64,000 nt of DNA, taken from contig NZ_CP119075.1 in assembly GCF_029023725.1 (NCBI RefSeq), positions 243,501 to 307,500 of the forward strand, read 5' to 3'. Under the pieces are notes generated by a model. The model was not told where the DNA came from. It did not search any database and saw only the letters and a program-made list of their open reading frames with translations. Position numbers and translations under genes: made by a program. The DNA comes from Synoicihabitans lomoniglobus. GTDB lineage: Bacteria > Verrucomicrobiota > Verrucomicrobiia > Opitutales > Opitutaceae. This document shows positions 1-64,000 of this stretch, piece by piece; within the stretch, counting starts at the first letter, position 1; every line of letters starts with the position of its first letter.

Positions 1-1
1 C

Positions 2-3000
2 ATGATCACCAGCTTCGACTGGATCGTGGGCGATGAAGCGGATCCGTTGCTCAGTTTTGCCGCGACTGGTGCGTTCAACCTCGGGCTTGATGGGATCGCC
101 GGCATCTTTGATCTGCAGATCTCCGGTGGCGATGAGAGCATCACCGATCTCCTCGGCACGGATCTCACGTATCAATTGGTGGTCAATGCGACCACGAGCG
201 AATACGAGCTCTTCGATCAGACGCTGCCGGCCGGTCCGCTTTACCAAATCGAGGCCCACGGCGCGATGCATCTGGCCGGCCTTACCTTCAACGGGGACTA
301 CGTGCTGCGGATCAGCGGCGACGGATTGCAGATCGCGACCGACGCGACGTTGAATGTCACGGTGCCTTCGCTGACCGGCGGCGACGACTTGGAAATCCTG
401 AGCTTTGCGGTCGCGGGTGGCCTGGCCGTGGACAGTGCCGGCGTGGCGGCAGCTTACGAACTTTCGCTCAACTCCTCGGGGCTCGATGCGTTCGGCTTCG
501 AAATTGATCCGGCGGCTTCTTATGAACTGCGCCTCAACACCACTGGCGAGTCGCGGACCTTTGGTGACATCGAACTCGAGGCCGGCGTTTACGGCCGCGT
601 CGAGATCGACGGCACGCTTTCCTTTGGCATTGCCGAGATGACCGGACTCTACCGCTTGGAAGTCGACACGGCGGGCGTCGTCGAGCTGCAGTCGCAGGCG
701 GAGTTGGTGATGAATCTGCCGGGCGTGGGCGAGTTGATGAGGTTCTCGCAATCGGGTGGCTTCCGGATCGATGGCAGCGGCGTTATCGCGGCCATGGATC
801 TGGAGCGCAGCCTGGTCTCCGATCGGTTGGAGATCGCAGGAATCACGCTGCCATTCACGGCCGAGCAATCCTTCCTGCTGCGCGTCAACACCACCGGAGA
901 GGCGCGGGAGATCGCGGGAGTCGACTTGGAGGCGGGCAACTACTTTGCGATCGATTCCGTCGGCGAGCTCGACCTGGGCTTGATCCATGGTCTGGGCGAA
1001 ATGACGTTCCTCGCGGGCGACGGGGTGCTCGACATTCGTTTGAATGAAGAGGCCGTGCTCGGGATTCCGTTTACCGATGTGCAGCTTTATTCGTGGAATG
1101 TGCAGGGCACGCTGCACGTGGACAGTGCGGGTGCGTATGGCGCGTTGAGCCTTGATCAGCAAGTGGGGCTGACGGGCCTCGATTCGATCGGCATCGCGTT
1201 GGACGATCTCGGCATGGAGCAATCGCAATGGTTGATCTTCAACACCACGGGAGCGGAGCAGACGGCGGGTGATCGCACGTTGGAGGCGGGCAATTACGTC
1301 GAACTTGAGAGCACCGGATCGTTTTCCATCGGCGTGATGCGGCAGGTCGGGACGACCCGGATCCGTGGTGATGGCGAAGGTCTCACCGTCTCGGTCGATG
1401 GCGTGCAGTATTTTGGCATCCCGGGTGTATTCACTCTGATGGAAACGGGCATCAACGCGGATTTCCACATCACCGGCGAAGGCGTTTACGGACGCGCTCA
1501 TCTCACCCAAACCCGCGACGGCATCGAAGTGGGTGGTCTCAATCTGATTCCGGAGCTGGACGCCGAATCCGTGCTGGCGATCAACACGACCGGTTCGACG
1601 CAGACCGTTGACGGTGTGGACTTGGCGGCGGGCACCTTCAACCTCGCCTCGAAGGTATCGTTCGAAGTGTTCGCGCAGCGATTCGACGGTCAGGCGATCT
1701 TCACGATCGATGCGGTGCAGGGCTTTGGCGCCATGCGGTTTGAAGGTGAAGTGGGCATTGGCATCGGCGATTGGGAACCGTTCACCTTCGACGCGGACGG
1801 CTTCATCGTGATCGGCGAGGCGGGCGCGGCGATCAATCTCAACCTGGCCCTGGCGGGCGGCGTCGGCGTCCCCGGACTGTCGTTTGAGGGCGATTGGTCC
1901 CTGCGGGCCAGCACCATGAGCGAAGGGATCACCATCGCGACCTTCTCCGTCGGGGGCATCGACGTGCCGGAAGTTTCGATCGAGGCGGGCACGATGTTGC
2001 GCACGCATCTGGAGGGTTCGATCTCGGTGGCGGGATTGGAGATGGTGGGCACGTTTGATCTCGGGGCGAACTCCACGGAATTTCACGTCACGACCGATGC
2101 GACGGTTTCCTTCTGGGGCATCTCCGCCGAGGTCCACGGCTCGATGTATATCCACCCGGCTCGCGGATTCGTGGCCAACGTCGAAATGGAATGGGGCGGC
2201 ATCGACAACGCCTTCATGGAACTCGGCGGCCAGGCCTTTCTCCGGATCAACACCTGGGGCGGGGAATGGGGCGGAGTGCCGGCCGACACCGTCGAGGTGG
2301 GTATCAATGACGGTGTGATGCGGCTCGGGCTGACCGAACTGCGTGGCTGGGCGGCCTTCCAGTGGAGCGAAGGCGAGGCCCAACTTTGGGCGGACATGAG
2401 CTTTAGTCTGATCCCCGGTTTGTCGGCGCATGCCAGCGGCTGGATCAGCACGGACGGCGGCTACGACCTGGCCTTCTCCGGCGGCACCGACACGCCCTTC
2501 GGCGTCGACGGCATCATGACGCTGACCGGGACTTACGAAGGACGAATCAACCAGGACGGTTTGACGGGATCTTGGAGTGGCCGGATCGATTGGCCGACGG
2601 ACTATTCCAAGGTAACCGGCACGATTGCGGTCACGGCAGATCGGTTGGAACTCGGCCTGAGCCTGCCCCGTTCGTGGTTGCTCGGCATCGGTATCATTTC
2701 CGGCGAGGTGCAGTTGGTGGCCGAGAATGGTCGTCTGACCATGAACATTGCCGAGTCCGCGCCGCTGCGGATGGAAGTGGCCGGCGGATTGTTCGACGCG
2801 CAGGTGTGGGGGACGATCACGTCGACCGGCCAAATTGATTTCAACGGCACGGCGAGCCTCGACATCGGTGATCAACGGTTCGTGCGCATTCGGGGCGATC
2901 TTGATGTGCGCGTGACCAATGCGGGCTTCAGCGCGGACATGTCGGGCCGGATCGATCTGATGAACCACGACTACACCAGCATCAGCGGGTCGGTGCGGGT

Positions 3001-6000
3001 GAGTGACAGCGAACTCTATTTGTCGCTGGATCTACAACGCGTGTGGTTGCTGGGTATCGGCATCATCTCGGGCCGGATCGAGGCCTACATGTCCGATGGC
3101 CGGGTCGGCTTTAACGTGAACGAATCCAGTCCCTTGCGATTGGAAGTGGCGGGCGGCCTGTTCGAAGCCCAAATTTGGGGCTACATCTGGTCGGATGGCA
3201 TCATCAATTTCAACGGCACGGCAAGCCTCGACATTGGCGATCAGCGTTTCGTGCGCATTCGCGGCGACATGAACGTGCACGTTGGCAATGACGGTTTCAG
3301 CGGAGGTTTCACGGGTCGCATGGATCTGATGAATCACGACTGGGCCGGAGTGCGTGGCTCGGTGCGGGTGAGCGATGGCGATCTGGCTATGTCTCTCGAG
3401 ATGAACCGCGTGTGGCTGCTGGGCATTGGCATCATCTCGGGTCGGATCGAGGCTTACATGTCCGACGGCCGGGTCGGCTTTAACGTGAACGAATCCAGCC
3501 CCTTGCGATTGGAAGTCGCGGGCGGCCTGTTCGAAGCGCAAATCTGGGGCTACGTCTGGTCGGACGGCGTAATTAATTTTAACGGCACGGCGAGCCTTGA
3601 TATTGGCGACCAACGATTCGTGCGCATTCGGGGTGACCTCGAAGTGCATGTCTCCAACGCCGGTTTCAGTGCGGACATGTCGGGTCGGATTGATCTGATG
3701 AACCACGACTACACCGGCATCAGCGGTTCGGTGCGAGTGAGTGACAACGAACTCTACTTGTCGCTGGAGCTGCAGCGCGTGTGGTTGCTGGGCATCGGCA
3801 TCATCTCGGGCCGGATCGAGGCCTACATGTCCGGCGGCCGCGTCGGCTTTAACGTGAACGAGTCGAGCCCCCTGCGAATGGAGGTCGCGGGCGGCTTGTT
3901 CGAAGCCCAAATCTGGGGCTACATCTGGTCGGACGGCGTGATCAATTTTAACGGCACGGCCAGTATGGATATTGGCAACCAATCCACGGTGCGCATTCGC
4001 GGCGACATGAGTGTGCACGTCGGCAACGACGGCTTCAACGGAGACTTCGCGGGTCGCATGGATCTGATGAATCATGACTGGGCCGGGGTGCGTGGTTCGG
4101 TGCGGGTGAGCGATGGCGACCTGGCCATGTCGCTCGAAATGAACCGTGTGTGGCTGCTGGGCATCGGCATCATCTCGGGCCGGATCGAGGCCTACATGGA
4201 GGATGGGCGCGTGGGCTTCAATGTGGACGAGTCGAGCCCCTTGCGGATGGAAGTCGGGGGCGGCCTGTTCGAAGCGCAGATTTGGGGCTACATCTGGTCG
4301 GACGGCCGGATCAACTTCAACGGTTCGGCCAGTCTTAATATTGGCAGCTCCACGCTGGGAGTCGTGGGCGATATGGATGTGCACGTGAGCAACGACGGCT
4401 TCAGTGCCTCGATTTCGGGCCGGTTGTATATGCCGGGGGATTCCGCCGCCTTCAGTGGCTCGATCGAGGCGGGCTCATGGGGCTTTACCATCGAGACGGC
4501 GGCGCGATTCGCACTGCTCGGCGGCACGGTAATTTTGGACGGCAGCCTGCGCATGGAAATGCGAGACGGAACCCTCACGCTGCGCACCGATGGTATCTCG
4601 GTGGTCGTGGGCGGCGTGCTCACGGGCAACGTCCGCGGCTTCATCGAGTCCAATGGCAATTTTGATTTCTGGGGTTGGCTGTCGTTGAACGTGGGTGACC
4701 GCGGTATCGTGGCCATCGAGGCCTCCGTGTGGGTGAGCATGCGATCGGTCGACGGAGTGCGCGCCTGGATGCACGGCAACGCCTGGGTCCTCGGTTCGCG
4801 GGTGGCCAGCATCAACAACTTCTTCGTGTGGGTGAACCGTGACGGCTTCGGCTTCGATTTCAGCGTGGGCTTCAGCTACTCCGTGGTGAGTATCAGCGCA
4901 TCCCTGCGTTTCGAAGTGTCGAGCGCGGGGGTTTACGCCGGCTTCGACGGGAATGTGAACATCTGGGGCTTCTCGGGCCGGACCAACGGTTGGCTGGACA
5001 CACGCTGGGGCCGCAACACCTGGCGTATCGATGGCACGGTGGGCTTTTACTACGGCGGCAACACCGGGGCCAGTGGTCACATTTACTTCGACATCGGCCA
5101 TGATCGATTCCGGTTCACGGCAGAGGGTGAAGCGTGGGCCGGATTCCGAATTTTCTGGCTCGATACTTGGTGGATCGGGGCGCGCAGAAGTTCACGTTGG
5201 ATCGGTGGATCCGTGCGGTTTAGTGCGGGTATCAATGTCAATGACGGGAGCCTGAATATTGGCATCTCCGGGGTCGGCACGGTGCACGTGCGGTTCCGCG
5301 GCGGATTCCGGATTTGGTTGTCCAACGTCGGCGGCTCCACCGTGTTTCTCGACGTCAACCACAACGGCGTCCAGGACGAGGGCGAACCCTCCACCATCGC
5401 GGATGAGGACGGCAACTTCGACTTCAGCAATGAGGTGACCACCGAGGAGGCACCGGAAGTCGCGGTCGGAGACACGTTGAACGGGGAAGGCGAAATGCCG
5501 GACCCGGCGGTGTTGCTCGGGATGTTGGCGACCTACGATCTGGATGCCGACGGGGCCATCGATGGTGACGAAGGCACGTTCTATCTGATCGGCGGCACGA
5601 ATGTGTTGACCGGTGAAACGGCGGAGGGCGCGATCGATCTGGGCGGCAGCACGGGAGCGGGAGCGACCGCTTGGGCCGGTGCCACCGTGTTTCTCGATCT
5701 CAATGCCAATGGGGTGGCGGATGACGGTGAACCGACGGCGATCACCTCGGAGTCGGGCATCTACAATTTCAATCCGGCGACTGAAGACGAGGTCGTGAAC
5801 CCGCTGGGCGCGTTGGCGGCGTTCGACACCAACGGCGACGGCGTGCTCGATGACGGGGAAATTCGTCTCTACGCCGTGAACGGTCAGGTGCCCGATGAGA
5901 CCAGCGATACTTTCCAATATTTCCAGGACGAGAATGGCAACGGGTTGCTCGATGCCGGAGAATTGTTCGCGACGTTGACGTTGTCCGACATCGGCGACGC

Positions 6001-8251
6001 CGTGGCCGCATCGGCCCCGGCCGGGTTTATCAATGTGGTCGGCTCGCCGCTGGCGGTGTTCGATACGGACGGAGATGGCCTGCTCGATGCGAGCCTGACG
6101 TCGACCTTCCGCGCCGGTCCGACGCGCACCACGGTGCCGCTCACCGCAATTACTCCTTTGGCGTCAGGTATTCTTCCGATCGCGGATGCGGAGTTTGTCT
6201 TCGCGGACGCCAATGGCAACGGGGTCTATGATGCGGGTGAACCGCGCGTCACCCCGGACGCGAATTCAGGATACTCGTTTAAGGACAATGTTGTCATCAA
6301 TCCGGCCGAAAAACTCGGTCGCCTCGCGCCGTTTGATACGAACGGCAACGGAATCATTGACCCTGAAGAAGGTGTGCTGGTGGTCGTCGGTGGCACCGAC
6401 AACGACAACGGCATCGCCAACCCCATCGCGGCCACGGCGCTCGCCAATGGTTACGGGTCGGGCATCGAGCAAGCGATCAGCCCGCTCACTTCATTGCAGG
6501 TCGCTCTCGTCAATCAAGGCCTCACGCCGGATGAAGCGGACGATCTTGTCGTCTCGGTGCTCGGGTTGCCGGCCGGAGTCGACACCAATGGTTACAATCC
6601 GCTCGCCGTCGACTCGGGCAACGCGAATGACGATGGCGCGGTGCTGGGCGCCGGTGCCGCCCTGACCACGCTGATGGCAGGCGGTGCCGGGTTGCTCGGC
6701 AACAGTGCGGACGCCGGGGCGCAAAACGCGGTGCTCGCCTCGCTCGCTTCGACTCTCATCGCGAGTAACCAAAACAACCCCACCGGCACGCTCGTCAATC
6801 TCGCCGATTCCGCCACCCTCGCCACGGTGTTGACCGGGGCGGCGACTTCGCTCGGTCGCAGTGTCGATGCGGTCACGATCAATGCCGCTGCCGGCGTGCT
6901 TTCCACCGTCAACCGCTCGATCAACGCGAACGTGGCGGCCGGTGGCGCGGTCGATCGCAGCCTTGCCGCCACCAAGGCCGTGGTGCTCACCAACATCGCC
7001 GCCGCGTTCGGGCAGTTGGGTGACGGCACGATGTCCGATGCTGAACTGGCCGAAACCTTCTCGGCCGACGCGCTCGATGTGTTGACCGATGCGGTGGCAC
7101 TCGCGCCTTCGATCGCTCCGGAAATCGCGCCGATCGAATCGGTGGTGGTCGCCGGCGGCGATGCTTACACTCTGATGGTCCCGGTGACCGACGCCGATAC
7201 CCGGTTGCGCAATTTGACCTTCACGGTGACTTCGTCCGACGGTGCCGTGGTCGACGCATCCGCCATCGACTTTGCCTTCGCCGACGGCGTCTGGACCATG
7301 ACGGTGCCCACGGTCGCTGTGCCCACCGGCACGACGGTTCTGGAGGTCACCGTGACCGACGGCGACGAGAGCGTGTCGCAACACTTCGAGCTCTCGCTTG
7401 ACGGTCTCAATCCGCAGGTTCGCGTCGCCGATCCGATCGACAATCAAACCCTTTCCAGTGGCGACACGATGGCGATCGATCTCGCCGACCATTTTGCCGA
7501 CCCCGATGACAACGCCGCCTACACGCTCATCGCGGTGGGTGAAAACAGCACCGTCGACGCCGTGATCAGCGATGGACAACTCGTGCTCACGGCGCGCAGT
7601 GATCTCAGCGGACTCGCGATCTTCGATCTCGTGGCCACCGACGATCGCGGCACCGTCAGCACCCGATTCTCGGTCGTGACGTATCCGACGCTCACGGTGA
7701 GTGACGCCGTGCGCTACGCCGCTGACGGGCAGGTCGAGTTCGATGTGACCTTGTCCAACCCGTCGTCCCAGGCGCTCACGCTCGGCTACACGCTGACCGC
7801 CAACGACGGCTCGCAAACGGCGGTCACGGGCGTCTTGCGCTTTGCCGCTGGCGAAACGACGCAGACGCTTTCCATCAATCCCGCGACCTCCGGCTTTGGT
7901 CGGGCGAGCGTGACTCAACTCAGCTTTGGCGTGGATGGAGCCTGGACGACCGGAGCCTTCTCGCTGGGCATCGACAACCGCGATCCGGCGCAACTGCTCG
8001 ACCTGTGGCGGCGCCCGACGCTCTCGTTCGCGTTCACGCTGGTGTATGATTTCATCGTCGATGCGGCGGACGACGACGAAGCCCTCAATCGTATCTTCGG
8101 CCTCGCCGAGTCTGGGCCGAATGCGGCCTTCGAAGTGATCGCGACGAGCGAATTGGCGCTCGGCGTGCACCAAACCACCACGGGTTCGGATCTCGTGGCG
8201 GCCACGTCCATCAAGGCGCTGGAGCGGCCGCGGGCGCTGGCTGGCATCTGA
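2..8251 (+). CDS. Giant beta-rich repeat protein, 5'-truncated by window edge
   Basis: At least 2749 residues; the reading frame is open to the first base, so the true start lies upstream. Numbered from the window edge: residues 60-650 are about five modules of 114-118 residues, each carrying an LNTTGE-like turn. Residues 890-1505 are exact 123-residue tandem repeats beginning WLLGIGIISGR. Residues 1505-1775 are Trp- and Tyr-rich beta strands. Residues 1780-2120 contain SdrD/EF-hand-like calcium motifs of the form DxNxNGxxDxGE. Residues 2160-2370 are Ala-rich helices, 2476-2560 look cadherin/Ig-like and 2561-2660 Calx-beta-like, with an unfamiliar tail of about 80 residues. There is no LPXTG, PEP-CTERM or clear T9SS tail. 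Strand-turn repeats plus calcium motifs indicate a secreted or surface adhesin/filament. The secretion-type genes that follow make it their likely substrate (inference). Specific function unknown. Confidence 0.88.
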   Translation: MITSFDWIVGDEADPLLSFAATGAFNLGLDGIAGIFDLQISGGDESITDLLGTDLTYQLVVNATTSEYELFDQTLPAGPLYQIEAHGAMHLAGLTFNGDYVLRISGDGLQIATDATLNVTVPSLTGGDDLEILSFAVAGGLAVDSAGVAAAYELSLNSSGLDAFGFEIDPAASYELRLNTTGESRTFGDIELEAGVYGRVEIDGTLSFGIAEMTGLYRLEVDTAGVVELQSQAELVMNLPGVGELMRFSQSGGFRIDGSGVIAAMDLERSLVSDRLEIAGITLPFTAEQSFLLRVNTTGEAREIAGVDLEAGNYFAIDSVGELDLGLIHGLGEMTFLAGDGVLDIRLNEEAVLGIPFTDVQLYSWNVQGTLHVDSAGAYGALSLDQQVGLTGLDSIGIALDDLGMEQSQWLIFNTTGAEQTAGDRTLEAGNYVELESTGSFSIGVMRQVGTTRIRGDGEGLTVSVDGVQYFGIPGVFTLMETGINADFHITGEGVYGRAHLTQTRDGIEVGGLNLIPELDAESVLAINTTGSTQTVDGVDLAAGTFNLASKVSFEVFAQRFDGQAIFTIDAVQGFGAMRFEGEVGIGIGDWEPFTFDADGFIVIGEAGAAINLNLALAGGVGVPGLSFEGDWSLRASTMSEGITIATFSVGGIDVPEVSIEAGTMLRTHLEGSISVAGLEMVGTFDLGANSTEFHVTTDATVSFWGISAEVHGSMYIHPARGFVANVEMEWGGIDNAFMELGGQAFLRINTWGGEWGGVPADTVEVGINDGVMRLGLTELRGWAAFQWSEGEAQLWADMSFSLIPGLSAHASGWISTDGGYDLAFSGGTDTPFGVDGIMTLTGTYEGRINQDGLTGSWSGRIDWPTDYSKVTGTIAVTADRLELGLSLPRSWLLGIGIISGEVQLVAENGRLTMNIAESAPLRMEVAGGLFDAQVWGTITSTGQIDFNGTASLDIGDQRFVRIRGDLDVRVTNAGFSADMSGRIDLMNHDYTSISGSVRVSDSELYLSLDLQRVWLLGIGIISGRIEAYMSDGRVGFNVNESSPLRLEVAGGLFEAQIWGYIWSDGIINFNGTASLDIGDQRFVRIRGDMNVHVGNDGFSGGFTGRMDLMNHDWAGVRGSVRVSDGDLAMSLEMNRVWLLGIGIISGRIEAYMSDGRVGFNVNESSPLRLEVAGGLFEAQIWGYVWSDGVINFNGTASLDIGDQRFVRIRGDLEVHVSNAGFSADMSGRIDLMNHDYTGISGSVRVSDNELYLSLELQRVWLLGIGIISGRIEAYMSGGRVGFNVNESSPLRMEVAGGLFEAQIWGYIWSDGVINFNGTASMDIGNQSTVRIRGDMSVHVGNDGFNGDFAGRMDLMNHDWAGVRGSVRVSDGDLAMSLEMNRVWLLGIGIISGRIEAYMEDGRVGFNVDESSPLRMEVGGGLFEAQIWGYIWSDGRINFNGSASLNIGSSTLGVVGDMDVHVSNDGFSASISGRLYMPGDSAAFSGSIEAGSWGFTIETAARFALLGGTVILDGSLRMEMRDGTLTLRTDGISVVVGGVLTGNVRGFIESNGNFDFWGWLSLNVGDRGIVAIEASVWVSMRSVDGVRAWMHGNAWVLGSRVASINNFFVWVNRDGFGFDFSVGFSYSVVSISASLRFEVSSAGVYAGFDGNVNIWGFSGRTNGWLDTRWGRNTWRIDGTVGFYYGGNTGASGHIYFDIGHDRFRFTAEGEAWAGFRIFWLDTWWIGARRSSRWIGGSVRFSAGINVNDGSLNIGISGVGTVHVRFRGGFRIWLSNVGGSTVFLDVNHNGVQDEGEPSTIADEDGNFDFSNEVTTEEAPEVAVGDTLNGEGEMPDPAVLLGMLATYDLDADGAIDGDEGTFYLIGGTNVLTGETAEGAIDLGGSTGAGATAWAGATVFLDLNANGVADDGEPTAITSESGIYNFNPATEDEVVNPLGALAAFDTNGDGVLDDGEIRLYAVNGQVPDETSDTFQYFQDENGNGLLDAGELFATLTLSDIGDAVAASAPAGFINVVGSPLAVFDTDGDGLLDASLTSTFRAGPTRTTVPLTAITPLASGILPIADAEFVFADANGNGVYDAGEPRVTPDANSGYSFKDNVVINPAEKLGRLAPFDTNGNGIIDPEEGVLVVVGGTDNDNGIANPIAATALANGYGSGIEQAISPLTSLQVALVNQGLTPDEADDLVVSVLGLPAGVDTNGYNPLAVDSGNANDDGAVLGAGAALTTLMAGGAGLLGNSADAGAQNAVLASLASTLIASNQNNPTGTLVNLADSATLATVLTGAATSLGRSVDAVTINAAAGVLSTVNRSINANVAAGGAVDRSLAATKAVVLTNIAAAFGQLGDGTMSDAELAETFSADALDVLTDAVALAPSIAPEIAPIESVVVAGGDAYTLMVPVTDADTRLRNLTFTVTSSDGAVVDASAIDFAFADGVWTMTVPTVAVPTGTTVLEVTVTDGDESVSQHFELSLDGLNPQVRVADPIDNQTLSSGDTMAIDLADHFADPDDNAAYTLIAVGENSTVDAVISDGQLVLTARSDLSGLAIFDLVATDDRGTVSTRFSVVTYPTLTVSDAVRYAADGQVEFDVTLSNPSSQALTLGYTLTANDGSQTAVTGVLRFAAGETTQTLSINPATSGFGRASVTQLSFGVDGAWTTGAFSLGIDNRDPAQLLDLWRRPTLSFAFTLVYDFIVDAADDDEALNRIFGLAESGPNAAFEVIATSELALGVHQTTTGSDLVAATSIKALERPRALAGI
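185..1930 (+). repeat. N-terminal coding modules with ~350-bp period
   Basis: The Asn codon of the recurring N-[AT]-T-[TG] turn occurs at 185, 536, 887, 1241 and 1583, giving spacings of 351, 351, 354 and 342 bp. Each turn is followed by an L-E-A-G-x-Y type strand and a Gly-rich strand. The copies are diverged at the DNA level, so this is an old module family rather than a recent expansion. Confidence 0.75.
2672..4501 (+). repeat. Five tandem 369-bp coding repeats with alternating A/B subtype
   Basis: Units begin at 2672, 3041, 3410, 3779 and 4148, each exactly 369 bp (123 residues) apart; the last unit decays near 4440-4500. Unit cores read WLLGIGIISG, then N-E-S-S-P-L-R, F-E-A-Q-I-W-G and N-F-N-G-T-A-S. 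The linkers alternate between a form ending in a Leu-Gln-Arg (LQR) triplet with N-H-D-Y-T and a form ending in Met-Asn-Arg (MNR) with N-H-D-W-A. The real higher-order unit is therefore 738 bp. DNA identity between units is high, which implies recent duplication or ongoing homogenisation. Confidence 0.92.
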
Positions 8252-8399
8252 TTTTTACCCCTTAATTTCTACATCGTTTCGCTGGTCCCCCCTTTCGGGG
8301 GGTCGTGCGATGGGCTGGCTGTTGTTAGGTTACGGAGCCGCGAGGAGGGTGTCCGCCTCGCGTATTACCCCGCTCAGCTCCTCCTAACGAAGTCATTCG
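8252..8399 (+). other. Intergenic region with two hairpins before the TolC-like gene
   Basis: A six-base C run, a TTTC loop and a six-base G run at 8287-8302 form a strong short hairpin just after the giant gene, but no T-tract follows, so it is only a weak terminator candidate. A second imperfect palindrome lies at 8346-8370 and resembles one at 19253-19273. No clear promoter was identified. Confidence 0.5.
8346..8370. repeat. REP-like imperfect palindrome, copy A
   Basis: The sequence begins GGGTGTCCGC and ends GTATTACC, and can fold on itself. A close relative occurs at 19253-19273 (GGGTGTTCGC then GAATACC). With two copies in noncoding DNA, a dispersed repeat family is plausible but not proven. 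Confidence 0.35.
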
Positions 8400-9953
8400 A
8401 TGTATTCAAAGTCCGCTCTCCTCGTCGGTCTGGGTCTCGCCCTTGCCGGCCCGACCCTTGCGCAAACCCCGCTCACCGAACGCACCGCTTTGGAGCGGGC
8501 GCTGGTCGCCAATTTCGACCTGCAAGTCGAAGCCCTCGCCCCGCAGGTAGTCGCGGCCGAGATCATGATGGAAGAAGCCGCGTTTCTTCCGGCCATTTTT
8601 GCCGAAGGCAGCTACGACGATAATCGTAAGTCTCAGAACTCGATAGATTTCGCGGCTTTGCAGCAGCGTATTTTTGAGGAGGAAAACACCGTGATGCGCG
8701 GTGGTGTAGGCGGTCGACTGCCGTGGGGCACGACCTACGAACTCTCGCTCCAGCTGCGGGAACTCGACAACAGCGTCAATCGCGCCGGTTTGCCCAATGC
8801 GCTCTATTCCCCGGAGTATGATGCCTTTGCCGGCATTACCCTGCGCCAACCCTTGCTCAAGGGATTCGGTCGGGCAGCCAACCTCGTCGATCTGCGCGTG
8901 GCCCGGGCTCAGCTGCTGATTACCGAACGCACCCGCGAAATTGCGGTGAACAACAAGTGCGTCGAGGTGCTCAACGCTTTCTACGATTTGGCCTACGCCG
9001 AATCCAACGTGGACGTGAAGACCTCCGCCGTGAGCGTGGCCGACCGGTTCCTGGCCGAGACCGACCGTCGTCGCGAGCTGGGGCTGCTGAGCCCCGTGGA
9101 TGTATCCGAAGCGCGAGTGCGCGTGTCCGAAGCGAATGAGGAATTGATTCAGGCGCGCGACTTTCTTCGCGAGCGTCAGCTGGAAATGGTGCGCCTGCTG
9201 TCCCTGCCGACTGGAGCCGACGGCCGCACCGCGCAGCCGATGGTGTCAGCCCGGCTGCTCGATGCAGCACCGGTCCACACGATCGCGGAATTCTTTCCCG
9301 CGGCGCTCGAACAACGGCCGGATTATCAACTCGCGCTCAAGCGCGTGGCGAAGGAAGGCATGCGAAAATCGGCGGCGAGTAACGAGCGCCTGCCTCAGCT
9401 CGATCTGCGTTTCTCCTACGGGCTCTACGGGCTGTCGGGCGATTATCAGAGTGCAATCGACACGGCCTACCGGGCCGACGAGCCGCAGTGGGGTGCCGGG
9501 GTGAGCATCACGGTGCCGCTCAGCCTGCGGGATGGTCGGGCCAAGATGCAGGCCGCCTCGCTGCGGGTCCGGCAAGCGGAGCTCCGCGTCGAGCAGTTGC
9601 GTCAACGCATCGCACTCGAGGTCGAAAACGCCGTGCGCCGACTCGAAGTGCTGGAGCAACGGCTCGCCACGGCGCGCAGCTCCGTGTCCTACGCGACAGA
9701 CGGTTTGAATCTGGAAGAGGCCCGGTTGGAAAATGGCCAAACCTCGGGATTTGCCGTATCGGAATTGCAACGACGTTTGGCTGATGCCCGCACCCGCGAA
9801 CTGGCGGCCCGCGTCGATCTGACCAAGGCCGTCACGGAACTTTATTCGGTCAGCGGCCGGTTACTCCCGCACCACGGCATCGAGGTCGCGCACACCGAGA
9901 CCGAGCGAAAGGGCTTCAATGTCTTCGCGCCCTTTGACCTCATGATGAAATGA
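8400..9953 (+). CDS. TolC-family outer-membrane efflux/secretion protein
   Basis: The product has 517 residues. A signal peptide is visible (MYSKSALLVGLGLALAGPTLA, cleavage before Gln at about residue 22). The body has two OEP-like halves of long amphipathic helices rich in A, E, R and Q (about 150-260 and 370-480), with the outer-membrane strand motif L-R-Q-P-L-L-K-G-F-G near residue 152. TolC proteins form a trimeric channel and periplasmic tunnel. The ATG at 8400 is preferred because it gives the intact signal peptide. The gene is the first of a same-strand set; its TGA overlaps the next ATG as ATGA, which suggests translational coupling. It probably supplies the outer-membrane exit for the adjacent adaptors and possibly the giant protein. 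Confidence 0.9.
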   Translation: MYSKSALLVGLGLALAGPTLAQTPLTERTALERALVANFDLQVEALAPQVVAAEIMMEEAAFLPAIFAEGSYDDNRKSQNSIDFAALQQRIFEEENTVMRGGVGGRLPWGTTYELSLQLRELDNSVNRAGLPNALYSPEYDAFAGITLRQPLLKGFGRAANLVDLRVARAQLLITERTREIAVNNKCVEVLNAFYDLAYAESNVDVKTSAVSVADRFLAETDRRRELGLLSPVDVSEARVRVSEANEELIQARDFLRERQLEMVRLLSLPTGADGRTAQPMVSARLLDAAPVHTIAEFFPAALEQRPDYQLALKRVAKEGMRKSAASNERLPQLDLRFSYGLYGLSGDYQSAIDTAYRADEPQWGAGVSITVPLSLRDGRAKMQAASLRVRQAELRVEQLRQRIALEVENAVRRLEVLEQRLATARSSVSYATDGLNLEEARLENGQTSGFAVSELQRRLADARTRELAARVDLTKAVTELYSVSGRLLPHHGIEVAHTETERKGFNVFAPFDLMMK

Positions 9954-10816
9954 CGCGGCCCATCGCTATGATTTTACCGAAGGCAACCAGCCGGGCGCCT
10001 TCATTTTCACAGGAGGAAACAGAGGTGAGCAGAGCCACGCCGCGGCACTCCAGGCTGACGGCTTTGTTGCCCTTCGTGACCTTCTGTAAAAAGACCAGCG
10101 TGCTGTGGACCCTCATGATCGGGGCGACGGTGGCGACAGCCGCATCGATCGAGGTCGTGTTGGAACCAGTGCACGCCATGGTCGTCAGTGCGCCCGAGGA
10201 CGGCGTGTTGGCTGCGATCGCCGTGGATGAAGGGGATGCGGTCCTGGCCGGGGCGACTCTGGTCGAGTTCGAACGCGCGCAGGAAGAGCTGCGCGTCGAG
10301 CGGGCACGAGAGGTATTGCGCAAGCGCGAGTTCGACTACGCCGGCGTGGAAAAACTGTTTCAGGACGACATGACCAGCGAGACCGAGAAGTTGGAAAAGG
10401 AGATCGAACGCCGCGTGGCCGAGATTGATCTGGCCGACGCCATCGAGCAGCGCGACCGCCGCGTGGTGAAGGCGGTGCACGCCGGCACGATCACGCGTCG
10501 TCATCACGAAGCCGGCGAATACGTGGAGCGCGGCACGCCGTTGTTGGAGTTGGTGGATCAGCGGCAACTCGATGCCCGGTTCTACGTGCGCCCGGCGGAA
10601 GGCATCACTTTGACCAAGGGGGATGCGGTGTGGGTTCGCGTGCCCTTGATGGAGGCGACGGTGCGTTGCCGCGTGGTTTTTGTCGATCCGACGGTCGATC
10701 CGTCGAGCGGCCTGATGCGTGTGCGCGCCCGGGTCGAAAATGACAACGGACGTTTCAAACCCGGCCTGCGTGGCTGGGTTAATCTGGCGAAGGAGGAGCC
10801 GGTCACGTGGCCCTGA
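9950..10816 (+). CDS. HlyD/RND-type periplasmic adaptor
   Basis: The product has 288 residues. After residue about 60 it shows the typical adaptor order: half-lipoyl strand (VVSAPEDGVL), a helical hairpin around residues 100-150, the second lipoyl half with R-R-H-H-E-A-G-E-Y, then a beta-barrel and the SSGLMRVRAR motif. The start is uncertain. ATG 9950 overlaps the TolC stop as ATGA, but residues 6-48 are translated from an inverted-repeat element. Within that element AGGAGG at 10011-10016 sits eight bases before an in-frame GTG at 10025, a very good alternative start. ATG 10116 would leave almost only the hydrophobic segment. The protein is probably membrane-anchored or exported by the segment near residues 48-66. 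Confidence 0.82.
   Translation: MTRPIAMILPKATSRAPSFSQEETEVSRATPRHSRLTALLPFVTFCKKTSVLWTLMIGATVATAASIEVVLEPVHAMVVSAPEDGVLAAIAVDEGDAVLAGATLVEFERAQEELRVERAREVLRKREFDYAGVEKLFQDDMTSETEKLEKEIERRVAEIDLADAIEQRDRRVVKAVHAGTITRRHHEAGEYVERGTPLLELVDQRQLDARFYVRPAEGITLTKGDAVWVRVPLMEATVRCRVVFVDPTVDPSSGLMRVRARVENDNGRFKPGLRGWVNLAKEEPVTWP
9971..10092. repeat. Dispersed inverted-repeat element, copy 1 (inside a CDS start)
   Basis: Bases 9971-10040 match the reverse complement of the right half of the element at 12651-12818, sharing AACCAGCCGGGC and ACAGGAGGAAACAGAGGTG. Bases 10052-10092 match that element's right half in direct orientation (GCTGACGGCT, then CTGTAAAAA). The element overlaps the N-terminal codons of the adaptor gene and supplies an AGGAGG/GTG start context. 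Confidence 0.75.
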
Positions 10817-12633
10817 AACCACGCGACGTGGCGGAATGGCTTTCCGCTGACGCCGCGGCGGATGAACCGACGTTTTGGCGGGAGTGGTTGCGCCAGGCTC
10901 GACCCGTCCTCGGGGCGAGCTGCGCGCTTATTATCCAACCGGCGACCAACGGTCAGGCTCAGCGCACGCTGTTGCGCGCCGGGGAACAGACCCGGGACCT
11001 GCCCGAAGGATTGATCGCGGCGGCGCTCGGCGAGCAGCCGTTGCAATTGCGACCGCATGAGATCGGTGGCGGCACGTTTGCGGTGCGGGTGCCCTGGGAT
11101 CAGGCCAGTCCGACGGCGGTCGTCGTGGTGGGCGAAATCACGGCGAAGACGTGGGGCGCGGACGGACCGGATGAGGCGTGGCGCGACCGGGCGCTGTTGT
11201 GGGCCAACATCGCGAGCCGACGGCGCACCAACCGGGAAGCCGACCTCACCCGGCGGCGGGCCGACGAGCTGGCGCACGCGTTGGAACTCGCCGTGTTGTT
11301 ACGGGCCCATGACGGTTTCAAGGGAGCGGCGTTGGAGCTATGCAATCAGTTGGCCGATCGCCACGGTGCCGATCGCGTCGTGCTGGGCTGGTGGCGCGAG
11401 CCGTATGTGCGGGTTGAGGCCGTGAGCCAGATGAATCAAATCGAGCCGCACATGGCGGCGGTCGGGGCGGTGGAGGCGGCCTTGGAGGAAGCCGTGGAGC
11501 AGGACGCCACGATTCTATGGTCGGCGGCGGAGCGCACGGAGGCGGAGGAGTTGCCCAAGATCACGGCGCAACACGCGGCCCTGGCTCGCGAACAAGGTTG
11601 GACCGGGCTGTGCACGATGCCGTTGCGCAGTGGCTCCCGGATCGTCGGGGCCGTAACGTGGCAGCGGCAGGACCGTGGATTTACCGCTGACGAAGCGATG
11701 GGCTTTGCACTCGTCCTGGACGGGGTCGCCCCGTGGCTGGAGCAAAAAGAGCGCGCAAAAGGGTGGTGGGGGCGTCGACTCAAACGCAGCGTTGAGGAGA
11801 CCGCGCGACGCCATTGGAACCTGCAACACCCCTGGCCGAAACTGGCGGCGGTGCTGGTTGCGGTGCTGCTGGTCACGTCTTTGCTTGTGCGGGTGCCCTA
11901 CCGGGTCGAGGCGGAGTTTTCCCTGCGGCCCGTGCGGCAGATGGTGTTCAGCGCGCCGTTCGATGGCTTTGTGGAAAGTATGATGGTCGCGCCCGGTGAC
12001 GCGATCGAACCGGGCACACCGTTGTTTGCCTTGGACAGCACCGCATTGCGCTTGGAAGAGGCGGAGCTGCTGGCGGATTTGAGTCGGTTTTTGCGCGAAC
12101 GCGAACAAGCCGAAGCCAAACGCGACCTGGCCGCGATGCGGGTCGCCGAAGCGCAACGCGATCAGATTCAGGCGCGATTGCAGCGACTGCGGCGACAGAT
12201 CAGTCAAGCCACCGCGACCACGCCGTTTGCTGGTATCGTGTTGGATGATGGCAACCTGAGTGAGCGGCTCGGTGCGCCGGTGCGGCAGGGCGACGCGTTG
12301 TTGCGTTATGCGCAGCTCGACGGCCTGTTTTTTGAGTTGTCCGTGCCGGAAGCCGATGCGCCGTTGATTGCGGTCGGCACGCGGGTCGAGATCGCGTTTC
12401 GCAGCCGACCGGACGAAGTCGTGGTGGCCGAGGTTTCCCGCATCGAGCCGGAAGCGGTGGTCGGAGCAACCGGTGCGGTCTTCATGGTGCGGGCGGTTCC
12501 GGAGGTGACGGCGGCCGACTGGTGGCGTCCGGGTATGACTGGTATCGGGAAACTGATTACGGAGAAACGCAGCCTGCTGGATATTTTCACCCGCCGACTG
12601 ATCGACTGGCTGCGCCTGCAGCTCTGGTGGTGA
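10807..12633 (+). CDS. GAF-like / transmembrane / HlyD fusion adaptor
   Basis: The product has 608 residues. Residues about 150-330 resemble a GAF sensor domain (C-N-Q-L-A-D-R-H-G-A-D then L-C-T-M-P-L-R-S-G). One membrane helix lies near 345-361. Beyond it come a lipoyl-like half (V-F-S-A-P-F-D-G-F-V-E-S), a coiled coil of E/R/Q-rich helices (about 415-470), the second lipoyl half and an adaptor barrel. The topology is therefore a cytoplasmic sensor joined to a periplasmic adaptor. The gene starts with GTG at 10807, overlapping the previous stop by 10 bp. HlyD proteins normally have a short cytoplasmic tail, so about 340 cytoplasmic residues is unusual. It may couple a small-molecule or protein signal to assembly (inference). 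Confidence 0.8.
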   Translation: MALKPRDVAEWLSADAAADEPTFWREWLRQARPVLGASCALIIQPATNGQAQRTLLRAGEQTRDLPEGLIAAALGEQPLQLRPHEIGGGTFAVRVPWDQASPTAVVVVGEITAKTWGADGPDEAWRDRALLWANIASRRRTNREADLTRRRADELAHALELAVLLRAHDGFKGAALELCNQLADRHGADRVVLGWWREPYVRVEAVSQMNQIEPHMAAVGAVEAALEEAVEQDATILWSAAERTEAEELPKITAQHAALAREQGWTGLCTMPLRSGSRIVGAVTWQRQDRGFTADEAMGFALVLDGVAPWLEQKERAKGWWGRRLKRSVEETARRHWNLQHPWPKLAAVLVAVLLVTSLLVRVPYRVEAEFSLRPVRQMVFSAPFDGFVESMMVAPGDAIEPGTPLFALDSTALRLEEAELLADLSRFLREREQAEAKRDLAAMRVAEAQRDQIQARLQRLRRQISQATATTPFAGIVLDDGNLSERLGAPVRQGDALLRYAQLDGLFFELSVPEADAPLIAVGTRVEIAFRSRPDEVVVAEVSRIEPEAVVGATGAVFMVRAVPEVTAADWWRPGMTGIGKLITEKRSLLDIFTRRLIDWLRLQLWW

Positions 12634-12650
12634 TGCTAACGGCACGTGGT

Positions 12651-12818
12651 AGTTTCACCGAAGGCAACGAAGAGAACGAAGCCACTCCGATGATGATTCT
12701 TTTACAGGAGGAAACAGAGGTAAACGGAGCCACTCCTCCGACCACCAAGCTGACGGCTCTGTTCACCTCTGTTTCCTCCTGTAAAAACAAAGGAGCCCGG
12801 CTGGTTTCCTTGGGTGAG
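12651..12818. repeat. Dispersed inverted-repeat element, copy 2 (intergenic)
   Basis: This fills most of the 214-bp gap. Inner arms of 30 bases (12701-12730 and 12757-12786) are complementary at 28 of 30 positions around a 26-base loop; the arm core is ACAGGAGGAAACAGAGGT. The outer flanks (TTCACCGAAGGCAAC on the left, the complement of CTCACCCAAGGAAAC on the right) extend the pairing. No ORF of its own is seen. It is MITE- or REP-like, and its transcript would form a long hairpin between two genes of the operon. Confidence 0.8.
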
Positions 12819-12847
12819 AAAAAACCAGCTTGGGGAGGGTTGCGCTG

Positions 12848-15004
12848 ATGGCTGGTGCGGCCGGATTGTTGAGTGATCGGTGGCACCTCGTGGCGGGATT
12901 GCGCGTGACGTTGCGGCCGGATTGCGTGGTGCGTCGGCAGACGTTTCGGGGCGAGACCTGGCAGGTGATTTCCGATCCGTATTCCAATCGGCACTACCGG
13001 GTGCGGCCGGAGGCGTGGCAGTTTTTGGCTCGTCTGAACCGGCGGCGCACGGTGGACGAGTCGTGGCGGGAGATGGTCGATCACAGTCCGGCGAGTGCAC
13101 CGGGACAGCGGGAAGTGATCGAAGTGCTCACCCAGCTGCACGGGGCGAATCTGCTGTTGGCCGATGCGGCGCCCGAGACGTGGTCCATGGTCGATCGCCG
13201 GCAACGCGAGCAGCGTCGGCAGGCGCGACAGCAGTGGATGAATTTTCTGTTTTTGCGAATTCCGTTGTTTGACCCGGATTTCATCCTGGAGCGGTTGAAA
13301 CCCATTGGCCGTCTGCTGCTCAGTCCGTTGGGCGTGGTGCTTTGGGTGGTCGTGCTCAGTCTGGGCGGCAAGGCGGTCATTGATCATTGGACCGAGTTTC
13401 GGGAGCAGTCCCAGGGGGTGTTGGCACCGGCGAACCTGGTTTGGCTCTACCTCGTGTGGTCGATGGTGAAGGTCGCGCACGAATTCGGCCACGGTATGAT
13501 GACGAAACGGTTTGGCGGCGAAGTGCGTTCGTGCGGCGTGATGTTGCTGGTGTTCACCCCCGTGCCGTTTGTCGATGCGAGTGCGGCGTGGGCGTTTCGC
13601 GCGCGGTGGCAGCGGCTGCTGGTGGGCGCGGGCGGCATGATTTTCGAACTCTTCATCGCCGCGATAGCCGCGATGGTTTGGGCGCAGAGCGACGGGGAGG
13701 GCACGGTGGCGCGGGTCGCTTACAACGTGGTGTTTCTGGCGTCGGTTTCGACGCTGTTGTTCAACGCCAATCCGTTGCTGCGGTTCGATGGTTACTACAT
13801 TTTGGCCGATTGGGTGGGCGTGCCGAATTTGCAGCGTCAGGCGTCGCAGCAATGGAACCGGTGGTTCGAGCGATGGGGGTTGGGTTTGGATGGACCGTCG
13901 CCCCTCGCGCGAACCCGTGCCGGGGCGGCAGGGTTGGGAGCCTTCGGGGCGGCGTGTGCGGGGTATCGCGTGTTTGTATTGTTGGTGATCTGCGCGTTCA
14001 TCGCCGGACAACTCTTCGAAGTCGGATTCGTTTTTGCACTGGTGGGTCTGGTGCTGTGGCTGGGCGGTCCCCTGCTGAAGTTCTTCAACTATCTGCTGTC
14101 GGCTCCGCGCACTCAGCGAGCGAGGAAGCGCGCGGTGGGCTGGGCGATCGCGTTGCCCGTCGTGGTCCTGGGTATCCTGAGTTTCGTGCCGATGCCACAT
14201 GCCGTGCGGGCGCCCGGCGTGGTGACCGGGGCGCGGGTGAGTGAAGTGCATGCGGATGTGAGTGGGCGACTCGATGCGTTGCTCGTGGCCTCCGGTGAAT
14301 ACGTGGAGACCGGTGCGGTGCTGGTCACATTGCGGAACCCGGAGTTGACCGATCTGCGCGAGGAACTGGAAGCGGTGCAGCGGGAAGTTATGGCCCGGCG
14401 GGCGCTGGCGTGGGATCGTATGCCCGCCGTGCTCGAACCACTGGACCAGCGACTGCGCAGCATCGAGGCCCAGTTGCGGGAGATTGATCAGCAACTCGCC
14501 GCGCTGGCGGTGCGCGCCCCGCAGTCGGGACGTTGGTCGGCTCCTGGCATGGAGTGGCGAGTCGGTTCGCACGTGCCGCGAGGCACGCTGCTCGGGCGCG
14601 TGAGTTCCCGCGATGACATGGTGTTTGATGCCGTGGTGGCGCAGCGGGATGTCGATCGCCTCACGCGTAGTCAAACGCAGCAAGCGGAGCTGCGATTGCG
14701 AGGCGCGGCGGATACAGTGATCGAAACCGGTCCGGGTGAACTGCGACCGGCCGAAAGCCGACGACTGCCCTCGGCCGCGCTGGGTTGGCGGGCCGGCGGC
14801 ACGGTGAGAATCGATCCCGACGACCCGGACGGACTGCTCGCGGCCGAACCTTTTTTCCGATTGCGGGTCGCGCTTCCCGCCGACGCCAACACGGAGCTGC
14901 TCATGCGCACGGGCGTGCTCCGAGTGGGACTCGATTGGCAACCGTGGGGTGTGCAGGGGTGGCGAAGACTGCGGCAGTTTGTGCAGGAGCGTTATGGCCG
15001 GTGA
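12848..15004 (+). CDS. PqqD-like / M50 metalloprotease / HlyD fusion membrane protein
   Basis: The product has 718 residues. Residues about 15-110 resemble a PqqD-type peptide-binding domain (VTLRPDCVV, then a winged-helix pattern). Membrane helices follow. The zinc motif HEFGH is at residues 211-215, with the second site-2-protease motif N-P-L-L-R-F-D-G-Y-Y (Asp near 314). After residue about 450 come a lipoyl-like half, a helical hairpin and an adaptor barrel. Family knowledge: M50 proteases cleave within or near membranes; proteins with an M50 core plus HlyD domain accompany secretion loci. The ATG at 12848 is chosen because GGGGAGGG at 12832-12839 is well spaced. The TTG at 12830 is less likely. 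It overlaps the next gene by 11 bp. Confidence 0.83.
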   Translation: MAGAAGLLSDRWHLVAGLRVTLRPDCVVRRQTFRGETWQVISDPYSNRHYRVRPEAWQFLARLNRRRTVDESWREMVDHSPASAPGQREVIEVLTQLHGANLLLADAAPETWSMVDRRQREQRRQARQQWMNFLFLRIPLFDPDFILERLKPIGRLLLSPLGVVLWVVVLSLGGKAVIDHWTEFREQSQGVLAPANLVWLYLVWSMVKVAHEFGHGMMTKRFGGEVRSCGVMLLVFTPVPFVDASAAWAFRARWQRLLVGAGGMIFELFIAAIAAMVWAQSDGEGTVARVAYNVVFLASVSTLLFNANPLLRFDGYYILADWVGVPNLQRQASQQWNRWFERWGLGLDGPSPLARTRAGAAGLGAFGAACAGYRVFVLLVICAFIAGQLFEVGFVFALVGLVLWLGGPLLKFFNYLLSAPRTQRARKRAVGWAIALPVVVLGILSFVPMPHAVRAPGVVTGARVSEVHADVSGRLDALLVASGEYVETGAVLVTLRNPELTDLREELEAVQREVMARRALAWDRMPAVLEPLDQRLRSIEAQLREIDQQLAALAVRAPQSGRWSAPGMEWRVGSHVPRGTLLGRVSSRDDMVFDAVVAQRDVDRLTRSQTQQAELRLRGAADTVIETGPGELRPAESRRLPSAALGWRAGGTVRIDPDDPDGLLAAEPFFRLRVALPADANTELLMRTGVLRVGLDWQPWGVQGWRRLRQFVQERYGR

Positions 15005-16985
15005 GTTTCAACTACCCCGACTGCGGCCGTCGCGACCGGTGCCAAAAGGACTGGAGGCCGGACTGGAGTATGTCGCGGGTTGGTGGATACGACGACGGGC
15101 CCAGCGCATTGATCTGGTCGGCGAGGCGGCGAAGATTGGCGAGCGGATCGACACCTTCGAAGGCCGGCGCAACGAGCACCTGGCGGATGCCCTGCGTCAG
15201 GCGCGGGCGGAGTGGAGTCTGGGCCGCACGCGAACACCGGAAGCCCGGCAACGGGCGCTGGCCGTGGTGGGCGCGGTGGCATCGCGCGAGCTGGGTTTAA
15301 TCCCGCATCGCGAGCAGATCATGGGCGCGCTGGGGTTGGAGCGCGGGTGGTTGATCGAGATGGCGACGGGTGAGGGCAAGACCCTCACGTTGGCAATGGC
15401 CGCGGTGCTGGCGGCCTGGCGGGGGCACGCGTGTCATATTCTGACGGCCAATGACTATCTGGCCGGTCGAGATGCGCGGGCGCTGTTTCGTTTTTACGAC
15501 CGCTGCGGAGTCGCGGTGGCGGCGGTGACGGGAGAGCATTCCCCGGTCGAGCGACGAGCGCGCTATCAAGCGGGAGTGGTTTACACGACGAGTCGCGAGA
15601 TCGTGGGTGATTTTCTCCGCGATCGACTGCGATTGGGACGCCGGGTTTCGACGGAACAATGGCGACCGTGGGTGAAGCGGCGCGGCGGAGAGCACCCGGT
15701 GGTGGTGTTGCCGCGACTACACACGATGTTGGTCGATGAGGCGGACCAGGTGTTGATCGATGAAGCCGTCACGCCGTTGATTTTGAGTGCCCAGCGCGAG
15801 AACGACCAATTGGCGACGTTGTGCAGAGAGGCGCTGGCGGAAGCGCGCGAACTGGTGAAAGGCGGGGACTTCACGATCAATGTGGCGCGGCGGGAAACCC
15901 GGATCGATCAAACCGTGACGGTCGGAAGGGCGGCCGAAGGTCGCCACGCGTTGCTGCGGGTGCCGCGGTGGCGCGAGGAGTGGTTGGGCAAGGCCTTGCT
16001 GGCGTTGGAGACGTATGTGGCAGGCAAGCACTACGTGGTGCAGGAAAACAAGATCGTGTTGATCGACGAATCGACCGGACGCTCGATGCCTGATCGCAAT
16101 CTCGGGGAGGGCATGCATGCATTGCTCGAAGCCAAGGAAGGCGTGCCGGTGTCGGCTCCCACCGAGACCATGGCGAGTCTCAGTTTTCAGCGTTTCTTTC
16201 GCCAGATCCCGCGGCTCGCGGGGGTTACGGGCACTGCCATGGATGCAGCGGCGGAGTTCTGGCGACTGTATCGCTTGGCCGTGGTCACGATTCCCACGCA
16301 CCGCCCGGTCAACCGCCGCGTGATGGCGGAGCGGGGCTTCGGGAGTGAGGCGGAGAAATGGCGCTTTGTGGCCGCCACCGCGCGGAACTGTCGGGAGCGC
16401 GGGCAGGCCGTGCTCATCGGCACCCGCACGGTGGCGGCCAGTGAAGCCGTCGCGGATGAGATGCGCGCCGCTGGCGTGCCGTTTACGCTGCTCAATGCGG
16501 TGCGTAATGCTGACGAAGCCAGTATTGTGGCGGCGGCCGGTAGCACCGGGCAGATCACCATTGCCACCAACATGGCGGGGCGGGGCACCGACATTGTGCC
16601 CAGTGATGATGTGCTGGCAGTCGGAGGCCTGCGGGTGATCGCCACCGAACGACATGGGTCGCAGCGAGTGGATCGTCAGTTGTTCGGACGTTGCGCTCGC
16701 CAAGGGCAGCCGGGGATCGTGGAGCCGTTGGCCAGCTGGGATGACGAAGTGTTGCGTCACCACTTGCCGACTTGGTGGCAGCGGTGGGGCACGCGGTGGG
16801 CGGGCAACGGATGGGCGCTCCGTTTGAGTTTGCGCGTGGCCCAGTGGCGGGCCGGGCGGCGCGATGTCTCACGCCGGGTAGGCGTGTTGCGGCACGACCA
16901 GTGGCTCGATCAGAACCTCAGCATGGGAGCTCCGTCCCAGGGCGGAGCGAAACCGAAACCCGGTGGACGGGTGGTTCCGGCGTAG
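14994..16985 (+). CDS. SecA-like ATPase lacking the SecA C-terminal domains
   Basis: The product has 663 residues, against about 900 for housekeeping SecA. Present: Walker A TGEGKT with Lys129, the LTANDYLAGRD motif, Walker B VDEAD near 247-251, a shortened preprotein-binding region, V-T-G-T-A, I-A-T-N-M-A-G-R-G-T-D-I near 522-533, and an arginine-finger-like segment R-C-A-R-Q-G-Q-P-G near 567. Absent: the long helical scaffold and wing domains and the Cys-rich zinc C-terminus; only about 90 residues follow the second motor domain. ATG 14994 has AGGAG at 14985-14989 and overlaps the M50 gene by 11 bp. ATP-driven polypeptide movement for the neighbouring adaptors is the natural inference. It is not the housekeeping secA. 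Confidence 0.87.
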   Translation: MAGEFQLPRLRPSRPVPKGLEAGLEYVAGWWIRRRAQRIDLVGEAAKIGERIDTFEGRRNEHLADALRQARAEWSLGRTRTPEARQRALAVVGAVASRELGLIPHREQIMGALGLERGWLIEMATGEGKTLTLAMAAVLAAWRGHACHILTANDYLAGRDARALFRFYDRCGVAVAAVTGEHSPVERRARYQAGVVYTTSREIVGDFLRDRLRLGRRVSTEQWRPWVKRRGGEHPVVVLPRLHTMLVDEADQVLIDEAVTPLILSAQRENDQLATLCREALAEARELVKGGDFTINVARRETRIDQTVTVGRAAEGRHALLRVPRWREEWLGKALLALETYVAGKHYVVQENKIVLIDESTGRSMPDRNLGEGMHALLEAKEGVPVSAPTETMASLSFQRFFRQIPRLAGVTGTAMDAAAEFWRLYRLAVVTIPTHRPVNRRVMAERGFGSEAEKWRFVAATARNCRERGQAVLIGTRTVAASEAVADEMRAAGVPFTLLNAVRNADEASIVAAAGSTGQITIATNMAGRGTDIVPSDDVLAVGGLRVIATERHGSQRVDRQLFGRCARQGQPGIVEPLASWDDEVLRHHLPTWWQRWGTRWAGNGWALRLSLRVAQWRAGRRDVSRRVGVLRHDQWLDQNLSMGAPSQGGAKPKPGGRVVPA

Positions 16986-17064
16986 GTTTTACACAAATCG
17001 GCTTTGTTTCCATTTGTCCCTTATCCTCTGGCCCGGAAGAGGTCCGACGAATTAAAGTCGGTCC

Positions 17065-17277
17065 ATGTCTGACTCCGACCCCATCATCGAACTCGAACCG
17101 AAGACGCCGTTTTCGTGGCGGGTCGTGGCCGGGTTTGTCGGATCATGGTTGTTGGCCCTCGTCGCCGCCTTGATGATGAAAAGCGCCATGGTGCGAATGC
17201 TTCTACCGCTGATTGCGACGCTTTTTGTCGTCTATGTCGGCGCGTGCACGCTCATCTATCTCAAAAATCGCAAATAG
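17065..17277 (+). CDS. Small two-helix membrane protein
   Basis: The product has 70 residues: an acidic N-terminus (MSDSDPIIELEP), then two hydrophobic helices (about 22-38 and 45-64) and a basic tail NRK. It lies 79 bp after the SecA-like gene and 16 bp before the SPFH gene, so it is likely cotranscribed with the latter. No family recognised; it could assist the SPFH protein in the membrane, but nothing in the sequence proves this. Confidence 0.6.
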   Translation: MSDSDPIIELEPKTPFSWRVVAGFVGSWLLALVAALMMKSAMVRMLLPLIATLFVVYVGACTLIYLKNRK

Positions 17278-17293
17278 TCCGTCCTTCCAGCTT

Positions 17294-18442
17294 ATGAAAC
17301 AAACCCTCTCTCTCGTGGTCACCGGCGTCATCGTCGTGGTGCTGCTGCTCGCCAGTATATTTATCGTCGATATCGAAACCGTCCAAGGTAACGAAATCGG
17401 GGTGAAGGAAACCTGGTCGGGTGGTGTGTTGACCGACCCGCTCCAGCCCAAGACGTATGTGCTCTTCCCGGGCTTCACCCAAAAGGTGTTCAAGTATGAC
17501 CTCTCCTCGCAGGTCTTCGTCATGAACGACCAAGCCAACGATACCTACGGCGAAGGGCGTCGCCGCGACAGCTACCTCGTCCAATCCTCGGAGGGTCAGG
17601 ACATGCGCATTTCGCTGAACATTCGGTGGCGGCGTGATCCCGCGCACATCGTTGATTTGCACAAGACCGTCCGGGAAAACGTGGAAGAGAAAATCCTCCG
17701 TCCCGAGCTCATGCGCGTGGTGAAGGACCAGGCAACGACGCGTTCCGCCCTCGATGCCTATTCCGGGGCTGGTCTCGTAACGTTGCAGAGCGATATTTCC
17801 GAAGCGCTCATGTCGCCGGAGGCCGAGCTGCGTAAGCGTGGCGTGATCGTGGAAAACTTTGTGATCGAGCACATCGGTCTCGATCCATCCTACGTCGAGC
17901 AGATCAAGGCGCGTCAGGTCGCGGTGCAGTCGCGCTTGCGGGCCATCGAAGAAACCAAGGCCGCCGAAGCCATGGCCGAGCAGGCGAAGGCCGAAGCCCA
18001 AGCCGCCTACGAGCGCGCCGTGGTGGATGCCCAACGTGACAAAGACGTCGGCGTGCTCGAGGCCGAAAAGAAGGCGCAGCAACAAGTCCTCGATGCCGGC
18101 GCCGCCGCCCAACGCGTCGAACTCGCCGCCCAAGCTGACAAGAACCGCAACGTGCTCGCCGCCCAAGGTGAACAGGAAGCCGCACTCCTCCGCGCCCAAG
18201 CCATCAAGGCGTTGGGTGAGGCTGAAGCCGAGGCCACCCGCCTCAAGCTCAGCGCTTACTCCGCCGAAGGTTCGGAAGCGTTCGTGCGCATCGAAGTCGC
18301 GAAATCCATGTCCACCGCCTTCGAGAACATCGACGGTTACCTGCCGCAGGACATGACGGTCAATCTGCTCAGCGATTCCTTCCTGCGCGCCGTGGAAGCG
18401 GTGGTCGGCGGAGCCCCATCGACGCCGACGTCCGGCCGCTGA
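17294..18442 (+). CDS. SPFH/prohibitin-like membrane protein
   Basis: The product has 382 residues. One N-terminal membrane helix (residues 5-27) precedes an SPFH domain (about 30-230, including D-M-R-I-S-L-N-I-R-W-R and G-V-I-V-E-N-F-V-I). A long Ala/Glu/Gln-rich coiled coil (230-335) follows, and a short C-terminal region ends in P-T-S-G-R. SPFH proteins oligomerise in membrane microdomains and often regulate membrane proteases such as FtsH. ATG 17294 is chosen because it begins directly before the helix. A strong terminator follows 24 bp after the stop. Confidence 0.88.
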   Translation: MKQTLSLVVTGVIVVVLLLASIFIVDIETVQGNEIGVKETWSGGVLTDPLQPKTYVLFPGFTQKVFKYDLSSQVFVMNDQANDTYGEGRRRDSYLVQSSEGQDMRISLNIRWRRDPAHIVDLHKTVRENVEEKILRPELMRVVKDQATTRSALDAYSGAGLVTLQSDISEALMSPEAELRKRGVIVENFVIEHIGLDPSYVEQIKARQVAVQSRLRAIEETKAAEAMAEQAKAEAQAAYERAVVDAQRDKDVGVLEAEKKAQQQVLDAGAAAQRVELAAQADKNRNVLAAQGEQEAALLRAQAIKALGEAEAEATRLKLSAYSAEGSEAFVRIEVAKSMSTAFENIDGYLPQDMTVNLLSDSFLRAVEAVVGGAPSTPTSGR

Positions 18443-18466
18443 TTCCAACCCGAATCCATGCTGCAA

Positions 18467-18492
18467 GCGCGGGCACGAGCCCGCGCTTTTTT
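18467..18492 (+). terminator. Rho-independent terminator after SPFH gene
   Basis: A perfect 8-bp stem GCGCGGGC/GCCCGCGC (18467-18474 with 18479-18486) and an ACGA loop are followed directly by six T residues. Confidence 0.93.
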
Positions 18493-18616
18493 GTGTCCTC
18501 AATGAACCGGTTCAGCCGAGGAGCACGGGCCTGCGGTGGTTGACCCTGCGCGGGATTGAGTCCTCTCTGAATCCTTCACGGTTTCACCGTTCAACCCCCA
18601 ACCACCTGATCTCACC

Positions 18617-19162
18617 TTGAAAACTCTGACCAAACAACTCACGGCCACCTTGATCTGTCTGGCCGCTCCGTTCGCAGCTTTGGCGAACCACCACGAAGAA
18701 AAAGCCCTGCCGCTGACCAACCAAGTCATCATTGGCAGCATCAGCAGTGCGGCGGACAAAATGGTGCAACTCGCCAACGCCATTCCCGAAGCCAAATACG
18801 ACTGGATGCCCATGGAAGGCGTGGCCTCGGTCAGTGGTGTGCTCGGTCACGTGGCCGGGGCCAACTACTACATCGGCGGCATGCTCGGTGCGAAAATGCC
18901 CGAAGGTGTGAACCCGCAAACCATGAGCGAAGGAGCCGACAAGGCGAAGTTGATCGCCAACTACGAAGCCTCGATTGCGTTTGTGAAGCAGGCCATCGCC
19001 GGGGTGTCCCCCGAAGCGATGAAAGAGGAGATCGAGTTCTTCGGCATGAAGGCTCCGCGAGCTCAGCTGGTCATGGTTCTGGCCGATCACTGCCACGAGC
19101 ACCTCGGCCAAATGATCGCCTACGCGCGGTCCAACGAGGTCACTCCGCCCTGGAGCCGCTGA
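18617..19162 (+). CDS. Exported DinB-like metal-binding protein
   Basis: The product has 181 residues and a TTG start. The signal peptide is clear (ends near L-A-A-P-F-A-A-L-A at residue 23). The remainder is a four-helix DinB/YfiT-like fold with candidate metal His residues in G-H-V-A-G-A-N-Y-Y and in D-H-C-H-E-H-L-G-Q. DinB-superfamily proteins are usually cytosolic thiol transferases or hydrolases; export is less usual. It stands alone between a terminator and a repeat-bearing gap. Substrate not predictable. Confidence 0.8.
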   Translation: MKTLTKQLTATLICLAAPFAALANHHEEKALPLTNQVIIGSISSAADKMVQLANAIPEAKYDWMPMEGVASVSGVLGHVAGANYYIGGMLGAKMPEGVNPQTMSEGADKAKLIANYEASIAFVKQAIAGVSPEAMKEEIEFFGMKAPRAQLVMVLADHCHEHLGQMIAYARSNEVTPPWSR

Positions 19163-19483
19163 TTTCGCGACCTAGTAGACAGTAACACTGGATTATTCGC
19201 GGAGTCAGCGTCGGGACGAGCAACAATCCTTCAAGTTGTCGTAGCGCTGGGTAGGGTGTTCGCTTGCGAATACCGCATCGTGATGGGCGCGGTCGTCCTA
19301 TACCTATCCGAATTCTTAGGCGTTACACACGACTAGTCTGATTCGCGTCGTGATTTACGCATATATTTACGGCTGACTCACCCGAGTCGGCATCAGTTTG
19401 GTCGGCCGTAGGAGCTTGCTCGCGCGCGATGAATGCGGTGTTTGGGAGCCGAGAGGCAGGTGTTATCGCGCGCAAGCGCGCTC
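19163..19483. other. Noncoding region carrying repeats
   Basis: No convincing ORF in either strand. It holds a REP-like palindrome at 19253-19273 and a REPIN-like pair of inverted arms at 19408-19487. Base composition between these is less GC-rich than the genes. No promoter or RNA gene recognised. Confidence 0.6.
19253..19273. repeat. REP-like palindrome, copy B
   Basis: AGGGTGTTCGCTTGCGAATACC-type sequence with a GTTCGC/GCGAAT self-complementary core; related to the sequence at 8346-8370. Confidence 0.35.
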
Positions 19484-19487
19484 CTAC
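19408..19487. repeat. REPIN-like inverted REP pair
   Basis: The left arm GTAGGAGCTTGCTCGCGCGC (19408-19427) and the right arm ending GCGCGCTCCTAC (to 19487) are near-complementary and separated by about 35 bases, including ATCGCGCGC on the right. This matches the layout of REP doublets known from Pseudomonas and other bacteria. The stop codon of the Nudix gene lies inside the right arm. Confidence 0.75.
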
Positions 19488-19900
19488 GGTTGGGAGGCTT
19501 TTTTGCGTAGGTCCCGATAGGCGGCCAGCACCGGCAAATCGGCCGCCGCGAGATCGATCTCGGCGATCTCGGCGAGCGCGACCCAGCGCAGTGCGACGTG
19601 CTCATGCGGGTGCGGCTCGGAAGAACCGGCGGTCAGGTGCGCGACCCGAGGATGCAACACGATGGTCACGGCGTCATAACGGTGCTCGCAGGCGGATAGT
19701 GCGGCGGTGATTTTGATATCGCAGCCCAATTCTTCCTGAATTTCACGATGCAGGGCGGTGGCGACATCTTCACCAGGTTCGAGTTTCCCGCCGGGGAATT
19801 CCCATTGCAGAGCCAGGTGCTTACCCGGCGGACGCTGGGCAATTAGCACGCGGCCGGCCCGCTCAATCAAAGCGCAGCAAACTTGGATGGGCGTGGTCAC
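19484..19900 (-). CDS. Nudix hydrolase, MutT-like
   Basis: The product has 138 residues from the GTG at 19900 (MTTPIQVCCALIERAGRVLI). The full Nudix box is present at residues 37-59: G-G-K-L-E-P-G-E, then R-E-I-Q-E-E-L-G. This length and N-terminus match MutT-type 8-oxo-dGTP diphosphatases, but substrate is not settled by sequence. The frame stays open upstream to 20080, but that extension is basic and unlike the family. Its TAG at 19484-19486 falls in the repeat arm, so the native 3' end may have been trimmed by repeat insertion. Confidence 0.87.
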   Translation of the reverse strand: MTTPIQVCCALIERAGRVLIAQRPPGKHLALQWEFPGGKLEPGEDVATALHREIQEELGCDIKITAALSACEHRYDAVTIVLHPRVAHLTAGSSEPHPHEHVALRWVALAEIAEIDLAAADLPVLAAYRDLRKKASQP

Positions 19901-20008
19901 GCCCCAGTAACAAGGTCCAATTCTCCAAGTAACAAGCAAGATAAGGTTCGGGCGGGTCGGAAGGGAGAAACGCTGCAACTTTCGCCGGCGGTGCGGGGTT
20001 CTCGTAGC

Positions 20009-20314
20009 ATGAAGACGCTTTTTGTTACGGTCCTGAAGATTGCCCTCGTCGCCTTCCTGCTCTGGTGGGCGCTGCACCACGCGCCGATTCTGGTGATGCC
20101 GATTGTCGGCGTGATCGGGTTGGCGGTCTCACTCGCAGTAGCCTTTGTCCTGGCCTCCGTCGTGGGGTTGAGCGTCGGACTCGTCGTGGTGCTGACGGTG
20201 CTGGCGGTGATGCTCTCGATCGCCGCCGCGCTGGCGCCGATCTGGCTGCCCGTGCTCGCGATCGTCGGACTGGTCGCCCTGTGCCGCCCGAAGAATCGCC
20301 GGTCAGCGGCCTGA
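20009..20314 (+). CDS. Small polytopic membrane protein
   Basis: The product has 101 residues, starting MKTLFVTVLKIALVAF. It is almost entirely hydrophobic with about three to four membrane helices and a short basic tail (C-R-P-K-N-R-R-S-A-A). It is transcribed divergently from the Nudix gene and overlaps the end of the convergent RND gene by 12 bp. No family recognised. Confidence 0.6.
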   Translation: MKTLFVTVLKIALVAFLLWWALHHAPILVMPIVGVIGLAVSLAVAFVLASVVGLSVGLVVVLTVLAVMLSIAAALAPIWLPVLAIVGLVALCRPKNRRSAA

Positions 20315-23300
20315 GACGGGTTCGGCTTGTTTCGGGGCGCGGGGGCTGAAGGCGCTGCGGGCGACGGCTCCGGCGTAATTTCTCAGATCATCCAGGAGGA
20401 TGTAGAAGAGCGGGACGACGAGCAGGGTCAGCACAGTCGAGGCGATGAGGCCGCCGATCATGGCGCGGCCCATGGGCGAGTAGGGCATGCCGATCATTTG
20501 CGAGTTGCCGAGCGCCATCGGAATGAGGCCGCACACGGTGGTGCAGGTGGTCATCAGAATCGGGCGCAGGCGATGTTGACCCGCTTTCAGCAGGGCGGCC
20601 ATGCGCTCGACTCCCTCTTCGCGGAGGCGGTTGGTGAGATCGACAAGCACGATGGCGTTGTTCACTACCACGCCGATCAAGATCACCATGCCGATCATGG
20701 CCATCATGCTCATCTTCGTGTTGGTCAGGAACAGCGTCCAATAGACGCCCAAGAATGAAAACGGCACGGCGATGATCACGGCGAGCGGCAGAATGAAGGA
20801 CTCGAAGAGCACACCCATGAGCAGGAAGACGAAGGTCACCGAGAGGATCATGGCGAACTTCTGTGCCTCGTTGGATTCCTGGAGGCGAATCCAGCGCACT
20901 CCCTTGTCCCAACGGTAACCGCGCGGCATCTCGAAGTCGGCCATGACCTCGTCGATGGCGTTGAACACGCGATTGGTGTCGGCCATCGCGGTGCGGGCAG
21001 TGACGTTGAGGGTCGTGAGCCGGTTTTGACGGGCGATCTGGCCGAGAGTTTTTTCCACATTGAGGGAGGCGACCGATTCGAGCGGCACCTCGCGTCCGTT
21101 GTCGGTCATGAAGGTCATGGCCCGGAGATCGTCGATGCGTTTGTTTTCGGCATCCTCCAACTGCACCTGAATGCGCACGTCGCGACCGGATTCGTCGTAG
21201 TAGCGGCCGACTTCCATGCCGCGCATGGAGTAAGTGATGCTGCCGGAAACCTCGCGGGGCTCGACTCCGAGTTCGCGGGCACGTTCGCGGTTGATCTGCA
21301 CCTGCAGTTCCGAGCCACCGCGCTCCATGCTCGTATCGACACCTTGGAGACCCGGAATGGTGCGGATGCGATCGGCCGCTTTTTCCGAGAGTTCCATCAG
21401 GGTCGTGGTGTCATCCCCGTAAAGGGTGATGGTCACGCGACCGATGCCGCCGACGTCGCCCCACCGACGGGTGCGCATGGTGATTCCGGGCGGGGTGGGG
21501 AAGTTGTCCTTCACGTGCTTTTCGATTTCCGGGCGCGTCATGTGGGGCTGGCGCTGGCCGGTCGCAATCATGATGTCGTTCCACACGACATCATACCATT
21601 CGGTGGGTTCGTTCTTCTTGAAGCGGGCTTGGATACGACCGTTGTCGCGTCCGTAGCGGGACTCGATGGAGGCGAAATTGTAGGTGTCGAGATTGGCGGC
21701 GAAGTAATCCTCCACCTTCAGCATGAAGGCCTCGCTTTCCTCGAAACTGTTGCCGGTGGGCAGATCGTAGAAGAACCGCATGGTGTTCTCCTCGTTGCCG
21801 CCGTCGTTGCGGTCCTGCTCGATGCCGCCGAGCGGGATCACGATGCTGCAAAAGGCGAGGATCACCAGCAGGCCCGCTTCGAGGCGGTGGTTGAGCACCC
21901 AGCCCAGCGCGATGGTGTAGTGGCGGCGCAACCAGCCGATGGAACGCGGTTCGGCGCGTTGGGTGCCGCGGGAGAAACGGGTGGCGGCCAGCGGCACAAA
22001 GACGAGGGCGATGAACAGCGAGGCCAGCAACGATGTGATCACCGGGGTGCCGATGCGGAGCATCCAGAAGGAGAACTCCTGATCGTCGCTCATGAGAATG
22101 AGCGGGAGAAACACCACGACCGTGGTGAGAGTGGCCAGCGTTACGGCGAGGCCCACCTCCCCGGCCCCCATAATCGAGGCGCGGTCCGGAACGACGCCCT
22201 CCTGCCGGCGGCGATAGATGTTCTCCACAATGACGATGGCGTTGTCGACCACGAGGCCGACACTGAGCAGCAGACCCATCATGGTGGCCATGTTGAGTGA
22301 CCAACCCATGAAATAGAGGGCGATGAGGGTGCACAGGAGGGACAGCGGAATTGCCAGCGTGAGGATGCCGGTCATGCGCGGCGCGCGGAGGAAGGCGAAG
22401 ATCACGGAAGCCGCGAACAGGCCGCCCCACATGCCGGTGCTCTTGAGGTTGTTGATCGATTCGCGGACGTGGTCGCCTTGGTCCCAGAAAACCGAATACG
22501 TCATGCCCGCGAGCTGGGGATTGGCGGAGAGCTCATCGAGTGTGGCGCGCACTTCGGTGGAAATCTGCTCGATGTTGCCGCTGGATTCGCGGGTGATTTC
22601 CATGCCGATGGCCGGTTGGCCGTCGATGTGGTAACCCCGTTCGCGATCGCGCGCCCGGTAACGGACTTCGGCGACCTCGCCGAGGGTGATGCGATGCTCG
22701 GGATCGACGACGAGCTCTTTGATTTCATCCACCGTGCGAAAGCGACCGAGGGAACGCACGTAGACCTTCTTGTCCCCCTCCATGACGAAGCCGCTGGAGA
22801 GATCGAAGTTTTGGCCCCGGAGCAGCTGCACCAACCGGTTGGGATCGATGCGGTGGCTGCGGAGTCGTTCCTCGATGATGTCGATGCGGATTTCCTTATT
22901 GTCGACTCCCCACGTGTCGACGTTGCCGACGCCATCCACCCGTTGCACCGCGGGGGTGATCACGGTTTCCATGACGTAGGCCTTGTCCTCCACCTGCGGC
23001 GGCAACTTGAGCACCATGAAGATGATCGGGATGTCATTTTCGTCCCATCGCCGCACGTGGATCATGTCGAGATCGTCGGGCATCTCGGGCATGAGCCGAT
23101 CCATGCGATCACGCAGGGCGGAGTAGGCGACGCGGAGATCGACGCTGCTTTGGAAGGTAACGCGGGTGAAATTGCGACCGTTGTTGAGGTAGCTGTTGAT
23201 CTCCTTCACCCCGCTGACCGTGCCCACCATGTCCTCCACCGGCCGGGTGATTTTTTCCTCAATATCACGGGCGCTGGCGTTGGGATAGGAAACGAATACA

Positions 23301-23464
23301 CCCAGTGCGTTCTCCTCCATCCCGGCCGGAAACAATGCGACCGGGATGCGCATGTTGGCGATGAAGCCAACGACGAGAATCGCAAACAGAATCATGACCA
23401 CCGTGACTGGTCGGGTGACCGAGAAGCGGGGCAGCGAGTAGGCAATCGGATCGCGTTTGCTCAT
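20303..23464 (-). CDS. RND multidrug-efflux-type pump subunit (AcrB/HAE1-like), second of pair
   Basis: The product has 1053 residues, the usual length for an RND pump. The N-terminus S-V-T-R-P-V-T-V-V-M-I is the typical first helix. TM4 carries G-L-V-V-D-N-A-I-V-I-V-E-N, with Asp-Asn where AcrB has Asp-Asp. Two large periplasmic loops and the C-terminal G-V-V-V-N-N-A-I-V-L-V-D repeat are present. These proteins use the proton gradient to export drugs, metals or lipids. The gene lies 12 bp downstream of the other pump gene, so the two are cotranscribed and may form a mixed trimer, as in MdtBC. Substrate unknown. Confidence 0.92.
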   Translation of the reverse strand: MSKRDPIAYSLPRFSVTRPVTVVMILFAILVVGFIANMRIPVALFPAGMEENALGVFVSYPNASARDIEEKITRPVEDMVGTVSGVKEINSYLNNGRNFTRVTFQSSVDLRVAYSALRDRMDRLMPEMPDDLDMIHVRRWDENDIPIIFMVLKLPPQVEDKAYVMETVITPAVQRVDGVGNVDTWGVDNKEIRIDIIEERLRSHRIDPNRLVQLLRGQNFDLSSGFVMEGDKKVYVRSLGRFRTVDEIKELVVDPEHRITLGEVAEVRYRARDRERGYHIDGQPAIGMEITRESSGNIEQISTEVRATLDELSANPQLAGMTYSVFWDQGDHVRESINNLKSTGMWGGLFAASVIFAFLRAPRMTGILTLAIPLSLLCTLIALYFMGWSLNMATMMGLLLSVGLVVDNAIVIVENIYRRRQEGVVPDRASIMGAGEVGLAVTLATLTTVVVFLPLILMSDDQEFSFWMLRIGTPVITSLLASLFIALVFVPLAATRFSRGTQRAEPRSIGWLRRHYTIALGWVLNHRLEAGLLVILAFCSIVIPLGGIEQDRNDGGNEENTMRFFYDLPTGNSFEESEAFMLKVEDYFAANLDTYNFASIESRYGRDNGRIQARFKKNEPTEWYDVVWNDIMIATGQRQPHMTRPEIEKHVKDNFPTPPGITMRTRRWGDVGGIGRVTITLYGDDTTTLMELSEKAADRIRTIPGLQGVDTSMERGGSELQVQINRERARELGVEPREVSGSITYSMRGMEVGRYYDESGRDVRIQVQLEDAENKRIDDLRAMTFMTDNGREVPLESVASLNVEKTLGQIARQNRLTTLNVTARTAMADTNRVFNAIDEVMADFEMPRGYRWDKGVRWIRLQESNEAQKFAMILSVTFVFLLMGVLFESFILPLAVIIAVPFSFLGVYWTLFLTNTKMSMMAMIGMVILIGVVVNNAIVLVDLTNRLREEGVERMAALLKAGQHRLRPILMTTCTTVCGLIPMALGNSQMIGMPYSPMGRAMIGGLIASTVLTLLVVPLFYILLDDLRNYAGAVARSAFSPRAPKQAEPVSGR

Positions 23465-23476
23465 GGGGCGGAGAGG

Positions 23477-26400
23477 CTAGAGGTGGGCGGGAGCGGGCGA
23501 AGGGGAAGACGCGGAGGATCCCTCGGCCGCGGACAGGGGATCGGCGCGGCGGTGGCCGCCGAACTGAGCGTAGAGCGTGGGAATCACGACGAGGGTCAGC
23601 AGGGTCGAGACGGCGAGACCGGCGATCACGGTGATGGCCATGGGCGCGCGGATTTCGGAACCCTCACCCAGACCGAGCGCCATGGGCGTCAATCCGAGCA
23701 CGGTCGTCATCGTGGTCATCAGAATGGGGCGCAGACGGGCCTGACCGGCTTCGATGATGGCGGTGGTGCGTTCGATCCCGCGGTCCTGCAAGGTGTTGAT
23801 ATAATCGATGAGCACGATGGCATTGTTGACCACGATGCCGGCCAGGATGATCAGACCGATGAACACCATGATGCTGACCGAGGTGCCGGTGAGCCAGAGT
23901 GCGCCGATGACCCCGATGAGCGCGAGCGGGACCGTCATCATAATGAGGAAAGGCTGGACCAACGACTCGAACTGGCTGGCCATCACGATATAGACGAGAA
24001 ACAGCGCGAGGGCGAAGGCGAGCAACAGGCTGTTGATCGATGTCTGCATTTCCTCGTTTTGGCCGGAGATCGCGTAGTCAAAACCCACCGGGTAGTTGAG
24101 ACTCTCCATGGTGAGAACAATCTCGCGGGAAACCGTCGCGAGATCGGCCCCATCGAGATTGGCAAAGATGACGGCGGTGCGGGTTTGATCAATGCGACGG
24201 ATTTCGCTCGGGCCTTCATTGACCTGTAAATCAGCCACGGCGGAGAGCGGGATCGGGATGGCGCTGCCGGGATTCACAATGAGACCGGACAGCTCGGCGA
24301 GACCCACGCGGTCCTCCTCCTCCAGACGCACCAGCACATCGATGAGACGTTCGGCCTGGCGGTATTCCGTGGCCACGTTGCCCTGCACCTTGTTGCGCAC
24401 GAGTTCGGCCACGGTCCGCAGACTCAGCCCAAACTCGGCGAGGCGGTCGCGGTGATAGACAATGCGAATCTCGGGATTGCCGGACTGCAAGCTGGAGCGC
24501 ACGTCGACCAAGCCGGGGATCTCCGCCAAGCGCGCCTCGGCGGTGCGGCTGAGTTCCTTGAGCTGGTCGAGGTTGTGACCCCGCACCTCGACTTCGATCG
24601 GACTCTTGAAGGAAAACAACGCCGGGTAGGACACTTCCATTTTTACCTCGGGCAAATCACGAAAACGGGACCGAATCCGGGCGATGAGATCGCCCTCCTC
24701 GGCCAGGCTGGAGCCGGGCTCCAGACGCACCGTCAGGCGGGCGGTGTGTTCACCGGCTTCGCTGGCCCGCGTGGCGTTGTTTTCCGCGCCGGCCGACAAC
24801 GCGGTGAGCGCGACCTCCGGCTCTTCGAGCACGGCGGTTTCGATTCGCGACGAGATTTCGTAGGTCCGCTCCAGCGGCGTGCCGACGGGGAGGGTGATAT
24901 CCAGATTGAATTCACCCTGGTGGACTTGCGGGATCAATTCCTGGCCCAAGCGAGGCAGCACGGTGAACCATACCACGACGAACGCCACCACCGAGCCGCC
25001 GAGCACGAGCCAGCGTTGGGCCAAGGCCAGGCGCAGCAATGGCGCGTAGGCTTGGGTGACGAACCCGTAGCCGTGGTTGAAGAGCGCTCCGATCGGGAGC
25101 ACGATCGGGCGCAGAATCAGGCTGCCAATTCGCACGACGAGCAGAACGAGACCGACCACCACGAGCGCCCCGGTTTGCACGAGTGTGCTGATCCCACGCA
25201 CGAGCAGGGTGAACCCGAACCGGAGGAGCAGGAAGGGAAACACGAGCAGCACGCACAGTTCGCGCACGATGCGGGTGAACCACCCGGAAGCGCGTTGCGT
25301 CCAGGCCCGCAATCCGACCAATCCTTCGCCGAGCGAGGCGGGGGCGGTCACGGAGAGGACGCCGGGCCAGACGTGAGCCCCACGCAGGGGACCAAAGGAG
25401 TCGGCGGCGAACCCGGCGCTCCAGCGTGTCCATCGTTGGGCGGCCACGGGTTTCTTGTGGTCAAGCAACCAGAGGAACGGTCCCAGCGGCACCAGCAACA
25501 TGGCGAGCACGACCTTCACCAGGAGACCGACGAGCAACGCGGCCGCTCGCAGGGTGCGGCCGAGAAACAAACCGATCGAGGTCAGGGCGTCCCGACCCCG
25601 GCGCGGCCAACCATGCGAGTCGTCGGCGGCGGGGAATTGCAAAAACGCCTGGTCGTTGATCTTGCCGGCGATGGCGTGGCCGCCGCCGCTGAAGTCGCGC
25701 GAAGCGAGCATCGGGATGAAAAACAGGGCCGCAAACAACGACGCGACGAGCGAGAACACCACGGTCAGTGACATGTCGCCAAACACTTGGCCGGCCACGC
25801 CTTCGACGAAGACGATGGGGAAGAACACCGCGACGGTGGTGGCGGTCGAGGCGGTGACGGCCATGCCCACTTCGCTCACGCCGCGCACGACGGCGGCCTG
25901 GAGCGGGTCGCCTTCCTCGCGGCACCGGTAGATGCTCTCGAGCACCACGATGGCGTTGTCGACCAACATGCCGACGCCGAGGGCGAGACCGCCGAGCGAG
26001 ATGATGTTGAGCGAGACGTTGCCGATGAACATCGGGGCGAACGTGGCGACGATGGAGATCGGGATACAGATGCCGATGATGGCCGTCTGCCCGAGATTGC
26101 GCAGGAACAGAAACAGCACGATGACCGCGATGATGGCACCGAAGATGGCGTTGTTTTTCACCTCGGTGATCGAGTTGCTGATGAAGATCGACTGGTCGGC
26201 GAGCGTTTCGATGCGGGCATCTTGGGGCAGTTGAAACGCGACGAAGTTGGTCATCTGCAGATGCTTGGTGACGCGGGCGGCCTCCGCCTGGCGGGCGGCG
26301 TTCATCGCTCCGCCGCGGCCCCGTCCCCCGCCCCCGTTGTCGCCGGATCTGGCTTCGGGTTTGGCGTCGGTCGGGGGCGCGGGAGGCACGTCCTTTGAGC

Positions 26401-27370
26401 CGGGGGGGAGCGTGGCGATGTAGGCCTGCTGAGCGGCGGTGCCGTAGACAGCATCGCGCACGCGCCGGGCGACCTCGACGATGTTGGCGTCGGCTTCCTT
26501 GTAGACCTCGATCTCGATGCTTTCGTGACCGTCCACGGCGGTGATGACCTCGCGGTCCTTGTGGAAGCGGGTGATCGTAGCGATATCGCGGATACGAATG
26601 TCGACGCCGTTCTGGCGCGTGACGATCAGGGCCTCGATCTCCGGGATGGACTGGAACTCGTTCATCGTGCGGATGAGATATTCCGTCTGCCCCTCGCGCA
26701 GATTGCCGCCGGGCAGGTTCACGTTGCCCTGGGCAAGGCGGGTATTCACCTGGTCGATGTTCAGGTTGAGGGTGGAGAGGCGGGACTCGTCGATGGCGAC
26801 GAGATAGAGCTCCTCGAGGCCGCCCTTGACCTTGATGGCGGCGACGCCTTCGAGCGCTTCGAGACGACGCTTGATCTCGTATTCCGAGAGGTAACGCAGG
26901 TCGTAGAGAGATTGGGGGCCGGCGAGACCAAAGCGCATGATCGGATCGAGCGTCGGGTCGTAGCGCAGGAGCAGCGGGCGTTCGGCGTCGTCGGGAAACC
27001 GGACCCGGTCGACCTTTTCGCGGATGTCGGCGGCGACCGTGTTCATATCGGTTTCCCATTGGAACTCGAGGATGACGTCGGACTGACCGGCCTTGGAAAT
27101 CGAGCTGATCGACGTGAGGCCGGGCACGATGCCGAGCTCCTGCTCGAGGCGTTGGGAAATGGTGGTCTCGATCTCTTCGGGGGCGCTGCCCGGATACTCC
27201 GTGCGCACGGTGAGCGACGGGTAGCTCATGTCGGGCATGAGCGTGAGGGCGAGACGGTTGTAGGAAACCCAGCCAAAGACGCTGATCGCCATGACGACCA
27301 TCAGGATGGCCACGGGGCGGCGCGTGGTGAAGGCGAAGCGGGATTCGTCGGGATTAAACGGAGCCGACAT
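23477..27370 (-). CDS. RND-type pump subunit with enlarged central membrane linker
   Basis: The product has 1297 residues, about 250 more than usual. The core is standard (TM4 G-M-L-V-D-N-A-I-V-V-L-E-S; C-terminal G-I-V-V-N-N-A-I-V-L-I-D). The extra length comes from two places. A Pro/Gly/Arg-rich insert lies in the first periplasmic half (about 26275-26405). A roughly 200-residue insert lies between TM6 and TM7 (about 25080-25690) and has three additional strongly hydrophobic stretches. The gene is between the adaptor and the second pump gene. The insert could be a membrane partner-binding element or alter pump assembly; its role is unknown. Confidence 0.9.
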   Translation of the reverse strand: MSAPFNPDESRFAFTTRRPVAILMVVMAISVFGWVSYNRLALTLMPDMSYPSLTVRTEYPGSAPEEIETTISQRLEQELGIVPGLTSISSISKAGQSDVILEFQWETDMNTVAADIREKVDRVRFPDDAERPLLLRYDPTLDPIMRFGLAGPQSLYDLRYLSEYEIKRRLEALEGVAAIKVKGGLEELYLVAIDESRLSTLNLNIDQVNTRLAQGNVNLPGGNLREGQTEYLIRTMNEFQSIPEIEALIVTRQNGVDIRIRDIATITRFHKDREVITAVDGHESIEIEVYKEADANIVEVARRVRDAVYGTAAQQAYIATLPPGSKDVPPAPPTDAKPEARSGDNGGGGRGRGGAMNAARQAEAARVTKHLQMTNFVAFQLPQDARIETLADQSIFISNSITEVKNNAIFGAIIAVIVLFLFLRNLGQTAIIGICIPISIVATFAPMFIGNVSLNIISLGGLALGVGMLVDNAIVVLESIYRCREEGDPLQAAVVRGVSEVGMAVTASTATTVAVFFPIVFVEGVAGQVFGDMSLTVVFSLVASLFAALFFIPMLASRDFSGGGHAIAGKINDQAFLQFPAADDSHGWPRRGRDALTSIGLFLGRTLRAAALLVGLLVKVVLAMLLVPLGPFLWLLDHKKPVAAQRWTRWSAGFAADSFGPLRGAHVWPGVLSVTAPASLGEGLVGLRAWTQRASGWFTRIVRELCVLLVFPFLLLRFGFTLLVRGISTLVQTGALVVVGLVLLVVRIGSLILRPIVLPIGALFNHGYGFVTQAYAPLLRLALAQRWLVLGGSVVAFVVVWFTVLPRLGQELIPQVHQGEFNLDITLPVGTPLERTYEISSRIETAVLEEPEVALTALSAGAENNATRASEAGEHTARLTVRLEPGSSLAEEGDLIARIRSRFRDLPEVKMEVSYPALFSFKSPIEVEVRGHNLDQLKELSRTAEARLAEIPGLVDVRSSLQSGNPEIRIVYHRDRLAEFGLSLRTVAELVRNKVQGNVATEYRQAERLIDVLVRLEEEDRVGLAELSGLIVNPGSAIPIPLSAVADLQVNEGPSEIRRIDQTRTAVIFANLDGADLATVSREIVLTMESLNYPVGFDYAISGQNEEMQTSINSLLLAFALALFLVYIVMASQFESLVQPFLIMMTVPLALIGVIGALWLTGTSVSIMVFIGLIILAGIVVNNAIVLIDYINTLQDRGIERTTAIIEAGQARLRPILMTTMTTVLGLTPMALGLGEGSEIRAPMAITVIAGLAVSTLLTLVVIPTLYAQFGGHRRADPLSAAEGSSASSPSPAPAHL

Positions 27371-27421
27371 CAGAAAATTCGGAGTGCAAGGTGGGGCAGG
27401 ACGAGGGAGGCGAGGGTCGGT

Positions 27422-28618
27422 TCAGGAGTCGGCGGAGGGAGCCGGGTCGGCTGAGGCTTCGGGCGGTGTTTTACCCGGGTGACCTCCGCGGGACGGGGCG
27501 GGGGCGTTGGGGTCGACGACTTTGACGGGGGCCCCGTCCTTGAGTCCGGATTGGCCGAGAATGATGATGGGGTCGCCTTCCGTGAAACCGGAGCGCACCT
27601 CGACGGTATCGGGCGTTTCGAAGCCGGCATCGAGCTGGCGGCGGACCGCCTTGCCGTCGACGACGGTGTAGAGGAACTGGGAACCGCCGTCGTAAACGAC
27701 CGCGCGTTTCGGCACGAGCAGGGCGTTGGGGCGTTCCTCGGTGATGATGTTGGCCTTCACGAAGAGGCCGGGCAGCACGTCCTGCTCGGGATTGCGCAGA
27801 CCGACGGTGACTTTGAAGGTGCCGCTCTGCGGATCAATGATCGGGCTGATGCGTTTGACCCAGCCGGCGAAAGTGCGGCCCGGCATGAATTCGGATGTGA
27901 TGGTGGCTTCCTGGTCTTTGTTGACGGCGGTGAGATAGCGGCCGGGCACGAAGACCTTGGCCACCATGTCCTGGAGGCTGACGAAGGAGAAGAGTTTCGT
28001 GCCGCTGCTCACGCGCGCGCCGAGTTGGGCGGCTCGTTCCGAGATCACGCCGTCGAAAGGCGCGCGGATGGTGGCGTGGTCGAGACGGATCTTGGCCCGC
28101 TCGGCCCCGAGACGACGTTGCGAGAGCGTATAGCTGGCGTTTTCGAATTCCTGCTGGTTGACGAGACCGCGTTTGAAGAGCTCCTGGATGCGATCAAAAT
28201 TGGCCTGCTCACGCTCCAGATTGACGCTGGCTTCGTCGGCGTCGACGCGCAGCTCGCGCTCATCGATTTGGAGTAGGGGAGCGCCGGCTTTGACGAAGTC
28301 GCCCTCTTCAACGAGCAAGGCTTCGATTTCGCCGGAAATCTGGGGAAAGAGATCCACGCTCGATTCGGTTTCGAGGGTCGAGTTGAAGGACAACGTCGCC
28401 GAAATGGGTCCGCGCGTGATGGGGGCGGTTTGCACGGCGACCGCCTCCTCGGTGCGACCGGCGCCCCATTTGCCCGCTCCGGGCCCGCCACCGCCCGGGG
28501 CATCAGCTGATTTGTCTCCGCCGCCGCAACCGGCGAGGAGCATGAGACTGGTCAGCGCCAGAGCGGAGGCGGTGAACCGTGAATGGACACAAAATGAGGT
28601 AGGGAGACGAAAGGTCAC
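27422..28618 (-). CDS. RND efflux periplasmic adaptor lipoprotein
   Basis: The product has 398 residues from the GTG at 28618. The signal peptide ends in a lipobox (L-M-L-L-A-G-C, Cys at about residue 31), so it is a lipid-anchored membrane-fusion protein. It contains the barrel-sandwich halves (V-D-L-F-P-Q-I-S-G-E-I and A-P-F-D-G-V-I-S-E-R), a helical hairpin between them, and the beta-barrel with I-S-P-I-I-D-P-Q-S-G-T-F. The tail is Pro/Ala/Gly-rich. Open frame extends to 28660, but that adds residues before a natural signal peptide. It is first in the three-gene efflux operon. No outer-membrane factor gene is next to it. Confidence 0.9.
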   Translation of the reverse strand: MTFRLPTSFCVHSRFTASALALTSLMLLAGCGGGDKSADAPGGGGPGAGKWGAGRTEEAVAVQTAPITRGPISATLSFNSTLETESSVDLFPQISGEIEALLVEEGDFVKAGAPLLQIDERELRVDADEASVNLEREQANFDRIQELFKRGLVNQQEFENASYTLSQRRLGAERAKIRLDHATIRAPFDGVISERAAQLGARVSSGTKLFSFVSLQDMVAKVFVPGRYLTAVNKDQEATITSEFMPGRTFAGWVKRISPIIDPQSGTFKVTVGLRNPEQDVLPGLFVKANIITEERPNALLVPKRAVVYDGGSQFLYTVVDGKAVRRQLDAGFETPDTVEVRSGFTEGDPIIILGQSGLKDGAPVKVVDPNAPAPSRGGHPGKTPPEASADPAPSADS

Positions 28619-28792
28619 GACGGGGGAGTTAGTGGAAGCGGAGGAAGGAGGCAGGCACAATCGCCCATCCCTAATACTCCAAACGGGGCCAGAAGTTGCG
28701 TAGTTTTTGGATAAAAGCAGGAATCAAAGTGAATTCGTTGAGCAGACGCAGGATCGGAGAAAAAGGGTGCGCTCAAACCAGCACTGTTCTCA

Positions 28793-29506
28793 ATGACGCA
28801 CATGACCGCCGAAAGTGACAACCTCACCACATTTGTTTCTCGCGTGCGGCTGGTCGGATACATGGGCGAAGACGCCGTCAAGACGCTGCCCGGCTTCAAA
28901 AAAGGTCGTCATGCGGTGCCCGATGCGGTCACGCCGGCCACCCGGTCGTTTTTTGCCCGGTTGTGTCAGGACATGGTGGCGGAGGAAGCGGAGGCGTGGT
29001 TTCAGCGCGCCCGGGCTGAATTGAGCTACAAACGCAAGGAATTGACGCTCGAAGTGGCGAGCCCGCTGGCGGTGCTGACCGCCACGGATTTCACGTTTGA
29101 GCTCGAATACCGTTTGCTCGAACGCGATGCGGGGAGATTTGCGGGGGTGCGCACGTTGCATGACCTGAAAGAAGGACGTTTGGGCGTGCCGACCTTCGAG
29201 GCATTGTTTGCCGGACAGTTCACCGAGATCGCGTTCGACCTCAAAAAAGGGGTGCAAGTCGAAGCGGTGATCGACGCGGTGGAGGAACTGGAAAGCGCCG
29301 GGGGATTGCGGGTCGACTACCCGTCGGACTATCGCGAGTGCACCCTGTCCGTCGCCGGCGTGGAAGCTGAGGTGCTGTGCGACGGTTCGTCGTTGGCCAT
29401 GAGCTTCCCGCGGGCGGGCGCCCCGATGGAGTTGGTGGAGGGGTTTTGCGCGGTGCGCCGGGCGTTTGTGCTGAGCGAACGCGAGGAGCTGGCGGGATTG
29501 CTGTGA
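28793..29506 (+). CDS. Unrecognised soluble protein, 237 aa
   Basis: There is no signal peptide, membrane helix or familiar catalytic motif. The N-terminal half is mixed alpha/beta with many charged residues (F-K-K-G-R-H-A-V-P-D). The middle contains Y-K-R-K-E-L-T-L-E-V and an F-T-F-E-L-E-Y strand pattern. The gene starts with ATG 28793 (a second ATG is three codons later), diverges from the RND adaptor gene and converges with the GH5 gene 26 bp away. Its coding character is convincing because the frame is long, uninterrupted and G/C-biased at third positions. Function unknown. Confidence 0.75.
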   Translation: MTHMTAESDNLTTFVSRVRLVGYMGEDAVKTLPGFKKGRHAVPDAVTPATRSFFARLCQDMVAEEAEAWFQRARAELSYKRKELTLEVASPLAVLTATDFTFELEYRLLERDAGRFAGVRTLHDLKEGRLGVPTFEALFAGQFTEIAFDLKKGVQVEAVIDAVEELESAGGLRVDYPSDYRECTLSVAGVEAEVLCDGSSLAMSFPRAGAPMELVEGFCAVRRAFVLSEREELAGLL

Positions 29507-29531
29507 CGCGACCGACTGGCGGGAGGAGGCC

Positions 29532-30614
29532 TCAACGTTCCGGAAAGAGTCCGCGATAGACGGCCGTCGGTTCCCCATCGGGTCCGCGAATGGCGAAACC
29601 GCCTTGGTAGTCCCAGACGCTCCAGCCGAAACCGGCTGCTTCGCACAACTCGACGTTGGCGCGGATCCAATTGACGGTGGATTCCGGATCCGCCGCACGA
29701 TAGACGCCAAACTCGGTGATGACCACATTGACGCCGTGTTCACGCGCCCAGGCCGCGACTGGCGCATAGTGGGCGGCCACATCTGCGCGTTCGAGCGTCA
29801 CGGCCAGCGTGTGGTGTTCTTTCATCATCTGCGCGGCCAGAGGACTGTCGGAGGCCACCTCGATGCCGCCGGGAAACGTGACCGCGCCGGCCGGAATGTC
29901 TTTGAGCGGTGTCCACGACGTATTTTGGTGGGTGAACAGGAACGGCTCGTAGGTGTGCAAGGCGTAGTGAACGTTCGGGTCATCGAAGAGGCGCAGATCG
30001 GGCACGGTTTGGAACTGGCCCCAACGGTTCGAGGACACGTAGAGAACGCGGGTGGCGTCGACCGTGCGGATGGCGTCGACGATGAGTTGATTGAGGATGT
30101 TGAGATCCTCGTTTTCCGGTGCGACCGCTTCGTTGAGAATTTCGTAGCGCAACCAAGGCCCGACGTCGCGGTAGTGGGTGGCAACCTGAGTCCAGAGCGA
30201 GGCGGCGGCGGCGCGCAGGTCGGGGTCGGACCAAAGGGCGTTGTCGGCGGCGTCGTTGAGGAACTCGTTGCCCGGCAGGTAGTGCATGTCGAGGATCACG
30301 CCGAGGTCGTGGGCCCGACACCACTCGAGGGCCTGATCCAAGGGCTGGAGGAGCTCGGTGATCAGTTTGCCCTCGATACTCATCAGGATGCGACCGTCGA
30401 CGGGTATGCGCACATGATCGAAACCGTGGTCGGCGATCCAGGCGGCGTCTTCGGCCTCGAACCGCTCGGCGGTGGCGTAATGGCCGGGGGCGTGTTGAGC
30501 GAGCCAGTGGCTGATGTTGACGCCTTTTTTGAAATCGGAGCCGGCGGTGGCCACGGTCGGACCAGCGCAGACGGCGATGCTGAGAATTGTGAGAACGGAG
30601 GAGAGAAGTTTCAT
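29532..30614 (-). CDS. Exported GH5-type glycoside hydrolase
   Basis: The product has 360 residues. A signal peptide ends near A-G-P-T-V-A-T-A (about residue 24). GH5 features: G-V-N-I-S-H-W start of the barrel, H-V-R-I-P-V-D, the acid/base in I-L-N-E (Glu162) and the nucleophile in I-T-E-F-G (Glu301). The family hydrolyses beta-linked glycans such as cellulose, mannan or xyloglucan; subfamily cannot be read by eye. ATG 30614 begins the signal peptide; the open frame upstream runs through the mdh terminator and is not expected to be translated. Confidence 0.9.
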   Translation of the reverse strand: MKLLSSVLTILSIAVCAGPTVATAGSDFKKGVNISHWLAQHAPGHYATAERFEAEDAAWIADHGFDHVRIPVDGRILMSIEGKLITELLQPLDQALEWCRAHDLGVILDMHYLPGNEFLNDAADNALWSDPDLRAAAASLWTQVATHYRDVGPWLRYEILNEAVAPENEDLNILNQLIVDAIRTVDATRVLYVSSNRWGQFQTVPDLRLFDDPNVHYALHTYEPFLFTHQNTSWTPLKDIPAGAVTFPGGIEVASDSPLAAQMMKEHHTLAVTLERADVAAHYAPVAAWAREHGVNVVITEFGVYRAADPESTVNWIRANVELCEAAGFGWSVWDYQGGFAIRGPDGEPTAVYRGLFPER

Positions 30615-30642
30615 GGCGTGAAGGGAGGTGAAAGGGACAAAA

Positions 30643-30673
30643 AAACGGCGACCCCACCAGGAGGTCGCCGTTT
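30643..30673 (-). terminator. Rho-independent terminator of mdh
   Basis: An 11-bp perfect stem AAACGGCGACC/GGTCGCCGTTT with a 9-base loop. On the minus strand it is followed by a run of T residues and lies 39 bp after the mdh stop. Confidence 0.9.
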
Positions 30674-30711
30674 GCGAAAAGAAGAAAGAAACAGGGACGG
30701 CGAACGCTGAA

Positions 30712-31698
30712 TCAGCCGAGCATGTCGGCGACCATGGCGCGTTCGTCGACGAGCTCCTGGTTGGTCGCGGCAAGTTTCTGCTGGGAGAACGCGTCGCTCA
30801 GATCGTAGTCGGTGATGACTTCGTAGGCTCCGGGCGTGGTGGTGCGCACGGGCATGCCGGCCCAGACATCGGGATCGAAACCGTAGCGTCCCTCGCTCTT
30901 CACGGCGACGGAATGAATCGCGCCGGGGGTCATGAGATCGTGCACGTGATCGACCAACGCGTTGGCGGCGGAGGCGGCCGAGGAGAGGCCGCGGGCGGCG
31001 ATGATGGCGGCGCCGCGTTTGCCGACGGTGGAGCAGAAGTCGCCTTCGAGGTAGGCCTGGTCGTTGATGACCTCGGCGGCGGGTTTGCCGTCGATCGTGG
31101 CATGGGCAAAGGCCGGATACATCGACGGGCTGTGGTTGCCGTAGATGAAGATGTCCTTCACGGCGGTCAGATCGACGCCGGCCTTTTTGGCAAGCTGAGC
31201 CTGAGCGCGGTTTTGGTCGAGCCGCACCATGGCGGTGAAACGATCGGCGGTGAGGCGCTTGGCCTTGGACGCGGCGATCATGACGTTGGTGTTGGCGGGG
31301 TTGCCGACGACGGCGACCCGGGCGTCCTCCGCGGCGACGCGGTCGATGATCTCACCCTGGGCGGTGAAGATCACGCCGTTGCCCTTGAGCAAGTCGGCGC
31401 GCTCCATGCCGGGACCGCGAGGGCGGGCGCCGACGAGCAGGGACCAATTGGCGTCCTTGAAACCGGTCTCACCATTGTCGGTGAGGACCATGTCCTTGAG
31501 CAGCGGGAAGGCGCAGTCGTCGAGTTCCATGGCCACGCCTTCGAGGGCTTTCATGGCTTTTTCGACGGGAATCTCGATAAGCTGGAGGATCACCGGTTGG
31601 TCGGGACCGAACATGTGGCCCGAAGCAATACGGAAGAGGAGGGAGTAGCCGATTTGACCGGCGGCTCCAGTGACAGCGACGCGAATGGGAGCTTTCAT
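30712..31698 (-). CDS. mdh: Malate dehydrogenase
   Basis: The product has 328 residues. NAD-binding motif T-G-A-A-G-Q-I-G-Y at the N-terminus, substrate-binding region [13 protein letters not shown] and catalytic His in I-Y-G-N-H-S-P identify an NAD-dependent malate dehydrogenase of the cytosolic-type (type 2) group; lactate dehydrogenases lack this set. It interconverts malate and oxaloacetate in the TCA cycle. It appears monocistronic, with its own terminator, and the upstream gap of 105 bp is available for a promoter. Confidence 0.96.
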
Positions 31699-31803
31699 AA
31701 GAAGGGCGCTTAGGTAATCAGAAAAGTCGGGAAGGGGACACGCACGAAATGTGTTTTTATCGGCGTATTCTGATCACATGGGGTCCGGGGGCGAAAATGT
31801 GTC

Positions 31804-32124
31804 CTATATCGCGCTGGCCACCCAGCGGGGTAGTCGCAGTGGTGTGTCGTGCACGAAGTCGATGAGCAGAGCCTGAATCCACGGTCGCTCGCACACGCAG
31901 TCGCGCAGCGTGATGAAGCTCTCGGCGGTGTCGGATTCGATGCGATAGTTTCCCACCTGCACGGCGAGAGGCTGCGCTTCACCATGCAGCAGGCATACCA
32001 GTTCGATGCGCTGGGCGCGGGAATCGATCCGCAGTGATTCCAACACGCCGTAGCGGCGGATGAGGTTGTTGGCGAAGTGGCGCGCGGCGTGGGAGGTGAC
32101 CCGGTCTTTCAGAGATGAGAGCAT
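31804..32124 (-). CDS. Unrecognised small protein, 106 aa
   Basis: Begins MLSSLKDRVTSHAARHFANN. A basic helical N-terminus is followed by a beta-rich half (I-E-L-V-C-L-L-H-G-E, Y-R-I-E-S-D-T) and a hydrophobic C-terminus with L-P-R-W-V-A. No signal peptide. The ATG at 32124 has AAGGAAA upstream; the longer open frame starts with weaker codons. It is divergent from the UbiB-like gene and upstream of mdh. Function unknown. Confidence 0.65.
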   Translation of the reverse strand: MLSSLKDRVTSHAARHFANNLIRRYGVLESLRIDSRAQRIELVCLLHGEAQPLAVQVGNYRIESDTAESFITLRDCVCERPWIQALLIDFVHDTPLRLPRWVASAI

Positions 32125-32263
32125 GACGACGTTTTCCTTTTCTATGCAGAGACCCAATCGCGGTTTTGGTTCCCGCCCGGCTCAGCTCAGGAACCGTTCG
32201 GGGGAAGATGGGTCCGTGCTGCTTAACTTCACCACTGCTTCCAAGCTTCAACTCCGCCATCCC

Positions 32264-33931
32264 ATGAAAATTAAACATCTCTCCCGCTATCGCGAAATCC
32301 TCATGCTGTTCTGGCGGTATGGGCACTCCGATCTGGTGCGACAACTCGACGAGGATTTCGAGCCGGAGAAGGAGAGTGGCTCCGACGCTGGCAAGGGTGA
32401 TAACGCTCCCGAGCAATTGGCCAACGATCTGGAGGCCATGGGGCCCACCTTCATCAAACTCGGACAGGTGTTGGCGGGACGACCGGATCTGTTGCCCGCT
32501 CCCTATGTGAAGGCGTTGGCCCGGTTGCAGGACAAGGTGAAACCCTTTCCGTTTGAGGAGGTGGAGGCGGCCGTCACGGAGGAGCTCGGCGTGCGCCTTT
32601 CCAAGGCGTTCGCTCGATTCGACGAAGAGCCGTTGGCGGCGGCGTCACTCGGTCAGGTCCATGCTGCGGCGCTGCGCGACGGGCGGGAAGTGGTGGTCAA
32701 AGTCCAACGTCCGGGGATTCGAGCCACGATTGCCGAAGACTTCGAGGTGTTGGCGGAGATTGCCGAGTTCATGGACACCCACACGGAGATGGGGCAGCGG
32801 TTCCGGTTCGGTTCGATTCTGGCGGAGTTTCGGGAGACCATCAAACGCGAGCTGAACTACGAAATGGAGGCGCAGAATCTCCGGGCGGTGGGGGCGAATC
32901 TGCAGGAGTTTCCGCACATTTTTGTGCCGGCACCGATCACCGATTACTGCTCACGCGCGGTGCTCACGATGGAGCGCGTGTCGGGCAGCAAGGTCACGGA
33001 AATCGGTCCGTTGGCATCGTTGGAATACGATGCGGCCCCGATCGTCGAGGAACTGTTCAAGAGCTACCTCCAGCAGGTATTGGTGGACGGGCTCTTTCAT
33101 GCGGACCCGCATCCCGGCAACATCTTCGTGACGTTGGACGGTCAGCTGGCACTGCTCGATCTGGGCATGGTGGGCTATGTTTCGCCGGGCATGCAGACCT
33201 CGCTGTTGAAAATATTGATGGCGGTGAGCGAGGGGCAGGGGGAGCGCGCGGCGGACATTGTGATCGGCATGAGCACCAAGCGCAAAGGCGCGGACGTCGG
33301 TGATTTTCGCCGCGAAGTCAGCAAACTCGTCGCGCGTCAGCAGGATCAAAATCTCGACGATTTGAACGTCGGGCAGTCCCTGCTCGACTTGAGCAGTCTG
33401 GCGCGCACGTCCGGCCTGATCGTGCCCAGTGAACTCACGGTGTTGGGCAAGGCGCTGATGCAGCTGGACGAAGTCGGCAAACGACTGGACCCGGAATTTA
33501 ATCCGTCGGCCTCGATTCGTCGTCACGTCGACGATCTGATGTCGGAGCAGATGAAGCGCAATCTCGCGACCGGCAACGTGTTTGGCACTTTGTTGGAGGC
33601 CAAAGAATTCATGACGCAACTCCCGGCGCGCCTGAACCGCATCATGGACGTCGTGACGAACTCCGAACTGCAGGTCAAAGTGAAGGCGCTCGACGCCAAC
33701 ACGGCCTTGGACGGCATGCAAAAGATCGCGAATCGCATCACCATGGGCATGGTGTTGTCCGCGTTGATCATGGCGGCGTCGCTGATGATGCGGGTGGACA
33801 CGGACTTCCAACTCTTTGGCTATCCGGGGCTGGCCATCCTTTGTTTCCTGGCGGCGGCGGCCGGTGGTTTTTACCTCGTATTCAGTATCTTCATTCAGGA
33901 CTACCGCAGCCGGAAAGACCTGGAAGAGTGA
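32264..33931 (+). CDS. UbiB/AarF/ABC1-type atypical kinase
   Basis: The product has 555 residues from ATG 32264; the open frame further upstream lacks family features. Hallmarks: K-L-G-Q-V-L-A-G-R-P-D-L-L (KxGQ motif region), A-A-A-S-L-G-Q-V-H (Ala-rich nucleotide loop), V-V-V-K-V-Q-R-P-G, F-H-A-D-P-H-P-G-N (catalytic loop) and L-D-L-G-M-V-G (metal site). Two membrane helices end the protein. UbiB proteins support ubiquinone or other isoprenoid-quinone metabolism through an ATPase-like activity. No quinone-biosynthesis neighbours are present, so the exact role is open. Confidence 0.92.
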   Translation: MKIKHLSRYREILMLFWRYGHSDLVRQLDEDFEPEKESGSDAGKGDNAPEQLANDLEAMGPTFIKLGQVLAGRPDLLPAPYVKALARLQDKVKPFPFEEVEAAVTEELGVRLSKAFARFDEEPLAAASLGQVHAAALRDGREVVVKVQRPGIRATIAEDFEVLAEIAEFMDTHTEMGQRFRFGSILAEFRETIKRELNYEMEAQNLRAVGANLQEFPHIFVPAPITDYCSRAVLTMERVSGSKVTEIGPLASLEYDAAPIVEELFKSYLQQVLVDGLFHADPHPGNIFVTLDGQLALLDLGMVGYVSPGMQTSLLKILMAVSEGQGERAADIVIGMSTKRKGADVGDFRREVSKLVARQQDQNLDDLNVGQSLLDLSSLARTSGLIVPSELTVLGKALMQLDEVGKRLDPEFNPSASIRRHVDDLMSEQMKRNLATGNVFGTLLEAKEFMTQLPARLNRIMDVVTNSELQVKVKALDANTALDGMQKIANRITMGMVLSALIMAASLMMRVDTDFQLFGYPGLAILCFLAAAAGGFYLVFSIFIQDYRSRKDLEE

Positions 33932-33952
33932 ACGGATCGTCGCGGTCGATGG

Positions 33953-35011
33953 TCAGCTTTGGAAGCGAACGGCGAGGGCGGCGTGGGTGTCGCGCACGAG
34001 CTTTTCGGTCGTGGCCCAATCGATGCAGCCATCGGTGATGGAGACGCCGTAGCGCAGATCGGACTTGGGCTGGGGGAAAGTCTGATTCCCGGCCTCGAGG
34101 TTGCTTTCCACCATGGTGCCGATGATCGAGGTGCTGCCGGCGGCGATTTGGCCGACGATGTCTTTCATGACCTCGGGTTGCAGCTCCGGTTTTTTGGCGG
34201 AGTTGGCGTGGGAACAGTCGACCAAGATGGAGGGAAGCAGGTCGGCCTTCGTCAGCACCTGTTCGGCGTTGGCGATGTCGGCGGCGGAATAGTTGGGACC
34301 GGCCGTGCCACCGCGCAGCACGATGTGGCAGTTGGGGTTGCCGCGGGTTACCACGGAGGAGGCCTTGCCCTCGATGCTCACGCCGAGAAACGTTTGGGGT
34401 TGAGCGGCGGCGCGGATGGCGTTGACGGCGGCGCCCAGGGTGCCGTCGGTGCCGTTTTTAAAACCGAGCGGCATTGAAAGGCCGGACGCCATTTGCCGGT
34501 GCGTTTGTGATTCGGTGGTGCGGGCGCCCACGGCGGACCAGCAGATCAGGTCGGCGATGTATTGGGGCGTGATGGGATCGAGCAACTCCGTCGCGGTGGG
34601 TAGGCCGAGATCGAGGACCTCGCGCAGGAAGGTGCGGGCGGTGCGCAAGCCGGTGGCGATGTCGTTGGAACCGTCGAGGTGCGGATCCATGATCAAGCCT
34701 TTCCAGCCGACGGTGGTGCGCGGTTTTTCGAAATAGACCCGCATGACGATCATGATGCGGTCGGACACCTCGTGGGCGAGGGCGGCGAGGCGACGGGCGT
34801 AATCGCGGCCGGCTTCCAGATCGTGAATCGAGCACGGGCCGATGATGAGCAGCAGGCGTTTGTCTTCGGTGAAGATCACGCGGTGGATGTCCTCGCGGGC
34901 GCGGGTCACGAACGCGGCCTGAGACTCGGACTTGGGCAGCTCGTCGATGAGCGATTTTGGCGCGGGCAGTTCCCTCGTCTCCAGAACGTTGATATCGGAC
35001 GTGCGTTGCAT
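33953..35011 (-). CDS. aroG: 3-deoxy-7-phosphoheptulonate (DAHP) synthase, type I
   Basis: The product has 352 residues, matching the AroF/G/H class. Motifs: I-I-G-P-C-S-I-H-D (metal/substrate), M-R-V-Y-F-E-K-P-R-T, G-W-K-G-L-I, the L-R-G-G and V-D-C-S-H-A-N blocks, and E-S-N-L-E-A-G-N. The enzyme condenses PEP and erythrose-4-phosphate at the entry to aromatic amino-acid synthesis. Which of the three E. coli feedback types it matches cannot be decided, so the symbol is provisional. ATG 35011 is chosen; no strong Shine-Dalgarno is visible. The 5' region is unusually rich in hairpins. Confidence 0.93.
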   Translation of the reverse strand: MQRTSDINVLETRELPAPKSLIDELPKSESQAAFVTRAREDIHRVIFTEDKRLLLIIGPCSIHDLEAGRDYARRLAALAHEVSDRIMIVMRVYFEKPRTTVGWKGLIMDPHLDGSNDIATGLRTARTFLREVLDLGLPTATELLDPITPQYIADLICWSAVGARTTESQTHRQMASGLSMPLGFKNGTDGTLGAAVNAIRAAAQPQTFLGVSIEGKASSVVTRGNPNCHIVLRGGTAGPNYSAADIANAEQVLTKADLLPSILVDCSHANSAKKPELQPEVMKDIVGQIAAGSTSIIGTMVESNLEAGNQTFPQPKSDLRYGVSITDGCIDWATTEKLVRDTHAALAVRFQS

Positions 35012-35204
35012 GAACCGGCCAACTTGGATCAGAGCGTGGTCCCGGTGCAAGTCCGGGAAAACCTCAAGCCGAGGTTATTGCGGGCTGGGGGCAGAGTTCG
35101 CTTGGCGAAGCGAGTGATTTGGGCAAAAAGTTGGCCGGCCACCTACCCCTAAGTGACCGGCCATTTGCTTTCTTAGTTACCCCAAAACTCCCGCTAGGCG
35201 GGAG
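35012..35204 (-). promoter_or_regulatory. Hairpin-rich leader upstream of DAHP synthase gene
   Basis: Read on the minus strand, several hairpins follow one another: CTCCCGC/GCGGGAG with TTTT after it (35204-35188), a 10-bp stem GGCCGGTCAC/GTGGCCGGCC near 35162-35129 followed by CTTTTT, AACCTC/GAGGTT (35076-35060) and CCCGG/CCGGG (35056-35040). The two T-run hairpins look like terminators inside the leader. GGCCGG occurs again just before the ATG. This suggests attenuation, but no leader peptide was identified. Part of the region may instead serve the divergent YgfZ-like gene. Confidence 0.5.
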
Positions 35205-35290
35205 AAGTGAAAAATCTGATGTTGCTAGTGGAAGCGATTCGACGACCTTCGTCAAATAAAGATTTCAAAAACTTTCACAAAAAACGATTA
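35205..35290 (+). other. AT-rich stretch before YgfZ-like gene
   Basis: Bases here and into about 35345 are strikingly A/T-rich compared with all neighbours (runs such as CAAAAACTTTCACAAAAAACG). It probably contains the promoter of the YgfZ-like gene and perhaps that of the DAHP gene. Open reading through it from 35207 exists but is not codon-typical. Confidence 0.45.
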
Positions 35291-36241
35291 ATGATTGATA
35301 AAGAGCAATTAATAAAACGTTACTGTTTTGCAAAAGAAACGAAATGGAAGCAGGTTTCGCTCCTGGCTTCATTGGTAGTGACGGGCGAAGACGCGGAAAG
35401 TTTCCTGCAAGGACAATTTTCCCAGGAATTGCGACCGGCCCGGGTGGGGCCGATCAACTACGGGTTTTGGCTCACGCGCCAGGGCAAGGTCTTCGGTGAT
35501 GCCGTGATCGTGCGCGAAAGTGATGACGTTTGGCGTATTTTCAGTGGGAGCCTGAGTGCGACGGCTCTGGTGGAGCGTTTGGAGTCCTTCATCATCGCGG
35601 ATGATGTGACTGTGGCGGATGAGACCGCCCGCTGGCAGGCATGGCGTATCGCAGGTGGCGACGTCGCTGCGTGGCTGCCGAATTGGCGGAGCGAGACTGC
35701 GGCGGCGGGCGGCACTGCGTGGGGTTGGGAGGAGGCTCAACCTTTGCCCGGCGGGAGTGCGCTGATCGTGGCGTCGCAACCGCCGCCGTGGCCGAAAAAT
35801 TGGCCGGAAGCGACAACGGAGGAGTTTGAGCAGGCGCGCATCGCCGCGGGTATTCCGCGGGTTCCGCAGGACCTCGGGGAGGGCGATCTGCCGCAGGAGG
35901 CGGGGTTGGACGCGGTGGGCGTGTCGTTCAACAAAGGCTGTTACCTGGGGCAGGAAGTCATGGCGCGGCTACAGTCACTCGGCCGGGTGCGGCGTCGGCT
36001 GGTGACGGTTGCGGGGGCCGGTGATGTTCCCGGTGTTGAGCAGGTGGATCTTTGGCAAGGTGAGAAACGCGTGGGGGCGTTGCGTTCGCGGGTTGCCGGG
36101 TTCGATGGAGCGTGGCTCGGCTTGGCTTTGGTCTCCGTGGCGTCGTGCGATTTCACGCGCCCCGTGGGGTTGGTCCAAGGCGACGGTGATGCTCCGGCGA
36201 TCGATATTGTGGCAGAGGTCACGCCCGAGGACGCCGTATGA
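35291..36241 (+). CDS. YgfZ/GcvT-like folate-binding protein
   Basis: The product has 316 residues from ATG 35291. Family signature K-G-C-Y-L-G-Q-E is present, and the N-terminal L-L-A-S-L-V-V-T-G-E-D-A-E-S-F-L-Q-G-Q block matches YgfZ proteins. These are folate-binding proteins that help maintain iron-sulfur enzymes. The start is uncertain: the first 25 residues (M-I-D-K-E-Q-L-I-K-R) come from AT-rich DNA and the homologous fold begins near residue 22. The stop overlaps the next gene's start as ATGA. Confidence 0.87.
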   Translation: MIDKEQLIKRYCFAKETKWKQVSLLASLVVTGEDAESFLQGQFSQELRPARVGPINYGFWLTRQGKVFGDAVIVRESDDVWRIFSGSLSATALVERLESFIIADDVTVADETARWQAWRIAGGDVAAWLPNWRSETAAAGGTAWGWEEAQPLPGGSALIVASQPPPWPKNWPEATTEEFEQARIAAGIPRVPQDLGEGDLPQEAGLDAVGVSFNKGCYLGQEVMARLQSLGRVRRRLVTVAGAGDVPGVEQVDLWQGEKRVGALRSRVAGFDGAWLGLALVSVASCDFTRPVGLVQGDGDAPAIDIVAEVTPEDAV

Positions 36242-36486
36242 CCGATCTGGAACGCGTCACGGCACTTTGTCGCAAACTCGGAGCCGCGCCGGAACAGGCG
36301 GCCACGATGGCACGACAACTGTTGAAACGGTCAGAACAGCTGGCGTCCGAGCGAGGGTGTTCGCACGTGGAGGCGATGGAATATCTGTTGCGCTTGACCA
36401 TCCAAGGCGCGAGTGGCGAAGCCCCGCCCGGGTTCGAGGGCGGAGTGCCTCCCGCGGACAAACCTGAAGCGAACGACCGGTGTTAA
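36238..36486 (+). CDS. Small helical protein of unknown function
   Basis: The product has 82 residues, coupled to the preceding gene by an ATGA overlap. It is mainly alpha-helical (residues 1-58), with a Pro/Gly-rich C-terminus G-E-A-P-P-G-F-E-G-G. One Cys at 11, one at 41, one at the end. The coupling suggests a role linked to the YgfZ-like protein or simply operon membership. No family recognised. Confidence 0.68.
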   Translation: MTDLERVTALCRKLGAAPEQAATMARQLLKRSEQLASERGCSHVEAMEYLLRLTIQGASGEAPPGFEGGVPPADKPEANDRC

Positions 36487-36526
36487 ATTGACCGCGGGCG
36501 ATGAGACGATCATTTCGTGCCTACCG

Positions 36527-37663
36527 ATGCAGAACCGCCTGATTGCTCTTTTTGAAGAAACCTTTGGTCGCCCGCCGAGCGTGATTTGTCGTGCCCCGGG
36601 GCGCATTGAATTCATCGGCAACCACACCGACTACAATGGCGGGGAGGTTTTGGGGGCGGCGATCGACCGCGGGGTATGGGTGGCGGTGGCTCCCGCGGAA
36701 GGGCCACGCCGATTCCGTAGCGAGTTTTCCGATACTGTCGTCGAACAAGCCGGACCCAGACAGCGGGAGGAAGGCGACCGGGCGTGGGTGAACTATCCGA
36801 CGGGCGTGCTGGCGGGCATGGAGGCGTTTGGGGTGACGGCACCCGAGGGGTTTGACTACGCGGTGATTTCCGACCTGCCGCAGGGCGCGGGACTGAGCAG
36901 CAGTGCTGCCATCGAACTGGCTTCCGGTCTGGCTTTTCTGGGGTTGGCCGGCGCGGAGTTGTCGCGGGAAAATCTGGTGAAGCTCGGGCGTTGGGCGGAA
37001 AACGAATTCGTGGGCGTGCCTTGTGGCATTCTCGACCAAGGGGTCTCCGGATTTGGGCGTCGGGACAGCCTGGTTCACATCGACTGCCGGGGACCGACGT
37101 TTTCCACCGTGCCGATGCCGACGGGCGTAAAATTTTGGGTGTTCAACACGCCCTCCGGTCATGCCTTGGTGGATGGGCTCTACGCTGAGCGACATCGTGA
37201 GTGCATGGCCGCGGCCGAGGCGCTGGGTGTGGCCTGTTTGGCTGATGCATCGCTGGAGCAGCTGGAGAACGCACGTGGCCTGATGACGGTGGAGTCGTAT
37301 TCACGGGCCAAGCACGTGATCAGCGAAATTGCCCGGGTCGGGGCGATGTGCGCCGCGCTCAAATCGGGTGATTTTGCGGACGTGGGGCGCCTGTTGACGG
37401 CGTCTCATCACAGTTCGCAACGTGATTTTGCCAACAGCACCGTGCAGTTGGATTGGCTGGTCGATCATCTGATCGAAACGAGTGGAGTGTTGGGCGCTCG
37501 CTTGACCGGCGGTGGTTTCGGCGGGGCCGTGATGGGTCTGGCCACGGCAGAATTCGACGAGCGGGCGGCGAAGAAGGTCAGCCAGCACTTTGCCGAAAAG
37601 TTCGGTCAGTCACCGCAGGTATTGCAACTGGCCACAGGGAACGGGGCCGAGCGGATCGTTTAG
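36527..37663 (+). CDS. galK: Galactokinase
   Basis: The product has 378 residues, matching galactokinases. Near the N-terminus: G-R-I-E-F-I-G-N-H-T-D-Y-N-G-G, the galactokinase signature. The GHMP ATP-binding loop is P-Q-G-A-G-L-S-S-S-A-A. The C-terminal G-G-G-F-G-G-A-V block is also present. It phosphorylates galactose in the Leloir pathway; N-acetylgalactosamine kinases of the same family are the main alternative. ATG 36527 lacks an obvious Shine-Dalgarno. No other gal genes are adjacent. Confidence 0.92.
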   Translation: MQNRLIALFEETFGRPPSVICRAPGRIEFIGNHTDYNGGEVLGAAIDRGVWVAVAPAEGPRRFRSEFSDTVVEQAGPRQREEGDRAWVNYPTGVLAGMEAFGVTAPEGFDYAVISDLPQGAGLSSSAAIELASGLAFLGLAGAELSRENLVKLGRWAENEFVGVPCGILDQGVSGFGRRDSLVHIDCRGPTFSTVPMPTGVKFWVFNTPSGHALVDGLYAERHRECMAAAEALGVACLADASLEQLENARGLMTVESYSRAKHVISEIARVGAMCAALKSGDFADVGRLLTASHHSSQRDFANSTVQLDWLVDHLIETSGVLGARLTGGGFGGAVMGLATAEFDERAAKKVSQHFAEKFGQSPQVLQLATGNGAERIV

Positions 37664-37675
37664 CGGGACGATCGT

Positions 37676-38590
37676 CTACCAGAGCTCGAGGAGCTGATTG
37701 AGGTAGGCGTCAAACGGCCGGTGGGCCGCGAGCAGGTAGATCACGGCGGCGATGGCGAGCATGGGGCCAAACGGCACGTGAGCGCCGAAGCCTACTTCGG
37801 TTTCTTCGCCTTCGGGGGTTTCGGCGCGCAAAGCGGCGGAGTTTTTACCACCGGAAACGAGGTGCCACACCATGGCGATCGCGAACCATACCGTGCCGAC
37901 AATCGCGCCACCAAAGACGGCGAAAATCGCGCCCTTCCAACCGAGAAACGCGCCGATCAATCCCATGAACTTCACGTCGCCGAATCCCATGGCTTCCTTC
38001 TTCAGCACCTCTTCGGCGAGGAGTCCGATCCAGAGGATGACGCCGGAACCCACCAGGGCTCCGATGATCGCGCTGAATCCAGCGTGGATACTGCCGATGA
38101 CGTAATACGGTTCCGTCGAGAAGCCCTGCATGCTGGGCACCGCAAACCCCAGCGCGACACCGACCACCGTGCCCCAAATGGTGATCCCGTCGGGGATGAT
38201 CATGTGATCGAGATCGATGAACGTGGCGGCCACGAGCAGGCCGATGAGAATCATCCCTCCGACCGCCGACGCGGGCGGGTGGACCAACCAACAGGTCAGA
38301 AACAACAAACCGGTGAGCGTTTCCACCCCGGCATAGCGAATCGAGTAGGGGCTCCCGCAGCAGCGGGCTTTGCCGCGGAGCACAAACCAGCTCAAAATGG
38401 GGATGTTATCGAACCACTTGATGGGTTGGCCGCAGGAGCAATGGGACCCGGGAAACACGATGGATTTGCCGGCGGGAACGCGGTAGATCACCACGTTGAG
38501 GAAGCTTCCCACCATGGCACCAAAAACAAAGGCGGCGGCGGGGAAAAACCATGGCATCAGCTCATCCATCAAGGTGATCGTTGGCAGCAT
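37676..38590 (-). CDS. Type IV prepilin peptidase (A24 family)
   Basis: The product has 304 residues with multiple membrane helices. N-terminal domain: G-S-F-L-N-V-V-I-Y-R-V-P, then Cys pairs in H-C-S-C-G and R-C-C-G that suggest a zinc site. Catalytic aspartates are in I-D-L-D-H-M-I-I-P-D and G-F-G-D-V-K-F. It cleaves and N-methylates type IV pilins and pseudopilins at the inner membrane. The pseudopilin modules at 56572-61558 are plausible substrates. It converges with galK, leaving 12 bp between stops. A second ATG eight codons in (38566) is an alternative start. Confidence 0.93.
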   Translation of the reverse strand: MLPTITLMDELMPWFFPAAAFVFGAMVGSFLNVVIYRVPAGKSIVFPGSHCSCGQPIKWFDNIPILSWFVLRGKARCCGSPYSIRYAGVETLTGLLFLTCWLVHPPASAVGGMILIGLLVAATFIDLDHMIIPDGITIWGTVVGVALGFAVPSMQGFSTEPYYVIGSIHAGFSAIIGALVGSGVILWIGLLAEEVLKKEAMGFGDVKFMGLIGAFLGWKGAIFAVFGGAIVGTVWFAIAMVWHLVSGGKNSAALRAETPEGEETEVGFGAHVPFGPMLAIAAVIYLLAAHRPFDAYLNQLLELW

Positions 38591-38704
38591 GGTTGGTTGA
38601 GGGGGAGAGTGGAGGGGGCGCGGAAAGCGATTCGAGCTGCCGGCAGATCGGGGTAGCGGGACGGGACGACGCGGGAGGAAGATCGCGGGGTCCGGGCCGG
38701 GGGC

Positions 38705-39121
38705 TTAGAAACCAGGTTCGGCGGGAATCACGCCGACGATTTTGATTTCAATGGGTCCGATTTCCGAAGTGAGGCCGAGGTTCTCGCGATAGATTTCGGT
38801 GATCTCCTGGGTGAGATATCCTTGGATCGCATCGAGTTTGGCCTCGGGGCGGACTTTGAGGCGAAGTCGCGTGGTGAACTGGCTCTTGCGAATCTTGATG
38901 GAAGCGTTGGCGGAAGCGACGCCCTTCACTTGCTCGCAACAGGCCTCGACCATGCGGTGCAAGGCGCGGCGGGAAATGAGGAGCTCGCCGGATTCGTTGG
39001 ATGCCAGAGGCAAGGCCCGCGGTTGACGCAGGAACAACAACACGAGAAGGAGCGCAAGACCTCCCCCCAGTCCGATCACGAGGAAGGGGGAGCTTAGCAG
39101 ATAGTCGGTCAGGGGGCTCAC
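38705..39121 (-). CDS. Membrane-anchored Asp23-related (AmaP-like) protein
   Basis: The product has 138 residues from the GTG at 39121, which avoids overlap with the upstream gene. One hydrophobic helix (about 10-32) is followed by an Asp23-like alpha/beta domain (I-S-R-R-A-L-H-R-M-V-E, then V-K-G-V-A-S-A-N-A-S-I). In Gram-positive bacteria AmaP anchors Asp23 at the membrane; the adjacency to an Asp23 gene fits the same pairing. The longer open frame to 39238 would overlap the neighbouring gene. Confidence 0.75.
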   Translation of the reverse strand: MSPLTDYLLSSPFLVIGLGGGLALLLVLLFLRQPRALPLASNESGELLISRRALHRMVEACCEQVKGVASANASIKIRKSQFTTRLRLKVRPEAKLDAIQGYLTQEITEIYRENLGLTSEIGPIEIKIVGVIPAEPGF

Positions 39122-39167
39122 GAGAGAAAAGGGCGCGGAGGAGGGAAGGCGGGTGGAAACAACCGAA

Positions 39168-39605
39168 TCAGTCGGTCGCTTGTTGAGTGGGCCAGAGTTC
39201 GTCGTCGGTGCCGGGTTTTTCGCCGGGTAAGCGGACACCCTCGATGATGACGTCCACCTTGCGCACTTCCTTGCCGGTCATGGCCATGACCTGTTTGCGC
39301 ACGTCGACCTGGACTTCGTAGGCGGTCTGGCCGATCTCGGAGCCGTAGGCCACGATCAGCCGCACCTCGATGTCGTATTCGCCGTTTTCGGATTCGTTGA
39401 CGCGGACGCCTCGGTGATCCGCCTCCTTTTTGGTGAAAATCTCTCCGATGCCATCCACGATCCCGCCGCCGACTCCGGCCACGCCATTCACCTGCAGGGC
39501 GGCGAGGCGCACGATCCCGGCGATGACATTGTGGTTGATCTTAATGTCACCCAAATCGGGCTGGTCGTCGTAGCGCGGTGGTGGGTTGAACTCGGGCGAT
39601 TGCAT
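39168..39605 (-). CDS. Asp23/Gls24-family envelope-stress protein
   Basis: The product has 145 residues from ATG 39605. Asp23 core: I-K-I-N-H-N-V-I-A-G-I-V-R-L-A-A-L then V-N-G-V-A-G-V-G-G, and V-R-L-I-V-A-Y-G. Asp23 proteins form membrane-associated assemblies linked to cell-envelope stress. Next downstream is the membrane-anchored relative; next upstream is accC, separated by a terminator. Confidence 0.85.
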   Translation of the reverse strand: MQSPEFNPPPRYDDQPDLGDIKINHNVIAGIVRLAALQVNGVAGVGGGIVDGIGEIFTKKEADHRGVRVNESENGEYDIEVRLIVAYGSEIGQTAYEVQVDVRKQVMAMTGKEVRKVDVIIEGVRLPGEKPGTDDELWPTQQATD

Positions 39606-39677
39606 GTTGCGGATCAGAAAAGCGGGCGGGGTTGCCGGTGGCAAGGCTCTGCACAAAACGGATTTTGAGAAACAAAA

Positions 39678-39703
39678 ACGCCGCAGGCGGGAGACTGCGG
39701 CGT
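39678..39703 (-). terminator. Rho-independent terminator of accB-accC
   Basis: A 9-bp stem ACGCCGCAG/CTGCGGCGT with an 8-base loop; on the minus strand a TTTTTG tract follows. It lies 24 bp after the accC stop. Confidence 0.9.
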
Positions 39704-39726
39704 GAGGACGAAACTGAGGTCGCGGT

Positions 39727-41097
39727 CTAAACGAATCCTTCCGGCGGGTTGCGGGTCAGGAAATCCTCCATGTAGGCGGTGGTCGCTTTGCCTTCCTTGA
39801 AGATCGGGTCGGCCATGATCGCCTTGTGCAGGGGGATGGTGGTTTTGATCCCGCGAATGAGATACTCGTTGAGGGCGCGGAACGCGCGTTCGATGGCGAT
39901 CTGGCGCGTAGAGCCGTAACAGATCAGCTTGCCGATCATGGAATCGTAATACGGCGGAATCTGGTAGCCGGAGTAAATGTGGCTGTCGACGCGCACCCCG
40001 TGGCCGCCGGGGGCGTAGTAGAGGCCGATCGTGCCGGGCGAGGGCGCAAAGTTACGGGCCGGGTCCTCGGCGTTGATGCGGCACTCGATCGCGTGGCGTT
40101 CGAAGGTGATGTCCTTTTGATCGAACCCGAGCGGTTCACCGTTGGCGATGAGGATCTGCTGCTTGATCAGGTCGATGCCGGTCACTTCTTCGGTGACGGG
40201 ATGTTCGACCTGAATCCGGGTGTTCATTTCGATGAAGTAGAAGTTTCCCTTGGCATCGACCAGGAACTCGATGGTGCCGGCCCCTTCGTAATCGGCGGCC
40301 TCCGTGGCCTTGATGGCGGCTTTGCCCATGGCTTTGCGCAGGGCGGGATTGGCGGTGAGGAACGGCGACGGGGCTTCCTCGATCAGCTTTTGGTGGCGGC
40401 GTTGGACCGAACAGTCGCGTTCGCCGAGATGAACGATTTTGCCGTGTTGATCGGCGAGCACCTGAAACTCAATGTGGCGGGGTTTTTCGACATACTTTTC
40501 GATGTAGACGGAGCCGTTGCCGAAGGCCTTCTGCGCTTCGTTGCGCGCGACGTGAAACTCCTTGGCGAACGAAATGTCGTTGTGCGCGATGCGCATGCCG
40601 CGACCGCCGCCACCGGCGACCGCCTTGATGATCACGGGGTAGCCGATCTTGCGGGCGGTTTTGACCGCATCCGTCTCGTCGTCGATGGGTCCGTCGGAAC
40701 CCGGCACGATGGGCACACCGGCTTTGCGCATGGTGTCCTTGGCGATCGCTTTGTCGCCCATCTTGCGAATCGAAGCCGAGCTGGGTCCGATGAACTTGAT
40801 GTTGCAGGACTCGCATTGTTCGGCGAAGTCGGCGTTTTCCGACAGGAAGCCGTAGCCGGGATGGATGGCATCCACGTCGGCGATTTCCGCCGCCGCGATG
40901 ATCCGGTCCGCCTTGAGATAGCTTTCGTCGCTGCGGGGGCCGCCGATGCAAATGGCCTCGTCGGCCAGTTGGACGTGCAGGGATTGCACATCTGCTTCGG
41001 AATATACCGCGAGGGTTTTGATGCCCAGTTCGCGGCAGGCGCGAACGATGCGGAGAGCGATCTCGCCGCGATTGGCGATCAGGATCTTTTGAATCAT
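39727..41097 (-). CDS. accC: Biotin carboxylase subunit of acetyl-CoA carboxylase
   Basis: The product has 456 residues, the standard AccC length. ATP-grasp features: G-D-K-A-I-A-K (after P-S-S-A-S-I-R-K-M), the Gly-rich loop A-G-G-G-G-R-G-M-R, and [14 protein letters not shown]. It carboxylates biotin on AccB using ATP and bicarbonate, the first half-reaction of fatty-acid synthesis. It follows accB by 84 bp on the same strand. Confidence 0.97.
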
Positions 41098-41181
41098 TAA
41101 AAGAAGGGAGTCGGAAGTTGTCGGGACGGACGGCGAAGGATGCGCCCGTCTTCTAAGTCAGCAGTCGGCAGGACTGCGCGG

Positions 41182-41661
41182 TCAGCTGGATTTTAACTTG
41201 AACAAGCGTTGTCCGTATTCGACCGGTTCGCCGTTCTCGACCAACACTTCGACCACTGTTCCTTTCACTTCCGCCTGGATCTCGTTCATGATCTTCATGG
41301 CCTCGATGATGCAGACCACGGAGGTTTCGCTGACGGCGGTGCCGATTTCGGCAAAGGCTTTGGATTCCGGAGAAGGGGAACTGTAGAACGTTCCGACCAT
41401 CGGGGACTTGATGTAGGTCACCCCGGCTTCATCGGCGGCGGCGGCCGGAGCGGCCGTCGGAGCGGCGGGAGCCGCGACCGGAGCGGGAGCTTCGGATGCC
41501 ACCACAAAGGGCGGCGCGGAGTTGCGCGAGCCACCGGTGCTGGCCACGACGGCGCCTCCGCGGCGGATCTTAAGTTTGAAGCCTTCTTCTTCGACCGCGA
41601 ACTCGTTGAGCTCGGCGCGCTTCATCAACTCGATGATCTGCTTGATTTGTTTGATGTCCAA
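41182..41661 (-). CDS. accB: Biotin carboxyl carrier protein
   Basis: The product has 159 residues. The C-terminal biotinyl domain contains E-A-M-K-I-M with the biotinylated Lys123. The middle is a typical Ala/Pro-rich linker. The start codon is TTG at 41661, the only near start that preserves the M-D-I-K-Q-I N-terminus; no ATG is available. It carries the carboxyl group between AccC and the carboxyltransferase. Inverted repeats in the upstream gap may regulate the pair. Confidence 0.96.
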
Positions 41662-42009
41662 AATGGTTCGTGGGTTGAGTTACTGGAATACTATCCGGTC
41701 GTTAGTGATCTGTGGAAGGGAGTCGTTCAAAAAGAATTCACATAAAAGGTGCAATGACTGAATTTTCACCAATTTGGCCCGAAAACCGCAATAAATTGGC
41801 AGTTTGAGGGCGATTTTAACCAAAATTGGGTTAAAACGTGAGATTCTTCGAAAATAGAGAAATAGCTGAACCAGCGCCCTGCATAGGATGATTTCGGGGA
41901 TTAAAGCCGCCATCGGAACCGGAAAAGGGGAGGGCAGGGGAATCGCGGACAAACCGCAACCTTTGCGCCCGGCCTGGCCGATAAATCCCCGCTTATCGTT
42001 CCGATAAAT
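41662..42009 (-). promoter_or_regulatory. AT-rich upstream region of accB-accC with inverted repeats
   Basis: No ORF of substance. It is AT-richer than surrounding genes. It contains a perfect TTTTAACC-N7-GGTTAAAA (41814-41836), CCAATTT-N17-AAATTGG (41769-41799), and TTATCG-TTC-CGATAA (41993-42007) next to two GATAAATC direct copies. These are candidate operators for lipid-synthesis control or, for the last, an end-of-gene hairpin. No convincing -35/-10 pair was assigned. Confidence 0.5.
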
Positions 42010-42693
42010 CTACTCCGACAGCGTCGCGATCGTAGTGAGAGCGACTTTTCGAAACTCGACTTCCGCCCCTTCGGCTTGCAGCGCGATTTGTCCGCTGGTC
42101 GCTCCGCAGTCATGACCGTGATTCACCAGGTCGCCGTTGACCCACACTTTTATTTCAGCACCGACACATTCGATCGTCATGTTATTCCACTCCCCGGGCG
42201 GGTTTTCGGAATTGTCGGTGAGATTCATGATCCGGCGTTTTTTACCTTCGGTGACGCCCCATTCCTCCGGTGGACCGCGTCGTGCCTCCATGTCGGGAAC
42301 GGTGATATCGAGCACGATACACCAGAAGTCGCCCGCATTGCCCGACATCATCTGGGCCTCGATCGAGCGGGGGAACATCCCGTAAAGGGCTCGCGGCGTG
42401 GAGACGTGGACGAGAGCACCGCAGTTGCCGGGTTTGGCGGCGAAGCGGTAGTCGATTTCCAGCCGGTAGTCGGCGTAAGTCGCGTCGGTGATGATGTGTC
42501 CGCCGGTGTGCGCGAGGCTCACCAGTTTGCCGTCGCGTATGATGAAAGGCGTGGGCACCGACGGGTCCTGGTCCATCGCCGGCACGTCGATGTGCCAGCC
42601 GTCGAGATTCACGCCGTTAAAAAGTTGAACCGGTTCGGCGGCGATGGCGGCGACGGAAAGAAGGGCAAATACGGCCAGGGGACGGAGGGGCAT
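42010..42693 (-). CDS. Exported 3-keto-disaccharide hydrolase-like (DUF1080) protein
   Basis: The product has 227 residues from ATG 42693. A signal peptide is present (L-R-P-L-A-V-F-A-L-L-S-V-A-A-I-A-A). The domain begins with L-F-N-G-V-N-L-D-G-W-H and includes D-Y-R-L-E-I-D-Y-R-F and W-N-N-M-T-I-E-C, all typical of the family. It has a concanavalin-like beta-sandwich and acts on or binds sugars in many Planctomycetes and Verrucomicrobia. Whether this copy is catalytic cannot be seen. It is divergent from the next small gene. Confidence 0.87.
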   Translation of the reverse strand: MPLRPLAVFALLSVAAIAAEPVQLFNGVNLDGWHIDVPAMDQDPSVPTPFIIRDGKLVSLAHTGGHIITDATYADYRLEIDYRFAAKPGNCGALVHVSTPRALYGMFPRSIEAQMMSGNAGDFWCIVLDITVPDMEARRGPPEEWGVTEGKKRRIMNLTDNSENPPGEWNNMTIECVGAEIKVWVNGDLVNHGHDCGATSGQIALQAEGAEVEFRKVALTTIATLSE

Positions 42694-42849
42694 CAGTCCT
42701 GGTAGCGAAACGAATCGATCCACGTTGTCGATGCGCTTCGGTCCGCGCCGGCGGGCAACGCGGGCGGAAGATGGAACCTGGCGGCGGGAACCGGGTTGGC
42801 GGAGAAGGGTCGGTGCAGGGGAACTCTAACTTTTCCCGAAAGGAATCCC

Positions 42850-43038
42850 ATGTCCCAACAATCCGAACCATCTCCCAATCCGAACCCCGAGGTCTCCAAT
42901 GTGCAAAAGCCGAGCGTGGACCAGAAAGCGAAGATCAAACAGCAGAAGATCGAGCAGACGGGGCTGAACAGCCGAATTCGCGGGCATGTGTCCGCACGAG
43001 GTCGGCGAGACCAGGCCAAGAGCGACAGCAAGGGCTGA
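42850..43038 (+). CDS. Small basic protein, 62 aa
   Basis: Begins MSQQSEPSPNPNPEVSN with AAGGA seven bases upstream. The N-terminus is Pro/Gln/Ser-rich and disordered; the C-terminal half is rich in K, R and Q (K-I-K-Q-Q-K-I-E and H-V-S-A-R-G-R-R-D-Q), so it could bind nucleic acid. The open frame starting at 42796 is less likely. It converges with a CorA gene. Function unknown. Confidence 0.62.
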   Translation: MSQQSEPSPNPNPEVSNVQKPSVDQKAKIKQQKIEQTGLNSRIRGHVSARGRRDQAKSDSKG

Positions 43039-43054
43039 TCGCCCGCGCCCGAGT

Positions 43055-44026
43055 TTAAAGCCAGCCGCGGCGGCGGATGAATGCCGCCATACCGATCGTG
43101 GCTAGAATGGTGACGCCCATTACGGCCGGGTAGGCCCAATTGTTGTTGAGCACGTCCATGTGGGAAAAATTCATGCCGAACCACCCGCCGATCAGGAGTG
43201 GGGGGATGCTCAACGCCGTAAGTGAAGTCAGCACCCGGACACCTTCACTCGCTTCGTGACTGGAGCGGTTGAGGAAGACGCGAAATGAAAGAATGATCTG
43301 GTCGGACCAGCCGACGGCCTGGCTTTCGATACGCTGCATTTCCTCCTCCAAGTCGCGGAGGTAGGGGACAATGGCCTTGCGGATGAACTTCGCTTTTCCC
43401 TGTGAAAGCTCGTGAACGGTCTGCCGTTGGGGACGCACGATTTGGCGGAGTTGGCTGAGCTCCTTGCGTAGCGCGAGGACGCGCGGAAACAAATCGTCGG
43501 GGGTGCCTTCGTGGAGCGCGTCCCACTCAATGTCTTCCAACTCCTGCCGCAATTCGGCCAGGGCGGGTTGGTAGGCATCGACCATGTAGTCGAGGATGGT
43601 GTGGGCGAAACGGTCGGGTCCACGCACGAGGCGATTCGGCATGCGGACGAACCGATCGATCGCGGCCTGCACGGGGCGCAGGGGACGCCGGTGAAACGTA
43701 ACGAGGAAGTTCTTCCCCAGAATCAGGTCGAGTTCGGTGGTAGTGAACTTGTCCGTGCGGGTGTAGTCGACCGCATGCATGACCAGATGCAGGTAGTCGT
43801 CGTAGGCCTCGAGTTTGGGGAACGGGTTGTCGTTGGCGCAGTCTTCGATGACCAGGGGGTGAAAGGCGAACAGCTCTTCCATGACCCGCTTCACGTGTTT
43901 TTCCGACGGGTCGGCGAGGTCGATCCACATCATGACTCCGGGTTCTTCGCGCAACGTCGCCAACAGGCTCGTGGGCGGATTCTCCACGGCGAGTTTGTGG
44001 TTACGATAGACGAGAGTGGTGACCAA
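43055..44026 (-). CDS. CorA-family divalent-cation transporter, copy 1
   Basis: The product has 323 residues with a TTG start. A large acidic/helical cytoplasmic domain precedes two C-terminal membrane helices with the signature G-M-N (G-W-F-G-M-N-F). The loop that is M-P-E-L in classic CorA reads M-D-V-L here, so ion selectivity may differ. CorA proteins carry Mg2+, Co2+ or Ni2+. It lies downstream of a close paralogue, with 128 bp between. Confidence 0.9.
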   Translation of the reverse strand: MVTTLVYRNHKLAVENPPTSLLATLREEPGVMMWIDLADPSEKHVKRVMEELFAFHPLVIEDCANDNPFPKLEAYDDYLHLVMHAVDYTRTDKFTTTELDLILGKNFLVTFHRRPLRPVQAAIDRFVRMPNRLVRGPDRFAHTILDYMVDAYQPALAELRQELEDIEWDALHEGTPDDLFPRVLALRKELSQLRQIVRPQRQTVHELSQGKAKFIRKAIVPYLRDLEEEMQRIESQAVGWSDQIILSFRVFLNRSSHEASEGVRVLTSLTALSIPPLLIGGWFGMNFSHMDVLNNNWAYPAVMGVTILATIGMAAFIRRRGWL

Positions 44027-44154
44027 GGGACGAAAAGTAAGCAGGAGGAAGTTTGAAGTAGGAAGCGAAGACGGCAGTCGGAGTCGCTGGCTCGCTTCGC
44101 GCTGGTTTGGAATTTGAAGCTTGAGATTTGATACTTGCGCGGCTGCGCCGCGCT

Positions 44155-45123
44155 TTAGATCCAGCGGCGTTTTTTACACCACCACCACATGAGGGCGGAG
44201 ATGCTCACGGTCAGTCCGATGACCACGGGATAACCGATGGCGGTGCGCAGCTCGGGCATGTGTTGGAAGTTCATGCCAAACCACGTGCCAATCACCATCG
44301 CCGGCAGGGTGATGGCGGTGAGTGCGGTGAGGACTTTGATGCCCTCGTTGGCTTGAAAGCCGGATTTTGACAGGAAGAGATCGAAGGCGATGAGCAGCTG
44401 GTCTGAATACGTGATGGCGCGTTCGTTGATGCGCACGAGGTTGTCCCGCAGGTCCCGGAAATAGGGGAGCATGACCGGCCGGATGAGATCGGATTCGCCG
44501 AGCGCGAGGCGGTTGATGACGTCGCGTTGCGGCGCGATGATGCGGCGGAGGTGGGAAAGTTCGCCGCGGGTTTCGAGTAGCATGGGAATGAGATCCTTTT
44601 GCTCGGGCGAGAGGAGTTGCTCTTCGATGTCCTCCAATTCCTCGCGGAACTCCTCCGTCACGGGTTGATAGAGATCGATGATGGCATCGAGGACATGATG
44701 GGCGATGCGATCGGGGGCTTTGGCCCATTGCCCGGTGGCGCGGCGGCAACGTTCGACGACGCCGGCGACGGCTTTCAGCTCGGCGCGGCGAAACGTGACG
44801 ATGAAGTTTTTGCCGAGAAACATGTTCAACTCGGTGGTCGTGAATTTTTCCGTGCGGGTGAAATCGACCGCGTGCATGACCAGAAACAAGTAGTCCTCGT
44901 AGTCCTCGAGTTTCGGCACGTCGCTGGGCGTGACGCAGTCCTCGATCGCCAGAGGGTGAAACGCAAAGACGCCTTCAAGGATGTCTTTGATTTCGACGGG
45001 GGTGGGGTCACTCAAATCGATCCAGGTGAACAAGCCCTTGTCCGAGCGCACGAGTCGCAGCGCACTGACCTCGAGATCGGTGCCGACAACTTTTCCGTCA
45101 CTGAAGATGAAGGAGGAAATCAC
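44155..45123 (-). CDS. CorA-family divalent-cation transporter, copy 2
   Basis: The product has 322 residues with a GTG start. It has the same domain plan as copy 1 but retains the classic loop (G-M-N-F-Q-H-M-P-E-L), so it is the better candidate for a true Mg2+ channel. A hairpin GCGCGGC/GCCGCGC (44137-44153) lies just past its stop but has no T-tract. It is followed by copy 1 on the same strand; the EIIA-like gene is just upstream. Confidence 0.92.
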   Translation of the reverse strand: MISSFIFSDGKVVGTDLEVSALRLVRSDKGLFTWIDLSDPTPVEIKDILEGVFAFHPLAIEDCVTPSDVPKLEDYEDYLFLVMHAVDFTRTEKFTTTELNMFLGKNFIVTFRRAELKAVAGVVERCRRATGQWAKAPDRIAHHVLDAIIDLYQPVTEEFREELEDIEEQLLSPEQKDLIPMLLETRGELSHLRRIIAPQRDVINRLALGESDLIRPVMLPYFRDLRDNLVRINERAITYSDQLLIAFDLFLSKSGFQANEGIKVLTALTAITLPAMVIGTWFGMNFQHMPELRTAIGYPVVIGLTVSISALMWWWCKKRRWI

Positions 45124-45190
45124 GTGAGACGGAGGAAAGCTGAAAGACGTAAAAGCTGAAACGCTGAAAATGGCGGAATGTGAATCTGCC

Positions 45191-45652
45191 TCAGCTCGTC
45201 TCCGCCTCCTTGATCGCGGTGATGAAGGCTTCGGGCGTGGTGGCGGCGAGAAACGCGGCGCGACGTTCGGCGCTCTTCATCAGTTTGCAAAGCGCGCTGA
45301 CCAACCCGAGGTAGGAGCCGGGGTCGCGTTTCGGGGTGCCGAGCACGAACATGAGGTTCACGTGCTGGTCGGCTTTTTCGAAGTAGATGCCGCGTTCGCT
45401 GCGACCGACGGCGATCATGGTCTCGCCGACGTGATCGGTGCGGGCGTGGGGCAGTGCAACGCCATTGCCGAGACACGTGCTGTCGAGACGTTCGCGGGCC
45501 AGGAGGTCCTTGTAGAACAACTTGTAGTTGCGCATTGCGGCGTGGGTGGAGAGCTGGTCGGCCACCTGATGCAAGGCGGTGGTGCGGCGCGCGCTGCGCA
45601 CGTCGAGATCGATGCGCGTCGGGTCGAGGAAGTCGGAGAATCGAACTGCCAT
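45191..45652 (-). CDS. PTS EIIA (fructose/nitrogen type) domain protein
   Basis: The product has 153 residues as a free-standing EIIA-2 domain. The phosphorylated His is in G-V-A-L-P-H-A-R (His69). No EIIB or EIIC gene is near, so it resembles regulatory PtsN proteins rather than a sugar uptake enzyme. ATG 45652 is chosen over the longer frame to 45697. It lies 67 bp upstream of the second CorA gene; a link to metal transport is possible since PtsN homologues regulate ion transporters in other bacteria. Confidence 0.87.
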   Translation of the reverse strand: MAVRFSDFLDPTRIDLDVRSARRTTALHQVADQLSTHAAMRNYKLFYKDLLARERLDSTCLGNGVALPHARTDHVGETMIAVGRSERGIYFEKADQHVNLMFVLGTPKRDPGSYLGLVSALCKLMKSAERRAAFLAATTPEAFITAIKEAETS

Positions 45653-45841
45653 GGCGAGTAAAGGATGGGCGAGTTTGACCGAACCCGCCGGAGCCATGAT
45701 CTCCCGCCAAGGGGGACCAGACTACCGCCGGTTCGGCGGAGTCGAGTAAGGGTCGGCGTCTTCGGGTTCGTGGTTCACAGGTCGAAAATCAGGTTGTCTA
45801 CGAGGCAAGATCGCGTGCGTGGAGTCAACTGCGCGAGCGCG

Positions 45842-48514
45842 CTAGGCCTGATGTTTTTCGAGCAGACGGGCCACGAGCGCGGTCCAGCCGGTTTGGTGAC
45901 TGGCTCCCAGCCCCTGGCCGGTGTCGCCGTGAAAGTATTCGTAGAAGAGAACGTGTTGCCGCCAATGCGGGTCGGAGGCATAGCGTTCGTCTTCGCCGTG
46001 GGCGGGCCGACGGCCGGTCTCGGGGTCGGGCAGAAAAAGCCCACCGAGGCGTTTGGCGATGTCGTCGGCGATCTTGTCGAGCGTGAGACGGGTGCCGCTG
46101 CCGGTCGGATACTCCATGGTGAAGCTGTCGCCGTAGAAATGGTGGTAGCGCTCCAGAGCCTCGATGAGCAGGTAGTTGAGCGGAAACCAAATCGGCCCGC
46201 GCCAGTTGGAGTTGCCGCCGAACATAAACGAGTCCGACTCCCCGGGGACGTAGTTGACCGAGTGGGTTTCTTTCCCGGTTTGCATGACAAACGGGTGCTC
46301 TTGGTGGGCTTTGGACAACGAGCGGATGCCATGCGGAGACAGGAATTCCTCCTCATCAAACACGTAACGCAGCACCCGCTCCAGGCGCTCGCGGGAGGGG
46401 ATGGCGAGCAAGTGGTGGCCGGACTCCTTGCCGTCGGCTTCGAAGTAGGTGATTTGACGGGCGAGATCGGGCCGGTTTTTCAGAAACCACCGCGTGCGTT
46501 TGGCGAAGCCCGGCAGGCAATCGAGGCGGGCGTCGTCCATAAACTCGACGGCGAAGAGCGGAATGATGCCGACCATGGAGCGCACGCGGAGAGGCTGGGG
46601 CGGTCCGTCCGGTGGCAGGTATTGGTCGTAGTAAAAACCGTCTTCTTCGTGCCACAAGCCGTCGCCGCCGAGTTCGTTCATGGCATCGACGATGGAGACG
46701 AAGTGCTCGAAGAATTTGGAGGCGATGTCCTCGTATTCGGGTCGGGTCTCGGCGAGTTGCAGAGCCATGGCGAGCATGGTGCTGCAATAAAAGGCCATCC
46801 ACGCGGTGCCGTCGGCCTGGGCGAGGGAGCCGCCGATGGGGAGTTCCTTCGAGCGGTCGAACACGCCGATATTGTCGAGTCCGAGAAAGCCGCCCGCGAA
46901 GAGGTTGTTGCCCTGCGGGTCCTTGCGGTTGACCCACCAGGTGAAGTTGACGAGCAGTTTTTGAAACGTGCGGGCGAGGAAGAGTTCATCCCGTTCCCCG
47001 CGCGGACCGGTCATCTTGTAAACGCGCCAGCACGCCCAGGCATGAACCGGGGGATTGACGTCGGAGAAATTCCACTCGTAGGCCGGCATCTGTCCGTTGG
47101 GATGCATATACCATTCGCGCAGCAGCAGCTTGAGTTGCTCCTTGGCAAAATCGGGGTCGATGTGCGCCAGCGGAATCATGTGAAACGCCAGGTCCCACGC
47201 GGCGAACCACGGGTATTCCCATTTGTCGGGCATGGACAACACGGCGCGGTTGTAGAGGTGTTTCCAGTCGCCGTTGCGCACGGCCCGACGTTCGGGCGGG
47301 GGGGGCGGTTGGTAGGGGTCGCCCTTCAGCCAATCGTCGACGATGTAATGGTAGAACTGCTTCGTCCAGAGCAGGCCGGCGTAAGCCTGGCGCACGATGG
47401 ACCGCGCCTCGGGATCGGCGGGTTGGTCGGGGAGGTTGTCGAAAAACACCTCGGCTTCGGCGCGGCGGGCGTTGAAGACCTCCGTAAAAGCGGACCCGAA
47501 AAAGGCGTCGTCGGGCGGAGCATCTGCCTCGGCGCAGAAACGGGCGCGCACCGTGTGGCTCGAACCCGGTTCGATGGTGACGTCGGCGTGCGCGGCGCAT
47601 TTGGTGCCGCGTTGTTGCGGATTAACGGCGGATGTTTCGCCATGAATCACGCGGCGGTGAAAGGCATCCTTGGTGAAGGGCGAGTCGTTGGGCGTGTTGA
47701 ACACCCGTTCCCGGTTGGTCTCGTTTTCGGTGAAATACCACGGCAGCGAATCGTCCTCGACGGCGAAGCGCCACGAGCCAAGTGATTCCTGTTCGCCTTG
47801 GGCGTGGCCCGGTCCGGTGGCGTGGAGGCGGGGTTTGAGTTCACAGCCCTCATGGGCGCAGCCCCAGACCCAGGAATTGCGATACCACCACGTCGGAAGA
47901 ATGTGAATACGTGCCGCGTCGGGCCCGCGGTTGACGACCTCGATTTCAATCAGGATGTCGTTGGGGCCCGCCTTGGCGTAGCGGATGAAGACATCGAAAT
48001 AGCGGTCGTCGTCGAACGCCCCGGTGTCGACCAGCTCAAACTCGGGCTGGGTGCGATCGCGGGCGCGGCTTTCCGCGACCAGCCGGGCGTAGGGGTATTC
48101 CGATTGCGGATACTTGTAGAGCGCCTCCATCCAACTGTGGGTGGGGGTGCTGGCGAGATGGTGGTAAACCTCTTTGACGTCCTCGCCGTGGTTGCCCTCG
48201 TCACCGGTGAGACCGAACAAACGCTCTTTGAGAATCGGATCCCGGCCGTTCCACAACGAGACGCCGAAGCAGAGCCGACCTTTGGCGTCGCAGAGACCGA
48301 GCAGCCCGTCCTCGCCCCAGCGGTAGGCGCGGGCGGCGGCGTGATCGTGGGGAAAATAACTCCAAGCTTCGCCCTTGGCCGAGTAGTCCTCGCGCACCGT
48401 GCCCCATTGTCGATCGGCGAGATAGGGCCCCCAGCGCTTCCAATAAACTTCGCGTTGGGCGTCTTGAGCGAGGCGGTTGAGTTCGGCTGGGACGGGCGAG
48501 GAGGTGTCGGGCAT
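45842..48514 (-). CDS. GH63/MGH1-type glucosidase
   Basis: The product has 890 residues, no signal peptide. It has the layout of bacterial GH63-like glucosidases: an N-terminal beta-rich region with [14 protein letters not shown], and a C-terminal (alpha/alpha)6 barrel with [18 protein letters not shown] and R-G-P-I-W-F-P. It hydrolyses alpha-glucosyl linkages, but the real substrate (glucosylglycerate, oligosaccharide or trehalose-like) is not determined by eye. It stands alone on its strand. Confidence 0.87.
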
Positions 48515-48568
48515 GGACGCGAAGATGATAGCAGGAAACGCTCCGCACGTGGGCGGTAACCTCGCCCC

Positions 48569-48589
48569 CGGCGGGTGAATTTCCCGCCG
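48569..48589 (-). terminator. Hairpin after gyrA
   Basis: A 7-bp stem CGGCGGG/CCCGCCG with a 7-base loop lies 12 bp after the gyrA stop on the minus strand. There is no T-run, so termination is possible but not assured. Confidence 0.5.
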
Positions 48590-48601
48590 AGGCGCTTGGT
48601 T

Positions 48602-51193
<2,592 letters not shown>

Positions 51194-51282
51194 GCGTGGC
51201 TGGCGGGATCAGAGATCGGCTTCAGTGAGGCCGGAGGTTTATGAAAAATATGATGCGTTCCTAGGAAGCGCGGAGCGAATTG

Positions 51283-51663
51283 TCAGGCAGCTGCTTTGGC
51301 GAAGTAACGAACATTGGGGAGGTCTTTGAAATCAGCGTCCTGAGTCCAAAGCGTAGCTTGGTGCGCCTGAGCCGTGGCGTAGATGATGGAGTCCGCCATG
51401 GCTAAGCGGTGCTCGGCACCGATGCGGGCGGCGGCGTAAGCGAGATTGTGATCGAGTGGAGCCACGGCGGCGATGCTAAGCTCCGCAAGGGCCGTATCGG
51501 CGGCGGCTTCTCCCAGCACCGTCCGCAGACGACGAGTGACTTCGTAGATGACGATACTCGGAACGAGCAATTGGTTCCGGTCTTCAATCACGTCGCAAAA
51601 TTGGTCAGCGGCGGGACTATCGAGAAAATATTCCAAAAGAGCGGATGAATCCACGACGTTCAA
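51283..51663 (-). CDS. vapC: VapC-type PIN-domain toxin
   Basis: The product has 126 residues with a TTG start. PIN acidic residues are Asp5 (V-V-D-S-S-A-L-L), Glu41 (I-Y-E-V), Asp91 (A-M-A-D-S) and Asp109 (T-Q-D-A-D). VapC toxins cleave tRNA or rRNA. Its start overlaps the stop of the antitoxin gene (TTGA), the usual coupling for such pairs. Confidence 0.93.
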   Translation of the reverse strand: MNVVDSSALLEYFLDSPAADQFCDVIEDRNQLLVPSIVIYEVTRRLRTVLGEAAADTALAELSIAAVAPLDHNLAYAAARIGAEHRLAMADSIIYATAQAHQATLWTQDADFKDLPNVRYFAKAAA

Positions 51664-51896
51664 AGCGGTCGGTCCTTCTTTTCGCGGCCGACATCAGCAT
51701 CCGAAAGCCGACCCTTGATGAAGCCACGAAGCGCCTTCATGCCCCGCACAGGAACAAGTCGTATCGAGGAACCATCGTCGACGAATACGAACTTCTGGCC
51801 GGGCTTGAAATCGTGGGCCGTGCGAAGTTTTTCCGGGATGACCACCTGATACTTTGGCGATAAAGTAATAGGTGGGGTCATGGTCGATGTGCTCAT
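51660..51896 (-). CDS. vapB: VapB-type AbrB/SpoVT antitoxin
   Basis: The product has 78 residues: an AbrB/MazE-like swapped-hairpin DNA-binding domain (T-L-S-P-K-Y-Q-V-V-I-P-E-K-L-R, then G-Q-K-F-V-F) and a basic C-terminus that would bind the toxin. It precedes vapC on the same strand and should repress the pair. It lies 50 bp after the gyrB stop. Confidence 0.93.
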   Translation of the reverse strand: MSTSTMTPPITLSPKYQVVIPEKLRTAHDFKPGQKFVFVDDGSSIRLVPVRGMKALRGFIKGRLSDADVGREKKDRPL

Positions 51897-51946
51897 GGTA
51901 TTACGATGAAGCTATCGATGGTCTGGTCAAGGGTCCGCGGAGGTGC

Positions 51947-54544
<2,598 letters not shown>

Positions 54545-54667
54545 TTAAGGGTCAAAGAGCATAGCAAAAGCAGAACTGTCACAATCGAATTTTTAGGCCG
54601 GTTATCGGGTTCTTTTCGGGTATTAGAGGTTGCCGACTAAAGATTGGGCTTTAGCGTCCGCGATCGA

Positions 54668-55081
54668 GTGAAGTTATCGGTCAAAGTAGACTATGCCTGT
54701 CGGGTTTTGGCGCAATTGGCGCGCTCGTATGGCCGCGACGAGTTGGCTCACATCGAGTCGTTGGCCAAGGCGGAGGGCGTGCCGGCCAATTATCTGGTGC
54801 AAATCCTCAGCGAGCTGCGCAACGGCGGCCTGATCTCCAGCAAGCGGGGCAAACAGGGCGGTTACGCGTTGGCCCGTCCGCCGGAGGAGGTCACGCTCTT
54901 CGACATCGTGCGGTTGATCGAAGGCGACGTGTTGGAACTGAATGGTTCGGGCGAAGGCTTCAGCGGGGCCAAGGTCGACACGGTATGGCGGTCCGTGCGG
55001 GAGACTTTGGAAGAGAAATGTCGCTCCTGCACCCTGGATATGATGGTCAATACCAGCTCGGAGGAGATGTATTACATATAG
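54668..55081 (+). CDS. Rrf2-family transcriptional regulator
   Basis: The product has 137 residues from the GTG at 54668. Winged-helix features: K-L-S-V-K-V-D-Y-A, I-L-S-E-L-R-N-G-G-L-I-S-S-K-R-G-K-Q-G-G-Y. The usual three-Cys iron-sulfur set of IscR/NsrR is not complete; only C-R-S-C near the C-terminus is seen, so a cluster may be absent or different. It is divergent from gyrB. Confidence 0.88.
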   Translation: MKLSVKVDYACRVLAQLARSYGRDELAHIESLAKAEGVPANYLVQILSELRNGGLISSKRGKQGGYALARPPEEVTLFDIVRLIEGDVLELNGSGEGFSGAKVDTVWRSVRETLEEKCRSCTLDMMVNTSSEEMYYI

Positions 55082-55117
55082 AATCTCAGCTTCCCGACCT
55101 ACCTCCAATTTTTCTCC

Positions 55118-55825
55118 ATGCGACACCCTGCCATTGAACCCCTGTTGATCCTCCAAGACCGCGAGCAGAGCCGACGCGCTTTGCAGCAGCAACTGGACAT
55201 GATTCCCGGGGATGTGGCGCGGGTGCAGGCCAAAATCGATGCGGAGAAGCAAGCGATCGACGCGGCTAAAAACGAATGGCGGGAACTCGAATCCAAAAAG
55301 AAGTTACTCGAGACGGAAATCGGATCGGCCGAGGAGAAACTCGCCAAATACCGCACGCAGCAGTCGTTGGTGAAAAAGAACGACGAGTATCAAGCGCTGG
55401 GTCACGAGATCGAGACCATGAGCGCTAAAGTGAGTGGCATGGAGGAGCAGGAGCTTGAGATCATGTATGCCATTGATGCGGCCAAGAGTCGCTTCGCGGC
55501 GGCCGAGACAGAGCTGAAGACCAACATCGCCGATCACGAATCCAAGCTCGCCACGCTGGCCCAGCGCAAAACGAGTCTGGCGAGCGAACTCGCTGCGGCG
55601 GAGGGCGAAGTGAGCACGGCCCGGGAGCCGATCAGCGAAAAGTTTTTACGCGTTTTCGATCGCATTGCGGAGCGCCAGTTTCCGGCCTGCGCGGCCGTGG
55701 TGGGCGGCAACTGTGGAGGGTGTCATCTTAAAGTGTCCGGCGAAAACGAGTCGGTGGCGCGCAAAGGCGAGGAATTGGCCACCTGCGACCAATGTGGGCG
55801 CATCATTTGGTGGGAAACGTCCTGA
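55118..55825 (+). CDS. C4 zinc-ribbon coiled-coil protein
   Basis: The product has 235 residues: residues 10-170 are a long coiled coil, and the C-terminal domain has four Cys (G-N-C-G-G-C-H and T-C-D-Q-C-G) forming a zinc ribbon. Chlamydial relatives (CT398/CdsZ) bind type III secretion and sigma-factor machinery; many PVC bacteria have a similar protein with no such system. It lies 36 bp after the Rrf2 gene and 58 bp before rnpB. Exact role uncertain. Confidence 0.88.
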   Translation: MRHPAIEPLLILQDREQSRRALQQQLDMIPGDVARVQAKIDAEKQAIDAAKNEWRELESKKKLLETEIGSAEEKLAKYRTQQSLVKKNDEYQALGHEIETMSAKVSGMEEQELEIMYAIDAAKSRFAAAETELKTNIADHESKLATLAQRKTSLASELAAAEGEVSTAREPISEKFLRVFDRIAERQFPACAAVVGGNCGGCHLKVSGENESVARKGEELATCDQCGRIIWWETS

Positions 55826-55883
55826 CTTTTGGCGCCCGCGCGACGGGCTTGCTTTCGGCGCGGGAAACGAAGAATGTGGTCGG

Positions 55884-56370
55884 CTTGGTTCCGGGGCCAG
55901 ATCGTCGCTCCGGGGTTCTTTGTATCCCAAGGCGCGGTTAATCGCCGCGCTCGATAAGATTAACTCCCGGAGAGGAAAGTCCGGACACCACAGGGCAGGA
56001 TGCCGTGCGAGCTTCACCGCAAGCACGGGCGGCGCGCGTCAAGGCGCGTCGACGGATCAGTGTCACAGAAAACAAACTACCGTGTCGTCGTAAGGCGGTG
56101 CGGAAAAGGTGAAAAGGTGGGGTAAGAGCCCACCGCGCCGGCTGCAAAGTCGGCGGCAGGATAAACCCCTTCCGGTGCAAGGCAAAATAGGCGGCTGACC
56201 GGCCCGGTTTTAAGCCGCGGGTATGTCGCACCCACCGTTGTTCAGGTCCTTCGGGTTCTGAGCCATGGCGGGCAGGTCCTCCTGGCAACAGCGAGGGCTT
56301 GAGATAAATGACGATCCACGCGTCGTTCGCGACGCGGAACAGAATCCGGCTTATCGGCCCCGGAACCAAG
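55884..56370 (+). ncRNA. rnpB: RNase P RNA
   Basis: Universal elements are visible: GAGGAAAGTCCGGACACCAC (55973-55992) near the 5' part and ACAGAATCCGGCTTATCGG near 56340-56356 at the 3' part. The ends CTTGGTTCCGGGGCC and GGCCCCGGAACCAAG are complementary and form the closing helix, which sets both boundaries. A TTTTTC tract follows the 3' end. It processes tRNA 5' ends. The length of about 487 nt is long for bacterial type A RNAs. Confidence 0.93.
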
Positions 56371-56571
56371 TTTTTCTCCGCCGGACCGGCCGGGGTGTGT
56401 GTTGGAAATAGGACGAACCAGCGCCAGCCTCATTTCACACTCACCCTGCGGCCTGGGACGGAGCCGATCCCGGACGGCGTTCTCGCCGAAAAGCGGTGGC
56501 TACAGGCCCAGCTTCTCAGCTCCGCCTTGCCCGCTACCGACTGCGTTTTCAGCGCTGGTGCCTCCTATTTC

Positions 56572-57996
56572 CTACGGACCACCGATGGCGGCGTAAGGCG
56601 CACGATCCACGGGGGAATTCAATTCGGAGTAGCTGGAAATTTTCAGCGAGCCGCCCGAACCGAAGTTCTTCAGCGACTCGTCGTAGTGATAAGCGCCGCT
56701 GCCAGTCAATGTGGCCGACTTCACGATGGCGGAGCCCGCAAAGTCCGTGCTGCCGGGCAGGGTAAGATCGGCGTCGGGGGCGTAGATCAGCGCGTTCAAG
56801 GCGCCACTGCCTGTCAGTCGGATGCTTTGGCCGGAGACGCCATTGCGCGTGCTCCAGATTTGCAGTGCCACGGGGGCGGCCGGATTTGTGATCCCGGCGC
56901 CCGAGATATCAATGTCTCCCGGCGTGTAGATGGTAAGCGTGGCGTCGGAGGCGAGCACGATCTTGCCGCTGGCGGCGACCCTGATGGTTTCAATGCTGTC
57001 GGGCGGCAGGTAGAGGGTGACATCTCCTTCGATGGTCAGGGTCGCGGCACCTTCGACCTTCAGGCTATTGAGCTGATACGAAGTCGCGACGCCCGGGGCT
57101 CCCATGGTCTCGGAGCTCAGATACCACGGTGGTCCACTGACGCTGCGGGGGAGGATGTAGGGGACCCTCACGGTGCCGCCGGTGGGTGGTTCCACATCCT
57201 CAAAGGCGGCGGTAAAATTGGTCGCCAAAGCGCCCGGGGCGACGTTGTAGGGTCCAGAGATGGCCATGCCTCTGGGGCCGACCTGTCCGCCCCAGCTCAT
57301 GGCGAGTCCGGCGCTGCTGCCGGCCCCCACGGAGACGACGCCATACACGTCCGAACTGCCGATGCTGACGGACGGCAACGCGCCGGAAACGGTGGCCATG
57401 CGGCTGTTGTCCAGCGCCACGCCCGAGCTCCAGGGCACGGCCGGGGTGGTGGGGTCGTTGTCGGGATCGGAAATCCAGCTGTCGAACCAAGCTCCCCCGC
57501 TCGCCACAATGGTTTCGCGGGCCAACAACCCGTAGGAAAACAGCGTCCGCGTGGTGATGCCGATTCGCAGCCACTTTTCCACTTCGCTGCCGTCGGCGAG
57601 CTGAATCACGCTGCGGGCCACCACAGTGGGCGGGGAGCCGTTGTAGTTCTCCACCAGCACCTTCACGTATCCGGTGACGTTTCCGCTGTAGGCGAATCCG
57701 TCAAACTTGCGCGTGGCAGTCGATCCGCTGGTGGTCCAGCCGTCCCAGGCCGCCGCGTTGCCGGTATTGGCCTGATTGAGGGACCAAAGGCCATGTTCCA
57801 GCCCCGTCTCGGCCAAGTCGTAAGCGGCCGTCAAATAAACGGAACGGTGCGAAATCGTCGCGGTGGAATGACTGAGCGTGAGGTAGCTGGTCAGGGTGAG
57901 AGCGATGACCGCCACGAAGATGAGGGCGGCGAGCAAAACGCCCCCGCGATTGGCGCGTCGGTCATGATCGGTTGCGAAGGAACCGTTGGGTCGCAC
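56572..57996 (-). CDS. PilX-like pseudopilin with large C-terminal domain, copy 2
   Basis: The product has 474 residues. After a basic leader, a hydrophobic segment G-G-V-L-L-A-A-L-I-F-V-A-V-I resembles pilin N-termini but lacks the usual Glu5, as in PilX-type minor pilins. The rest is a beta-rich extracellular domain with repeats like V-A-A-S-G-K-I-V-L and a polymer-adhesin-like end (DUF7305-type). Its start is next to the PilW-like gene's stop (2-bp gap). The module likely contributes an adhesive pilus or pseudopilus tip. Confidence 0.83.
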   Translation of the reverse strand: MRPNGSFATDHDRRANRGGVLLAALIFVAVIALTLTSYLTLSHSTATISHRSVYLTAAYDLAETGLEHGLWSLNQANTGNAAAWDGWTTSGSTATRKFDGFAYSGNVTGYVKVLVENYNGSPPTVVARSVIQLADGSEVEKWLRIGITTRTLFSYGLLARETIVASGGAWFDSWISDPDNDPTTPAVPWSSGVALDNSRMATVSGALPSVSIGSSDVYGVVSVGAGSSAGLAMSWGGQVGPRGMAISGPYNVAPGALATNFTAAFEDVEPPTGGTVRVPYILPRSVSGPPWYLSSETMGAPGVATSYQLNSLKVEGAATLTIEGDVTLYLPPDSIETIRVAASGKIVLASDATLTIYTPGDIDISGAGITNPAAPVALQIWSTRNGVSGQSIRLTGSGALNALIYAPDADLTLPGSTDFAGSAIVKSATLTGSGAYHYDESLKNFGSGGSLKISSYSELNSPVDRAPYAAIGGP

Positions 57997-57997
57997 G

Positions 57998-58537
57998 TCA
58001 ACTTACCCTTTTGTTCCGCAGGACGAACCGAGCGGAGATCAAGCGTTGGGTGGAATCCACGTTCGTGTTCGCCTTTCGGGTCAGGTCGAGGTCGACCTGA
58101 ATCATTTTGGCGGCATCGCCCACCACCGTGGGCGCGGCTTCGACGTCAAGTTCGGTGGTGTTGATATCGAATGCCTTGAAAGTGAAGTCGGTGATTTCGT
58201 CGGCCAGCACTTCGGTCGTGCCGTTCACGGAACGGGTGAAGGTGGCTCCGTCGGCATTGAACGTGTAGGTCACGGTGGACCCATTGACGACGAGTTCCAG
58301 CGTTTTGGTGTTCGTCCAATCTGCATCGGTCGCTTCGCGGCAATCTTGACCAAAAATTTGAAACGTCATGCGGGCCTGCGCCTCCATGTCGTTGTATTGG
58401 CTCAGACTAACGCCGCCCCGACCGAGGTAGAGATAGGTGCTCATCACGCCGGCGAGAACGAATGCGGAAATCGTCACCGCCACCATCAGCTCCGCCAGTG
58501 AAAACCCCCGGCGGGATTTTGGCTTAGTTTTGAGCAT
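57998..58537 (-). CDS. PilW/PulJ-like prepilin, copy 2
   Basis: The product has 179 residues. Prepilin cleavage site R-R-G-F-S-L-A-E-L-M-V-A-V-T with Glu5 present, then a beta-rich globular region. ATG 58537 is chosen; it overlaps the preceding PilV-like gene by 14 bp. It forms one of three genes in the module. Confidence 0.87.
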   Translation of the reverse strand: MLKTKPKSRRGFSLAELMVAVTISAFVLAGVMSTYLYLGRGGVSLSQYNDMEAQARMTFQIFGQDCREATDADWTNTKTLELVVNGSTVTYTFNADGATFTRSVNGTTEVLADEITDFTFKAFDINTTELDVEAAPTVVGDAAKMIQVDLDLTRKANTNVDSTQRLISARFVLRNKRVS

Positions 58538-59015
58538 GATTGTAGTAGTAATCAAAAAGTCCGTTGCGGGCATACCGCATGCGGAAAACCCGGGAGAGCT
58601 CCCGACCGCTGATCGCGGTCCAGGTGGCGGTGATATCGATTTCCTTCATCTCGGAGGCGTAACCCGCTACGTCGCTCACGCGGCGAACGATTTCCAGGCG
58701 ATCGCCGGCGATGGTGCCAGCGGTATGAAATTCAGAAATATCCAGCACTTCTTCGGCCGGCAGGGCCGAAATGTTGGTCCAGTTCAGCAAGCGAATCCGC
58801 TCCATTTCGCTTTGAATCATCTGGGAGGCGGCGGTGCTGGTGCGAGCGGTATCGAGATTGCTTAATCCCGCTTGGATAACGATTACCGCAGAAGAGAGTG
58901 CCATGGAAAGCACGCCCGTGGCGGCCATGACTTCGATGAGGGTGAAGGCACGGCGACACTTGGTCTTCGCCCGGCCGTAGAGGGTCGGGGGGGAGGACGG
59001 TTGGTTCGCTTTCAT
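58524..59015 (-). CDS. PilV/GspI-like prepilin, copy 2
   Basis: The product has 163 residues. The prepilin motif reads C-R-R-A-F-T-L-I-E-V-M, with Ala in place of the usual Gly at the cleavage site; Ala is tolerated in some prepilins. C-terminus ends R-N-G-L-F-D-Y-Y-Y. It is the first gene of the second copy of the module. Confidence 0.86.
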   Translation of the reverse strand: MKANQPSSPPTLYGRAKTKCRRAFTLIEVMAATGVLSMALSSAVIVIQAGLSNLDTARTSTAASQMIQSEMERIRLLNWTNISALPAEEVLDISEFHTAGTIAGDRLEIVRRVSDVAGYASEMKEIDITATWTAISGRELSRVFRMRYARNGLFDYYYNHAQN

Positions 59016-59119
59016 GAATAACAGCGTTGTAAATGCCCGCTGTGTTGCAAACCGAGGAACTACGCAAAACGGGTTCGGGTCCTACTTACTTTTGTGCGAT
59101 AATCATGAAATTTCATGAC

Positions 59120-60529
59120 CTAGAAGCTCAAGACTCCGGCGTAAAGGGTCCGATCCGCGGCGGAGGTGAGTTCGGTCCAACCGGCGATGCCGAACGGGTT
59201 GCCATCCGTCATATCGGAGAGGGCTTCATCGTAGTGGAACGCGCTGCCGCCGGTCACGGTGATGCTGTCGGCCACGATCGCGCCGTAAACGCTGCCGCTG
59301 GCTCCGCCGCCGTTCATGGTGACATCGGCGTTGGGGGCGTAAACCACGGCGCTGAGTTGACCGTTTCCTGAGATGGAAACGGATTGGGTCCCGGCGGATC
59401 CCGCCGCTTTGGTGCTCCAGAATTGAAAAGCCTCGGGATCATTGGCGTTGGCGATGCCCCGGCCCGAGATGGAAACATCGCAGGACGCATACATCTGCAA
59501 ACTGCCGCCGTTAAGCACTTGGATCGAGGTTTGGCCGCCGAGGCTCACCCCGGCACCGCTCGGAGTGGTGATGCGGATGACCACGTCGAAACCGGAGTTG
59601 ATGACCAGTTGTTTACTCGCATTACCGCTCAACGAAATGCTGCCCACATCGTAGTAATAAACGCCGTCGGCGGCGGGCGTATCCAATACCCGGGGCAGGG
59701 CGGTCGCGCCGTTAATCGTGGCAATGGAGTAGCCAGCGGTGGTGGGAGCGCTGGTGTCCTCGAAATTGGTGGTGAAATCCGTGGTGACCCGGGAGTAGTC
59801 GATGGTGCCGGCGGAAGCGGTGAAGTCGCCAACGATTCCGTTGGGTCCCACGTCGAGCCCCGAATAATCGGCGGTGCCGATTGAAACGTAGCCCCAGATG
59901 TCGGAGTTGCTGAGGCTGAAGCTGTTGACGGCCACTGATCCGCTGCCGGCGCTGCCCCGGTCGTAGCGATTGCGGTTACCGCCGCCGAGATTGGCGTCGT
60001 AGCTGCCCAAGCGGGAGTCGTAGCTGTCGACCGAGGCGTTGCCACCGCTGAACGTCAGGGTATCCTTGGCCACGAGCCCGTTGGCAAAAAGCGAACGCTT
60101 CGAGAGGCTGACGCGAATCCACTTTTCAATGACCGCACCCTGGGCTGGCGTAATCGTCGAGCGCGCGACGATGACCGGCGCGACGGCGAGGCTGTAGTTG
60201 CGGACGTAGACGCGCACGTTGCCGGTGGAGTTGGCGTCGAACTGAAATCCGGTGAAGTTGCGCCACGCGTTCGCGCCGGAGGTGGTCCAATCCGTCCATG
60301 CGTTGGGGTCGGCATCGACGGCCTTGTTGATGGACCACATCGCTTGTTCCAAGCCGGTTTCGGCGAGGTTGATCGCCGCGTTGGCATAAAAGGCCCGGTG
60401 GGAAACATTGAGATTGGTCTGGCCGATGTTGATGTAGCTGACCAACGAGATGCCGATCACGATGGTGAGCAGCATGGCGACGACCAGCAACGAACCGCGC
60501 TGACCGGAGCGGGAGCAGGGACGGATCAT
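59120..60529 (-). CDS. PilX-like pseudopilin with large C-terminal domain, copy 1
   Basis: The product has 469 residues and the same plan as the protein at 56572-57996. The shared region includes A-E-T-G-L-E, W-T-T-S-G and E-K-W-[IL]-R, while the C-terminal sequences are diverged. The hydrophobic segment is G-S-L-L-V-V-A-M-L-L-T-I-V-I-G. It overlaps the PilW-like gene by 4 bp. Confidence 0.83.
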   Translation of the reverse strand: MIRPCSRSGQRGSLLVVAMLLTIVIGISLVSYINIGQTNLNVSHRAFYANAAINLAETGLEQAMWSINKAVDADPNAWTDWTTSGANAWRNFTGFQFDANSTGNVRVYVRNYSLAVAPVIVARSTITPAQGAVIEKWIRVSLSKRSLFANGLVAKDTLTFSGGNASVDSYDSRLGSYDANLGGGNRNRYDRGSAGSGSVAVNSFSLSNSDIWGYVSIGTADYSGLDVGPNGIVGDFTASAGTIDYSRVTTDFTTNFEDTSAPTTAGYSIATINGATALPRVLDTPAADGVYYYDVGSISLSGNASKQLVINSGFDVVIRITTPSGAGVSLGGQTSIQVLNGGSLQMYASCDVSISGRGIANANDPEAFQFWSTKAAGSAGTQSVSISGNGQLSAVVYAPNADVTMNGGGASGSVYGAIVADSITVTGGSAFHYDEALSDMTDGNPFGIAGWTELTSAADRTLYAGVLSF

Positions 60530-61107
60530 GCCGAAACGCGTTTGTTGCGAAGAATATACCGGGCGGAAAGCACGGTGTTGGTCGCGGCCGAGACGGTGGT
60601 GGTGACCCGGGATGCCTTCAGGTAGACCTGCAATTGCTTGGTGACATCGCTGGCCGCGTCCCGTTTGGCGATGGTCGACAGATCGCTGACATCGACCTGG
60701 GCGCCCGTGATCATGTAACCGTCGAATTTGAAGGTAAGAATCCCATCGATCATGGTGGTGGTGGCCCCGGCACCGGCCTGGCGAGTGAAGGTCTTGGCGG
60801 CGGCGTCATGCGCATAGGTGATGGCAACGCCGTTGACCGTCAGGGTGACACTGTTGGCCGAGTTCCACGTCAGCTCCGATGCTTGCCGCGTGTCCTGGGC
60901 AAAATACTCCAGCCCCACGCGGGCTTCGCTTTCCATCTCGGCATAGTTGCTGATGTTGGCGCCACTGCGGCCCAGAAACAAAAACGTGGTCATGACCCCC
61001 GTCATCACGAAGGCCGCAATCGTGGCCCCGACCATGACTTCGACGAGTGAGATACCCCGCTGGCGGTTACGATCGGGCGAGCGTGTAATAGTAATCATAA
61101 AGTCCAT
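60526..61107 (-). CDS. PilW/PulJ-like prepilin, copy 1
   Basis: The product has 193 residues from ATG 61107; a second ATG three codons later (61098) is also possible. Prepilin motif R-Q-R-G-I-S-L-V-E-V-M-V-G. Its C-terminal ends L-S-A-R-Y-I-L-R-N-K-R-V-S-A, nearly identical in form to copy 2 (S-A-R-F-V-L-R-N-K-R-V-S). Confidence 0.87.
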   Translation of the reverse strand: MDFMITITRSPDRNRQRGISLVEVMVGATIAAFVMTGVMTTFLFLGRSGANISNYAEMESEARVGLEYFAQDTRQASELTWNSANSVTLTVNGVAITYAHDAAAKTFTRQAGAGATTTMIDGILTFKFDGYMITGAQVDVSDLSTIAKRDAASDVTKQLQVYLKASRVTTTVSAATNTVLSARYILRNKRVSA

Positions 61108-61558
61108 CTTTCGCGTAATAGGTGCGGAATTGGCGGGATAGGGAGCGACCGTCCACCGCGGTCCATGTGACCTGCAGGATGATTTCCTTCATTTCGCCGA
61201 CCTTGCCGGCGACGTCGCTGACCGTGCGATTGAGGGTGAAGCGAGCAGCAAGCGCGGCGTCATCCGAGAAAACACTGGAAAGATCCACCGTGCTGGTGCC
61301 GGTGAGCGAGGCGATGTCGGCCCAATCCATCAGCCGGAGTCGCTCCATTTCGCTCTGCAACACTTGGGACGAGAGCGTAATGTTACGGGCAACGTCCAAG
61401 GTTTTGAAGCCCCGCACCATGGTGTAGATCGAGGTGGAGAGCCCGAATGCCATCACAAAGGTCGCCATGGTGACCTCCATGATTGTGAAACCGCGGCGTC
61501 GTTTCCGACCGCGCGGCAAGGACCGGACTGATGGCGCTGCATTCATCGCCGTCAGCAT
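61067..61558 (-). CDS. PilV/GspI-like prepilin, copy 1
   Basis: The product has 163 residues, exactly the length of copy 2. Prepilin motif R-R-R-G-F-T-I-M-E-V-T with a normal Gly. Both copies share Q-S-E-M-E-R-[IL]-R-L-[LM]-[ND]-W and the D-Y-Y-Y ending. It lies 80 bp downstream of the response-regulator gene. Confidence 0.87.
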   Translation of the reverse strand: MLTAMNAAPSVRSLPRGRKRRRGFTIMEVTMATFVMAFGLSTSIYTMVRGFKTLDVARNITLSSQVLQSEMERLRLMDWADIASLTGTSTVDLSSVFSDDAALAARFTLNRTVSDVAGKVGEMKEIILQVTWTAVDGRSLSRQFRTYYAKDGLYDYYYTLARS

Positions 61559-61616
61559 ACCGCCGATGAAACGCGAAGAGTTAGAGGAAGACGGACGTTT
61601 TTATTGCCCTACGCCA

Positions 61617-61636
61617 ATAGGCCGTAACGGGCCTAT
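61617..61636. other. Perfect 7-bp hairpin between regulator and pilin operon
   Basis: ATAGGCC-GTAACG-GGCCTAT directly past the regulator stop. There is no T-run on the minus strand, so it could be a partial terminator or an mRNA-stabilising hairpin. Confidence 0.45.
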
Positions 61637-61638
61637 AC

Positions 61639-62337
61639 CTAGGTCCAATCAGCGCCGCGCTCTTTTTGGTTCTGCGACTGAATGAAAACCGCGGCGGCTT
61701 GGGAGCGCCTTCTGACCTGCAATTTATCGAAGACGCTGCCGAGGTAGTTCTTAACGGTGTTATCGCTGAGGCTGAGCTCGTCGCCGATTTGTTTGTTGGT
61801 TTTGCCTTCCGCCACGCGCGCCAGCACCCGAAACTCCTGGGCGGACAAATCTTTCAAGCTGGTGTCGCCGGCCCGGGGCTCTTCGCCGCGCAGCCGTTGC
61901 ATGACTCCGGCCGTGATGTCGGGGGAGAGAATTGATTTACCGCTCAGCACGCAGTGGATCGCGTTCATCAAGCCCGCCGGGTCGATCTCCTTCATGAGGT
62001 AACCGGTGACGCCGCTGGTGATCGCCTCGTAAACGAATCCGTCGTTGGAAAAGGACGTCAGCACGATAACTCGCGTGCTGGGCAAAGACTTGAGAATGGT
62101 GCGGCAGGCGGAAAACCCGGTTCCGTCCGGCAGCCGAATATCCAGCAGGATCAAGTCCGGTTTCAGGAGCAGGGCTTGTTCGATGGCCTCGGCGACAGAA
62201 CCGGCCTCGCCGCAAACTTCCAGGCGGTCCTCGGAGTTGTGCGTTTGAATCACGGAGCGAATCCCTTCCCGGACCAACACGCTGTCATCCACGATGAGGA
62301 TGCGTGAATTGCGCGGCGGGGATTCGATGAGACTCAT
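61639..62337 (-). CDS. NarL/LuxR-type response regulator
   Basis: The product has 232 residues. Receiver domain: Asp-Asp at 17-18, phospho-acceptor Asp66 in L-L-D-I-R-L-P, and a Lys in Y-L-M-K. LuxR helix-turn-helix at the C-terminus: L-S-A-Q-E-F-R-V-L, K-T-N-K-Q-I-G-D-E-L. No sensor kinase is adjacent. Position just before the pilin modules on the same strand suggests it regulates them or is cotranscribed. Confidence 0.91.
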   Translation of the reverse strand: MSLIESPPRNSRILIVDDSVLVREGIRSVIQTHNSEDRLEVCGEAGSVAEAIEQALLLKPDLILLDIRLPDGTGFSACRTILKSLPSTRVIVLTSFSNDGFVYEAITSGVTGYLMKEIDPAGLMNAIHCVLSGKSILSPDITAGVMQRLRGEEPRAGDTSLKDLSAQEFRVLARVAEGKTNKQIGDELSLSDNTVKNYLGSVFDKLQVRRRSQAAAVFIQSQNQKERGADWT

Positions 62338-62571
62338 ATTGGCTGGTGGTGTGGTGGCGACGACTCGAACGGACCAGTTAAGGCACGAGGCCTGTGGCTG
62401 GAAAGGGTTGATTTGGGTTTGTCATGCAAACATTACAACGCTTCGCAGGCAGTCGAACATGGTTTCTCCGGACCGAGACGTTCCAACGCGGGACACGACC
62501 GGGACCAATTCGCCCTTGACTCGACTGCGGTGGTTTGAGTTTTTCGACCTCTTACAACTTTCACAATCATC

Positions 62572-62829
62572 ATGGCAAACACCACGTCCGCACTCAAAGC
62601 CGCTCGCCAGACCGAGCGCAACACCGCCCGCAACAAAGCGGTAAAGACCCGTCTGAAGACTCTCCGCAAGAAGCTCAACACCGCTGTCGAAGCCGGTGAC
62701 AAGGATGCGGTCAAAACGGCGGGCTCCGCCTTGGCCTCCGCCATGGATCGCGCCACCAAGTCCGGCGTCGTGCATCGCAACGCTTCCGCCCGGACCAAGT
62801 CCCACGTGGCCAAGATCCTCGCCAAGTAA
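62572..62829 (+). CDS. rpsT: 30S ribosomal protein S20
   Basis: The product has 85 residues: basic helical S20 pattern (M-A-N-T-T-S-A-L-K, R-N-K-A-V-K-T-R-L-K, then G-V-V-H-R-N-A-S-A-R-T-K-S). It binds 16S rRNA early in small-subunit assembly. It is followed by a strong terminator. Confidence 0.97.
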   Translation: MANTTSALKAARQTERNTARNKAVKTRLKTLRKKLNTAVEAGDKDAVKTAGSALASAMDRATKSGVVHRNASARTKSHVAKILAK

Positions 62830-62855
62830 GCGAGTTTCTTCGTTCTCCGTTTTTT

Positions 62856-62895
62856 AAAAACCCCGCGCAGCTTCGGCTTTGCGGGGTTTTTGTTT
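62856..62895 (+). terminator. Rho-independent terminator of rpsT
   Basis: AAAAACCCCGC and GCGGGGTTTTT arms enclose a CAGCTTCGG-type loop, with T residues continuing past the stem. Confidence 0.92.
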
Positions 62896-62923
62896 TGGCG
62901 TGGTGGGCCGAGACCGGTAGCTG

Positions 62924-64000
62924 ATGAGTTCCTTGCCCGACTCTGCTACCGCTTCTCCTGCTTTGACTGTGTTGCCGTGGGATCAACCCGTGCCGCGCAC
63001 CGTGGCGAAATGGTTGGCCGAGGAAGTGGCGTGGCGTGGCGACGAGCCGTTGGATTTGGGCGATTGGGTGGTGGTCGTGCCCAGCCGGGGAGCGGGGCGT
63101 CGTTTGCGTGAAGCGTTGGCCGTGCTCGCCGCCGCAAGCGGTCAGGCGGTTTTTCCCCCACGGGTGATGATGCCCGAGGCGTTGCCGGCGACCTTGGCCG
63201 CGCTGCCAGCGATCGCCAGTCGCAGCGAAGCGCAGATGGCCTGGGTGCGAGTATTGCTGGAGGCGCGGTTGTCGGAATATCGGGCAGTGATTCCGTTGGA
63301 CCCGCCTCGCCGGGATTTTAACTGGGCCCACGCGCTGGCGACACGGTTGCAGCGCGTGCAGGGCGAGTTGGGGGAGGAGGGCCTGCGCATGGTCGATGTC
63401 GCGGCCACGCCCGACTTTCCCGAGACGGTGCGGTGGCAGCAACTCGCCCGCCTCGAGGGCGCTTTCGACGACGTATTGGCCGGAGCGGGACTTACCGCGC
63501 GCGCTGCGGCAGAACGCCGGGCGCTGAGCGCGGTGACGCTGCCACCGGGGTGTCGTCGTGCGGCCGTGCTGGCCGCCCCCGATTTGTTGGCGGTGGCTCG
63601 CCGCTACTTGGAAGCGTTGGCGATGCACGTGCGCGTGGATGTGGTGGTGGTGGGTGAGCCCGATGAAGATGGGGCGGCTCGATTTGATGCGTGGGGGCGT
63701 CCGCGCACGGACCATTGGTCGCCACGTCCCTTTGCCCTGCCCGCGTTTGATCAACAAGTGCGGTTGGAACCCGACCCGAGCGCGCAGGCGCAACGCATCG
63801 CGACCATTGCCGCGCAGGCCCCCGAGCCGGACGAATGGTTGACGGTGACACTGGCGGACCCGGCGGTGGCGGCACCGTTGCAAAACGAGCTCACCAACGC
63901 CGGATTGCCATGCTTTAATCCGGAGGGGGAACCGTGGGCGCGCGGGCCGTTGTATGGATTGCTCGGCGGGTGGGCGGAGTTGCTGGCGGAACCGTCGGTG
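62924..64000 (+). CDS. AddB-like nuclease/helicase family protein, 3'-truncated by window edge
   Basis: The first 359 residues are inside the window; no stop is reached. The frame starts MSSLPDSATASPALTVLPWD. The segment V-V-V-V-P-S-R-G-A-G-R-R-L-R-E-A-L followed by F-P-P-R-V-M-M-P-E is the typical N-terminal pattern of AddB/RecC-like proteins in double-strand-break repair, which have a defective helicase module and a C-terminal PD-(D/E)XK nuclease (outside the window here). An AddA partner cannot be seen. Confidence 0.68.
   Translation, partial: MSSLPDSATASPALTVLPWDQPVPRTVAKWLAEEVAWRGDEPLDLGDWVVVVPSRGAGRRLREALAVLAAASGQAVFPPRVMMPEALPATLAALPAIASRSEAQMAWVRVLLEARLSEYRAVIPLDPPRRDFNWAHALATRLQRVQGELGEEGLRMVDVAATPDFPETVRWQQLARLEGAFDDVLAGAGLTARAAAERRALSAVTLPPGCRRAAVLAAPDLLAVARRYLEALAMHVRVDVVVVGEPDEDGAARFDAWGRPRTDHWSPRPFALPAFDQQVRLEPDPSAQAQRIATIAAQAPEPDEWLTVTLADPAVAAPLQNELTNAGLPCFNPEGEPWARGPLYGLLGGWAELLAEPSV

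Follow-up and report, generated by a model that had tools for sequence, protein, structure and literature searches.

The window analysed here, a 64,000-nucleotide stretch of the Synoicihabitans lomoniglobus genome (G000; 5.93 Mb, single contig), carries an operon in which genes for an outer-membrane efflux protein (TolC-like, OEP), an adaptor, an HlyD-like and an M50-like protein are followed by a SecA-like gene. On the forward strand, the OEP gene lies at 8400..9953 (Pfam PF02321, E 1.7e-43), the HlyD-type periplasmic adaptor gene at 9950..10816 (HlyD_3, 8.1e-18; HlyD_D23, 1.8e-16), the second HlyD-like gene at 10807..12633 (GAF match below cut-off) and at 12848..15004 a gene for a membrane protein that has HlyD segments and a sub-cut-off M50 match, while the SecA-like gene, as an ORF, spans 14949-16985. 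Direct reading confirmed the ATGA overlap described in the initial annotation, in which the OEP stop codon TGA (9951-9953) is overlapped by the adaptor ATG at 9950. The adaptor is an open frame with a predicted repeat-encoded N-terminus, followed by a hydrophobic segment of host-gene sequence with a likely signal-peptidase site (TSVLWTLMIGATVATA-A) at 10094..10144 on the forward strand; we take the predicted cleavage to follow the (-3,-1) rule.

The inverted-repeat element reported within the adaptor frame is real, and its arms can be read directly at 9972-10092 on the forward strand. An eroded outer left arm of the GA type (9972-9988, TTTTACCGAAGGCAACC) was placed by direct reading and alignment with an orthologue (G020, see below), and is followed by an inner left half-element of the GG type (10004-10036, TTTTCACAGGAGG...GAGCC) and by a right arm of the GA type (10053-10092, GGCTGAC...CCTTCTGTAAAAA), which codes up to FCKK and has the same junction in G020. 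The element is composite, with an outer GA pair enclosing the left half of a GG arm, rather than one clean inverted repeat; a repeat search of the window (seed 7, minimum 12) found no inverted pair in it. As had been proposed, some 40 codons come from the element, which lies in the open frame, and AGGAGG at 10011-10016 stands eight bases 5' of an in-frame GTG (10025-10027). Counted in the frame from 9950, this GTG is codon 26; no stop interrupts that frame. The Lys-Lys of FCKK, with codons from TTCTGTAAAAAG, directly precedes the hydrophobic segment. At the RNA level the element folds into a long stem, modestly above chance (z -2.13; 4 of 200 shuffles as good). An intrinsic terminator was dismissed on reading rather than by a scan, as the right end (CUGUAAAA) has no U run.

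A relative of this element does exist at 12651-12818 (forward strand), as the initial annotation had stated, between the second HlyD-like and the M50-like genes; its inner arms (12700-12731 and 12755-12786) are 94% complementary. This second copy is predicted to be untranslated and is probably not part of a protein, since the ATG of the M50-like gene (12848), behind GGGGAGGG, comes after the repeat. G020 has an unrelated palindrome (GGCCACAAAAAGGCAC...) at the same junction. Read on the reverse strand of the G020 locus L076, this palindrome lies at about 4040-3930, before the M50-like gene, as GGCCACAAAAAGGCACAAAAA...TTTTTCGTGCCTTTTTGTGGCC, where the window has its GA/GG copy.

Both elements belong to a dispersed family. 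Searched with a 171-bp query, the genome of the window had 27 matches, the query's own place among them (best other match E 1e-15), and an arm pattern matched 97 places in the genome compared with one for the backwards control. Within the window, the GA pattern had nine matches (2.2 expected; reached in none of 100 shuffles), three of them in the two elements, and the GG pattern had four (0.8 expected; reached in one of 100 shuffles), all in the two elements. We collected 114 arms in 58 clusters from 42 stretches fetched around pattern or DNA matches, as opposed to a whole-genome scan for weak arms. The arms face mostly inward, also in most multi-arm clusters, and several clusters are nested as GG-GA-GA-GG; the exceptions include an outward-facing cluster at 1308287 and clusters with arms in one direction only at 2090038, 5673416 and 5679435. 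The family thus has the terminal inverted repeats of a MITE and is a palindromic dispersed repeat in the manner of the Rickettsia palindromic elements (RPE). The arm pattern was also found in 12 of the 18 other genomes searched from the same bacterial family, including six of the seven from the genus; outside the genus, arm counts are low and in places equal to the control (one against one in G118).

The label 'mobile-like' in the initial annotation is fair for the family; for the adaptor element itself, limited tests of its arms gave neither a target duplication nor a transposase. Target-site duplications were not evident by eye at the few arm flanks inspected. No GA or GG arm (up to two mismatches) lay within about 1.5 kb on either side of the 18 Y1_Tnp loci, and a RAYT-mobilised REP was rejected on this basis, no RAYT gene flanked by the repeat having been seen. 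A very uniform, MITE-like sub-family of 190 bp (14 copies, two of them shorter) has a GA arm near its ends (CCGAGATTCCGCAGTT and CCTAATTAACGCAGTT), and 5-bp target duplications flank eight of its ten measurable copies. These copies lie in G000 at 322172, 940217, 1222474, 1512806, 1872214, 2337683, 2908578, 3494764, 3531578, 4225793, 4486718, 4768942, 4949032 and 5529364, six of them among the loci L081, L085, L088, L089, L099 and L100. Each end pattern had 14 matches; paired, they give copies of 146-190 bp, and a larger partner was not found with them. The 190-bp element may be the source, or the captor, of the GA repeats. A further repeat type, ATCTGTGTT..ATCTGTGG or CCACAGAT..CACAGAT, occurs at L006, L009, L010 and L027 and has, by eye, a 9-10-base rhythm resembling the GA and GG arms; the two types are possibly one larger class of periodic palindromes.

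The closest view of the adaptor N-terminus comes from G020, a genome of the same genus in which the adaptor is 71% identical and the outer arms lie at the same codon; the search that yielded it had homologue loci fetched for its best 30 places only. From the ATG beside the left arm the G020 frame reads MDFFSPKETKASRATP...FLTFVSFCKKSLLLAGIGIAAGAVAA, and from ATG 9968 the window frame reads MILPKATSRAPSF...LLPFVTFCKKTSVLWTLMIGATVATA. In both species the right junction is the same and Lys-Lys is followed by 18 residues up to Ile-Glu. The inner parts differ between the species, with both frames open; by eye, G020 has half of another repeat in the place of the GG half, and AGGAGG is missing there. 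A second frame of the G020 element is likewise open. Upstream of the repeat, G020 offers GTG and ATG starts, and a GTGA overlaps the OEP stop (by reading). After the left-arm ATG, the next ATG, GTG or TTG in G020 is a TTG that lies past the repeat-encoded Lys-Lys (CTG codons were left out of this check). Without an internal start, translation through the repeat is the simplest reading in G020. The insertion probably predates the split of the two species, and among the N-termini that we read theirs are the only two genomes with this arrangement.

Other homologues have shorter lead-ins. We mapped 76 other distinct homologue N-termini, taken from 123 loci wherever a match at E 1e-6 lay close to the start of the query, leaving out the window genome and dropping identical upstream sequences and frames that ran off the locus end; starts were chosen by a simple rule, and repeats were not scanned for homologue by homologue. 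An ATG lies 15-50 codons before the conserved Glu in 71 of the 76, the exceptions being G020, G116, L152, L124 and L066; the window ATGs lie 61 and 67 codons before it. By a crude rule, 62 of the 76 have Lys or Arg before the hydrophobic part, and some of the rows without (L071-L075) look like wrongly chosen internal ATGs. Homologues from repeat-less species that shared the same 40 residues would have spoken against a repeat origin, and none was found: a tblastn search with the 46 repeat-encoded residues against the 123 loci of other genomes gave nothing below E 0.22, and no mapped N-terminus except the repeat copies resembles them. The nearest short hit, LPFVSFCKK in L215, coincides in part with a repeat-arm copy in G064. 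The same search missed G020 itself, which has the repeat DNA and the FCKK end in common with the window but not the peptide as a whole; the peptide is poorly conserved and gives no sign of selection. A contig search with the adaptor alone matched 65 stretches, none of them a relative.

A parallel is found in G116, from another genus of the same family, where an 80-bp palindrome (L061/L208; G116:C13 44324-44403; GGTGGAGCGCGTTGACC...GGTCAACGCGCTCCACC) stands in frame between the ATG and the hydrophobic segment. A search of the G116 genome with it gave 78 matching segments, counting the query itself and with most places appearing on both strands, and by eye it is unrelated to the window repeat. 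The adaptors of G126, G127 and G129, 72-73% identical to that of G116, have a short ordinary lead-in without the palindrome. The G116 frame also has a TTG inside the palindrome, behind AGGTGGAG, as an alternative start candidate.

An open frame by itself proves little, since 30 of the 102 frames in 17 other two-arm elements of the genome are open as well; in 12 copies of the 190-bp sub-family none of 72 frames is. Across the 58 clusters in 42 stretches, the adaptor is the one case seen in which an intact two-arm element stands within the first part of an ORF that scores as coding and has no suitable start codon beyond the element, so in-frame copies are not a large share of the family. The coding calls were heuristic and combined inspection by eye with codon usage learned from 23 ORFs of the window.

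The repeat most likely supplies about forty N-terminal residues of the adaptor, including the positively charged lead-in of its export signal. The proposal of the initial annotation that the repeat had become an N-terminus is thus supported by the G020 arms at the same codon and the lack of an internal start there. We regard as probable, with some reserve, a scenario in which the 5' end of the adaptor gene received a dispersed palindromic repeat and translation of the gene now begins at an ATG shortly before the repeat, at 9968 or at 9950 overlapping the OEP stop, and proceeds through it. The ATG at 9968..9970 (forward strand), as the counterpart of the left-arm ATG of G020, would be the favoured start, with 9950 as the alternative. 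About 40 repeat residues would then form an extended, poorly conserved cytoplasmic n-region, whose last codons (FCKK) would give positive charges before the inherited hydrophobic signal segment. The 16 bases ahead of each ATG contain no ribosome-binding site, which suggests coupling to the OEP gene. We infer translation, the exact start, the coupling and export of the repeat N-terminus from sequence; the case for a repeat-encoded N-terminus is built on the lack of other starts in G020, on the junction common to both species and on what a signal peptide requires.

The other candidate starts can be weighed against the same evidence. The initial annotation had also offered the AGGAGG and GTG as a new translation start, in which case ribosomes would bind at AGGAGG and initiation at GTG 10025 would shorten the repeat-encoded N-terminus. 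The spacing of eight bases is ideal, the product would retain charges ahead of its hydrophobic segment, the next gene (10807) likewise probably starts at a GTG preceded by GGAGG, and ribosomes arriving from 9950 or 9968 could open the hairpin. However, in five folded windows AGGAGG comes out paired to the right arm, with an unpaired probability of 0.001, and it is absent from G020; it is constant in the GG arm type, and among 32 AGGAGG arms a GTG follows eight bases later in three, this one included, and an ATG in none. We therefore rejected GTG 10025 as the main start and hold this reading to be improbable, although it may serve as a secondary start. A 16S 3'-end pattern, used as an anti-Shine-Dalgarno check, gave no matches, so our reading of ribosome-binding sites draws on general knowledge. 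A start within the right arm, at TTG 10064, TTG 10067 or GTG 10076, would keep Lys-Lys and give a short repeat-encoded lead-in (for example MTFCKK) whose length and charge are like those of the ordinary signal peptides of homologues; with no ribosome-binding site in front of these codons and none of them present in G020, we rate it as very improbable. Scarcely better placed is the idea that the repeat is an untranslated leader, an mRNA hairpin between genes, with the start beyond it at GTG 10100 or ATG 10115. The poorly conserved peptide and the small number of clusters, out of 58, placed in an open frame whose flanks score as coding are consistent with it, but these starts have no AGGAGG-like site and no Lys or Arg before the hydrophobic segment, and G020 offers only a TTG there, also uncharged.

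A question that is compatible with any of these starts is whether the two species acquired the element separately, at a junction that attracts palindromes. The unrelated palindromes at the second operon junction in the window species and G020, and the entry of an unrelated palindrome into this gene stretch in G116, lend this some weight; the identical right junction and spacing to the mature part, and the outer arms common to both species, speak against it, and we consider two independent insertions unlikely. A more speculative extension of translation through the repeat, to which we give similarly little credence, is that the n-region is a permissive landing place, entered in frame by unrelated palindromes at least twice in the family, that the insertion in the lineage of the window species replaced the original start, and that adaptor translation has come to depend on OEP ribosomes opening a hairpin that conceals a strong internal ribosome-binding site, which would make a coupling device from the repeat.

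By analogy, events of this kind are already on record in Rickettsia, Coxiella and Yersinia, and the adaptor case itself would be new. According to the portions of the literature available to us, nearly half of the RPE lie in ORFs (Ogata et al. 2000, 2002, as reviewed in PMC10969869 and PMC2229807). Like these, the window repeat is a short palindrome of about 100-150 bp in frame within a conserved gene, with open frames in both the window and G020 that would be translated; unlike them, as far as those accounts go, it is in frame in one of 58 arm clusters, plus a single-arm case (L103), and sequences and hosts differ. In Yersinia, a YPAL/RU-2 element is described as part of the YPO1552 signal peptide (Delihas 2007, PMC2229807), so there too a mobile-type repeat gives part of an export signal; in that excerpted account the product is a putative new exported protein of 144 residues, whereas here a conserved adaptor has kept its inherited hydrophobic part and only the charged lead-in would come from the repeat. 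The Coxiella QMITE, as partly consulted (PMC5896051), form in-frame fusions that add MITE-derived residues within an ORF or at its 3' end, and they are another repeat family. Finally, Opitutus terrae is rich in GTAG repeats of the GTAG/CGTC REPs (PMC3733652), which, from the sections seen, are likewise dispersed palindromes in a verrucomicrobial host, some inside genes; in contrast, the window arms are longer and composite, with no prominent GTAG in their consensus and no arm within about 1.5 kb of the 18 Y1 loci. No description of the GA/GG arm family was found in the literature searched, judged mostly from listings, which leaves its absence unproven.

The adaptor thus presents a case in which traceable mobile-type DNA would have become the start of a conserved envelope protein; an orthologue has the same arrangement, and another genus has, in the same stretch, an unrelated palindrome that its close relatives are without. 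It suggests a reason for the survival of such insertions, namely that beyond charge little is required of an export lead-in. The case also cautions that AGGAGG inside repeats can mimic a start signal. The single-arm case, in L103 at about 1500-1975 (genome 3343172-3343643), has two inward GG arms, 453 bases apart, around a GxxExxY gene (TIGR04256, E 9e-36; PDDEXK_3, E 5e-33). Its single left GG arm lies in the open frame of that gene, with two start candidates, a GTG ahead of the arm and a TTG directly behind it, and judged by its layout the locus resembles a packaged gene with a repeat end on either side.
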